The position numbers and the translations under genes are program-made. A stretch of DNA of 64,000 nt from Balaenoptera acutorostrata (lineage: Eukaryota > Chordata > Mammalia > Artiodactyla > Balaenopteridae): NCBI RefSeq assembly GCF_949987535.1, contig NC_080065.1:40463239-40527238 (forward strand), written 5' to 3'. Each line of letters begins with the position of its first letter. Positions within the stretch are counted from its first letter, which is position 1. This document shows, piece by piece, positions 1-64,000 of this stretch. The notes under the pieces were generated by a model. That model saw only the letters and a program-made list of their open reading frames with translations. It did not search any database and was not told the origin of the DNA.

Positions 1-344
1 ATTCTTACAAGTTGAATTCTGTCTAGTCACAAGGTTTGAAGCTATTGCTTTATTTTCAGTGGTCTGTGTTTTCGGTTCCTTTTTTTAGTAATAGAGATTT
101 ATATATCCCCAATCATAATTTCTTGCCTGGTTGTCATTATTGCTAATGACATTAATTTAGCCATCTGTTGACTCAAGAATAAGCTTCTGACCGCTCCTTC
201 TAATTTGATATAAGAAATTAAGTCAATGACAAGCATAAGTTACAGGCCTTCACATCACTTCAATTTTGGTAGAACTGAGGTTTAATATATTACACACATA
301 CATAGAACAAATCTATTATAAATAAAATGTAACTGCTCATATTT

Positions 345-629
345 TTTTAATTAATTTATTTATTTTTGGCTGTGTTGGGTCTTTGTTTCTGTATGAGGGC
401 TTTCTCTAGTTGCGGCAAGCGGGGGCCACTCTTCATCGCGGTGCGCGGGCCTTTCACTATCGCGGCCTGTCTTGTTGCGGAGCACAGGCTCCAGTCGCGC
501 AGGCTCAGTAGTTGTGGCTCACGGGCCTAGTTGCTCCGCGGCATGTGGGATCTTCCCAGACCAGGGCTCGAACCCGTGTCCCCTGCATTTCCAGGCAGAT
601 TCTCATCCACTGCGCCACCAGGGAAGCCC
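345..629 (-). mobile_element. CHR-2-like SINE
   Basis: Reverse copy of the tRNA-derived SINE: poly-T/ATTT tail at left, GGCTGTGTTGGGTC body, and CCACCAGGGAAGCCC (the SINE 5' end) at right. Flanked by a perfect 15-bp duplication TAACTGCTCATATTT at 330-344 and 630-644. Confidence 0.93.
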
Positions 630-644
630 TAACTGCTCATATTT

Positions 645-1455
645 ATAGAATAAATTCACATACAAATGATTTGCAGAAAGATATGTTTTTCTCTTCAATA
701 TCAATAAGAATGAAAGAAAGCTAAACTTCAGCTGTAAGACATTAATTCAATAGATTATATTTGTTTATTAGCACAAATGCATTCATCAATATACCCCCGC
801 AACCCTAAGCATGATTAACAAGACACTGGGCTCCTGAAGATGGTGTCTTCTGGTTCATATATAGCGTTACATAATACACAGCTGTTGGTGATTAATCACA
901 GTTTGTAATGGCTAGTGAGTTCATTCTGTACTCCTTAGAAAAGAAAAAATGCAATTTTTTTTGTGTGTGTGTGATCTAAGTAAACAAATTTTGAACAAAT
1001 GTAATGCTGATTTATCAGTTTCCAGTTCATTAATGGGGAGCTTTTGCTTTCCCAACAATTGAAATCAGTGAAACATCTGTCAAATTATAGTTGCATAATC
1101 TATGAGTGAAACAATGCTTAGGTGGTATAAATGAGCTACTTCCTCAGAGATTCTCAAATTGTGCAAGAGGCAGGTGCTCAAGTGTCCCAGAATTCAGGAT
1201 TCTTTAAATGAAATATCTAATAGACCTGCTATTTTTCTTTGCTATTTCAGTGAGTACAAATATGATCTACCATTTCAATAGCCCTAGTGGAAACCAGATT
1301 GTGGACTTTTAGGTTTAATTTAACTCTCCTTATCTTCACCCTACTTCACTGCCAGCACCCAGATTGTTATGTATTTGTGCATTACATATAGCTAAGTTAG
1401 AGGTATCCTACCTAAATGTTTTGATTAATATACTAATATTAATACTGTATTTCTT
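645..1455. other. Unique or highly decayed sequence
   Basis: No gene, RNA or clear repeat seen. Confidence 0.5.
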
Positions 1456-1468
1456 TCCTCTTTTTCTT

Positions 1469-1519
1469 TTTTTTTTTTTTTTTTTTAAACGCATCTTCCT
1501 CACTAGGGAAATCTTACTT

Positions 1520-1550
<31 letters not shown>

Positions 1551-1826
1551 CATTTATTTTTGGCTGTGTTGGGTCTTCGTTTCTGTGCGAGGGCTTTCTC
1601 TAGTTACGGCGCGCGGGGGCCACTCTTCATCGCGGTGCGCTGGCCTCTCACTATTGCGGCCTCTCTTGTTGCGGAGCACAGGCTCCAGATGCGCAGGCTC
1701 AGTAGTAGTTGTGGCTCATGGGCCCAGTTGCTCCGCGGCATGTGGGATCTTCCCAGACCAGGGCTCGAACCCGTGTCCCCTGCATTGGCAGGCAGATTCT
1801 CAACCACTGTGCCACCAGGGAAGCCC
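1469..1826 (-). mobile_element. CHR-2-like SINE with a 31-bp 3' extension
   Basis: SINE body at about 1556-1826 with an (AAAT)n tail at 1518-1555. Beyond the tail, minus-strand reading gives 31 bp of unique DNA (1487-1517) ending in GCGTTT, then a second pure A-run (1468-1486). The 13-bp duplication TCCTCTTTTTCTT at 1456-1468 and 1827-1839 encloses all of it, so the extension arrived with the SINE. Confidence 0.9.
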
Positions 1827-1839
1827 TCCTCTTTTTCTT

Positions 1840-4005
1840 AATGATGAAGTAGTTCTCTGACAAATCATCACTTTTATTCAGGGGAAATGCATACCCTTTA
1901 GTTAATTAAATGCTACTACAAAATGCATCATCTTCCAGTTAATTCAAGGAATTGTTAGTCTTTTAGTAGAAATTTTATCCTCTGTTTTGAGAAAAGTTTC
2001 TGTGAGTGCCTGAAACAGGTTCCTGCTGATAACTGAAAATGTGTTTCTAAATGTCCCCAGCTTGCCAGATTAGGGTACCTAGGTCATTCAGTTCTTTCTT
2101 TCTAGCTACTTCTATTCACTGTGAAATTTTTTCCTGTAGAAAATGAGATGTTATGCTGCTTTCACTGAAACATCATATAAGTCAAGGGAAACTAGTGCCG
2201 TAGGGTAGGTTCCCCAAGGAACAGACCCTGAGCCTCTGAGATTTATGTGCAGGGGATTGCTCTGGGGAATAAATAGGAAAAATGATTGAAGAGATGTTGA
2301 GCAGGTTAAGAACATGAGTTATGATGCAGTTGCAACATTGGCTTCGGACCATCTTACAGAAAGCCCTCCACCTGGGATGGCCCTTCAGAGTTTTGTGTTT
2401 TGAGGCAAGGAGCCAGATTTTATGCTCCCGTATCCATCAGCCATTGAATGCAGGCCACCTTTGGGGAGGGGGTTGATTTTGAGCCAACCTGCTCTTTTTG
2501 GCTGAGGCTGATTCCTGGAGAGAGATTAATCAGAGAGCTGTTGGCCACCAACATTCCCAGCAATGGATGAAATGAGTGTTTCAGTCCCAAGGAGGAGTCT
2601 GGGCAACACACCACAGTATCCACTATAATGAGATGCCCAGCTTTGGTACCACATTTGTAATGCCAGTTGTGAGTGATGATTAACTTGCGTGTTGTATAGA
2701 ACATTAAAACCATTTAAGTAAACTATGGGTTGTAAGCAGTGGATAACATCCAAATTATTCTATAGCATGGTTATCTTTAGATAACTTTAGAAATGCCAGC
2801 CTCTAATTTCCTACTGAGACCCTAGGGAAGTTATAGTCAAGATTATCATTAGCTTTAATGAGAATAATTTGTACAGAATCCCCTGTGTTAGACAAAGATA
2901 AAAACATCTCTGCATGTGAAGCTTTGAATATCCCTTTGTTTATTTTAGCCTTTAACTGAATACAGAGTTGTTTTGTTTTCAGAGGTTTTATCAAAATGAC
3001 ATTGAAAATTTTCACATTTTTGTTGCTTTATTTCTAATAGATTTTCAACTGTATTAGTACCAGATATGGGTGTTTTAAAATATTTCCATTAATCTGGGTT
3101 AAAAATTATAAGTAAAGAATTACTCTGACTACTAAATAAAATACTATGGTTAAATTCTGAGGGTTAAAAAGAGCAAGTTTGAAGCTATGTTTAGAGTGAA
3201 AAGGATGATAGAAGCTAAATGATGTAAATTTTGATATGTATTGACACAATTATTGCCATAGCAAAAATAAATCCAGATGTGTGGTGATTATAAAGGAGTG
3301 GCAAAGTGGCATAATTGAATCAAGTACATAAAATTTGCTAGTTGAATGAACAGGTCAATTTCCATTTAACACTAAGGGATCAACTGGTATTTGGAATGAG
3401 TGTTGGTGACAGATGGTGTAGTTACATAGTCCTATTTCAGTCAATTAACAAGTAATTGACAGATATACTCATGGTGCTGAACAATTATTTGAATAAAAAT
3501 ATTTAGGACTGTTTCCTAAGCTTCAAGGTTTACCAAATGTAATTATAGTTAATTCTTTACATAAATTGCACTAAATAAGTTAGGATATTCACCAACTCAG
3601 AATGCCAGTATTGTTTTAACCATATAATTAACTCATTCTCATGGTTTGTTTGCTTAATGGAATAATCCATCTGATCTTGGTCTCTATTAATACTATTTCT
3701 TTGTCCATCAAAATGATGACTCTAACAAAATGAATACTTCTATAAAGTAAACATCAATTTTATATAGTAAAAGACCCAGCTAAATAAGACATTGGATAAA
3801 GAGAAATGGCAAAATAATCATACTCAACTTAAAGTTTTGATTATCAGTGGACACTGCCCTCATAGAATTTTGTACTAACATGTTTAGGTTAACTTACTAT
3901 TTAAGCTCAGGATATAAAATTTCATCTGCTTTATGTTTTCCTAGAGAAAAATGGTTCCTAGGCCATATATTATACCCCTATACTCAGAATAGGAATCAGG
4001 TAACT

Positions 4006-4006
<1 letters not shown>
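1840..4006. other. Mostly unrecognised, old sequence
   Basis: No exon-like frame seen. About 2190-2640 (GTGCAGGGGATTGCTCTGGG onward) reads like a decayed interspersed repeat, but I cannot name the family. Confidence 0.4.

Positions 4007-4052
<46 letters not shown>
4007..4052. repeat. (GATA)n microsatellite
   Basis: About eleven uninterrupted GATA/TAGA units. Confidence 0.97.
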
Positions 4053-4053
<1 letters not shown>

Positions 4054-4479
4054 AGATACATTCTTATGAAAAAATATGGATGACTGATAGAGAAAGAAAA
4101 ATATCTTAAAGCCTATGTGGGTAAAATTTTGTTAAATTTAGCTGACAAAGACATTGAGATATGTCCCCCTTCCTCCACCCACAAAACACATAGAAAAGTT
4201 GAATAAAATATCAGAGCATTAAAAAAGTTAAACTCAAAGTTACCAAGTGGCAGAAATGTTGAGGGTGCTTATAGCTGAAAAAATGAGTTGTAGACAAACT
4301 GTTTCAGCCCATGGGGATATTTGAAGCATGTATTCTTAAGAGATGGTTGGTGTTTAAATGTCAGTGAGCATTGATCATTCAGGGCCACAGGACTGACAAC
4401 TTTGAATTCTAAAAAAGAGAAGTGTACAAAAAAGTAAAAGACAAAAATTCTAGAGACTATACATACATACACATAAGGA

Positions 4480-5590
4480 AATAAAAACCTCATGTGGGTT
4501 AAACAATACATACCTGCAGAAAATACTAGTCAAATACAAGCCAGATTTAATGAAATCACTCAGAAGAAAGGAATTATACTGTATTATCCATCATTCATCA
4601 AATTCAAACTCAGACAAGAGAGAATTGAAAAGAGATACTATTCTAATATTGATGAAAAATGTTCCAGGTTGAAGAGAAATGTAAATTTTCAGATTGGAAG
4701 AAAACATCTCAAGTCCCTATAACCAGACACTGTGCTCTGAAACTATAAGGTATCAAAGATTAAAAAAAAGATGTGAAGAACCTGGAGAGAAATGACAGAT
4801 TATTTATAAAGAGACATAATTCAATTGCTACAATATTTCTCATTAGGAAAAATAGATGTGTGAATACAATGAAATATTTTCAAATTGCTGGGGAGACATA
4901 GACATTCATAAACATAAAAACAAAATTAAAATGGTGTCCATAGACCCTCACTGAAAGACATACTAAAGGATATACTTCAGCAAGAAAAAAATTTAATTCA
5001 TAAGGAAAGTTTGTAAAGCAAGAAAAAATAGTGACCAAACCAATTGACTTAACAAATTTAAAAATACTGAAATACTAAGATGACTAACAATAACTACTTT
5101 TGGAGGGTTTAAAAACAAGATGGAACTTAAATACCAAATAGTAATTTAAATGACTAAAGAGGAGTACCTGAAAGGAATATACTTTGTTACATATATTTGA
5201 AAGAAAATAGTGGTATTGATTTACTTTAGATTTTATTAGGAAGAAATAAAGTTAAATATGTATGTAAAAGTTTTAAAGGAAATAGAATTACTGCAACAGT
5301 AGAAATAGAATGTTTAATTTCCCAACAAGGAAGGAAATTTCTATCAAGTCAATAGAAGATAAAAGAAGAAAAAAAACCACAAGATACTAACAAAAGCATA
5401 GTAAATTTAAAAATTCAGAAAAAGATGTAGAAATAAATCCAAATATATTAGTAATCAGAAGTATAATAAATTAATCATCCTATTAAAAGACCAAGACTGT
5501 CAAATTGGATTAAAAACTTTAAAAAATGTTGTTATTCTATATAAATACTAATCAAAAGAGGCAAGGAGTAGTTTTATCAGAAATATGTAG
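4480..5590 (+). mobile_element. Old L1/HAL1-like fragment
   Basis: A-rich plus-strand sequence with motifs such as CTCACTGAAAGACATACTAA and GATATACTTCAGCAAGAAAA, typical of the 5' half of old L1 or HAL1 elements. No intact frame remains. Boundaries are approximate. Confidence 0.4.
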
Positions 5591-5592
5591 AG

Positions 5593-7000
5593 TTAATTCT
5601 ACTTCTTCTTTTCTAACATGGATACCGATTTTTTTTTTTTTTTTTTGGCCTATTTGCTCTGGCTAGGACTTCCAGTACTGTGTTGAATAAATATGGTGAG
5701 AGTGAGCATCATTGTCTTGTTCCTTATCTTAAAGGAGAAGCTTTCAGCTTTTCACCATTGAGTATATGTTAACTGTGAGCTTGTCATATATGGCCTTTAT
5801 TATGTTCAGGTACATTCCTTCTACCCCTAATTTGTTGAGATTTCTTATCATGAAAGGATATTGAATTTTTAATTGCTTCTTCTCTACTGACATGATCATA
5901 TGATTTTATCCTTTATTCTGTTCATATTATATATCATATTTATTGATTTGCAAATGTTGAATCATCTTTGCATCCCAGAAGTGTCTCACTTGATCATTGT
6001 GTATGATCCTTTTAATGTGCTGTTGAGTTCAGTTTGCTAGTATTTTGTTGAGGATTTTTACATCTATGTTCATCAGGAATACTGGCCTGTATTTGCTTTC
6101 CTTGTAGCATCCTTGTCTATGTGCTGGACTTATAAAATGAGTTTGGAAGTGTTCCCTCTTCTTCTGTGTTTTGGAAGAGTTTGAAAAGAATTTGTATGAA
6201 TTCTTTAAATGTTTGCTAGAATTCATCAGTGAAGCCATCTGGTTCTGGCCTTTTCTTTGTCTCTGTTTACAGGTGACACAATCTTGTATATAGAAAATCC
6301 TGAAGACTCCAGAAAAAAACTGTTAGAACTAATAAATTCAGTAAAGCTTCAGGACACAAAGTCAACATGTTGTGTTTCTACACACTGACAGTAAACTATC
6401 CCAAAAAGACAGTACAAAAACAATCTCCTCTACAATAGCATCAAAAAGAGTAAAATACTTAGGAATAAATTTAACCAAGGAGAAGAAAGATCTGTTACTG
6501 AAAACTGTAAAATATTGATGAAAGAAATTGAAGAAGGTACAGGTATATGGAAAAATATCCAATCTACGTTAATTAAAATAATTAACATTTTTAAAATCTC
6601 CATACTACTCAAAGCTCTATATAGATTCAAGGTAATCCCTGTCAAAACTCCAATGGCGTTTTTCACAGAAATAGAAAAAACAATCCTAAAATTTGTATGG
6701 AATCACAAAATGCTTCAGATAGCCTAAGCAACCTTGAGCAAGAAGAACAAAGCTGGAGGCATTACATTTTCTGATTTCAAACTATATTACTAAGCTACAG
6801 TAATCAAAACAGTATGGTACTGCATAAAAACAGCCACATAGACTAAATGGAAGAGAATAGAAAGCCCAGAGATAAGACTACACATATATGGTCAACTACT
6901 CTTTTACAAAGTTGCCAACAACAGACAATGAGGAAAGGATAATCACTTCAGTAAATCGTGTTGGGCAAACTAGATAGCCATATACAAAAGATGTGGGGTG
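5593..7000 (+). mobile_element. L1 ORF2 fragment with inverted 5' half (twin-priming structure)
   Basis: 5593-6265 is ORF2 on the minus strand, running from the SPGPDGF-like region (about residue 470) to just before FADD (about 698). From about 6270 the same ORF resumes on the plus strand at the equivalent of [10 protein letters not shown] (about 702) and continues to roughly residue 985. The two halves meet in the protein with almost no loss, the expected outcome of twin priming. Frames are broken by stops. The 3' UTR and poly(A) are missing. Confidence 0.75.
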
Positions 7001-8204
7001 ATAATAAAATATACCTAAATAATTGTAGTTACATCTTATGTTTATTTAATATTGTTAAGTTCAGAGAGCAGTGTCCTATAAGTCATTGTGATATTTACTG
7101 AACATCTGTTACATGCCAGGTGTTCTGATAATTTCTGGAGATAACAAAAATATGTGTCAGTCCCTGTTTTAAAGAAGTCAATCTACTCAGTGGTACAGAC
7201 ACACAAAGAATTCCACAGGTTGGAAGAAAAAGACGACTAAGAAAGGAATTTGAAAACACAGAGAATTTCAGAGATCTTTGAAGGAACAGTTTTGAGTTAT
7301 GTTGAGAAGAGGGATGAACAACATAGTGGTTTTAAGCAAGGAAACAAGTGGTTGCAGACCCAAAAAGGAAATTTCCACATCCCAGTTACATAAAGTTGGT
7401 TCAGTATTAGGAAATTTAATTTACTTCACGGAAAAAAGAAAAAAAAATTATTATATTAGTGCCTGCCAAAGTCTTAAATACCCTTAACAGTTTGTTTCAG
7501 GAAGTAACAGCAAATATATGTGGTGAAATATTAAAGACTTTCTATTAAAATTAAGAACACAGCAAGCATTCTAATGGCCACTGTGATTATTCAATACTCT
7601 TTTGGTGATTTTAGGTAATGCAAAAAGACCCGGTGTGGAATAAATGTAGTAAGAAAAAGTTTTGTTTTCAGATGATATAATTGAATACCTAAGAATATCA
7701 CGAAATTCAACCACAATCTCTTTGAACAGAAAAAAAATTATTAAGATGGCTGGCTACAAAAAGTCAAAACTTTCCTTTTATACTAGAGTAACAGGATGTT
7801 AAGTTGGAGGCTTTGACTGAACTCCAAGTTACAATGTGTTATGAGTCAGACTGACAGGCTGAAATTTCAAAGAAAGTGTCTGGGAACCTGCTGGATGAGT
7901 CATCTTCAATAAGGATCTAAAATGGTCAGGTTGCTGGAAATTCAGCAGGATTTGGTGAGAACCAGTTTGAAAAAAATCTACGCTCTAGTCATATCTCCCA
8001 CTCAAGGGTAGGGAAGGAAATAATTGATCCTCTTGCTCAAATCTAGGGAGAAGCCTTCTCTAAGTGGGGAGTGAGCAAAGGGGGCATGAGAGGGGCTCCT
8101 GAGTTGTTGGAAATGGTCTGTGTCTTTATCTAGGCAGTTTTCACACTAGTGTGTGCACTATGTGAAAATTCATTGAGCTTTACACTTATGACATATGCCC
8201 CCCC
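7001..8204. other. Decayed sequence with an L2-like fragment
   Basis: 7085-7210 (tgaacatctgttacatgccaggtgttctg) resembles an L2 3' portion. The rest shows nothing recognisable. Confidence 0.4.
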
Positions 8205-8210
8205 TTCTTT

Positions 8211-8269
8211 TTTAACATCTTTATTGGCATATAATTGCTTTACAAAGTTGTGTTAGTTGCTGCTGTATG
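8211..8269 (-). mobile_element. L1 3'-terminal fragment
   Basis: Reads TTTTTTAACATCTTTATTGG and continues as the reverse complement of the artiodactyl/cetacean L1 3' end, stopping after about 60 bp: a very short 5'-truncated copy. Confidence 0.7.
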
Positions 8270-8644
8270 CCTTTAATGTGTATTATACTTTAAAAATTTT
8301 ACTTAAAAAAAAAGTCTTTCTTTGGCTTGTTGAAGTTAGACACTATAGACACTATACAGCTAACTGGGCCTTTTCATATCCCCCAGTCTTAAACTGATTG
8401 GAAATCTTTAAAATAAAAATAATATATTTTCTCAGGGATTATTGAGAGATGATCCTACATAATTGAAGCTTGCAGGACTGATATCATCATTATTTTTTAC
8501 ATAACCATTTTCTTTAACTTTTGTAGAACTAAAGCAGGGATCCCAAATTGAATACAAAGACTCAGACAGGTCTGGATGATTGGTGGGATGGGTGTGGAAG
8601 TCTAATAGCATCCCAAGAAGGTGATAAAATCCTTGTCTAACACT

Positions 8645-8710
8645 GAGACTCCATTGCACTGTGCCTGGCTCATAGAATTTTCTCAATAAATATTTGTTGA
8701 ATACATAGGT
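8645..8710 (+). mobile_element. L2 3'-end fragment
   Basis: GTGCCTGGCTCATAG followed by CTCAATAAATATTTGTTGAA, the typical L2 terminal signature. Confidence 0.55.
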
Positions 8711-11510
8711 TAATGGAAGGATAGATGGATGGGTGGATAAAACAGAAGGAAAGCTTATCATAAATGACAGAGTGAATACAGATGACTAAGAAATCAATTT
8801 CTGGATTATCAGAAGGTGGATCACTCTAATTAGCAGAGGATCTGTCCCTGGTATTTGTTTCCTGTCCTGATTGATTGCACTGACTTCATGTCCAAGTCCA
8901 GAGGCTATCAGGAGTGCTGTGAATGATGTCTATAAAAGTGGTTTCATTAAACCTCAGTAAGACTTGAAACACAAGTAACAATGCTCAGAAACACTGAGTG
9001 AACCCTTCGTCCCCACATTACAACAAAGCATGGTGAAATTTTGAGAGCTGTCCCTGTAGCAGTGAGTTTATCCTTGACCACTTATAGCACATCTCCTGGG
9101 ATTATCAACAGTAATTGATGGACATTTGTCCTGTGGCTACAACCTGTACTGACAGGTGTTGGAGATAATAACCAATATCATTTGAATTTTTCTGCTAATG
9201 TGACTTAATTACAGAGCCAGGACCAGGGCCCTGTGCTGCAAGACCCTGAATGTAACTGCCTCCTTGACTTTTGTACTCTGGGTACTTTTCCTGCTTCACG
9301 CTAGTTCTGGCATTGCTTGATAACCATTAACTGATAATAACTAGAGAATCTCAGGTTAAAAATATGTATTTCACTGTCTCCCATATCCACTGATGAAGCT
9401 TCTTAACAAGCAAATATGCAAAATGGTAAAGCTAACAATACTGACCTTAGGTAATTGCTTTTAGTGGAAAATGACAATAAATGTGAATTCTGCATCCCAG
9501 ACAAATGTCAGTTATTACAATTTCTACTCAATTAACTTCCTTACACATTGATTGAGGTCCTTCCCTAAGAGTAAGTAGACAACCAAAGATGATGACAGCA
9601 CAATCATTGCACTTGGGAGCCTAACGCTGATTTATTTTACGAGAATATTTTTCCCCTTAACAATGGTAGTACGTATACAATGACCAGTCTCCAGTCTCTT
9701 ATCTTATATTGTGGCTAAGCAAGACATTTTCTAAAAAAAGTTTTAAAACCATTTAAAAATTAGGAAAGCTTTCAAATTATATATGATGTATAGCATGCTG
9801 ACAGGCAAACTTGTATGCTCTGAAGCACCACTCAGCAAAGCTGTAGTTTTATTTCTACAGAGAATGATGTCAAAAAGCTAGGACCAATTCTGGTGAATGT
9901 AGGCTGGTGTGGGGCCTAATTTTAAAAATAGAAGTGTCCTGACTAATCTGTTATGCTGGCAACAGATCTAAAGACTATAGACTGATATTTTTGAAGATCT
10001 GAGAAAATGAAGACAAGCAAAGACAGATTTGCCTTCACCATAGTGGTTAAGATAAATACTTCATTCAGTTAGTACCGCAAGGAAATTTCATTTAGATTTT
10101 TAACTTTTTGATATATGATTCACAAAGGGAATTTGTCTCACTTTGAAAATAACTCTTCAAGTGTCAAACAACAGAATAAATGGTTTTTTACACTGGAAAA
10201 ACATTTGAGATTTTTCTGACAATGCCCTAGATTCTGGGAAAAGCAAAAGCAAAAGCAAACTTTGTTTTCTAGAGGTTTCCTAACAAAATTCTTGCATTTG
10301 TCTCTGTGGAAACAGTCAAATTTTTCTGGGTAATTTTGCCACCATATGTTGTCAGAAATTTACATTTTTTAAAGGTTAGATTGTATACTTCTATTTATTT
10401 CATTAATCTCGAATGAGGGTTAGTCATATAAAACATTTTAAATTCTTGTGAATTGACCAATCTACTATAAGAGCTTACATCCTGAATGAAAGGAAGACAA
10501 TTGCCCATCGTGTTCCCAATGATCTGACCTGCAAATGTAGACCTGGATGTTGAGAAGCAAACCAAAGAACTTTGCCGTATGGTGGCCCATATGCAGCTTC
10601 CATCCAGTGCACTGAGAAAGGGCGTTCACATAGTCTGAGCAAGTTCAAGGTGACTTCTGTAGGAGGAGAAGATCCAACTATTGAGAGAGAAGGCGAAGGG
10701 AGGAGGAGGAAGAAAGGGAAAGAGAAGGAGAAAGGCGAAGGTAGGAAGGGATGAGGGAAGACAGATCTAAATGAATTTTTGCATTTAATATCTGAGCTCA
10801 GATTTGAGTGAATACAGTGGCATGCTAGAGCTGGCTGGTACCGGCCCAGAGCAGATTGTGGGCATCTCTTCCCAACTCTGTGCTCCGTAATATCATATAG
10901 GTTGCTTCAAACAGACCATAGTGGAAGTATTACACTGCAAAAATAAGCAAATGCTACAAATCAGGGCATCATCCGTTGCTCCCCTCCCCCCAACTCCAGG
11001 AGCTAAACATTTACAGGCTTACTCTGGTAGACCTGGAAACTCTCAATGGCCACTGTGATAAAGAAAAGCAATGTAAGGAAATAGAAACAACTCTTGAGCT
11101 AGGATGAACGGATCAAGGAGGAAAGAAGGAGAGAAGCTCAGGGTGGTCATGAAAATAATTTAATCACTGAGGTGATCGTGCCTACCGGAAAAGCACACCC
11201 AGTTACTGAGCTGACTGGGAAAAGAACAATGGCTGTTTCTCTGGTGGAACATTACTGTATGATCCAGGCAGACACTAGAAATAGATCAGGTAGTTTTCCT
11301 GGGGGTTTCTTGGATTAGCAGGAAGTAGTCCACTTTTAGGGTGTTAAATAAGATTTGGAGGTAAAACATAATTAAAATGTGACATACATTTGGAACAAAA
11401 TGAGATAAATACAGGCACTTTTCATGAAGATTTGAGGAAGATTATGAGTAAAAAACCTTTTTAATCTCTTGATTCAAATCATGTTGGTATAATCTATTGC
11501 CGGTGCTGCT
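8711..11510. other. Repeat-poor, unrecognised stretch
   Basis: No gene found. Contains a purine-rich (GGGAGGA/GAAAG) stretch at about 10683-10755; otherwise old unique sequence. Confidence 0.45.
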
Positions 11511-11514
11511 CATA

Positions 11515-11735
11515 ATAGCTGACTTCTTCAAGGTTCCTAGAATGTGCCAGAATGTCCAGAATGTCCTAGAATGGGTTATTGACTTTATATACATTATCTG
11601 ATTTGTTACTCATGGAAATCATATTAAATAAGTACTATTATTATCCTCATTTTACAAATAAACTAAACAAAATTTAGAAGTGTGGAAACACTTGCCCAAG
11701 GTCTGGTCCAGACTCTCAGCTGTTAGCTGCTGTAG
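11515..11735 (-). mobile_element. MIR fragment
   Basis: Reverse-orientation MIR core: ATTATTATCCTCATTTTACA followed by ACACTTGCCCAAGGTC. Confidence 0.7.
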
Positions 11736-12029
11736 CGTGTTTTGCTGTGCCATTCCACGAGTTGCAAAATCTATTTGAAATGGAAAATTCTGCATTAAAC
11801 TGAGTAACTGAGGAATGATTCTCAAGTAAGAAAAAGTACCAGTGAGCTTGATTTTTCTATTATAACTGTGGTCTAAATTGGTAACTTTTACAGTACCCTT
11901 AATATAGAATATATACTTCTCATACATATCTATTATATATAAAGTATTATTTTATTAGTACAAAAAATATGAACAAGCCTGATTCACTGTGTAGTGTCTA
12001 TCTGGAAACTTCAACAAGCTAAAGAAATA

Positions 12030-12480
12030 ATTTTTCTTTTTTTAAGTAAATTTTTGAAGTATAATACACATAAAAAGGCCTATGTCATAAATGTAAATCT
12101 CAATGAATTTTCTTATAATGTATATACAAGTGTAAAAACTGCTTCAGTAAAGAAATAGACCATTTCCAATAATCCAGGAGCCCCTCTCTTACCCTCCTTG
12201 GTCACCCCTCACCCCATACACAATACAACTACTACTATCCTGACTTTTATCACCAAAGATTACTTTCACCTATTTTTGAATTTATAGAAATGGAATGATA
12301 AAGCATGAAAATTGTATTTGACTTTTTGTTTGTTCAATATTATATTTGTGAGGTCCATCCATGCTATTGTGTGTCGTTGTAGATCATTATCATTGCTGCA
12401 AGATATTTCGTTTTTTATTTACTTATTCGACTACTAATGGAAATATGGATTGAGAAATATCATTAAAGCATATTTCCTCC
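12030..12480 (-). mobile_element. Old L1 (L1M-type) 3' UTR
   Basis: Opens with AAATTTTTGAAGTATAATAC and continues through a C-rich block and AATGGAATGATAAAG to TCCATCCATGCTATTGTGTG, the usual order in reverse L1M 3' ends. Confidence 0.6.
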
Positions 12481-13156
12481 TTTACTCTTCCATCTTATGT
12501 TAAATCTTTTTAGCTGCAAGAGAAGGTCTTGGGAGTTGGAAGGACTTCTTAAAAGAATTTGCCAGCAAATACACTAATATAAGTTAATCTCCATCTTTGT
12601 TCAAATTTAGCTTTATATAAGTTGTCTTATTTACTAAATTCCTAAAATTTTAAACATTCCCAAAGCACTTCAGAGACAGAAGAGTTTCTTATTACCTATT
12701 CCATTCAGAGACCTCAAAGGCCTTTGTAAATTTACACGTGATCCAAAGTTTCCCACATACAACCAATATGGATGTAAAGATCTCTAGTAATCCTGCCAGC
12801 TACTTTGAGGCTAAAACTTGGACTAACAGTATAAACCCTCTCACAAAAACTCTTGTTCTAAGAAAGCTCTTTAAGACAATGTTCCACTTTCTTTACATGT
12901 ACTATAGCCATTTTCACAGAGTCAATGCTCAACAAATTTTGAAGATCTAAATTGAATTTGGTTATTTCAACAAATGAAAATGGAAGCTATTATATAAAAT
13001 TCATTAAGTCAATCAATGCCTAAAACATTTCCAGTCCTGTAGAAAATAAACAATTATATCCAGCATACAAATGTCCCTTTTCCTATTGTTCTAAAACCAG
13101 TACTTCTTAATTTCTTTAATATTGTGAAATCTGTGGACCTTCTCAGGATAGTTCTT

Positions 13157-14124
13157 TTTTTTTTTTTTTAAATTGGTTTATCTTTATATTATGTTGAGCT
13201 CTAAGTGGTCTTTTTGTATTTTGCATGTAAGTCCTTTTTCTCAAATATATGTTTCAAGTATTTTCTCTGAAGTCCCTGGATTGTCCCTTCATTTTCTTGA
13301 TGGCATCTTTCAAAAAGCAAACTGAGGGCAAAACAGTTGATTTGACTTACTTAAAATTACCTGGCTTATAAATGTTATGTCTGAAATTTGAACTCAAGTC
13401 TTCATTTTCCAAATCCTAGCTCTTAGCCATTGTGCTATGTTGCTGAAGAGTATTGAAATAATTCATTTATTTAGATTGAAATATTTTAATGAATGGCTAC
13501 AATTTTTTTATGAATTTTAAATTTGTTTTATTTCTGTATATATGAATTGGATCTCTAAGTATTAAAGTTTAAAATTAAAATAATTGATATACATTTGATA
13601 AAAACAATATAAATGCATTATTTGAATAACTTTTAAACAAATGTATTGGAAATGCTTTCTTTTTTTGTTTGTTTGTTTTAACTTATTTTATATTGGAGTA
13701 TAGCCGATTAACAATGTTGTGATAGTTTCAGGTGCACAGCAAAGCGACTCAGCTGTACATATCCATGTATCCATTCTCCCCCAGACTCCCCTCGCATCCA
13801 GGCTGCCACATAACATTGAGCAGAGCTCCCTGTGCTATACAGTAGGTCCTTGTTGGTCATCCTTTTTATATATAGCAGTGTGTACATGTCAATCTCCAAC
13901 TCCCTAACTACCCCTTCCCTCCACCCTTCTCCCCCTGGTAACCATAAGATCATTCTCTAAGTCTGTGAGTCCGTTTCTGTTTTGTAAATACGTTCATTTG
14001 TATAATTTCTTTTTATATTCCGCATGTAAGTGATATCATACGATATTTCTCTTTCTCTGTCTGACTTACTTCACTCAGTATGACAATCTCTAGGTCCATT
14101 CATGCTGCTGCAGATGGCATTATT
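13157..14124 (-). mobile_element. 5'-truncated L1 with a probable 3' transduction of about 490 bp
   Basis: 13681-14124 is the L1 3' UTR and ORF2 end in reverse. Its A-rich tail lies at 13657-13680. Then come about 490 bp of other DNA (13168-13656), which itself holds an older L1 ORF2 piece (about 13170-13320) and a MIR (about 13330-13440), and finally a T-run at 13155-13167. The flanking duplication is TCTCAGGATAGTTCTT (13141-13156) against TCTCAGAATAGTTCTT (14125-14140), 15 of 16 identical, and encloses everything. Only a variant signal (AATATA, about 20 bases from the tail) is visible. Confidence 0.75.
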
Positions 14125-14140
14125 TCTCAGAATAGTTCTT

Positions 14141-15717
14141 GATGAACAATTTTTTTCCATATGATTTTGGTGGACCTACCCAGGAGTCTATGAGGTTTCT
14201 GTGGACATCATATAAAGAAACTCTCTTCTAAATATTTGACATCAAACATTTGTTGTGTGGCTGCATGCCAAGCAATGTGCTATTTGTCACTCTGTAGCGT
14301 GCATTTTCCGTGGGGTAATATCACCCTCAAGGGGATAAAAATTTGTTCTTGAGAGGTGAAAATAATCTTACTATATTTTATGTGCAACATGTAGCTATAG
14401 ATACAGTACTACATTAACTGATTTACAATATATCTGTGGTATTAAAATTTCTTGGGGTAGAAACAAATAGAAAAAGAAAAAGGTATAAAATATCTCCTTA
14501 AGGGGGCAATGGAATTGCATTGGAAATGGGAAGGGCTGAGGGAGAAATACTGGGTAAGAGAGGTTTGACTTTAAGCCTTTTAAGTATGCATTGTAACTCA
14601 CCCTAGTTTCCATTAAACATCTCCTTTTAAATATCTCTGAATATATGTTATTTTAATCAAGCCAAAATGTGTTGGTAAGAATATTCAATTCTGGGAGGCA
14701 TAACTATGGGTGTTTCCCACAGTAAGCAATAAAATAAGTCATTTGTTCTTCAAAGCTAAATTTTAGCCATTTTTTCATGTATTTAAAAAATCTCTGAAGA
14801 TAGTTTTACATACTTTATTGGTTCTGACACACTATAGATGTAATTACTTCTAATTTCTTTAATGATATATCTTGGAAAGTTACAAATTATATATAATCTT
14901 TTAGTTTTGTACTTAGTGATATGATTTGGGAAGAAATGATTATTCTCTGAAATAAGAAATATCATCATTTAACATAATTTTGAGTAAATTTATACTTTTA
15001 AAGCTTATAGAAGACTGAAATCTTGGGACCCAGTTTTAAAACAATCAGTAAATTATCTTATAGAAAGAATGAACTAATTGTTTTGTTCCTACAGAACATT
15101 CCTGGTGGGTGATTATTTTCTAGGTATAAATAGTATATAATTTACTACCCAGTGGCATATTTCCTTGGGTGTTTTCTTGTCTTTTATGTTATTCACTTAC
15201 TCCTTCAATACAATTACAGTGAGTTTCACCATCTACTAAGAGGTAAAAATCAAATACCTAGAAAAACACAATGACTAACCTTGGCATTTTAAAAATGAAT
15301 TTTAGACATCATCCAGAAAAATATATCAGCTCTCTCTTATTAATCTGATGCAGGAAATCGCCCTATCAAACAATAATTTTAGCAAAAAAAGCAAAAACAA
15401 AGCAAAACCCACCAAAGCAACAAAAACAAAACAAAACAAAAAAATGAAAGCAAACCCTTGTTTATGTTACTATCAATAGCTTTTCATAATGTGGGTCAAC
15501 TTTCTCAAAGACTTGTATAATTTTGTTATGGAAGGAGGACCTGCCCCTAAGCAAATGAGACTAAAGATCTTATTAAACTTGGTAGATTGTCTTTGGGCAA
15601 CTTTGTTAAATATTATATTTGTTCTACTGGGTTTTAGTTGGAAAGCTAGAAATAACATAGAGAAATTGTAATAATAATTCTTACTTCAAATTTTTCAGGC
15701 TTTTTGTATTTGGCTGA
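14141..15717. other. Unique AT-rich sequence
   Basis: No gene or clear element. An A-rich run with AAAAC/AAAGC units lies at about 15376-15450. Confidence 0.45.
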
Positions 15718-16112
15718 GTGTTATGGGCTGACTTATGCCCTGCCCCTAATTCAGATTTTGAAATTCTAACCCCAGTACCTTAGAATGTGACAGCATTTGG
15801 AAACAGAGTTTTTATGGTGGTAATTAAGTTAAAGAGAGGTCAGCAGGATGGGCTCTAATCCAATAAGACAAAGTGCTTTTAGAAGAAGAGGAAATTTGGA
15901 CATAGATACATACAGAGGGAAAATGATGTGGAAATACAGAGAAAAGATGGCCATCTACAGGTCAAGGAGAGAGGCCTGAGAAGGAAACAACCCTGATGAC
16001 CTGTGGATCTCAGACTTGCAGCCTCCAGAAGTGGAGAAAATAAATGTCTGGTGTTTAAGCTCTCCAGTCTGTGTTACTTTGCTATGACAGCCCTAGAAAA
16101 CTAATATGCCGG
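15718..16112 (+). mobile_element. MLT1-type (ERVL-MaLR) solo LTR
   Basis: Starts TGTTATGGGCTGACTTATGC, has GGGCTCTAATCCAATAAGAC, AAGAAGAGGAAAT and AAATAAATGTCTGGTGTTTA in order, and ends CCCTAGAAAACTAATA. This is the standard MLT1 layout. No internal region follows. Old, non-coding. Confidence 0.85.
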
Positions 16113-16157
16113 GTTGACATTTGTAAAAAGTTCTTTACAATTTTTTGATATAATACA

Positions 16158-16373
16158 CAGTTGACCCTTGATCAACCTGGTTAGGGACACCGATCCTCCA
16201 TGCAGTGGAAAATGCATGTATAGCTTATAGTCGACCCTCTATATGCATGGTTCCTCCACGTCCATAGATTCAACAACTGTGGATTGTGCAGTACTGTAGG
16301 ACATAATTAGCAAAAAAATCTGCATATAAGTGGACCCGTGCAGTTCAAGCCCTTGTTTTTCAAGGATCAACTG
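16158..16373. mobile_element. Tigger2/MER28-type non-autonomous DNA transposon
   Basis: Imperfect terminal inverted repeats CAGTTGACCCTTGATCAAC and, at the right end, the complement CAAGGATCAACTG, with TGGACCCGTGCAGTTCAAGC inside. About 216 bp; no transposase. Confidence 0.75.
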
Positions 16374-17480
16374 TATTATTTTCTGTGTTATTTTCTATCC
16401 ATTTCCATCTCTTTGTTATATAGTTGTCTCTTAGCTAGAATGGTTGGGTAGCTATAGGTAGAATTCTGTGGGATAAAGGAGGTTTCTTTTAAGAGAGAAC
16501 TAAGACTACAGAGTTAGGAAGATACAGGTTTCTTTCTACCTGCATCTTAAATTCTGCCATCTACTTAGTCATTTCTTTCACTTTGAAAAGGCTAATTATA
16601 CTTCCTTCTGCTTCATAATTATACTTGCTGCCACAATGAGGATAGAGTGATGGGACTAAATATTCCATAAAACTGAGATGATACATGCAATGCATCTAGC
16701 AAAGTGCCTGGATAGAAGAGTGATAATAAATACTGGTTCTCTTTCCATCTTCGTTCTCTGCTCTCTTAAAGAAATGCCATACAAAATATAAAATTATCAA
16801 TAACTTAAAGTTGAATAAACATATCATCTAGCTAATTATGAAACTAGTAGTGATAAAGCATTTGTTTATTTAAAATTAATTTTGTCTAATAAATACAGGG
16901 ATTCTTTTCCAGACATTTATTTTTTACATGGAATTTTTATAGAAGCCATCAAATGATATTGTAGACAACATAGAAACAAACACCATGGCTGATCTGATTA
17001 GAGGTAATAATTAATTTCAGAAAATGTACCTACTATGAGTGATCTTTGTTGAGATATAGGTTTTCATCCAGCTGCATCTTCAAATTTCTTAGTCATTACT
17101 CTTGAAATGTATAGAAATTTGTTCTAGGCAGTTCTGATTACAACTGTCTTTGATCATTGTACAGGTTTTTTTTTTTCCTGTAACAAGGAAATCTTCACTT
17201 CTATTTTTTATTTCTATGGCCAAAAGAGAGTATTTTGAGGGCTACTTTGAAGCATGTCTCTCCATTTCTACAAAACCAAAGTCTAACATTGTCAAATGTT
17301 TTAGAAGTACCAAAACTTGTTACAGAAGATTTCTTTATTTTTAACCCACGGGTACTCTTTGTTATTGCCGTTCATGGTAACATACTCACTAATGGTGGAA
17401 TCTGTGTGTATCATAATTTGCAGATTTTATTATTTTGGTCAGATATCTTTCTGACACCCGAAATGCAATATGATTTAAAA
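16374..17480. other. Unrecognised sequence
   Basis: No gene or named element seen. Confidence 0.45.
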
Positions 17481-17493
17481 AAATAAATTTCTA

Positions 17494-17837
17494 GGGACTT
17501 CCTTGGTGGCACAGTGGTTGAGAATCCACCTGCCAATGCAGGGGACACGGGTGCGATCCCTGGGCCGGGAAGATCCTGCATGCTGCGGAGCAACTAGGCC
17601 CGTGCACCACAACTACTGAGCCTGCGCTCTAGAGCCTGTGAGCCACAACTACTGAGCCCACACGCTGCAACTACTGAAGCCTGCGCACCTAGAGCCTGTG
17701 CTGTGCCACAAGAGAAGCCACTGCAATGAGAAGCCCACGCACCGCAACGAAGAGTAGCCCCCGCTCACCGCAACTAGAGAAAGCCCGCACGCAGCAATGA
17801 GGACCCAACACAGCCAAAAATAATAAAATAAATAAAT
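17494..17837 (+). mobile_element. CHR-1-like SINE (long form)
   Basis: Begins GGGACTTCCTTGGTGGCACA and carries the extra ACTACTGAGCC repeats of the older form. It ends in (AATA)n. The 13-bp duplication AAATAAATTTCTA flanks it at 17481-17493 and 17838-17850. Confidence 0.92.
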
Positions 17838-17850
17838 AAATAAATTTCTA

Positions 17851-19626
17851 ATCTTTTCATTCTACATCAGTTCACTTCACTAACCTTCCCATAAATCTGG
17901 CAGTATTATCATCCTGTCTGCTTTCCAGTTAAACACACAGAGAGGTTAAGGACTCTCATTCTTATAATCCTTTGTTCAAACCATTGCCATATCCTACTGC
18001 TGCTTTTTTGTATCATCTATTGAGTGAGTTCTTTCTGCTCTAACCACTTTAAAAGCTTTGTGCAAATAATGAATTCGAGGGTGGACAGCAGCAACATTCT
18101 TTACAGGGACTTTCAATGCTCAGTCATCCCATCTACATTAATCCAATTTTCAAGAATGGTTAGAGAGGCACATCAATGCTGATTGATGACATGAAACACA
18201 GTCACAAGCTGCAGAGATGCAAGAGAATTTCTAATGATGAAAATAATCATCTTCATAATGTGATATTCCTTTAATAAATATTTAGTGAGTACCTACTATG
18301 TGCCAGGTACTATTCTAAGTTATATGTATTTTACTAAGTTCCTCAAACTTCATAATCATGGAATCAGAAGTGAAGGTAAACATCACTTTATAGTATAAAA
18401 CTGTATACTGTGCAGAGACATTTATAAGCCTTAATATGGATGGAAGTTAGTGTATTTAAATGAGATTAAGGGAAAGAATAGGAAAGGTAATTCTGGTATG
18501 GCAAAAACTTACCACTATCTGTCCAGTTAGAGGAAATCAGTTGGTGATGTGTATGTTACACGATCACAAAATTGTTATAATGGAATCTACAGAAGTGACA
18601 CAGAAACTTCGGCAATCTGGAACTCTATTCCACATGAGCAGAACAACTGACGTAGTCTTGCCTGGTCTTATTGACATTTTCATGCCCTGGAGGGTAAAGG
18701 AAGTGATTATACGAACTATCATTTCTGGCCCAATTTTGATCAGCAAGGAGAATTTAGTTCATAAAAGGCCAGTGACAAAAGACTGGAAAAACTGGCCATG
18801 TCATTTTTAAGAATTTGGAGTACCTTAGGAGGAACATTCATTAGATGGGTACTCTAGACTTTAAGAAGAAAGGCTTCAAAAATTTCAGATATGAAAAACT
18901 TAGAAGAAAGCTCAGAAAGGTAGCAAAAGGTGCTAATGATATAACTCTGACAATGCAAATCTCAAATTATTTAAATGAGAAAGAAAATAAGGCTGATAGT
19001 GGAAGAAAATGACATAATTATGCAGAGAACTTATATTATGTCTACAGATCATAAAAAGACATGTACAGAAGATGAAAAGGAAGATGGATAACCAAAAGCA
19101 AGAAAAATAATTTAAAATATAGGAATGTAGCGTGGATTGGCAAGAATAGTGCAGGAAGGTCAACATCCATAATGAGTTGAGGTTTGCAAAATTTGCTACC
19201 GACCATTGTGTTTGGCCTCAAATGGAAATGAGTAGGGCTATTTTGGGTGAAAAGTCAAGACTGTTCTGGTTGATATATTTCCCCCCTTGCTCTCTTGCAC
19301 TTTGCTATTTCTTTCTCTATTAAACAAAGACATTATCTAATATTAAAACAAATTTCCTTTACTTTCCAGTATTCTCCCTAAGTCTTTCTCAGTCCAATAT
19401 GTAGGATTCACAGTTTAAAAACTAATTTTCTAATCTACCAACGTAGGAAATGGAAGGGCCCAAGGCAAAGATGTTAAGCTGAATGTATTGAGGCCACAGG
19501 CTCATAGGTAGAAGATATAAGGAGACCTCAGGATACACATCTTAAATGAAGGGCAAAGGTAAGTACTCACAAGAGGGTATTTTCCTGCCTTCTTGAGATA
19601 TTTCTCTAGGAAATTGTGATAGGATT
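17851..19626. other. Unrecognised sequence with a MIR-like fragment
   Basis: About 18262-18340 (gtgagtacctactatgtgcc) is a MIR or L2 remnant in reverse. An open frame of 116 codons at 18460-18810 shows no domain I recognise and is probably chance. Confidence 0.4.
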
Positions 19627-19963
19627 ATTTTTTTTTAATTTAATTAATTAATTTATTTATTTTTGGCTGCATTGGGTCTTCGTTGCTGTGCGTGGGCTTT
19701 CTCTAGCTGCGGCGAGCAGGGGCTACTCTTTGTTAAGGTGTGCGGGTTTCTCATTGCAGTGGCCTCTCTTATTGCGGAGCACGGGCTCTAGGTGCGCAGG
19801 CTTCAGTAGTTGCAGCTCACAGGCTCTAGAGCACAGGCTCAGTAATTGTGGCTCACGAGCCTAGTTGCTCCGTGGCATGTGGGATCTTCCCGGGCCAGGG
19901 CTCGAACCCGTGTTCCCTGCATTTGCAGGCGATTCTTAACCACTGCACCACCAAGGAAGCCCC
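19627..19963 (-). mobile_element. CHR-1-like SINE
   Basis: Reverse copy ending CCACCAAGGAAGCCCC, more diverged than its neighbour. Directly abutted by the SINE at 19971. Confidence 0.9.
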
Positions 19964-19970
19964 ATTGATT

Positions 19971-20315
19971 TTTTTTTTTTAATTTTTTTTTTTATAGCTA
20001 CTTTATTTATTTATTTCTTTATTTTTGGCTGTGTTGGGTCTTCAGTTCGTGCGAGGGCTTTCTCTAGTTACGGCAAGTGGGGGCCCCTCTTCATCGCGGT
20101 GCAGGGACCGCTCTTCATCGCGGTGCGCGGGCCTCTCACTATCGCGGCCCCTCCCGTTGCGGGCCACAGGCTCCAGACGCGCAGGCTCAGTAGTTGTGGC
20201 TCACGGGCCCAGCTGCTCCGCGGCATGTGGGATCCTCCCAGACCAGGGCTCGAACCCGTGTCCCCTGCATTAGCAGGCAGATTCTCAACCACTGCGCCAC
20301 CAGGGAAGCCCCCCC
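19971..20315 (-). mobile_element. CHR-2-like SINE abutting another SINE
   Basis: Reverse copy with a T-rich tail. Flanked by ATTGATT at 19964-19970 and 20316-20322. Contains an internal tandem duplication of 24 bp: CTCTTCATCGCGGTGC at 20087 and again at 20111. Confidence 0.9.
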
Positions 20316-20322
20316 ATTGATT

Positions 20323-20865
20323 ATTATTAAAATAGTCAACGAGAGAGAAAACTGGGGGCAGAAATGAGGGATGAGCTTTCTTTGGCTTGGCTCTTTTAAA
20401 GATGGTCTGGAAATCTCAAACTTTCCAGTGTACTCTCTTGGCATGCAAAACGTCAAAGCCAGCTCTGATCAGATTCCTGAGGGACCCCAGAAACACCAAA
20501 GATTAATGGAAGATAGTATGGTGTGAGAAATACAACAAAAAGGGGAATTTAAAATTTATATTGCAATTGGAAGAATAAGGAAAATATGGAATGATTTAAG
20601 AAAAGTTGAAATTGTTGACTGTTAGGTAGCTATTAGAATTTTTGTCAAGGAAAATACTTTTCAGGATCATTATAGAAGAAACTAATAATGGAGAGGAGAC
20701 TAATTAAACCCAAGATCTTTCATAAAACAAATAATCGACTAGGTCAATCTCCTGCTTAAAAAACTTTATGGTTTCTCTTTGTACTTAAGGTAATAGTCCC
20801 TCTGACTGTTTCCTCCATCAAATTCTCCTTTATTCTCCCCTTTTCTCTCCTGACAACACATCATT
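20323..20865. other. Unrecognised sequence
   Basis: Nothing recognisable seen. Confidence 0.45.
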
Positions 20866-21060
20866 TAGAAACATTTTTTGTTTTGAGATAATTGTAGGTT
20901 CACACACAGGTGTAAGAAATATTACAAGAGGTTTTTATATACATCACCTGTTTTCCCCCAATGGTGACATATTGCATAATTATAGTACAGTGCTACAACC
21001 AGACAGCAACAGTAAGATCTTACTGTGACTTACAAGTCTTAAGTGAACTGGCTTGCCCCT
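20866..21060 (-). mobile_element. Old L1 3' UTR fragment
   Basis: GAGATAATTGTAGGTTCACA, AATATTACAAGAGG and AATGGTGACATATTGC are typical of reverse L1M 3' ends, and the same order recurs at 43915. Confidence 0.6.
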
Positions 21061-21104
21061 ACTCTCACACCATCACATGACCACAGCAATCTGTTTTCCT
21101 CCTG

Positions 21105-21670
21105 TATCAGTTGTCTGTTGTTGCATAACAAATTATCACACAATTAGTAGCTTAAAACCACACATGAAATATCTTAGTTTTTGTGGGTAAGGCGTCTGAG
21201 CACAACTTAGCTGGGCCCTTTGCTCAGGGTCCCACAGGGCTGCAATCAGGGTGTCAGCCAGGTTGCATTCTCATCTGGAGGCTTGTCTGGGGAAGAATCC
21301 ACTTCCAACTTCCCTTGGGTCAGTGGCAGAATTCACCTCCTTGTGCTTATAGGACTGAGTTCCCTGCTTTCTTACTGGCTGTTAGCTGAGAGCCACTCCA
21401 ACTCCAAGAAGCAGCCATGGTTCCTTTCCATGTGGTCCTCTCACAGCATGATACCTTACATTTTCAAAGCCAGTGAGGGGAGTCTCTCACTCCAGTCTAC
21501 TGTGATGAAGCTCATACAATGCCACTTAATCATGTGAGAGGCAGCTCAACATCTTTGCCACGTAGTGTGAACTAATCAAGGCAGTGATGTGCCTTCTCCT
21601 TTGCTATATTCTTTTATTAAATGTGATACCAAGTAGGGCCCTGTGGGGTTCCTGGACACAAAAGCCCTTC
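21105..21670. mobile_element. Ancient interspersed repeat, family not named, split by an LTR
   Basis: Contains TGTTGCATAACAAATTATCA and TAGTAGCTTAAAACC, a signature shared with copies at 23085, 30500 and 49075. Its end (GGGGAGCCATCTTAGAATTC) appears at about 22260-22300, beyond the LTR, so the LTR inserted into it. Confidence 0.5.
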
Positions 21671-22245
21671 TGTGTCCCCCTTTTCTTTGATTACAGGAAA
21701 TAGGCTTCATTCGGCCTCCATGACTTTCCCTGAGTTCCAATGGCAGATTCAAGCAGTTGTTAATTAGGGAAGGGAAGGGATATGAGACAAGGGAGAAACA
21801 GTCATGGGAAACAATAGTGGAGCCTTGGGGCAAGGTCCTAGTTCCCCATCAAGGGATACACACAACATCTTTGAAACCCCCATCAGGCGGGAGAAGTTAA
21901 TGGTGATGACGGTATGCTGCCCAGAAGCACATAGACCCCAGATGGGTTGAAATCTGAAGGTGGATGATGCTGACTCCTACTTACCTCACCACCAACCAAT
22001 CAGAAGAGTGTCCACGAGCTGGTCACGCCTTCCTTGAACTATTACTATAAAACTTCTCACTACCCTCTCCAAGCTGGGACACACAGTTTCGAGGGCATTA
22101 GCCCGCTGTGGCCCCCTTTACCTGGCAAGGCAATAAAGCTATCCTTTTCTACTTCACCCAAAACTCTGTCTCCGAGATTTAATTCAGTGTCAGGGTACAG
22201 AGGCTGGATTTGGCTTCGAAGGGAGGGAACTTTACTGGTGTAATA
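21671..22245 (+). mobile_element. Class I (ERV1-type) solo LTR
   Basis: Promoter-like order: CCAAT (21996-22000), TATAAAAC (22046), AATAAA (22132-22137), then U5-like CTCTGTCTCCGAGATTTAATT. The start at TGTGTCCC and the end are approximate, as no target duplication was identified. No gag, pol or env sequence lies nearby, so this is a solo LTR left by recombination. Confidence 0.7.
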
Positions 22246-22529
22246 CGAGGGTGCTGAGATTTGGGGAGCCATCTTAGAATTCTGCATACCGGACCTCCAA
22301 ATGTTCCCATCACTCACTCTGCTCCAGCCCCTTGGACATACCTTCCTTCTACTTCTTTCTGTCTCTTCGTAAAGGTAACTAACTGTAGTAGAGAGGCCTT
22401 CCTTCATGACCATCTTATTTAAAATAGCATTTCCATTTATATCCCCTATATTCCTGCCTCCATCATTTTGCTTTATCTAGTTCCATAGCACTTTACACTG
22501 TCTGGCTTAGTACATACTTGTTTGTTTAT

Positions 22530-22660
22530 TGTCTGTTTACCTTCACTAAAATGAAAATTTCATGAGGCAGGGATTTGATCTCTTTTGTTTTCTATCTCTA
22601 GCACTTAGAATGGTGCCTGGTATAAAATTGGTCCACAAATATTTGTTGAATGAACAAACA
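22530..22660 (+). mobile_element. L2 3'-end fragment
   Basis: CATGAGGCAGGGATTTGATC, GCACTTAGAATGGTGCCTGG and AAATATTTGTTGAATGAAC in L2 order. Confidence 0.65.
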
Positions 22661-22751
22661 AATACTTTATTTGGTGAATATGGACAGTATGGTTACATAA
22701 TAGAAATAATTCAGTGCCTGGATTTTTAAAATGAAATAATTTTGTTTGAAG

Positions 22752-22940
22752 GAACATAGTGATTAAGCTCTCAAGCTTGGGATAATACTGCTTGTGTTCA
22801 AATCCTGTTCTCTGACTTAATGTGTCTTTGTGCAGATAATTTTACCTCTTTATGCCTCAATTTTCTCAGCTATGTAATGGCTAAAATAATAGTATTTCTT
22901 CTTTGGGTTTATAAGGAATTCTGGAATAAGACATGGAAAA
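22752..22940 (+). mobile_element. MIR
   Basis: AGTGATTAAGCTCTCAAGCT, then TTCAAATCC and TTATGCCTCAATTTTCTCA: tRNA-derived head and core in order. Confidence 0.7.
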
Positions 22941-23139
22941 TATTTATTAAACCATCTTATAAACAGGAAATTCTCTACCATATCAACAAATGTAATTGCC
23001 AGTGGTAGTTTATTCAGACACAGTGCATTAGATGATTGCCAACTCATCTCTATTTCATATTTTGTGGGCATGTCTGTTTCAATGAATTCTTCCTGCATAA
23101 TAAATTACCTCAAAACTCAGTGGATAAAAATAACTATTT

Positions 23140-23490
23140 TTTAAAATTTATTTTATTTTATTTATTTTTGGCCACATTAGGTCTTCGTTGCTGTGCGTGG
23201 GTTTTTTCTAGTTGTGGTGAGCGGGGGCTACTCTTCATCATGATGCGCGGGCTTCTCATTGCAGGGGCTTCTCTTGTTGCAGAGCACGGGCTCTAGGTGC
23301 GTGGGCTTCAGTAGTTGTGGCACATGGGCTCAGTAGTTGTGGCTCGCGGGCTCTAGAGCGCAGTCTCATTAGTCGTGGTGCACTGGCTTAGTTGCTCCGC
23401 GGCATGTGGGATCTTCTGGGACCAGGGCTCGAACCTGTGTCCCCTGCATTGGCAGGCAGATTCTTAACCACTGCACCACCAGGGAAGCCC
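23140..23490 (-). mobile_element. CHR-1-like SINE inserted in an ancient repeat
   Basis: Reverse long-form SINE ending CCACCAGGGAAGCCCC. It splits an ancient repeat whose halves are at about 23085-23139 and 23491-24020. Confidence 0.9.
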
Positions 23491-24020
23491 CTAAATATTT
23501 TATTACTTCTTATTCTGTGGATCAGAAATTCAGGCAGGGTTCAGTGGGGATGGCTCCTCTGCTTCACATGGTATTAGCTAGGGCAACTCCACTGGAGTTA
23601 ATGGTTTATGATGGCCTCTATTGTTTGTCCAGAGCCTCATCCTGGGTGGCATTATCTGAGATGGCTGAACCTCTCTCTTTTCATGGAGTCTCCAGACTCA
23701 GTTACATGTATTGTCATTTTTCCTTGTGTGACCTCTCTGTCTACATGAAGTTTCATCCACCAAGGCTTATCTCTCCCATCAGGTTATCCAACTTTACCAC
23801 GCAGCTGGCTTCTCAGACGGTGGAAAGGAGAAGCTGATGGCCCTCTTGATGCTGAGGCACAGAGCTGGCCCTGAATCAATTCCACTGTCCTCTGTTGGTC
23901 AAATCTACTCACAGACCAGTCAAGATTTGACAGGAAGGAAATTGACTCCAGCTCTTAATGGAACAAGTGACAGGAGTGTACAGAGACGGAAGGAATTGTT
24001 GGCAGCCATTTAGCAGACGA
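23491..24020. mobile_element. Right part of a split ancient repeat
   Basis: Continues the CTCAAAACTCAGTGGATAAA signature of 23100-23130: TATTCTGTGGATCAGAAATT then a GGGTGGCATTATCTGAGATG-type body. Same unnamed family as 21105 and 30500. Confidence 0.45.
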
Positions 24021-24156
24021 TCTAGCACGAAAACCTAAGAAAATGTTTATTTCTGAAAACTTATAGCAGAGTTTAGAATGTGGATAAAGTAGTGAATATT
24101 ATATTTTTCAAGCTACTTCCTTGTATCTATCCTAAAATGGAATGAGATCAACAAAC

Positions 24157-24158
<2 letters not shown>

Positions 24159-24189
<31 letters not shown>
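24159..24189. repeat. (AC)n microsatellite
   Basis: About 15 AC units. Confidence 0.97.
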
Positions 24190-24190
<1 letters not shown>

Positions 24191-27100
24191 ATATTAACAA
24201 CAAGAAGTATTGAGAGTTTGACACATTAGATTGAAGAAAAATAAGTTAAGTCTAGACCACTCAGTGAAACAATAATTTAAGAGAAAGACAGCCAGTGCAA
24301 AATGTTAAAGGGTGCCAAGGAGACAAGCAAATTATAAGAGCTAAAACTCATGGTTGAGAGCAATTTGATGATACCTTACAAAATGAATCTGAGTGTTTAG
24401 ACTATGAGGAAAATATCTACATATTGGAAATAGGAATGTTATTTTAAAAACAAATTGGCTGTCCTATATTTAATTTACATAAAAATTAGATTTCTCAGTA
24501 CTTGTTTTTCTAGCCCTGATGCAGAAATAAAAATAATATATATCCACCTCTTGGTGAGGGAATTAAATTTTTTTCCAGTTATAAAAATCATAAAACTGCA
24601 AATTATCTGCAAAAATAAATATTTTTAAAGAGCTAAATCACTAGGGATGCCAAACTAATTCAACCTGGAATTATAACACCGTTGTATGTGGTCTGTAAGG
24701 GCAGATACAAATTAAAAATAAGAGGCTTAATACTCCCTGTTGAAAATAAGGAAAGAGCCCCTCCTCTCTTTTCTTAGAGCATTTCCTTTAGAAAACTTCA
24801 AAGTTCTATCTCTGTCTCTTTGAAATATACATAAACTCTTGAAAAACTAAATAAGCCTCTTGCACTTTATGACGCAGGAATGTCTTTCTCAAGGACCTAG
24901 GAGTCATTTCTTTAAAATGCAATCCAGGAAGATGGTGCCCCATCTCCTAGTGTCCGTGGAAGGGTGGGAGCCTTACTTCGGTGGGTTCCTTATCACCTGT
25001 CAAAAAGATGAGTTTATTTTTCCTTTGGCTAAAGCCAATTAGCTAACACAGGCAGTCACTCCAATTACCAGATGAGTTTAGGATGAACGTGTGACAAATG
25101 GTTCTGTCAAGTCCTCTTACTCGAGGACTATTTACTGTTTATCTTGAGAACATGTGTGTAACGAGTTGTATCTGCTTGGTTATACACGAGGGTGAGATTT
25201 CTTTCTGTCTTGCAATCTCTGAGCAGCTTGCGGGCCTAATATTTATTCAATAATGAAGTTTTCTTTTTCTTCTACCTTTGCGGACAGATTTTCTGGGTTG
25301 AGAGGAGATTTGAGTTTTAATTGTATTTCCGTAACAAGGTACAGTTCATGAAAAACACAAATTGATTATAAAAGGAAAACAATGTACTAGAATAGTTTTA
25401 AGTTAGTTTTGACGACTGAGAAATCTGATAGACTTGATCCCATGGCAACTAAAACCGTGGAGTAGAGAGGCAGCAAGGGAGAACGGAACAGCCTGGACCC
25501 AGGGAATCCACAATTCTACTCTTGGTTTCACCGTTTTGGTATTTGTATTTAATCTTATGAGGAATCATTTTTCTCATTCGTAAAAATGAGGTTAAATTGG
25601 ACTGGTAGCCTGTTGGCAATATCCATCTTTACATGTGTTTTATTTATTATACATTTTGCTTAGGTTATTTTCAAAATAGACTACACATAAAAATTGAACT
25701 TCTGGATAAAAGAAGAAGGAAAAGGAGAAGGGGAGGAAGAAGAAGAAGAAGGAGAGAAAAAAGGACGGTTTTGCTATACTGGGCTCATAATAACGTTAGC
25801 TGGAGCTGAGAAGTGACTGACTCCTTGATCTGGACACATGCTCTTGAGTGGCCCACAGTCTTCATCATTCCCTGTTGCATATTAGTTGGTTTGTTCATCT
25901 ACTTATATTTCCTGTATACATGTATGCAAGATATAGGTCACTGAACAAACCACTTAAAGTAGATGTGCATGATAAGACCAATAAGAAGGGAAGGACTATC
26001 TGAATGGTACTTTTCTACTCTCTTTTAGTAGAAAAGTAACACTCACATGTGTATGTACATGGGCAAGGCAAACAATGGAAGGTTTCCAAGCTGTGCTCCA
26101 GTAGGGGATCAATCCTTTGTATCTTGACAGGCAGTTATTGGTGATGTAATCCAAGCATGTCATTACCACCTGTGCCTTAACTGGCCAGAGTAGTTTCAAC
26201 ATAGAGCAAAACACACAGAACAAACAAAAGTTGATGACTGATTCAAAATCTTGCAGTGAATTCTAAAATGCCACCAAAGCTCTTTGGTAAAGTGTATCAT
26301 TATTGATTAGATGCCAATTTTTAATCTTGGTTATATGTACATTTTAAATATAGATTTGAAACTGCTATTCCCTTTAAACGTCTATTCACTTTTTTTTTTT
26401 TAAACAGAATTGCTCTTTCTCTTTTCCGTCAAACCTAAAGGTACCTAGTTCCTAAGATAAGCAAATGATCACTACATCAAGACATGTTATTTCTTCTTCA
26501 GCCTTCTAATGGGCATTAGTTTTATATCTAGTTTACCAAACTGTGGCAGATCTGTGGGCTTTCACTTTGTAACATGAATGAACATCTGATGAGGCATGTA
26601 TGGTATGGTATATAAACTATCTATGGTATATGGTATAGTATATAAACTAATGTATGGTATAGTATATAAACTATAAATATATCATGATATTTAAAAATCA
26701 GAAAATAGCCATATTTCAATGAAAAAAATCTTAGAATATCTACTTGACTTAAAGTACTATTGAACAATGCCATAATTAGTTTCCAAATGATTTACAATTA
26801 GCTTTTCTTCCAAAGAAAAATAAATAAATAATAAATGAAGCTTAAAATAAGCTTCTCTTTTTTTAAGAAAATTTCCTCATCAAAGAAATCAATATCGTTA
26901 ATAACAGGAAATGTCACAAATGTCCAGGTCTGCTAAAAATAAATCTGTCTAAAGGGAAAAAAACTCAAAGAAAGGTAAAATAATCTCTTTTATTTTTAGC
27001 TTGTAAAGTGTTTTGGAGGACTAATTGCTTATATACTGAATATCCTGTCCAGGCAAATTAAAATGGAAGTGAAATTATCATGCTTGGAATTTGCCCGCGT

Positions 27101-28422
27101 CACACATTCAACCATCCAGATTTCAAACACAATGACCTCAGCAATTCTCTTGCTAAATCCATCACCCTCACATTCTTTATACATATTCCATTTCCAGTCT
27201 TTCACCCTGAATAGCTGGCTGAAAATCGTGTTCAGCCTTGAAGTATTGGCAGCCATCCAGCTAATCTTCAAAACCGCATAATGAAATGAAGGGGGTGCAG
27301 ACCGAGCATACAGCATGCCAGCCTTAAGCGCATTCCTTGTCATTGGGCCTCATTCCATGACTATTAAATTATAATTTTAAATGATTTAATTTTTAAATTA
27401 TTTTTCATAGCCTGAAGCAATTTATGTGGGTGATATTAGGACCTCAGGGAATTAGCTTCTCCTTTAAATAAATATTAAGTAGTCAAAAAGTTTAGAACAC
27501 ATCAACTTGTTATATGTTAGTCTCAATCCAACGAACAGTGGTATATAGGGTGATGTTTAACATTTTTAGAACAAAGAATGCGATTGATTGTTTATGGAAT
27601 TCAAGTCAGACCTTTACATATGGTATGGAAATGCCTAAAATCTTCTTTCAGTTCCGGAACTATCCAATATAGGTTAAAAATAAAACCATGTGTAGGTATT
27701 TAAAATGTATTCTAATTTACAAGATTGGAAATTTCTCTTTGCTTCATTGACTTATGACTTCTTTGATTTGAAAAATAACCATAACTTAGAGAATAGGAAA
27801 ATAGCAGATAAGGACACATTGCTAGAAGATAGCTACTTCACTACAATTTTTTATGACAGTTCAGACTCAGGATTTTATGGCTCACTAAAATTGAGTTCAA
27901 AGCCTACAGTATGCATTTTAGCAACACACAATTCTTCACCACCTACTGAGAAAGTTTTAGTGTTTAAAGACTTAACAGCTGGGAATATAGGATCATATTT
28001 GGTTACATAGTTCTATGGACAATAAAAATTGATTATTAATAATCATTGAATAACATCCTGATTGATTTTTTATTTTCAATTTTTAATTTACCTCTTTACT
28101 TGCAAAACTCAGAGACCCATGGCCTGGGATTTTCTGTAGAAAGATCTGACACAGGTAACAGCCTTAGCTTTATCGCTCTTGAGACTTGTGTCAACACCAG
28201 TGAAAAATTAGTTGTTTCTTGCCATGAAATAATGCTGCTACTTAAATTTGTATTTACTTGAAGAATTGAGAAAGTAGGTTGGAAATTAAAGAAACCAACA
28301 GAAATGATTAAATCTAGAGAATATTTTACATTTCAAAATCAAATAATATGCTTCCTTCAGGCAAACAGTTTCCAAATTTCGTGGAATCCTTATTATGGCC
28401 CTCCCTTTTGCTGCATCTCAGG
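24190..28422. other. Repeat-poor region of about 4.2 kb
   Basis: Few recognisable repeats: a GGA/GAA-rich run at about 25708-25765 and a small tandem repeat at 26599-26672. Short open frames (for example 27705-28010) lack any recognisable domain or splice context. Parts may be conserved non-coding DNA; that is a guess. Confidence 0.4.
26599..26672. repeat. Three imperfect copies of a 20-bp repeat
   Basis: TATGGTATGGTATATAAACT, then TATGGTATAGTATATAAACT twice, with short spacers. Confidence 0.8.
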
Positions 28423-28430
28423 CCACTTTT

Positions 28431-28612
28431 TTTTTTTTATTGGAGTAAAATTGCTTTACAATGTTGTGTTAGTTTCTGCTGTACAATGGAGTGTATCAGC
28501 TATAGGTATACCTATATCCCCTCCTTCTTGGGCCTCCCTCCCTCCCTTACCCCCCCATCTAGGTCATCACAGATCAGCAAGCTGAGCTCCCTGTGCTATA
28601 TACAGCAGGTTC
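28431..28612 (-). mobile_element. 5'-truncated L1 3' end
   Basis: T-run then ATTGGAGTAAAATTGCTTTA, the reverse L1 3' end. Flanked by CCACTTTT at 28423-28430 and 28613-28620. Confidence 0.8.
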
Positions 28613-28620
28613 CCACTTTT

Positions 28621-29270
28621 GGAGTGGTGTACTTAATTGACCTTATTCTGTTTATGCTGTTACTTCACAATGGTGTTATTCTGGTGATTCCAGATTTTCT
28701 TAGAACTATTATTGTAGTCTTCATGGATTTCAAGGAGTATAACGCTTTAACAGGACAATAATTTTATAAGTTCCAAAGTTGTTGGATAACACCAGTTTTC
28801 AACAATTTCCCAGGCATGCACAGTGGTTTATTTTTACTGAAGAACAAACTGATGTACAGCTAACTATAAAATATTGGAAATAGCGATTCCCAAAGTACAT
28901 CAGAGAAGGTTAAAAGGTCACAGGACTTCTTACAAAGTTAACATTTGAATTATTTTTCAGTTTAGCAAGCTGAATAAAGGGTACTCTAGATTCTTCAGAT
29001 AAACTAAAACAACTAAAAATACAAAAACTTTTTCTTCAGTCAAATCAAGACAAGTTAACTTAGAGTGGACTGGTGTGCAGGGCCACAGAAATCACTGTAT
29101 GACTGAAAAGGGAACTCAACAATCACTGAATATTTGAACAAAATTATGGCCCTATTCTTCAGAAATAACTAAAGAAAAAGAATTTTAAGGGTTGTTACTT
29201 CTTTCTAAGTGAAAGTGAAACGCACTATTAGGAAAAAGAAATCCGTAGAGTCTACATTAATGAATTTATA
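28621..29270. other. Unrecognised sequence
   Basis: Nothing recognisable seen. Confidence 0.4.
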
Positions 29271-29274
29271 ACCT

Positions 29275-29325
29275 GTTTGGCACTTAGAGGGGTGCCTGGA
29301 TATAGTGCTCAATAAAGGTCAGCAT
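29275..29325 (+). mobile_element. L2/MIR tail fragment
   Basis: GGCACTTAGAGGGGTGCCTGG then GCTCAATAAAGG. Confidence 0.5.
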
Positions 29326-29457
29326 CCTCATCCTCACCTTCAGTCCTTGTTGCAAGTGGTCGGTAGCTGATAACAAGCAAGACATAGATTGCTTGTTATC
29401 AAGATTCCTGCTTCAAAGGTCGTTGACCATACTTCTCTTCAGGGAGTAAGGAGTGGG

Positions 29458-29640
29458 TGTTGGGGTCAGAAAGCCTTCCTTAATTTGAACTATGTTTCTG
29501 CTACTTATTAGCAATGGAAACTTGGGCTTTTTTTTAAGTTTGATGAATCAATTTCTGTTCTATAAAATAAGGTCAATAATTGCTACCTCACAGGTTGGGC
29601 TAACAGTGTAGTCTCTGACACATAGTAGGTGCTTCTTTCA
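29458..29640 (+). mobile_element. MIR
   Basis: GGGGTCAGAAAGCCTTCC, TTTGAACTATGTTTCTGC, CTACTTATTAGC, CTCACAGGTTG and CACATAGTAGGTGCTTC occur in MIR order. Confidence 0.75.
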
Positions 29641-29789
29641 TGTGTGCTAGTGTTCCCTCTTCTCTTTGAAACAAGTATTCAGTTGAAATGTTTTTCTGTG
29701 CACACCCTATGTAAGAGGAGAGTTCTAGTAGTACCACATATCCATTCTCCACTTTGTCCTTAGAAAAGAACCTCTGAGTATTCACTGGT

Positions 29790-30215
29790 CACATTGCTTT
29801 CCCGGATATGCTTCATTTCCCAGATATCTTTGCAGCTAAGTGTGGCCATTTGAGTTCTGACAGATATGAAAGTGAAAATAGAATGTTCAACTTCCTGAAA
29901 GTGTGCTAAATAGGTAGCCTGGCCCACTCCTTCCCTTTCCTAATTTTTGCTGACTGGAATGTAAAAGTAATAACTGGAGCAACAGCAGCCATTTTGAGTC
30001 ATGCAGAAGAGGGTCACAGCCTAGGAATGGATCATTAGAAGCTAGGAAAAATGTGTGTGTCTCTAATGAAATATTGTTCTAATTAAGGTATGTCGTCTGA
30101 CCCCAGAGCCTTAGACTGTCAAATTCCAGGATAAAAATTTTATGCATTTTAGTCACCGTTAATTTCAGTTTTCTATCACAAGTAGCAAAAGCTAATCCTA
30201 ACTAACACTATCCCA
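29790..30215. mobile_element. Ancient repeat, family uncertain
   Basis: CTTTGCAGCTAAGTGTGGCC, AGCAGCCATTTTGAGTCATG and AGCTAATCCTAACTAACAC appear in an order I know from a common old repeat, but I cannot name it safely. Confidence 0.4.
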
Positions 30216-30499
30216 AAATATATTTGGGAGTACAAGCAGAATTGACATATTATTCATGTATTCTTATGGTTTATTATTTTTGATAGCACTTTTGTTAGGG
30301 TTATCTTTTTATGCAAGTTTCTCAGAAATACTTGAATTATATTTATAACACAGAAAAAAATTCTGTATGAGCCAGAGAAGTTGGTATGGCATAGGGCTAC
30401 AAATGATAACATTTAAAGACAGGGATCTACTCCCTTTGACTAAGCTTTGGGTTCCATACAATCCACACAGTGGGACTGAAAAAAGTGATTGGTGTCTGA

Positions 30500-31070
30500 T
30501 CATCTGTTCTGGTTACTATCGCTATACTACAGAACACCCAAAACTTAGTGGCTGAAAACCACCATTTTATTATGTGCAAGAATTCTGGAGTCAAGAATTG
30601 GGACAGGATATAGAAAAGTTGCTAGTCTCTATGTTATGGTGTCTGGGCCTCAAATGAGATCAGCTGAAGGCTGGGGTGACTCAAGAGTCAAGGGCTAGAA
30701 TTATCTGAAGTTCACTCCTTACAAGTATGTCTGCTGTTGTCCTATAAGGACTAGAAGACTAGCATTGCCAATTGGCATAACTTATACGTGGCTTCTCCCT
30801 GTGTTTTGTCTTCCTCATGGCATAGTGGCCTCAAGGTACTTATTCATATATCTTACAGAGTGGCACAGGGCTCCAAATACATGTGTTTTCAATCAACGTG
30901 ATAGAAGCTGCATCATCCTTTACTAACTATCCCCACTTATGCTGGCCTGTAGTTGAGGAAGCAGTTCCATGCCTGCTGAGATATAAGAGGAGGGGACATA
31001 GACTCTACCTCTTGTTGGAAGGAATGTCAAAGAACTTGGAGGAAGGAATGATTTAAAATAGCCACACCTT
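30500..31070. mobile_element. Ancient interspersed repeat, family not named
   Basis: AACTTAGTGGCTGAAAACC near the start and CTCTACCTCTTGTTGGAAGG with TAAAATAGCCACACC near the end. Same family as 21105 and 23491. The 164-codon minus frame across its end is a by-product. Confidence 0.5.
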
Positions 31071-32520
31071 TGTGTACTGAAGGAGAAGTAAGTAGCTCCG
31101 AGTTTTGTCATGGCTAGGCCTGGTACGGCCCAATGATACAGTAAGGAATAGAGCAAGGACTTAATGTGACTTGTATTAGTAGGCAAATTCTTGAATGTTG
31201 CTGTGGTCCTTCCAGCCCAACTAATAGATAAAACACAGGGAACCCAGAGATGTGAGTAATTCTGACCTAGTAGGATGATTCTCCTACACAGGTTGCACTG
31301 ACCTCTGAAATTTGAATGAACTTTATGAGGAACTAACATCTCGGTAACTAGCAACAGTGAAACATTGGGGAGCTGCTTCCACTCACTTTTATCATTATCT
31401 GGTTGATTTCTTTGCATTGCTTAGGTCTGTGTCAAACCAAACACAGCAACCCTGTGTTTGAGTTTCTATTCTCACCAGTCTTCATACTTTGTGGTCTAGT
31501 GTCTTAACCTGGTTTGGATGAACAAGAACCTTCTATACTTGGAGATATTAAAACTTGATAGTGGTGACATTATTAATATTTCAAGTTCAATAACTTTTCT
31601 AATTATAACCAGACAGAAATAAACATCAAGGTATTCTTGCTTATTGGGTGACAAATAATTTCTCGTACCAAGAATTTGTAAACTGAGAGACTAATATCTG
31701 AAAAAAAAATTTAGTTTCACTGTTAAAATTCTGTGTCTCAATTTGCTTGTCATGCAACAAATGAAAATTCTACCTAACTTGGGGAAGTTTGGTGGGAATT
31801 AAAAATATGGGCGTGAACAGCTCCTGGCACAGAGCAGGCCCTTAGCAAATGCTGGCTTCCTCTTCCCCATGTGGCCTCCTGTAGACTCTGTCACACTCCA
31901 GGGCAGTGTCTCGTTTCCTAAAGTGAGTCTGCAACTTGGAAATTCAATTTCTGATTCACTGAAAAGGAAATTACAACAAGACTCAAAATCACCACTGTTT
32001 CAAAAGCTCTACCTTTCTAAAAATTAACAAAAGAGCTGATACTGATATTTCTAAGTCATCTTTTATGATCAGAAAATATGCTATTCCAGACTTTTATCAT
32101 TTCAGTGAGAAATAAGGAGGTTATGGCTTAGAGAGTTTCAAACTTGAAAAAACCAAATTTACATTTCTTACAGTAATTTTAATAATTGTCATTCATAGCC
32201 ATAATTGTAGGCTTATAAATCTAACCGTCTCTGAGCCTAAGGAGTTGGCTGCTTACAACTAGCTTTTGCCCACGATCATTGGCCTTATTTCTCTGCTCAC
32301 ATAAATTAGTCGCTAGTGCTTCACACATTTTATCATCATTATCATACAGCTTTATAACAGAGCACAACGGGGCTCCAGTGGAGCAGCTGTGTGTGTGGCT
32401 TGTGTATTCCCTAGTCTAGAACAGTCACAGCCTGTAATGGATGGGATAATAAAAAGCGATCCCTACCCAGTGGATTTCATTATACACTGTCTGCCTTATG
32501 CAAACCTGTGCTTTGGGAAA
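31071..32520. other. Unrecognised sequence
   Basis: No exon-like signal. 31815-31860 (ctcctggcacagagcaggcc) resembles an L2/MIR tail. Confidence 0.4.
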
Positions 32521-32531
32521 CATCAATTTTA

Positions 32532-32773
32532 TTTATTTATTTTTAACATCTTTATTGGAGTATAATTGCTTTACAACGGTGTGTTAGTTTCTGTTTTATA
32601 ACAAAGTGAATCAGTTATACATATACATATATCACCATATCTCCTCCCTCTTGCATCTCCCTCCCACCCTCCCCATCCCACCCCTCTAGGTGGTCACAAA
32701 GCACCGAGCTGATCTCCCTGTGGTATGCGGCTGCTTCCCACTAGCTATCTATTTTACATTTGGTAGTGTATAG
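32532..32773 (-). mobile_element. 5'-truncated L1 3' end
   Basis: Reverse L1 3' UTR beginning AACATCTTTATTGGAGTATA and ending TTTGGTAGTGTATAG. Flanked by ATCAATTTTA at 32522-32531 and 32774-32783. Confidence 0.87.
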
Positions 32774-33357
32774 ATCAATTTTAAACTGAGATATGAGAAC
32801 ATTTGGCTACAGCTGTTAAAATACATGAGTGATTTTAAAAATAAAAATATTCATGTTACTAAACAGAAAGTAAGAGGTAGAAAGTTCCAGGATTGGGCCA
32901 GCAAAGGTTTCAGAATGGGCTCTGGCTGTTTCCATCTTCTGTTCTGCCATTCTCATCAGGTTGGTGATGCCTTCTCTAGCTGCACCAGGCACTACAATCT
33001 TATAGGGCATTGTCCAAAAACAGAGAGGAAGGAGCGGATCTTCTTTTTGACTTTTGTCAGCAAGATAATTTTCCCAGAATCCCCCTATAGACTTCTTTCA
33101 TTTCATTGGCCAGAACTTGGTCACATGGCCACACTGACTGCAAAGGGGGCAGGAGATGGAGTGTCTGTCACTTTCACCCTCTGTCATGGGAAGCAGACTG
33201 CTAATGAATAAGACTAGAAAAAGAGTGACTGTAGGGTACCTATTGGAAGATCTCCTGTCATCCCTGATAACTGGTAATCGCTGTAAAGTTACAACTAAGG
33301 TCATGGATATTTTAGAGGAATAGTTAAATAAAAATAAGAAAATAATGATACAAGCGG

Positions 33358-33600
33358 CTGGCATTTGTTGAGGGCTTACTGTGTGCCAAGTGTGGTGCTA
33401 AATGATTTACATTTACCATCTCATTTTACTTTCAAAATCAGCCTATGAGGACAGTATTATTACATCCTCTCTATAAAGGAGGAAACTAAGATTTAGAGAG
33501 ATAAAATAACTTTCCCCAGGACATGCAGCTGTTGAGAGTGAGGTCAGTATTTGAAGGCGGCTGCCCTGACCCTAGAGTTTATGTTCCTTATCAAATTCAA
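33358..33600 (-). mobile_element. MIR
   Basis: GGCATTTGTTGAGGGCTTAC, TGTGTGCCAAGTG, GAGGAAACTAAG and CATGCAGCTGTTGAGAG in reverse MIR order. Confidence 0.75.
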
Positions 33601-33837
33601 AATATAATTCTTGAGTCCCTACTACATTTTAATCAGTGTGTCTTACTACACCAAGAGTCTTAGCAACACGCAAGGCAATTTGTTTCTCTTTTTCATCGGA
33701 ATCATAGTCTTAAGGGGTGAACGCTAAGGTGATTATACATGTGCATATTCTCAAAGGGGATAAAGTATTTAGAGATTGCAATAAAGGGATTTAACCTATT
33801 TTAAAATGTGAGAGCAGGCTTCTTTGACTAAGTCATC

Positions 33838-33873
33838 AGTATTAGTCTGGGTTCTCCAGAGATACAGAACCAA

Positions 33874-33919
<46 letters not shown>

Positions 33920-34200
33920 AGAGAGAGAAAGAGATTGTAAGGAATTGCTTGCTCACCTGTGGGAGTTCGCAAGTTTGAAATCTGCAGGGCAGGCTGGGAG
34001 TTCCCACAAGAGCTGATATCACAGTCTCAAATTTGAAGGCTGTTTTGAGGCAGAATTATTTCCTTTTCAGGGGATCTCAGTCTTTTAAGGCCTTCAGCTG
34101 ATTGGATGAGTCCCACTCACATTATAGAGGGTAATCTGCTTATTTAAAGTTTACTTATTTAAATGTTAGTCACATCTAAAAAATAAACACCTTCAGAGCA
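33838..34200. mobile_element. Ancient repeat with an internal GT microsatellite
   Basis: TATTAGTCTGGGTTCTCCAG, AGATACAGAACCAATAG, then (GT)n, then TTGTAAGGAATTGCTTGCTC and GCCTTCAGCTGATTGGATG. Common old repeat; family not named with confidence. Confidence 0.5.
33877..33917. repeat. (GT)n microsatellite
   Basis: About 20 uninterrupted GT units. Confidence 0.97.
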
Positions 34201-34555
34201 ACATCTCCGCTGGTGTTTGCCCAAACGACTGAGCACCATAGCTGTGGTAGGCTGACAGAACTAACCGTCACATCATCTTTAGTCTCAAACTCCAAGAATG
34301 AGTAGAAATTATCCAAGAGCTGGGGAAAGAGAACTCTAAGAATAAAGAACTGAGTGAATAGAGGCATGAGTCAGGATAGAGTTTGGTACATTTAAGGAAA
34401 TGGAAGAAATTTATAATGGCTGCATCAGATAAACAAGAGTAGTGATGGCTTGAAATGAGACTGGAGATAAGGAAAGGATCTCTATCATGAAAAGCCTTTG
34501 AAGTGGACACTTAAAAGTTCTTCAGCACTCACATCTTTGTGTTTTAGTGCATTTT

Positions 34556-34570
34556 GAGTTTTATTTTTTT
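34556..34570. repeat. Target-site duplication of the complete L1, 3' side
   Basis: GAGTTTTATTTTTTT is identical over 15 bp to 41928-41942. It runs straight into the T-run that is the poly(A) tail of the minus-strand element, so the last T residues cannot be assigned exactly. Confidence 0.92.
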
Positions 34571-34605
34571 TTTTTTTTTTTTTTTTCCACACACACACAC
34601 TGTAT

Positions 34606-34611
34606 TTTATT
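34606..34611 (-). terminator. Polyadenylation signal used by the transduced transcript
   Basis: AATAAA on the minus strand, 20 bases upstream of the first base of the poly(A) tail at 34586. A GT-rich run lies between signal and tail. The spacing is normal for mammalian cleavage and polyadenylation. Confidence 0.8.
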
Positions 34612-35258
34612 TTTACAAGAGATAGATAGACTGACACCAAGCATTGTACATGGATGACCACAACAAAAGCAACAATGATTGCAATTACCAAACATGAAAC
34701 ACACTTATACTATGTCATAATATTGACATTCAGTCCAGTAATCCTCCACTGTAACAGCTCCTTTACTTTGCAGTGAAAATTGATTTGTATATTCTTTTCC
34801 TCTGAGTCCTTGTGGGATTTTTTTTTTTAATTCAGACAGAAAGTCACAAAAATTATACTCATCCTCATCAGTTCACTCAGTCCCATGTAATTAATTTCTT
34901 TTTTTTCATCTTGATCTTTTGTTAGCAGTTTTATGAGTTCATCAGTTTTTCATTAGAGTTCTGAAAATGCTTATTCATTCAGTTCAGCAGTACAGTCAGT
35001 TACCAGAAACCTGTACTTGTCAGAGTCTTTTCCATGAATTTCTTGAAGATGAAACTCTTTTATAGGAACATATTTGCAAAATCATCAGAGTACACCCAGA
35101 ACTGTCTGTAAATGACAAAAGACTTAAAAATGACCATGGTTAAAGATTTGATGAAAGTTCATAATAATGCAGTTGACAAGAAAATTAGTTATTTCTGAGA
35201 TATACATTTTAAAGTAATAACTAGGATTATTACTTATAACATTATACCAGAACATATA

Positions 35259-35946
35259 AGATTTTTAGACGTTTCCTGTAATGTCTGAAACATTTATATT
35301 AACATATTTCCATACATATTTCCATACAAATACAAATATAAGATTTTTAGAAATTTCATGTAATGTCTGAAACATTTATATTAACATATTTCCATACATA
35401 TTTCCATACAAATACAAGATTTTTAGAAATTTCATGTAATGTCTGAAACATTTATATTAACATATTTCCATACATATTTCCATACAAATACAAGATTTTT
35501 AGAAATTTCATGTAATGTCTGAAACATTTATATTAACATATTTCCATACATATTTCCATACAAATACAAGATTTTTAGAAATTTCATGTAATGTCTGAAA
35601 CATTTATATTAACATATTTCCATACATATTTCCATACAAATACAAATATAAGATTTTTAGAAATTTCATGTAATGTCTGAAACATTTATATTAACATATT
35701 TCCATACATATTTCCATACAAATATAAGATTTTTAGAAATTTCATGTAATGTCTGAAACATTTATATTAACATATTTCCATACATATTTCCATACAAATA
35801 CAAGATTTTTAGAAATTTCATGTAATGTCTGAAACATTTATATTAACATATTTCCATACATATTTCCATACAAATACAAATATAAGATTTTTAGAAATTT
35901 CATGTAATGTCTGAAACATTTATATTAACATATTTCCATACAAATA
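35259..35946. repeat. Minisatellite: nine tandem copies of a 76/82-bp unit inside the transduced DNA
   Basis: Units begin with AGATTTTTAG at 35259, 35341, 35417, 35493, 35569, 35651, 35727, 35803 and 35885, giving lengths of 82, 76, 76, 76, 82, 76, 76, 82 and a short last copy of about 62. The 82-bp form has six extra bases (AAATAT) near its end. Each full unit holds two copies of CATATTTCCATA; the last has one. Copies 2 to 8 are almost identical, while copy 1 differs (GACGTTTCCTG for GAAATTTCATG), so amplification was recent. Confidence 0.95.
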
Positions 35947-36176
35947 ACCCAATGAAAGTTTAGTATTAGTTGTTTTGTTTGTTTTTTTATACTGCAGGTT
36001 CTTATTAGGCATCAGTTTTATACACATCAGTGTATACATGTCAATCCCAATCGCCCAATTCAGCACATCACCATCCCCACCTCATCGCAGTTTTCCCCCC
36101 TTGGTGTCCATATGTCCATTCTCTACATCTGTGTCTCAACTTCTGCCCTGCAAACTGGCTCATCTGTACCATTTTT

Positions 36177-39100
36177 CTACGTTCCACATACATGCATTAA
36201 CATACGATATTTGTTTTTCTCTTTCTGACTTACTTCACTCTGTATGACAGTCTCTAGATCCATCCACTTCTCAACAAATGACTCAATTTCGTTCCTTTTT
36301 ATGGCTGAATAATATTCCATCGTATATATGTACCACAACTTCTTTATCCATTCGTCTGTTGATGGGCATTTAGGTTGCTTCCATGACCTGGCTATTGTAA
36401 ATAGTGCTGCAATGAACATTCGGGTGCACGTGTCTTTTTGAATTACGGTTTTCTCTGGGTATATGCCCAGTAGTGGGATTGCTGGGTCATATGGTAATTC
36501 TATTTTTAGTTTTTTAAGGAACCTCCATATTGTTCTCCATAGTGGCTGTATCAATTTACATTCCCACCAACAGTGCAAGAGGGTTCCCTTTTCTCCACAC
36601 CCTCTCCAGCATTTGTTGTTTGTAGATTTTCTGATGATGCCCATTCTAACAGGAGTGAGGTGATACCTCATTGTAGTTTTGATTTGCATTTCTCTAATAA
36701 TTAGTGATGTTGAGCATCTTTTCATGTGCTTCGTGGCCGTCTGTATGTCTTCTTTGGAGAAATGTCTATTTAGGTCTTCTGCCCATTTTTGGATTGGGGT
36801 GTTTGTTTCTTTGATATTGAGCTGAATGAGCTGTTTATATATTTTGGAGATTAATCCTTTGTCCGTTGATTCATTTGCAAATATTTTCTCCCATTCTGAG
36901 GGTTGTCTTTTCGTCTTGTTTATGGTTTCCTTTGCTGTGCAAAAGCTTTGAAGTTTCATTAGGTCCCACTTGTTTATTTTTGTTTTTATTTCCATTACTC
37001 TAGGAGGTGGATCGAAAAAGATCTTGCTGTGATTTATGTCAAAGAGTGTTCTTCCTATGTTTTCCTCTAAGAGTTTTATAGTGTCCAGTCTTATATTTAG
37101 GTCTCTAATCCATTTTGAGTTTATTTTTGTGTATGGTGTTAGGGAGTATTCTAATTTCATTCTTTTACATGTGGCTGTCCAGTTTTCCCAGCACCACTTA
37201 TTGAAGAGACTGTCTTTTCTCCATTGTATATCTTTGCCTCCTTTGTCATAGATTAGTTGACCATAGGTGCGTGGGTTAATCTCTGGGCTTTCTATCTTGT
37301 TCCATTGATCTATGTTTCTGTTTTTGTGCCAGTACCATATTGTCTTGATTACTGTAGCTTTGTAGTATAGTCTGAAGTCAGGGAGTCTGATTCCTCCAGC
37401 TCCATTTTTTTGCCTCAAGACTGCTTTGGCTATTCGGGGTCTTTTGTGTCTCCATACAAATTTTAAGATGATTTGTTCTAGCTCCGTAAAAAATGCCCTT
37501 GGTAATTTGATAGGGATTGCATTGAATCTGTAGATTGCTTTGGGTAGTATACTCATTTTCACAATGTTGATTCTTCCAATCCAAGAACATGGTATATCTC
37601 TCCATCTGTTGGTATCATCTTTAATTTCTTTCATCAGTGTCTTATAGTTTTCTGCATACAGGTCTTTTGTCTCCCTAGGTAGGTTTATTCCTAGGTATTT
37701 TATTCTTTTTGTTGCAATGGTAAATGGGAGTGTTTCCATAATTTCTCTTTCAGATTTTTCATCATTAGTGTATAGGAATGCAAGAGATTTCTGTGCATTA
37801 ATTTTGTAACCTGCAACTTTACCATATTCATTAATTAGCTCTAGCAGTTTTCTGGTGGCAGTTTTAGGATTCTCTATGTATAGTATCATGTCATCCGCAA
37901 ACAGTGACAGTTTTACTTCTTCTTTTCCAATTTGTATTCCTTTTATTTCTTTTTCTTCTCTGATTGCCGTGGCTAGGACTTCCAGAACTATGTTGAATAA
38001 TAGTGGTGAGAGTGGACATCCTTGTCTCGTTCCTGATCTTAGAGGAAATGCTTTCAGTTTTTCACCATTGAGAATGATGTTTGCTGTGGGTTTGTCATAT
38101 ATGTCCTTTATTATGTTGAGGTAGGTTCCCTCTATGCCCACTTTCTGGAGAGTTTTTATCATAAATGGGTGTTGAATTTTGTCAAAAGCTTTTTCTGCAT
38201 CTATTGAGATGATCATATGGTTTTTATTCTTCAATTTGTTAATATGGTGTATCACATTGATTGATTTGCGTATATTGAAGAATCCTTGCATCCCTGGGAT
38301 AAATCCCACTTGATCGTGGTGTATGATCCTTTTAATGTGTTGTTGGATTCTGTTTGCTAGTATTTTGTTGAGGATTTTTGCATCTATATTCATCAGTGAT
38401 ATTGGTCTGTAATTTTCTTTTTTTGTAGTGTCTTTGTCTGGTTTTGGTATCAGGGTGATTGTGGCCTCATAGAATGAGTTTGGGAGAGTTCCTTCCTCTG
38501 CAATTTTTTGGAAGAGTTTGAGAAGGATGGGTGTTAGCTCTTCTCTAAATGTTTGATAGAATTCACCTGTGAAGCCATCTGGTCCTGGACTTTTGTTTGT
38601 TGGAAGATTTTTAATCACAGTTTCAATTTCATTACTTGTGATTGGTCTGTTGATATTTTCTGTTTCTTCCTGATTCAGTCTTGGAAGGTTATACCTTTCT
38701 AAGAATTTGTCCATTTCTTCCAGGTTGTCCATTTTATTGGCATAAAGTTGCTTGTAGTAGTCTCTTAGGATGTTTTGTATTTCTGCGGTGTCTGTTGTAA
38801 CTTCTCCTTTTTCATTTCTGATTTTATTGATTTGAGTCCTCTCCCTCTTTTTCTTGATGAGTCTGGCTAATGGCTTATCAATTTTGTTTATCTTCTCAAA
38901 GAACCAACTTTTAGTTTTATTAATCTTTGCTATTGTTTTCTTTGTTTCTATTTCATTTATTTCTGCTCTGATCTTTATGATTTCTTTCCTTCTGCTAACT
39001 TTGGGTTTTGTTTGTTCTTCTTTCTCTAGTTTCTTTAGGTGTAAAGTTAGATTGTTTACTTGAGATTTTTCTTGTTTCTTTAGGTAGGCTTGTATAGCTA

Positions 39101-39995
39101 TAAACTTCCCTCTTAGAACCGCTTTTGCTGCATCCCATAGGTTTTGGGTCGTCGTGTTTTCATTGTCATTTGTCTCTAGGTATTTTTTTATTTCCTGTTT
39201 GATTTCTTCAGTGATCTCTTGGTTATTTAGTAACGTATTGTTTAGCCTCCATGTGTTTGTCTTTTTTACGTTTTTTTCCCTGTAATTCATTTCTAATCTC
39301 ATAGCGTTGTGGTCAGAAAAGATGCTTGATATGATTTCAATTTTCTTAAATTTACTGAGGCTTGATTTGTGACCCAAGATGTGATCTATCCTGGAGAATG
39401 TTCCGTGTGCACTTGAGAAGAACGTGTAATCTGCCGTTCTTGGATGGAATGTCCTATATATATCAATTAAATCTATCTGGTCTATTGTGTCATTTAAAGC
39501 TTCTGTTTCCTTATTTATTTTCATTTTGGATGATCTGTCCATTGGTGTAAGTGAGGTGTTAAAGTCCCCCACTATTATTGTGTTACTGTCGATTTCCTCT
39601 TTTATAGCTGTTAGCAGTTGCCTTATGTATTGAGGTGCTCCTATGTTGGGTGCATATATATTTATAATTGTTATATCTTCTTCTTGGATTGATCCCTGGA
39701 TCATTATGTAGTGTCCTTCCTTGTCTCTTGTAACATTCTTTATTTTAAAGTCTATTTTATCTGATATGAGTATAGCTACTCCAGCTTTCTTTTGATTTCC
39801 ATTTGCATGGAATATCTTTTTCCATCCCCTCACTTTCAGTCTGTATGTGTCCCTAGGTCTGAAGTGGGTCTCTTGTAGACAGCATATATATGGGTCTTGT
39901 TTTTGTATCCATTCAGCCAGTCTATGTCTTTTGGTTGGGGCATTTAATCCATTCACGTTTAAGGTAATTATCGATATGTATGTTCCTATGACCAT
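36177..39995 (-). CDS. LINE-1 ORF2 protein: endonuclease and reverse transcriptase, intact
   Basis: A 1272-residue open frame, the usual length for mammalian L1 ORF2p, which nicks target DNA and copies L1 RNA onto the nicked end. Residues 1-240 form the apurinic-like endonuclease. Seen are N13/N15 in TLNVNGLN, E42 in QETH, Y114 in NIYAPN, D144 and N146 in GDFNT, D204 in RIDHI, and D228-H229 in FSDH. The reverse transcriptase has D599 in SIDAEKAFD, the [14 protein letters not shown] block (655-668) and the catalytic FADD at 699-702. A C-terminal C-x3-C-x7-H-x4-C motif lies at 1129, 1133, 1141 and 1146. No stop or frameshift interrupts it. It starts 58 bp after ORF1 ends, the usual arrangement, in which ORF2 is translated by an unconventional reinitiation. 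The 3' UTR is short, about 190 bp. Integrity across nearly 4 kb argues for recent insertion; activity itself is not shown. Confidence 0.97.
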
Positions 39996-40053
39996 TTTCT
40001 TAATTGTTTTGGGTTTGTTTTTGTAGGTCCTTTTCTTCTCTTGTGTTTCCCAC

Positions 40054-40959
40054 TTAGAGAAGTTCCTTTAGCATTTGTTGTAGAGCTGGTTTGGTGGTGC
40101 TGAATTCTCTTAGCTTTTGCTTGTCTGTAAAGCTTTTGATTTCTCCATCAAATCTAAATGAGATCCTTGCTGGGTAGAGTAATCTTGGTTGTAGGTTCTT
40201 CCCTTTCATCACTTTAAGTATTTCATGCCACTCCCTTCTGGCTTGCAGAGTTTCTGCTGAGAAATCAGCTGTTAACCTTATGGGGGTTCCCTTGTATGTT
40301 ATTTGTCGTTTTTCCCTTGCTGCTTTCAATAATTTTTCTTTGTCTTTAATTTTTGCCACTTTGATTACTATGTGTCTCGGCGTGTTTCTCCTTGGGTTTA
40401 TTCTGTATGGGACTCTCTGCGCTTCCTGGACTTGGGTGGCTATTTCCTTTCCCATGTTAGGGAAGTTTTCGATTATAATCTCTTCAAATATTTTCTCTGG
40501 TCCTTTCTCTCTCTCTTCTCCTTCTGGGACCCCTATAATGCGAATGTTGTTGCGTTTAATGTTGTCCCAGAGGTCTCTTAGGCTGTCTTCATTTCTTTTT
40601 AGTCTTTTTTCTTTAGTCTGTTCCGCAGCAGTGAATTCCACCATTCTGTCTTCCAGGTCACTTATCCGTTCTTCTGCCTCAGTTATTCTGCTATTGATTC
40701 CTTCTAGTGTAGTTTTCATTTCAGTTATTGTATTGGTCATCTCTGTTTGTTTGTTCTTTAATTCTTCTAGGTCTTTGTTAATCATTTCTTGCATCTTCTC
40801 AATCTTTGCCTCCATTCTTATTCCGAGGTCCTGGATCATCTTCACTATCATTATTCTGAATTCTTTTTCTGGAAGGTTGCCTATCTCCACTTCATTTAGT
40901 TGTTTTTCTGGGGTTTTTTCTTGTTCCTTCATCTGGTACATAGCCCTCTGCCTTTTCAT
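40054..40959 (-). CDS. LINE-1 ORF1 protein: RNA-binding chaperone, intact
   Basis: A 301-residue open frame. The family forms trimers that coat L1 RNA in the cytoplasmic ribonucleoprotein. A coiled coil is suggested at about residues 44-130 by heptad-like I/L/M spacing with dense E and K. The RRM-like domain begins near residue 138 with [12 protein letters not shown] and includes RHIVIK at 195-200. The C-terminal domain (about 222-295) has [19 protein letters not shown] and PARISF, all hallmarks of the family. The N-terminal region is short compared with the roughly 338-residue human protein, which is normal for other mammals. The start was chosen as the first ATG of the long frame; ATG codons at residues 7 and 10 would also be possible. 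No disabling change was seen. Confidence 0.95.
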
Positions 40960-41100
40960 CTTCTCTGTCTTTCTGTAACTGTGGTTTTTGGTCCACAGGC
41001 TGCAGGATTGTAGTTTTTCTTGCTTCTGTTGTCTGCCCTCTGGTGGTTGAGGCTATCTAAGAGGCTTGATGGGAGGCTCTGGTGGTGGGTAGAGCTGACT

Positions 41101-41250
41101 GTTGCTGTGGCGGTCAGAGCTCAGTAAAACCTTAATCCACTTGACTGTTGATGGGTGGGGCTGGGTTCCCTCCCTGTTGCTGTGGCGATCAGAGCCCAGT
41201 AAAACCTTAATCCACTTGACTGTTGATGGGTGGGGCTGGGTTCCCTCCCT
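41101..41250 (-). repeat. Two tandem 75-bp modules in the L1 5' UTR
   Basis: Copies at 41101-41175 and 41176-41250 differ at only two bases that I can see (cggtcagagctc versus cgatcagagccc). This resembles the monomer duplications in some rodent L1 promoters, but here there are just two copies. Because 75 is a multiple of three, frames stay open through both copies on each strand: 110 codons on the minus strand (41053-41385) and 165 codons antisense (41102-41599). Confidence 0.85.
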
Positions 41251-41908
41251 GTTGGTTGTTTTGCCTGAGGCAACCCAACACTGGAGCCTACCCGTGCTTT
41301 TTGGTGGGGTTAATGGCAGACTCTGGGAGGGCTCACGCCAAGGAGAACTTCCCAGGACCTCTGCTGCCAGTGTCCTTATCCCCACGGTGAAACAGAGCCA
41401 CCACTCGCCTCTGCAGGAGACCCCCCAACACCAGCAGGTACGTCTGGTTCAGTCTCCCCCAGGGTCACTGCTCCTTCCCCTGGGTCCCGATGCACACATT
41501 ACTTTGTGTGTGCCCTCCAAGGGTGGGGTCTCTGTTTCCCCCAGTCCTGTCACAGTCCTGCAATCAATTCCCACTAGACTTCAAAGTCTGATTCTCTAGG
41601 AATTCCTCCTCCCTTTGCCGGACCCCCAGGTTGGGAAGCCTGAGGTGGGGCTCAGAACCTTCACTCCAGTGGGTGGACTTCTGTGGTATAAGTGTTCACC
41701 AGTCTGTGAGTCACCCACCCAGCAGTTATGGGACTTGATTTTACTCTGATTGCGCCCCTCCTACCGTCTCACTGTGGCTTCTCCTCTGTCCTTGGACGTG
41801 GGGTGTCCTCCTTGGTGAAGTCCAGGGTCTTCCTGTCAATGATTGTCCAGCAGCCAGTTGTGATTCTGTTGCTCTCGCAAGAGGGAGTGAGAGCACGTCC
41901 TTCTACTC

Positions 41909-41918
41909 CGCCATCTTG
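41909..41918 (-). promoter_or_regulatory. YY1-type site at the start of the L1 promoter
   Basis: CAAGATGGCG on the minus strand, starting about 10 bases inside the element. It matches the YY1 core that in human L1 sets accurate transcription start at the first base. Binding here is inferred. Confidence 0.65.
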
Positions 41919-41927
41919 GTTAATCTC

Positions 41928-41942
41928 GAGTTTTATTTTTTT
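41928..41942. repeat. Target-site duplication of the complete L1, 5' side
   Basis: Second copy of GAGTTTTATTTTTTT, directly next to the first base of the L1 5' UTR and followed by AAGG. The T/A boundary here marks the original nick site. Confidence 0.92.
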
Positions 41943-43235
41943 AAGGTATAACTCAAAAGCTACAATTTCTAATATCCCTTGAGTTAAGGTGCAGACATGT
42001 CACTTATGTTCAGCCAATCAAATATAAAACTTGATTTGATAAGTGAGCCACCTGGGAAAATTGGCTGGGTACTGGACATCCATCTTACTCATGTGAGTGG
42101 TTGAAATGGCAACCAGGTTTTGGGGGTGGTGGCAGGTTCCTGGTTGAATTATATGGATTTGAGGGGAATTTATAAGATGAAATCAGAAAGACTGGAAGAT
42201 TAGGTGAGTGTTGGAGATGAGAATGAGGAAAGGATTAGCTTCTATCCATTTTTCAATGTTATCTATAATCTATTTTTATTAAACTTTATCTATATTCCAT
42301 CCACAGAATCTCACTTATATATTTATGGTTAATACACATCAATATTCACCTCTTAAAAATAATTTGCTCTTTTATCTAAACTGCTCTCAAGATACCACCA
42401 TTGTATTGTTTATTATCTTTCATAAAGCCATATGCAACGCAGTCCTTTATAACTTAATGATAGAAAAAAAGCTTACCTATTATTATGCTTTTTTAAAATA
42501 AAATGTTTAAGTGATTCACTATACTTAATATTTGGTTTTCATAGCAAGGAACTTCAAAATCAAATTTTGCACTTATTTGCAACAAATTTAGTGTAAGTTT
42601 CTTGAACAAAACTTTCCCTTAAGTTATGATATACTTCTTCTTTTGTTTTTACTTTAAAGGTCGTACTTTAGGCTTTTTTTTTTTTTTTTGGTATAATCAA
42701 GGTGGAAGCTATGATGAGAATAAGTGTGGAATGTGCCAAAATAGAAAGCAAGATTTTTCTGGCATTTTTTTTTTACCTTCAAAGTTATTCTTTAGTATAA
42801 GGGATTCACATCTTATTACTTGAGTCCTTACAAAGGGCACTCCCTCACAATTATTTTGAGTTTGAAGTACTGTTAGAGGAAGCTACCTTAGTCTGAAATA
42901 AACTCAATCAATGTTTCTTTGAGATGCTTAAAAAGTTCACCTGAAGATTTATAACACAGAAGTCAAGGAAATATAATTTTACTCCGCAGATTTTGACCTC
43001 ACAATTGGAAGTATCGAAGGAAGTGGTAAACAAAGGTTTTTAAAGCTTTTGGATGAATGAAAAGCATAATCGCATAGACTCTGTTTTCCAAGAACACCAA
43101 AAAACAATAACGTTGAATTCAGGTATGTGTCTTAGCTCAGCATCTGGTCCAAAGTGCAGAGGGGATAAGACTTGGGGCTTAGATCTCTCTCTTTCCCCTA
43201 AGATGCATTTTTATAAAGAAAAATCTAGTTTTCAT
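41943..43235. other. Unrecognised AT-rich sequence
   Basis: Flank beyond the L1 5' end. No gene or clear element seen. Confidence 0.45.
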
Positions 43236-43251
43236 AAGAATCGAGGCTACA

Positions 43252-43551
43252 GGGCTTCCCTGGTGGCGCAGTGGTTGAGAATCTGCCTGCCAATGCAGGG
43301 GACACGGGTTCGAGCCCTGGTCTGGGAGGATCCCACATGCCGTGGAGCAACTAGGCCCGTGAGCCACAATTACTGAGCCTGCGCGTCTGGAGAGGCCGCG
43401 ATAATGAGAGGCCCGCGCACCGCGATGAAGAGTGGCCTCCACTTGCCACAACTAGAGGAAGCCCTCGCACAGAAACGAAGACCCAACACAGCCATAAATA
43501 AATAAAATAGTGTTTAAATAAATAAAAATTTTAAAAAAATTTTAAAAAAAA
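43252..43551 (+). mobile_element. CHR-2-like SINE with a small internal deletion
   Basis: Begins GGGCTTCCCTGGTGGCGCAG (A-box region) with the B box GGGTTCGAGCC near 43306. About 20 bp (CTGTGCTCCGCAACA region) are missing after GCGTCTGGAG near 43391. Perfect 16-bp duplication AAGAATCGAGGCTACA at 43236-43251 and 43552-43567. Confidence 0.95.
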
Positions 43552-43914
43552 AAGAATCGAGGCTACATTTCATGTTTACAGTTTTCTATTTTTTCCTCAT
43601 GGAATTTCTCTTGAACATTTTTTTCACACTTTAGATTAGGGACTATTTTGTCATACAAATTTGTTCAACATGAGATAATTCGTATATTAAAAACTAAATT
43701 AAGTTATATTAAGTAAAGGAAATTAGTAAATTGCCACTAAATTTCTCAGGTCCCTTCATTGTATTATTAGCTTTTCATTGTTTTAAGCAAATGTGTGTAA
43801 ACATGATTAGTATATTCCAGTGAAATATTTTAGTAAATAGATTTGAAATTATAGCTTTTGAGTGATATGCACAAGTGGTATAATAGAGTATAATTTAAAG
43901 CAATTTGTTCACAT

Positions 43915-45950
43915 TTTTTTGAGTTTTTTAATTGAAATTTGTATCAAGATAATTGGAGATTCATATGCAGTTGTAAGAAATAACACAGATAGATACCCTA
44001 TACCCTTTACCGCAATGGTAATATCTGACAAAACTATAATATAGTATCACAACCTGGGTTTGACATTGAATGCAATCACATATTTTCACAGATTTTCTCA
44101 GTTTTGCTTATATTCATTTGTGTGCATGTATGTGTGTGTGTGTATTTAGTTCTATCACATTTTATCACATGTATAGGTTTGCATATCCATAATCACAGTC
44201 AAAACATGTAATAATTCTCATAACTAGGATCCTTCATGTTGCCCTTTTATAACCATACTCACTACCTTCACCTTCTCCCATCCCCAACCCTGGCAACCCA
44301 TTCATCTCCTTTCATTTTTAAAAATTTGTCATTTCAGGGGCTTCCCTGGTGGCGCAGCGGTTGAGGGTCTGCCTGCCAATGCAGGGGACACGGGTTCGAG
44401 CCCTGGTCTGGGAAGATCCCACCTGCCGCAGAGCGGCTGGGCCCGTGAGCCACAATTACTGAGCTTGCGCATCTGGAGCCTGTGCTCCGCAACAGGGGAG
44501 GCCGCGATGGTGAGGGGCCCGCGCACCGCGATGAAGAGTGGCCCCCGCTTGCCACAACTAGAGAAAGCTCTCGCACAGAAACGAAGACCCAACACAGCCA
44601 TAAATAAATAAATAAATAAATAAAAATTTAAAAAAAAAGAAATTACCTTTAAAAAAAAAATTTGTCATTTCAAAAATATTATATAAATGGAGCCATATAG
44701 TATTTTGCCCTTTGGGACTGGCTTTTTTCATTAAGCATAATTCTCTGGTGATGCACAGGTTGTTGTGTGTAGCAATAGTTTGTTCTTTTTTATTACAGGG
44801 TAGTATCCATGGTATGGATGTTTATCCATTCACCCACTGAATAATATCTGAGTTAGTTCTAGTTTTTGGCTATTACAGCTATGTATAGGATTTTGTGTGA
44901 ATGTAAGTTTTCATTTCTCTGGGATAAATACTCAGGAGTGTAATTGTTGGGATATTTGATAGCTTTATACCTAGATTTTTAAGAAAATGCCAATTTTTTT
45001 TCAAGAGTAAATGTACAGTTTTACATACCTACTAGCAAGGTATGAGTTACCTAGTTTTTCCATATCCATGCCAGCATTTGGTGTTCACACTATTTTCTTT
45101 TTGAATTTCGAGATAAGTATCTGCTGATAACTCATAGTAGTTTTAATTTGCATTACTCTGATGAATAATAATGTAGAACATCTTTTCAAGTGCTTATTTG
45201 CCATGTATATATCCTCTTTGGTGAAATGTTTTGGTGAAAATTTGCCAATTTTCTAACTGGATTTTTTTAAACTATTGAGTTTTAAGATATGTATATATAG
45301 ATATATATATACACTCTGTAGTGTGTATTTTTACCCATTTAACAGCATCTTTTGCAGATAAAATTTTTAATTTAATGAGGTCAACTTTTTCTTTTATGGA
45401 TCATGCTTTTGGTGTCAAGTCTAAAAATTCTGTCTTATTCTATATGTTAAAGATTTTTTCCAATGTTTTATTTCCTAGAAGTTTTATAATTTTATAATAT
45501 AAGTCTCTGATTTATTTTGTATAAGGTGTGAGGTTTAGTTCAAGGTTCATAATTTTGCTGATGTAGGGTCAGTTGCTCTGGCACCATTTATTGAAAACGC
45601 TAGTCCTCCTCCATTAAATTGCTTTTATGCCTTGGTCAACAATCAGTTGAGCATATTTGTGTGGGCCTGTCTGACTTCTCTGTACTGTTTCACTGATCTA
45701 TGTCTCTGTCCCTCAACCAATACCATACTACCTTGATTACTGTAACTAATAGTCAGCCTTAATATTGATTAAGTGATTGCTCCCAATTTATTCTTCTGTG
45801 TTAAGGTTGTTTTACCTATTATAGGGCCTGCATCTTTCCATATAAATTTTAGAATCAGCTTGTTGATGTCCAAAAAGCCTTGCCAGTCCAGGATGCCATT
45901 TTTTTCTCCATGGACCTAAGATGCCTCTTCACTGTATTAACTTTTAAATA
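43915..45950 (-). mobile_element. Old L1 (ORF2 3' part and 3' UTR), split by a SINE
   Basis: Reverse 3' UTR at about 43915-44310 (GATAATTGGAGATTCATATG), then the ORF2 end with TATCCATTCACCCACTGAA, TTTGCATTACTCTGATGA, TTTATGCCTTGGTCAACAATCAG and TTTTTCTCCATGGACC. Many stops and indels. Interrupted at 44337-44672 by a SINE plus its duplication. Confidence 0.75.
44337..44655 (+). mobile_element. CHR-2-like SINE with a 12-bp 3' extension
   Basis: Full SINE with an (AAAT)n/A tail to about 44638, then GAAATTACCTTT (44639-44650), then a second A-run. Perfect 17-bp duplication AAAAATTTGTCATTTCA at 44320-44336 and 44656-44672. The extension lies inside the duplication. Confidence 0.93.
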
Positions 45951-47424
45951 ATTTGGAAGTTCAAATGTAAGATTTTAGAAAAGCTAAATCAGGTGAAAAA
46001 ACATTTTGCACTGACTAGATAAGTGAATAGTCTACGTACACAGAATGTGTCATAATTTCTTTTTTTGTATTATAAGACAATACATTTGAAATAAAATACT
46101 TTCTCTGAAATGAAAAACCTTGGGAAACATTAAGAAGTATACTCTTCATATTGGTGTACAGACAGTTCTATAGTTTAAAAGGAGTACTGGGCTTTAAGAT
46201 CATCAAAATGAGGATGAGTTATTATTTTTGTGGTGAAACTCCAAGGTTCTGGTTAATAGAAAGTTTGAGAACTTTGAGTGTTAGATTAAGTGATTTTTAT
46301 ATAATTAATTAATCAGCAAAGACTATGCCTTAATAAGATATCATATCTCATTTACATTCAACAATTGAAGAGAAATAGAACAACTTGGGAAGTAAATAAG
46401 ATAAAGGTTTTAAAATGAAACTTTGTGTTGGATATGATTAATTAGCACCCAATATTTATTTTTTTACCCATTTCTTGGGGACCTTCTTGTTTTGTGTGGC
46501 CTGGAAAGCTAAGTACTCCATTTCCTTGTCATTAGCTTTCTAGATATAAATCATTTTCTGCCTATTAAATGCACCATGTGAGATTTAGAAGATAGAAATG
46601 AGACAAACATCATCTTCCTTCTACTGCTGTCTGTTTCCTGCTGTAACCAATGGGATGGAGAAATAATTGTTTTGTTTTTGTTTTCTGCAGCAGAATTCCG
46701 TGTCTAGTCACCAGCTTTGGTACTGAGAAGGAATTAACAGTGGTGGTGCAGCAGCTTCTCAATCCTGGTTTCTTGATCGTCAATGTGCTACTGAGAAGTG
46801 TGGTTCTTGAACCTAAAACTTCCTTTGGCATCCTTCAGGTTCCTAACCCTTCTGGAGTGCGGTTGAGGTAGTAGCTACTCTGGTGGTCTGTTCTGTGGCC
46901 TTCTGTGGTACAGGTCTCAATGAGATCCCTTTGCTCCAGCCCTTTAAACATTCTACAGGTGCCATTTTTCCATATTAAAACTCTTTCTGTTCAAAATACC
47001 TGGAGGGTTTCTATTTACTGAATAGAATCCAAATTGATGCATAGTTCTGCAGAAACATTATAAAAGTAAGCACCAATAAACGTGGAGAAAATCGAGGAAT
47101 GATTTAATAACTGACTTTTTAAAGAGGTAGTGAACAGGCTTCTCAATACACTGTTCTTACTGACACGATGGCAATTGTAATTGGACACCTCACCCACCAG
47201 CAATATTTGCTAGAAGCAGCTCTGATATGCTGCTCCTTAAGTCAGATGTTTTTGAAGTTTAAGGAAATGAAAGTAGGAAAGTTACCCTGTGTTTTTACTT
47301 CTGCCTGAGCTATCTTCAGTGAGAGACAAATAGGTGGTTTTAAGACTAGTTTTTAAAAATGCAACTCAGTAGATCCACCTTCTAAATGACAGCATAAAGA
47401 GCTCTGTGTATCTGTTCCCCAGCA
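45951..47424. other. Unrecognised sequence
   Basis: No gene or named repeat seen. 46610-46870 has overlapping open frames on both strands without recognisable domains. Confidence 0.4.
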
Positions 47425-47434
47425 AAACAACCAT

Positions 47435-47772
47435 AGTGGTTTTTGTCCCCTCAAAATTCATATAGTGAAGCAATCCCCAATGTGACAGTATTTGAAAGTG
47501 GGGCCTCTGGGAGGTGATTAGGTCATTAGGGTGGAACACTCATGAATAGGATTAGTGCCCTTATAAAATAGACCCGGGAGAGCTCCTTTGTCCCTTCCTC
47601 CACATGAGGACACAGAGAGATGATGTCAACCTATGGATCAGGAAGTGGGCTTTGACCAGACACAGAATCTGCTGGCACCTTGATCATGGACTTCCCAGGC
47701 TCCAGAACAGTCAGAAATAAATGTTTATTGAGATGCCCAGTCTATTTTTGTTATTAGTAGCCTGAATGAATT
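47435..47772 (+). mobile_element. MLT1-type (MaLR) solo LTR
   Basis: CCCTCAAAATTCATATAG, GTATTTGAAAGTGGGGCC, GGTGATTAGGTCATTAGGG, CCTTATAAAATAG, CATGAGGACACAGAG and GGCTCCAGAACAGTCAG in MLT1 order, ending near GCCTGAATGAATTAAGA. Old; no internal region. Confidence 0.8.
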
Positions 47773-49074
47773 AAGAGAAGCAGTTAATTTGTATTTCTCT
47801 TAGACTCTCTTTCAAGAGAATCAGGCTTAAGTTTCAATGAAATTAATTAATGGTAAATGAGAAGAATGACTATTACTCTGGAAATATGTTATTAGTCTCT
47901 GAAGTTTATTTTTCCCAGTACAAATTTCTGGTGCTTTTTAGCTGTAAAATGCCTAGCAAAGTATTTGTGGTTTTATTATTATTTTAAATGATTAAAGAAG
48001 ACAATACAAATACACTTTAACCCTTCATAAAGTGGGCAGTTTCTATTCCCAAGGGTGCAGAGAACTGCAAAATGGAGTGAAAGGCAGGGAGCTCTTATAA
48101 GATAAGGAATAAAGAACAAGGAAGAGAGAAATAGAAAATAAATAAAGAACAGGGAAATAAGTACAAGGCCCAGAGTTGGCTTGGCTTTTGGGGATTGGCT
48201 GGTTGGGTAGACTACATTTCTGGTCAAGCAGAGCATTTACAGAGACACAAACGCTGTATAAATTTCGGTTTGCTGAGTGGCACCCCAGGAGAAGCAGTTC
48301 CATCTTGAGTCTACAAATTTATTTCAACATTATCCATAATCATCTTCCTTTCTACATTTTTTTTTTCACAGCAGTTTTATACCCTCAGTCTCCTCATCAT
48401 TCATATACAAAAATTAGAATTTATCTTTGACTCACTCATGTCTGTCCTTTCATATCAAGTTAATCACTAAAATTTATTGACAATTTATTTTCAATTAATC
48501 TCTCCCTCTTTGTTGTCATTACCATGTTCTAGTTTCAGATCGTTATTATCACCTTCTTGTACTACAGAAATAAATATCTATATGTTTCTCTATTGTCTAT
48601 CCTCCTTCTCCTAACAGTTATACACATTACTGCCAGAGGAATTTTTCATACGTTCATTCTCAGAGTGTCTCTTTTCTGCCCCAAAGTATTCAATGACTGC
48701 TGGTTGGCTACCGAATTTATTTCAAACTTCCTGGCCTGGTATGTGAAACCTTTCTTAGTGTGTTCAAGCCTATCATTTCAATGCAAAAGAGATGAACAGT
48801 TCTCTGACCATGAATTAATGCATTCTCTCACACATATTAATGTCTCATATGGAAAAAAAATTAAATGGAATCACTGCTTTATAAATGTGGAGCAGTGTGT
48901 TGAATCTGAGTGAACAGCTCCGTTTACCATATAACAAAACCAGGCTGTATTTTCAAAGTAAAGCAGAACATTTACATTAGCAAATTATGATGTGGGTCTC
49001 TTTTGGTCATAAAACAGGAGAGAGAGAGGGATTTTTATTTTTGTAATAAAATTGATTACTAGGACCTTGTATTA
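47773..49074. other. Unrecognised sequence
   Basis: No recognisable element. The 118-codon frame at 48557-48913 has no domain I know. Confidence 0.4.
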
Positions 49075-49590
49075 ATTTCTTATTGCTGCTAAAACAAATT
49101 ACTACTACAAACTTGGTGTCCTTAAACAACACAAATTTGTTATTTTACAGTTCTAGAGGTCAGAAATCTGAAATGGGTACCATTGGACTAAAATCAAGGT
49201 GTCTGCAGAGCTACATTCCTTCTGGAGTCTCTAAGGGAGAATCTGTTTCCTTGCCTTTTCCAGCTTCTAGAGGCTGCCTATATTCCTTGCCTCATGATCC
49301 CTTTCCATTTTCAAAGCCAGCAGTGGCCGGTCAACTCCCTCACATCGCATCACTCTGACACTGACTCTTCTGCTTCCCTTGTCCACATTTAATGACCCTT
49401 GTGATTGCGTTGGGTCCACCTGGATAATCCATCGGGATAACGTCTTTATCTTTAGTCCAGCTGATTAGTAAGCTTAAATTCATCTGCTTCCTTAATTTCT
49501 CTTTGTCATGGGATACAACATTTTCATAGGTCCAAGAGAGTAGGACATGGACATCTTTGGGAGGCCATTATTCTATCTACCACTGGACTA
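49075..49590. mobile_element. Ancient interspersed repeat, family not named
   Basis: TATTGCTGCTAAAACAAATTAC, CAGTTCTAGAGGTCAGAAAT, CTAAAATCAAGGTGTCTGC, GACATGGACATCTTTGG and GGCCATTATTCTATCTACCA in the order of a common old repeat. Confidence 0.55.
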
Positions 49591-49761
49591 TTCAAAATAG
49601 AACTGAAAACAGTAGACTCCAGAACTCTGTCCAGGGTTTATTTAAAGTATCTATATCAGCTTGGCTACTCTCAACCACTTCCTGAATCCTTCTCTCCCTT
49701 CCCAACCCTTAGAAAATTCATTGCATTCAGAAAATCCTGAGTCTTCTACCTGAGGAAGGAT

Positions 49762-50103
49762 TTTTTTTAAATTTATTTTATTGACGTATAGCTGATTTAC
49801 AATGTTGTGTTGATTTCTACTGTACAGCAAAGTAATTCAGTTATACATATATATACATTCTTTTTCATATTCTTTTCCATTATGGTTTCCATTATGGTTA
49901 CAGTAGGACCTTGTTGTTTATCTACTCTAAATATGATAGTTTGCATCTGCTAACCCCAAACTCCCAATCCATCCCTCCCCCACGCCCCTTCCCCCTTGGC
50001 AACCACAAGTCTGTTTTCTATGCCTGTGAGTCTGTTTCTGTTTTGTGGATAAGTTCATTTATGTCATATTTTAGATTCCACATACAAGTGATATCATATG
50101 GTA
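49762..50103 (-). mobile_element. 5'-truncated L1 3' end
   Basis: Reverse L1 3' UTR from TTTATTTTATTGACGTATAG to AAGTGATATCATATGG. Flanked by TGAGGAAGGAT at 49751-49761 and 50104-50114. Confidence 0.85.
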
Positions 50104-50114
50104 TGAGGAAGGAT

Positions 50115-53100
50115 GTTTTGACATCCTTTCCTTCTCCTCCTGTCAAGCCAACTAGGGAATAGCTCCAAAAGAATCAATAGAATCAAGAGGAGAAGGTAAG
50201 ATTGGAAACTCATTTCCTGGATGCAGCAGATTGACATTTTGCCATCTGGGAAGATCTAGCTGGGGCAAGACTAGAATTAGAGGGAGATAAGGGAGTAGAG
50301 AGATAAGCTATAGTCAAACACTGGGACATCTGCAGTGTATTAAGTCTGCAGGTCAAGTTGGCACTGCAAAAATTGGAAAGTTGTACCACCTGACTGCCCC
50401 ACCCCCCCATAGGAGTGCTCCACGAGGGGGTCGCTGGCATTACTGCCCCTCAATGGCACAGTCAGTTGATGTCAGCCAGAGAAGCCACAAAGGCAGACAA
50501 GAACTACATTAGCCCAGTTAAGTAAAAAGTCTTTGCCCCTTTGCTCTAAACACTAATCGTGATCTTTAAAATTCTGGAGGAAGTGGACCCAGAAAAGGGA
50601 AGGAAGGGGGATATGGGAGAGCTGACCATGCCTCTTCCAAATCTGAGCCATAAATTGCATACGAGCTTGACGTTTTAAATTGGATTAGAGTGGATTGGAA
50701 TTTAAAATCTAAAACTGGCAGAGAATTGTAGAATTTACTCAATAAATCTTTAAAGGACAGTGAAGAAAGATTTAACTGAAAATGTTTGAAGGTAATAGTG
50801 GAAGAAAAATAAAATTATTTCTTGTCTGTACCCTTTCAGTTTAATACTGGTCCATTTCAGTTTACAGATACAATTTTTCTTCTTTAATTATCTTTATCAA
50901 AGATTCAGGCATATTATAATACAATTGATAAACACTCTAGCTTCCTTGATTAAAAATGGGAGCTCTTTACAAAAAAATAATTTGGGACTAACTTGAGAGA
51001 CTCCATAAGCGTATCTATTAATCACCTTCTCGTATGGGTGATGCCGAAGACACACTGTTTGCATCTGAGAAGGTGATGTTTTCTGATTTTGCTTGGTGAG
51101 ATGTGATTGGACCCTCATGCATCTAGCCTATTTAACCCTATGAGATAGTTATAATCTCCTTTTACACCTGAGGAAACAGAGGCAGAGAGAGGTTGTATAA
51201 CTTTGTCCAATGTCTCAGAGTTAGGAAATGCTAGATCCAGATTTTACTTTAGAATTCTGTCTCCAGAATTGGCTCCAGAGGCTAGGCTCACGGCCTAGCA
51301 AAACAAAGTAGTTGTTCATGAGTATTTGCTGAACTGAATTGACTACTAGAGTTTGTCATGATTATCACCAACTTTGTAACCTAAACTAGCTCTCAGTATT
51401 TCACGAAATAGGGCAGGATAAATTGTTCTCCAGAAGGGGTAGTTAGTGATTCATAGTGTTAAATTGCCTAATTTTCCAACTGTCAATTGTTAGATTGCCT
51501 TATACATTCTCTCAATGGTATTTTGTTTTCCTTGAAGAAATAAGCAAACAGGAAAACTCTTTCATCTCACCCATTATGGAATAAAGCTCCTCTCTCAGCA
51601 ATGCTTTGCATGGTTATGGCTGACGTTAAATCATCTTTAAGCATTTAAAAGGCAAATTGGTTCATCCATGGCAATTTTATTGTGCTAGAAAACCTTAATT
51701 GTAGAATAAGGTCCTTTCTCTCTGAACTTTTATGTCTTTGGTAAGCTAGAATTCAAGCATTTGTGTTAACTAGAATCAAAGAATGGTGTTCATCCTTTAG
51801 CAGAAATGTTTGTATTATCAATACAATACAAAATGAGGTTGTTAATGTTATTATTTATGGCTAAATGTTTGCTTGCTGCAAAATCTCTATAGGGAGGTGG
51901 ATTTCAGAGAAAAATTTTTATGAAGAAAAAAGTTACACACATATACACATACGCACATATAAAACATTTTCCAGTTAGAAAGTAGATCATGCTTAATACC
52001 TGAAACTTCAAAAAGCATATGGAGAAATGAAGCCAGTTAACCATAATTCTACAACCTAATAATAAACCACTATTACAATTTTGATGTGTATCTTAACAGA
52101 TATTTGGTTCCATGTTTGTGTGTATATCTCTATATTTCTCTTTATAAAAATATAGACCCAATATATCAACAGCATTCAATAAATGTATGTTTTGAGGAAT
52201 TTTTCACTTATAAATATTTCATTAAGGTCTTTCTACATTCATAAATATACTTTCATAATATAGATTTATTGGATGCACAGGAATCTAATGGCAGCAGCAT
52301 TTTGTATTAAAGCAACAGTCTTCAAATTGAAGGTATTTTGACCCATCTAAAAATTGTTTCTTATGTCTTCAGCTTTTAAGAATTGAATACTGTGCAAAGT
52401 AGGCATTTTAACTCACATCAGTTGTGATAAATTGAAAAAAGAATGCATCCTAAATACTAAACCAGGACAAATGCATCCATTTATAAATTTTATATGTATC
52501 TGAGTCTACCAAATAAAAATATTGACAGCTCCACTCTGTCCTCTAAGATTTGGCCAATGTGCAGAATTGTTCATGATTAGTACAAAACAACTTGACTGAG
52601 GTCATCTATCAACATTCTGAAACAGAATCTGAATGGATTATCTGTTTATTTAAAACTGACACTGGTAAAAATTCTGGGTCCAAGTCAGAAGAGATCATGG
52701 ACAATTGTATGTGTTAAATGAAGAAATTCTCAGAAGCCATTCAGAAAGCACTAATCTTGGATGCTTTCATGGCTGTTACATTTTCAAGATTGAATGGTAT
52801 TATATGTTTCTGCACTTGTAATTGAATATATAGCTGTTTCCCCCTTTATGTTAGGAGGTGATAAATCTTTAAAAAATAAAAACGTTAATAAAAATTTGTG
52901 AAAGGATCAGCCTAAAATGATCTTGACTCCATTTTGGATTTTTTTCTAACACAAATAATGCATGCATATTTAACTTTGCTTTTTTCATTATAACTGTAAA
53001 GTTTTGAGATGCCCTTTTGTTCACATCCCTTGAAAAAAACAAAATCAAATTGACTGTGTTGAAAACTGTTTATAATTTGAAAATTATGGCAAGATCATAT

Positions 53101-54024
53101 ACTTTTGCTGAGTATATTTTCAGAGGTCAGAATTCTGGTTATATTTTTCAAAGAGAGAACTTTAAAGATAAAAATTATCTGAGGACATGGGCACTTTTAT
53201 GCACTATGGTTTGGTTGTTTTGTTTGTTTTTAATATTACTCTTTGGAGTTTGGATGCTTATTAGCAACCAAAAGTACTCCTTGATTTTTCTTGCAATTTG
53301 ATGGATTTTGGAAGTTAATTTTCTTTAACCTAATCAGGAAAGGGCTTTTGCAAGAGGTAGGTTTTAGGAGAGAAAAAACAATTCTTATAAATTGGAGGGT
53401 AGATTTATTCTTGCATAAAACACCACTGGCTTTCAAGAAGATGCAAAAATTATTGATACCCCTTCTCTAGTCCTTAGGGACATTGTCATGAAAATAAAGA
53501 TGATAATGATGATGAGGAGGTAAAGGAAGAGGTGGAGGAGTGGGAGAAGGGGGAGGAGGGGGAGGATGGTGTCTGTGAAGCATCAAAACACATCTCCAGA
53601 GGAGTATGAAATGATCACATTTTATTTCTTGGAAGCATATTAACAGCAACAAACAAATAAACACAAAACAAGAGACAGCTGTTTTTCTTGGACATTTTGT
53701 TTGCTATCTTACCTGAAAATTAATATGAATATCATATGTAAGTACTTTGTAAACTTCAAAGTAATTTACAAGGGTAAAGTGTTCTTATTTTCATCACTGT
53801 TACTGGTATCATTATGATTATACTTATTTGAGCAATGAATATTCATATCACCATTTGTCATTATATTCCATGTTTATGCATGTGAGCTGAATATTACAAT
53901 GAGAAACATCTTGCCCAAGGCCAAGATGGGGGTGAGTGATAACAGAATAAAGCTATAACTTAGTTTATGACTCAAATGTCTGGGCTTCAAGTTCATGACA
54001 AGTAGCTACCCTGTCACATGGCTC
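50115..54024. other. Mostly unrecognised sequence
   Basis: Contains a reverse MIR at about 51135-51275 (ACACCTGAGGAAACAGAGG) and a GGA-rich run at about 53510-53572. No gene found. Confidence 0.4.
51135..51275 (-). mobile_element. MIR
   Basis: CCTATGAGATAGTTATAATC, GAGGAAACAGAGGCAGAG and TTAGGAAATGCTAGATCC in reverse MIR order. Confidence 0.7.
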
Positions 54025-54038
54025 AGAAATGACTTTGA

Positions 54039-54375
54039 GGGCTTCCCTGGCCGCGCAGTGGTTGAGAATCTGCCTGCTAATGCAGGGGACACGGGTTCGA
54101 GCCCTGGTCTGGGAAGATCCCACATGCCGTGGAGCAACTAGGCCCGTGAGCCACAACTACTGAGCCTGCGCGTCTGGAGCCTGTGCTCCGCAACAAGAGA
54201 GGCCACGATAGTGAGAGGCCCGCGCACCTTGATGGAGAGTGGTCCCCACTTGCCACAACTAGAGAAAGCCCTCGCACAGAAACGAAGACCCAACACAGTC
54301 AAAAATAAATAAATAAAAATAAATTTTAAAAAGCAAGATGTGACTAATTCAGTCTTTAAAAAAAAAAAAAAAGAA
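54039..54375 (+). mobile_element. CHR-2-like SINE with a 25-bp 3' extension ending in TCTTT
   Basis: Full SINE followed by an AATAAATAAATAAA tail, then 25 bp of unique DNA (54333-54357) ending AGTCTTT, then A15. Perfect 14-bp duplication AGAAATGACTTTGA at 54025-54038 and 54376-54389. TCTTT is a known RNA polymerase III stop in SINEs whose transcripts are polyadenylated. Confidence 0.93.
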
Positions 54376-54757
54376 AGAAATGACTTTGATGTTGCCATTT
54401 TCCTGTTGGAAACGCTCATAGTATAAAAGTTAATCTGAAATTGGAATCATTTTGGCAAACTAGGGTTCTGATTGCATAAGACTCGTGTTTCTATTGTGTA
54501 TATGTCTTTGTGGGTATTTCACTCAGTTGAAAGAGAAAGAAAAAACAAGAACTATTTTGCCTTAAAAGCTGCTTGGTAATCTGCAACATTTCTTGATGAT
54601 TCACTTTCTATTTTCCAGTCTTCAACAGGTGAATTTCAGAACACTATGGAATGAACTTTCCCAGTGAGTAGCCACCAGGATAGTAAATCTCACCCAGAGA
54701 ATTCACTGAAGTGCATTGCCCCACAGCCTGGGCACCTGTGTTCTCATAAAGACTTCT

Positions 54758-55093
54758 TTTTTTTTTTTTTTAATTTATTTATTTATTTATTTTACATCTT
54801 TATTGGAGTGTAATTGCTTTACAATGGTGTGTTAGTTTCTGCTTTATAACAACGTGAATCAGTTATACATATACATACATCCCCATATCTCTTCCCTCTT
54901 GCATCTCCTTCCCTCCCACCCTCCCTATCCCACCCCTCTAGGTGGTCACACAGCACCGAGCTGATCTCCCTGTGCTATGCAGCTGCTTCCCACTAGCTAT
55001 CGGTTTTACATTTGGTAGTGTATATATGTCCATGCCACTCTCTTTGTCCCAGCTTACCCTTCCCCCTCCCCGTGTCCTCAAGTCCATTCTCTA
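54758..55093 (-). mobile_element. 5'-truncated L1 3' end
   Basis: Reverse L1 3' UTR from a T-run through ACATCTTTATTGGAGTGTAA to CCTCAAGTCCATTCTCTA. Perfect 14-bp duplication TCATAAAGACTTCT at 54744-54757 and 55094-55107. Confidence 0.93.
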
Positions 55094-55107
55094 TCATAAA
55101 GACTTCT

Positions 55108-55958
55108 GAGTGCAGCACATTCACAGCTGGCGTGCGTTTACACAGACCATATACAAGTAACGATTTTCTGATAAATTATATTGTGTAGAGTCCTGCACTG
55201 CCTAATAGGTCATTTATGGTTATGTAAATTAAATTAAAATTTTATAAAATAAAATTTCAATTTCCCAGTCAACAGTAGTCACATTTCAAGGGCTCGATAG
55301 TCATTTACAGATATAGAACACTTCCATCATCATAGAAGGTACCAGTGGATGAGGCTGGTATAAACACTTGCTATGCAAGATATGGTCCAAGAACATGAGG
55401 AGCCGCATGAACAGTGGCAGCAACATGTGGGAGCACCTTAGAAAGGCAGAATCTCAGTTTCCCTGTGCCTACTGAGGAAGAATCGACATTTCGATAAGAC
55501 TCTTAGGTGACCCAGGCATATTAAATTTGAGGAGAACTGTAGGTGGTCAAATAAGATAATCTAGTGGGTTTCAGAAGAGAAATATCCATTTTAGTCTAAA
55601 ATAAATCAATTAACTTTATAATTTTGGTAGTTCTGTGGCATATGTAAAAAAAAATTTTTTTAATTTTCCTTATACACCGAAATTTTGTCGATTTTTTCCC
55701 CACTCAAAATTTTGTTATTCAGAAAGGAATCACCCTAATACCCATGAAAGAGAGTTGATATAAAAACATAATTAAACTAAAATAATATCTGTTTAAACAT
55801 ACATTTAGTCCAGCTAGTTGACAATTAATTCAATTTTTATCATTTATGGTCTGCATTCCATATAAAGTGATAATAGAAAGACATAAAATTCCAGTAATTT
55901 TGCAACTTTATTGGGGTTTTTTTGATAAATGTGTGAGGTCTTCATTTTTAAAATTGCT
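55108..55958. other. Unrecognised sequence
   Basis: Nothing recognisable seen. Confidence 0.4.
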
Positions 55959-55973
55959 ATTTTACCTTTTCTT

Positions 55974-56301
55974 TTTTTTTTTTTTAATAAGTTTATTTAT
56001 TTATTTTTGGTTTATTTATTTATTTATTTGTTTATTTTTGGCTGTGTTGGGTCCTGTTTCTGCGCGAGGGCTTTTCTCTAGTTGCGGCGAGCAGGGACCA
56101 CTCTTCATCACGGTGCGTGGGCCTCTCACTGTCACAGCCTCTCGTTGTGAAGCACAGGCTCCAGATGCGCAGGCTCAGTAGTTGTGGCTCACGGGCCTAG
56201 TTGCTCCGCGGCATGTGAAATCTTCCTGGACCAGAGCTCGAACCCGTGTCCGCCGCACCGGCAGTCAGACTCTCAATCACTGCGCCACCAGGGAAGTCCC
56301 G
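55974..56301 (-). mobile_element. CHR-2-like SINE
   Basis: Reverse copy with a long TTTA tail that repeats TTTATTTATTTTTGG twice. Flanked by ATTTTACCTTTTCTT (55959-55973) and ATTTTCCCTTTTCTT (56302-56316), 14 of 15 identical. Confidence 0.9.
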
Positions 56302-56574
56302 ATTTTCCCTTTTCTTATTTTATTTTGGCTTCATCTTTTATTCTTCAAGATTGTTATAAGTCTTATTTGCAGAGTATTTATAACTCACTTTCTCATGAAA
56401 GGATTTCCCTGACTACAAACAGGTTTATCATAATACAAAAAGAAATATCATGAGCATCTCTGCTCCTGCTGAACATTGGTCAATTTATTTTTTTATTTAG
56501 GTTCCAAAGCTCCCTTCTTTAACCTCATATTGGTAATTATTTATTTGCTCACATGTACAGTGACACATTTACCC

Positions 56575-56576
<2 letters not shown>

Positions 56577-56608
<32 letters not shown>
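56577..56608. repeat. (AC)n microsatellite
   Basis: About 15 AC units. Confidence 0.95.
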
Positions 56609-56609
<1 letters not shown>

Positions 56610-59164
56610 CTAAATTCAACTACTTTTGCAATGTTTTAATGTGGCTCATTGGATATTCAATAATACTTAGGCCATAAAAAAAAATATGCCTCAACTTTAT
56701 AGTTCAAACCGGACAGTGCAAATAGAATCCAACAAAACTCCATATTTTGTTCATATGACAGGTGAAAAATAAACAACCAGGAAAGTGTTCACTGTTTTTC
56801 CTTTCTCCATCTCCTACACACATACAAATAGTTATTTGCAACTGAATTTCTCTCCTTTCCCACATTCTGAGGAAGGAGAGTTGATCTTCGTGATTCTCTG
56901 GTGTTTAGGAAGACAGTTGGCTAAAGAGGTAGAAGGCATTGGACTGAAGCTGGGAGTGCAACTGTCCAGAGCTTCGAAATTGAAATTGCATATTAAGAGC
57001 CTGAAATGTGGAAAGGAACTTTTGCTGTTTCAATTGCAAGAGGTTTCTGACCAACTGCTGCTGGGTATGAAGAATTAGGCAGTGAATAAAGGGACTCTTG
57101 AAAGTATTAGTGTGGGGTTTCAGTTGGGTGTGGAGGACTCTATAGGATAAATTTTTTTCAGCTTATTTATGGTACTGAACTGTGCCTCTTACATTTGACT
57201 CCATAAGGAGACTGATTCTTATGAGACTCTTGAATAGTAGCATTGTATACATGTATTTAAAATGTGAAATGATTGCATGATCTGCTATATCTTACCTTGG
57301 TATTAATTAGGCTGAGCTTAATTAAAATCCAAGATTTTAAGTTGATTTTATGAAAATTAACTATTAAGTTTTCAACGTCCTTGATGTAACAAAATTAATC
57401 ACATCACCTAACCAGTCAAGACTAACTGTAGTTGCCTTTAATCTGTAAGAATCATGAATAACTTTTTTCATTCTATTTTCTGTAGCTTCAAAGTTATTTT
57501 ATATTAAAGTATATATTATATTTGTAATAGGACAATACATTATCATCTCTAGGGGACTGGATTTCTATTTTCCTCTTAATGGTGTTCTCTAATTCCCAGA
57601 TTTATTTTACAATTAATATATATTTCTTTATAATCCAAAAAAGTAATTAAAATGGCATACCAATTTACCATTGATACTATTTCTAGTATTTTACTGTTTT
57701 ATCGTTTCTATGCTCAAATGCCATGTTCTGGAAATTTCCCATGGAAATGGTTATCTTGGATCGATCCTTAGGGAAGTTTCCTTTTCAATTAGAGGATATG
57801 TCAATTAGAGGAGATTCAAAGATTCAATTAGCAGAGATGTCTCCATGTCTCCTTTAATATTTATGTGGGGCCTTGTATTCTAGCTCTCACTTCCCTGCCT
57901 AGGGCTTGTTTAGACCCATTGAACAAAGTAACTGAGCATTTGAAGCAAAAAAAACCTTCTGATTGTTAAATTGACTGAGACTTCTGGAACTTATGAGGGT
58001 CACACTTTTCGTTTAAGTCACTCTGTATTTTACTGGGTGCCTTTCCCATTTATAGTAGGATTACTCAGCAATAGAAGACAAAGCTGTTTGATAAATCAGA
58101 CCACCTGAGTGTGCTTAAGAAATGTTTTCCAAGAAATACAAAACTGCATATAATTGGGGCCCCAGTTGGTCATACTCAGTGTGAGTCATCATCTTCTTCC
58201 CCCTCCTTCTCATACACAACACACAGAGACCAATCAAAAACCTACTCAGTTACCCCGCCCCTACATGGGACAAAATCTTGGATGGCTGTGTTTGGGAGCC
58301 ATTAAGAACAGAGGGGCTTGTGGGCTAAAAGCAAAGGCAGAATGAAGCCCTCGTGATGCTTTGGCTCTCTCCAGAAACTTGAAATATTCTTGATGCTCAA
58401 GGCATTTAGTTACTACCATAATGCCTAGTTTATTCTACACAACAGTAGCCTTATTATTAGATGCCTTTGAATTAATTAAGATTCCACACCACGTAAATGA
58501 GAAGGAGTAAACAAAAACAGGCAAACTCTTGAACGCACCATGTTTTTCTTAAATACCAAGCCTCAACAGAATAAAATGTGTAGGCTTACAAAAGGACTCA
58601 CTAAGTGATTTTATACAAAGATATTCACTCCTCCCCAAATTGCAAAACACTGCTGGGAAGTCCTCTCTGAACTGCTTTTTTAACCCCACAGAAGCATTCA
58701 CTTTTAAGACTGTTTGCTTTAAGTGTGATTGTACAGATTTCTGGGGGAAAAATTCACACACAATTTTCCCTGCAAATGATGTGGGGCAGAACACATTGAT
58801 CTTTATAAATAACTTTGTGTTTATAGTTATGCTTCTTAATTGTGTTGCATGTCATAAAAAAGAACTGAATGAAAAACCGATTCATGTTCAAGCTGGAGGT
58901 ACAATGACTTAAATGAATCTAAGCTTTTCAAGGCTGTTTGGTTCTAAAAGCTGTTGTGAAAGTGGCCAGAAGCATGTCATTTTGGTTCAACCAAAAATAA
59001 CAGATGGAGTTTGTGTTTTTAGCATTCTTGTTGAGTATAGAAATAATCAGAAGTGTTTTACTCTCTAAGTTTAAACAGTTGCTAAGTTCTGTAAAATCTA
59101 ATAATAACAGTTATAAATAATAAGTCTGACTTGGCAACATCTGTCACAGAATTCTCTTCTTCAT
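56609..59164. other. Unrecognised, repeat-poor sequence
   Basis: No gene found. About 58420-58900 has no visible repeat and could be conserved non-coding DNA; not testable here. Confidence 0.4.
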
Positions 59165-59500
59165 TTCTAGTGCTGCTACCAAATCCAGGCCCTTACAAAT
59201 TATGTAATCGAAGAAAGTTGGTGAGCCTCCCTAAGATTCAGTTTCTTCATCTGAAATGGGGAAATGTACTACTATATGCCAGGTAGAGCTCTATGCACTT
59301 TGCAAATACAAATCCAGGAATCCTCATAATAACCCTGCGCAGTAGATACTATTAGTACACCAGCATTTTGCAGAAGAGAAAACTGCGTCACAGAAAGTTA
59401 AGTTACTTGCCCAGTGCCACACAGTTCATGATATGGTGAAACCAGAATTAAAATCTGGTTAGTCTATCTCTGGAGTCTGCTTTAACCACTGCAACGTTTG
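59165..59500. mobile_element. Two MIR fragments in opposite orientations
   Basis: A plus-strand MIR (about 59165-59262, TTCAGTTTCTTCATCTGAAA) runs straight into a reverse MIR (about 59263-59500, CTATATGCCAGG, GTTACTTGCCCAG, CTTTAACCACTGCAACG). Confidence 0.7.
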
Positions 59501-59969
59501 CTGGGAACTTAAATGAGACATTATGTAAAACATTCAGCAGTATGCACTCAGTATTTAATATCTTTCTTTACTATTGTTTACAGCTATTGCCAGCCAATGA
59601 AAGAACATTTCTTCTGCTCTTGTCCTGCCCAATCAAGGTAAATGGAATTCAACACTTAGTTTGGGGATCCTTACCGTCTTGTTATTGGTACCTTCTGAAG
59701 AGGGAGTAAATCTTTGGTGCTAAAGACTCTTAAAAAATGCCATAGAAACATTTGAGATTTGAGGTACTGTTTAGATACAGGGTATGGCTAGAATTCTGAA
59801 TTCCTGAAAACTGAAGGGTAATTCTATGTATTTTCATGTACTAATGATAATACAGTTGTTCAATAATAATATTAGCCAAAGAAATTTGAGGGGAGGAAAT
59901 GATCTCATTGAAGTTACTTCTTAGCCCATCCACATGGTTTTCAGAATCAATCACCTTAAGAATGTGCGG

Positions 59970-59970
<1 letters not shown>

Positions 59971-60010
<40 letters not shown>
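59971..60010. repeat. (GT)n microsatellite
   Basis: About 20 GT units. Confidence 0.97.
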
Positions 60011-60012
<2 letters not shown>

Positions 60013-60034
60013 GACACACCCATTTCTATTTTAT

Positions 60035-60455
60035 GGGTATAACAGATCAGACTTGTGGTTACCAGAGGCAGAGGGTGGGAGGACAGGGATTTGGAGGAAG
60101 GTGGTCAAAAGGTACAAACTTTCAGCTGTAAGATAGATAAGTACCAGGGGTGTAATGTACCACATGGTGACTATAGCTACCACTGCTGTATGATATATAG
60201 GAAAGTTTTTAAGAAAGTAAATCTTAAGAGTTCTCATCAAAAGGAGAAAATTTTTCTCTTTTTTAATTTCTCTTATTTTTATTGTATCTATATGTGGAGG
60301 TTGACGTTAGCTGAGACTATTGTGGTAATTGTCTCACAATATCTATAAATCAAACCATCATTCTGTATGCCTTAAACTTATACAGTGGTGTAAGTCAGTT
60401 ATCTCTCAATAAAATTTGGGGAAAAAAATAAAATAGTTTTAAAAAATAAAAGCAA
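60035..60455 (+). mobile_element. Older L1 (L1MA/MB-type) 3' UTR
   Basis: GACTTGTGGTTACCAGAGGC, TAAATCTTAAGAGTTCTCAT, ATTGTCTCACAATATCTAT and TTATCTCTCAATAAAATT, then A-rich DNA: a plus-strand L1 3' end. Confidence 0.8.
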
Positions 60456-62984
60456 ATAATGTCAAATGCCTGTCCACTCTCCTCACCCTTAGCATTCTCC
60501 CATCCATGGTCCCCAAGTAGAAAAGTCTAAGAAACTCCCTTGGGATGCATGTAGATGATGAAGAGTGTCATTTTAATAATCCACTTTGGGGCCATGACTC
60601 ACTTTCATTGGCCCCCATTTGGTGCTTTTCACACAGGAAAGTCATTAGATTGAACTCCATCTCAAAGCACTAAGTAAATAGGGAAGTTATACACGGTATC
60701 TGTCCCAAACCATGGTACGGTATTCATTGTCTTTTAGTGTTTCTTCCATCTTGTTTCAATACCTAAGAGTGGAAGAAGCACCCTATTGACCCCTGTTCAT
60801 TCAAACTGTTACATGGGAAGTATGAATATACTTCTCATAGGCTCATTTTCTCTTAAGACATTGAGATAAACGGAAATAATTAATATTAGCTCAATTGCTT
60901 TATTTTACAGGGGAACAAAAATTTAATAGTTAAGGATTAAAATTATGTTGCAGCCAGATCTCACAACACAAATTTATTTCTTGGCTGTAGTGCACTTTGA
61001 GTGAAAAGTCACTTCCCACACAAATCTGCATAGTATGACTTGCTTTTTTCTCATCAGGGTAACATGATCATAACAATACTTTATCACATGCGAAAATAAA
61101 GCCTGAATAGCTGGACAAGTAGCTTTGTCACTGTGGAGAATTCCACTGGAATCCACAGTGACTACAAAGTTTAATCACATGCTGCACATTTAAGTCTTCC
61201 TGTTTTCCATGAACAATTAAAACGTGGCAAGACAGAATAATACAACTAAAAAATAACTTGCCAAGGAATATCATGATTTCTATAGTTTACATGTTTCAGT
61301 TATATGATTCAGTTTGTGATGTAAAATCTCAGTCTTCCTGAAGAACAATTACAGACAGATGAAAGATATTTTTTATTTGGCATTGCATAATCTCAAACAG
61401 GATAATTAGAGGGACTGACTGAAGACAGACAAATGTAATCACAGGCAAGAGAAGGGAAAGAAGGAAAAAAGAAAGCAAAAATATGATAATAAATATAGAA
61501 GTAGTTCAGAGCAAAGGTGCTGCAGGAGGTTAGAAAAAGTAACAGGACATCCAGCAACTTTCTAACAGTAGAGAAGGATACAACTGAAGATGGATGGGCT
61601 CTGAGGTCTGTACAGAGGTGGGTGGAAAGCAGCAAATAATTTAGTCCTTAGTAATCCTAAAAGATTCATGGCAGTATTCTGTGTAGTTTTTAAGTCTTGT
61701 GTTCTGAATTTAACTTTACTGGGTTGGATCTGCTTCTACCACTTACTACCAGGCCATCTTTGTGTAAATCAAGCCATTATGTGCCCCTTTCCTTGTAATC
61801 TCAAATGAAGATAGTGATAGTACTGACTTCATTCCCTTATTGGAAGAAGTACCACCCTTAGACCTGGCAAAGAACCCCCTGCTCTGTGTCCTGCATGATA
61901 GAGGGTCCTAAATCTAACAAATGAGAATAAAGTGAATGTATTAGAGTACGCATAAGCATATGGGCACTGGCTCAGTGCCCTTCAGCGCTCCTGTGACAGC
62001 TTTCAGGCCACAGGGAAACACTTCTCAAAATTTCTTGCTCTGTGTCCTCCTAAGAAAAGAGGACCATGTCCAGCTCCAGGATTTGAGAGTTTTCCATTGC
62101 CCATTTCCCAGCTGAACACAGCTTCAAAGTATTGGGAAGACTGTGTTGGAAGCTCTCGTCAACAGGAGAGCAAAGGTTTCTCACACGAAAAGGATCACTT
62201 TCCAGTAATGCTGAGCTTCCATCTTGTTTCTTTTCCTGGATCATTTCCCATTTCTAGAAATATTCACAAATTTGTGAATTAGCAAGGTATTTGCAACAGT
62301 TGCATTTGGTGGTTGAGGGAAATTGTGAAATATTAAACAACTCAACATTTTTGAAAGAGTGGGTATGTAGACCTTTAGTTTGGCAACTGGATGGACACAA
62401 CACTAGAACTGCTAATAACTACTTCAATTAAATTGAGTAATGATTTCAGTTTTATTTAAATAATTCTAACTTGAAATTTTGATATTTAATATTATATTTT
62501 TCACTCTGTCTTTATTCTTATTAGATGTGTTTGAATATTTAAAAATAATTTAAAACAAAGTTATTTTATTTTTGATTCTCCATCCTTTAATGCATATATT
62601 TTGATGCATATATATTTACATTTTGTACACTTTTAAAATAACTGTATTTTTTAATTCTTTGAGTTAGGATTTGTAGAGCACAAATTATGAAAAAATTTGA
62701 TTATAACAACTTAAAGATTTTGCTGAATTGAAAGCAAGAAAACATATTTTATGAAATATATATAATAATTGATAGACTATGTATTTCTTTATTTCTCACC
62801 CAAATGTTCTTAGTCCCTCAGTAGAACATCTTCCATCATATTTGACAGTTTTGTCATTTTATAGGCATATTTGTTAAGGTAGGAAGTTAAAACATGTTTT
62901 GTAATAGTTTTATTACTTAATGTATAACTTAGTTTAGAAGATCAAATTAGATGGTATATAAGCTTAAAATAATTTAATTAATTT
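60456..62984. other. Unrecognised sequence
   Basis: No gene or clear element; a weak MIR-like trace near 61700-61850. Confidence 0.4.
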
Positions 62985-63070
62985 TAGCCATGGCATTTTT
63001 CTAGTTACTGAGAAAGAATAGTAAACAAAACAGACAAAACTCCTGCCCTCAGAAGGCTTATGTTCTAGTG
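62985..63070. mobile_element. L2-like fragment, interrupted by a hAT element
   Basis: GTAAACAAAACAGACAAAAC, TCCTGCCCTCAGAAGGCTTA and TGTTCTAGTG follow L2-like order; the duplicated target lies in its last bases. Confidence 0.55.
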
Positions 63071-63278
63071 CAGAGGTCCATAAACATTTTCTGTAAAAGG
63101 CCAGACAATAAATGTTTTAGGCTTGTGGGCTACGTATGATCGCTGTCATATATTCTTTTTTATTTATTTTTTCAAACCTTTAAAAATTATTCCTCATTGC
63201 AGGTCATGCAAAAGCAGGCCATCCCAAAACAAGCCTTGGGCCAGACTTGGCCCTTAGACCTTAGTTTGCAGACCCCTG
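63071..63278. mobile_element. hAT-type non-autonomous DNA transposon
   Basis: Ends CAGAGGTCC and CAGACCCCTG form imperfect terminal inverted repeats, with GTAAAAGGCCAGACAATAAA inside. A perfect 8-bp duplication TTCTAGTG (63063-63070 and 63279-63286) is diagnostic of hAT transposition. No transposase. Confidence 0.88.
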
Positions 63279-63286
63279 TTCTAGTG

Positions 63287-64000
63287 CCTTTAGCCGCAGT
63301 GCATCTGGAGGGCATCTCGTGAAAGGTCAAATCAAGTCCTATACACTTCAGTATCTTCTATGTTCACCACTGAATTCAAACCGGCTTCTTCTAAAAGTCA
63401 GTGTGTGTCTGCAAGTGACGCAACTTGGGGATATGGAGGGGATGTGATGCGATTGGGGTGAGGCATTGTCAAGGCCAAGGAAACTGGACACTGTCAAGTA
63501 CCACAGGAACAAATTAACTGTTCCATACAATTCACTGTCAGGGACTCAGCTGAGCTGGAGAGAGAGCTGAGCTGTCAGGTATCGAAGTAGCCAACTTCAC
63601 ATACTGAAATAAAGTAACAAGCCAAATGGAAGGAACAGTGAAGGCTTTAATCACTTGCTGCAGTAGCATAAGCAAGAGGCTAAATCAGGGAAAGCACTGA
63701 CTCCTTCCTGTACCAACAAAAGGTTCCTGTAGTGTTACGGACCTGGCTCCAGAGTGAGGAAAAGTGACTTCAAGTTTCCCAATAAGGTGACTTCCAAATA
63801 GAGACACCTGGGCTAGGAATGGGGCTATGCACGAGAGCATGGCTGGCCAGGGGGCCTGAGTCCTTGACTGCAGCTCCCTTCAGAGACCACCATGCACTGG
63901 CCGTTGTACATCAGGTCCTGCAGAGGGCGGTTTCACCCCATGAGGTCACCAGGTAGAATCTTTTTGTCACTGCCTATGATTGGGCCTGAAAAATCACACA
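63287..64000. other. Unrecognised sequence at the window end
   Basis: Nothing recognisable seen. Confidence 0.4.

Follow-up and report, generated by a model that had tools for sequence, protein, structure and literature searches.

An intact young L1 insertion of Balaenoptera acutorostrata with a constitutive 3′ extension that probably originated in an ancient 3′ transduction

We found that the window, which is the whole stretch of 64,000 nucleotides analysed here (Balaenoptera acutorostrata, contig NC_080065.1, positions 40,463,239 to 40,527,238 of the forward strand), carries what is, with a probability that we put at about 80%, a very recent and structurally intact insertion of a young L1 subfamily, the normal transcript of which extends beyond the old L1 3′ end by about 1.4 kb, into an extension founded by an ancient 3′ transduction. 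For this young and abundant subfamily, the extension serves as a constitutive 3′ end, and it was already in the parent when the window copy arose, the extension, the junction and the poly(A) site being common to the subfamily and copied with it. The original prediction had read the locus as a 3′ transduction reaching about 1.4 kb past the L1 end; the inserted unit does end there and looks like a product of read-through, but the extension was not made at this insertion.

The inserted element, a full-length L1 with its 3′ extension, lies on the minus strand at 34587..41927, with the L1 5′ end at 41927, and all its parts are given here on that strand. Both open reading frames are intact, namely ORF1 of 301 aa (40054..40959; Pfam Transposase_22, Tnp_22_dsRBD and Tnp_22_trimer) and ORF2 of 1272 aa with endonuclease and reverse transcriptase (36177..39995; Pfam Exo_endo_phos and RVT_1). 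The canonical L1 3′UTR (35971..36176) ends in an impure A-rich run (35990-35971) without AATAAA. Past about 35971, the element continues as about 1.38 kb of non-L1 DNA, hereafter the tag, which comprises its start and a minisatellite of 76/82-bp units (35254..35970, with the array itself at 35942-35254) and a unique part of 667 bp containing only short open frames (34587..35253). From the ORF2 stop to the poly(A), AATAAA occurs only once, at 34611-34606, 19 bases upstream of the poly(A) tail (34571..34586, beginning at 34586, with additional As in common with the duplication), and an ATTAAA is present inside the tag at 34831. The 15-bp target-site duplication (TSD), AAAAAAATAAAACTC, is outside the entire L1 and extension, its 5′ copy at 41928..41942 being identical to its 3′ copy at 34556..34570. 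The coordinates first proposed for the TSD, the poly(A) and the AATAAA were correct to within a few bases. The L1 domains in ORF1, the endonuclease and reverse transcriptase in ORF2, the poly(A) and the TSD at an A-rich site identify the element as a LINE-1, and the non-L1 DNA past the canonical end, inside the TSD and closed by a poly(A) signal and tail, has the anatomy of an ancestral transduction. Over the last 4.8 kb, the window copy was 0.10% apart from the majority sequence of 16 copies, indicating that the insertion is very recent. An Rfam scan of 34400-42000 at gathering thresholds gave 0 matches, RNA folding of the unique part of the tag gave a z of 0.93 (20 shuffles), an exact 29-nt piece of the tag had 0 matches in genome_contigs and 0 in viral_contigs, and blastn of the unique part against plasmids gave none.

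The genome contains thousands of copies of the extension, which, like the finding that about half of it is a tandem array, goes beyond the original prediction. Whole-genome pattern counts in the host genome (2.77 Gb), allowing up to 3 mismatches, indicated 3,698 matches to a 75-nt piece of the tag end, compared with 3,953 matches to a 79-nt piece of the L1 3′UTR of the same subfamily, and the control patterns read backwards gave 0 in both cases. A search with 34587-35240 resulted in 40 scored matches, including the window, among 337 first-look candidates, and in all 40, 653 or 654 of the 654 bases were aligned at about 100% identity. Loci of 9.9 kb were fetched for the first 20 of the 39 scored matches besides the window; being all about 100% identical to the tag, they over-represent young copies, as do the copies on contig C1 with an exact 3′UTR match that are described below. 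The junction of L1 and tag was present in 19 of these 20 loci, the remaining one (L021) being truncated inside the array, and the A-run was found at the equivalent position in all 20, allowing for differences of a few bases in the GT run and the final Gs. The check proposed for the transduction was to find this DNA directly behind a further L1, and these loci provide it. Pre-existing local DNA at this site is excluded, since the unit recurs elsewhere with identical ends. Direct TSDs outside the tag were observed in 10 copies, the window included, and both ORFs were complete in 10 of the 21 tagged copies, again including the window, which is only suggestive, as read from coding sequence, of a subfamily that may be active.

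Among the 71 copies with an exact match to the 79-nt 3′UTR piece listed on C1, 66 carried the tag. For 39 of them, the call was based on an exact tag tail located 0.6-2.5 kb downstream in the same orientation, and 8 of the 39 were also read; the junctions of the other 32 of the 71 copies were all read, with 27 continuing into the tag and 5 not. The distances from the 3′UTR to the tail formed a ladder with rungs about 80 bases apart, as expected from a variable number of whole tandem repeat units (VNTR). Exact tag tails without an exact 3′UTR upstream accounted for 39 of the 79 on C1, and the poly(A) was at the usual place in all 20 of those that were read. In four of the five copies that do not continue into the tag (L034, L039, L095 and L099), the poly(A) is within the A-rich run that marks the old L1 end, and in the fifth (L043), the tag is cut off by the poly(A) after about 50 bases. 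Such copies would result from internal priming or from the use of an upstream site, so that, with 5 of 71 ending at the old L1 end or slightly beyond it, either the upstream site still sees some use or priming occurs internally there. Separately, two pairs of exact tag tails about 440-500 bases apart on the same strand were observed (C1:100411606 with C1:100412047, and C1:103234743 with C1:103235243), which may be nested insertions or local duplications.

The array had 2 to 9 units across the copies read, with 9 in the window by the anchor count, to which another motif gave 8, and with an undercount by one in two copies in which the anchor is mutated. Its units vary by a few bases and by a 6-base insertion. 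The unit order at window positions 35254-35942 can be written as a short code, which differs among copies and might serve as a lineage barcode. SVA, a non-autonomous retrotransposon, likewise combines an internal VNTR with frequent transductions, whereas the L1 described here encodes intact ORFs of its own, and its array is part of the 3′UTR.

With respect to the origin of the tag, an ancient 3′ transduction is the likeliest. An older L1 end, known from one copy (locus L021), reads ATAAAAAATAAATAAAATAAAATTC and has three AATAAA in 40 nt, and the canonical end of the subfamily reads ATAAAAAAACAAACAAAACAACTAATACT, with minor variants in a few copies; the old AATAAA signals have changed in the subfamily from AATAAATAAA to AACAAACAAA. 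Long ago, transcription of one full-length L1 would have overrun the poly(A) signal of this L1, which was weak or lost, and continued into the flanking DNA, and the read-through transcript would have stopped at the next AATAAA, giving a 3′-transduced copy that founded the present lineage. The old signal may have been lost before or after this founding read-through. Once the upstream signals had been lost by the above change, the transduced DNA could act as the regular 3′UTR, the minisatellite would vary in steps of whole units, and the window copy would have been made by ordinary target-primed reverse transcription of the tagged transcript. A search for the founder's duplication beside the L1 5′ end, limited to duplications holding CAACTAATACT, gave 0 matches, and the read-through origin is what we infer, no native copy of the tag having been found.

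Alternatively, a separate retrotransposed RNA could have inserted, in the same orientation, into the A-rich tail of the L1 that founded the lineage, the two later being transcribed and copied together. The endonuclease is known to target the A-rich tails of L1s, the tag terminates with AATAAA and a poly(A), and its source locus was not located, all of which would accord with such an event; however, two events and a lucky orientation would be required, read-through recurs in this lineage, and the tag could not be assigned to any gene or RNA family (Rfam; only short open frames); we consider this alternative unlikely. Lower still is the probability that this L1 branch always had the extension, as an old inherited 3′UTR rather than an acquisition: its constitutive presence in the young copies read would be in line with that, but an A-rich terminal run lies at the junction, and the sole older L1 end met in these loci stops at this junction, with AATAAA. 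Hardly any weight can be given to a locus-specific 3′ transduction, in which one parent L1 is followed by the tag DNA and can be identified by it; the anatomy of the window locus by itself would suit it, but the junction in 19 of the 20 fetched loci, the tag in 66 of the 71 copies on C1 and the 3,698 matches to the tag end all stand against it. The tag is, by that last count, far from unique to one parent and a few daughters. The claim that it could identify the parent L1 locus had accordingly to be abandoned, as a tag that is constitutive across the subfamily, with its junction and poly(A) site, cannot name one parent, and a transduction event peculiar to the window copy is likewise refuted by the family-wide tag.

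Read-through beyond the tag itself was also found. The 21 copies divide into 10 that terminate with the poly(A) of the tag, 8 that extend past it and 3 (L009, L015 and L018) in neither class, so that a further transduction is present in 8 of the 18 classified copies. In seven of the eight, the TSD occurs after a second poly(A), at +1255 in L011, +142 in L014, +2254 in L016 (where the duplication is of 12 bases), +552 in L017, +1764 in L019, +113 in L020 and +550 in L025; these seven were called by the duplication alone, and L021 by its duplication together with a parent. As a control, a 12-mer or longer was shared between mismatched 5′ and 3′ flanks in 2 of 110 pairs, a neighbouring poly(A) not being demanded. 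Decay as the reason for the absence of TSDs beside the tag was rejected on account of the seven copies with a TSD after the second poly(A). The parent of L021 is L022, which has a full 5′ end and its own duplication: about 0.87 kb of L022 flank stands behind the tag in L021, closed by AATAAA and a poly(A) and bounded by a different duplication. A segmental duplication was rejected for this pair, as the match stops at L021's own poly(A), which is followed by L021's own duplication. In the passages of PMC12458276 that give a frequency, about 15% of full-length human L1s carry transductions; the 8 of 18 found here exceeds this, in a sample that is small and biased toward young copies and that includes truncated ones. 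A second L1 3′ piece was also observed after the tagged L1, within one duplication-bounded insertion, in L019 (from 9306) and L011 (from 9734), and may also have been transduced.

At the other end of the element, 6 of the 21 tagged copies (L011, L014, L018, L019, L024 and L027) start within a 90-base zone of the 5′UTR just before ORF1 (element positions 826-915, equivalent to 41103-41014 in the window), directly after a 75-bp tandem duplication (41099-41254). No sequence common to and adjoining the starts of these six 5′-short copies was found. A second, downstream transcription start would fit the clustering.

3′ transduction, transduction families and UTR turnover are already known in L1. 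As in the human families, in the parts of PMC6425141 and PMC12458276 that concern them, an L1 is here joined to downstream DNA with an AATAAA, a poly(A) and an outer duplication, and the derivation of L021 from L022 is a standard case of this kind; in contrast to those families, the first extension is present here in thousands of copies and acts as the family 3′ end. UTR turnover in L1 lineages (PMC13174262), such as the recruitment of mouse 5′UTRs (PMC3600994), similarly places a non-homologous UTR in a young lineage, but at the 5′ end, whereas the change described here is at the 3′ end and has a visible candidate mechanism; section 22 of PMC13174262 raises the question of UTR change for the L1 5′ end. 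L1-derived satellites have been described in cetaceans in work of 1998 that is cited and tabulated in a part of PMC6947457. In openly licensed papers, a set that cannot prove absence, we recognised no account of a 3′ end that was acquired by transduction and became fixed across thousands of copies of an L1 lineage.

These findings suggest that a tag past an L1 3′ end should be counted genome-wide before a parent is named, and the variable array and the second-order tags offer markers for tracing recently active copies. 3′ transduction is familiar as a sporadic by-product and as a tracer; in this subfamily, the likely transduced piece is constitutive and the old poly(A) signal has been lost, which represents a concrete route for L1 lineages to change their UTRs. 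On a wider reading, which we offer tentatively and with nearly as much credence as doubt, genomic DNA once picked up by read-through could now be the working 3′UTR of the main young L1 lineage of the species, in replacement of a lost poly(A) signal, and the lineage could keep extending its 3′ end because the signal of the tag leaks too, as 8 of 18 copies already have a further layer. If true, this process would act as a ratchet that renews the 3′UTRs of L1s.
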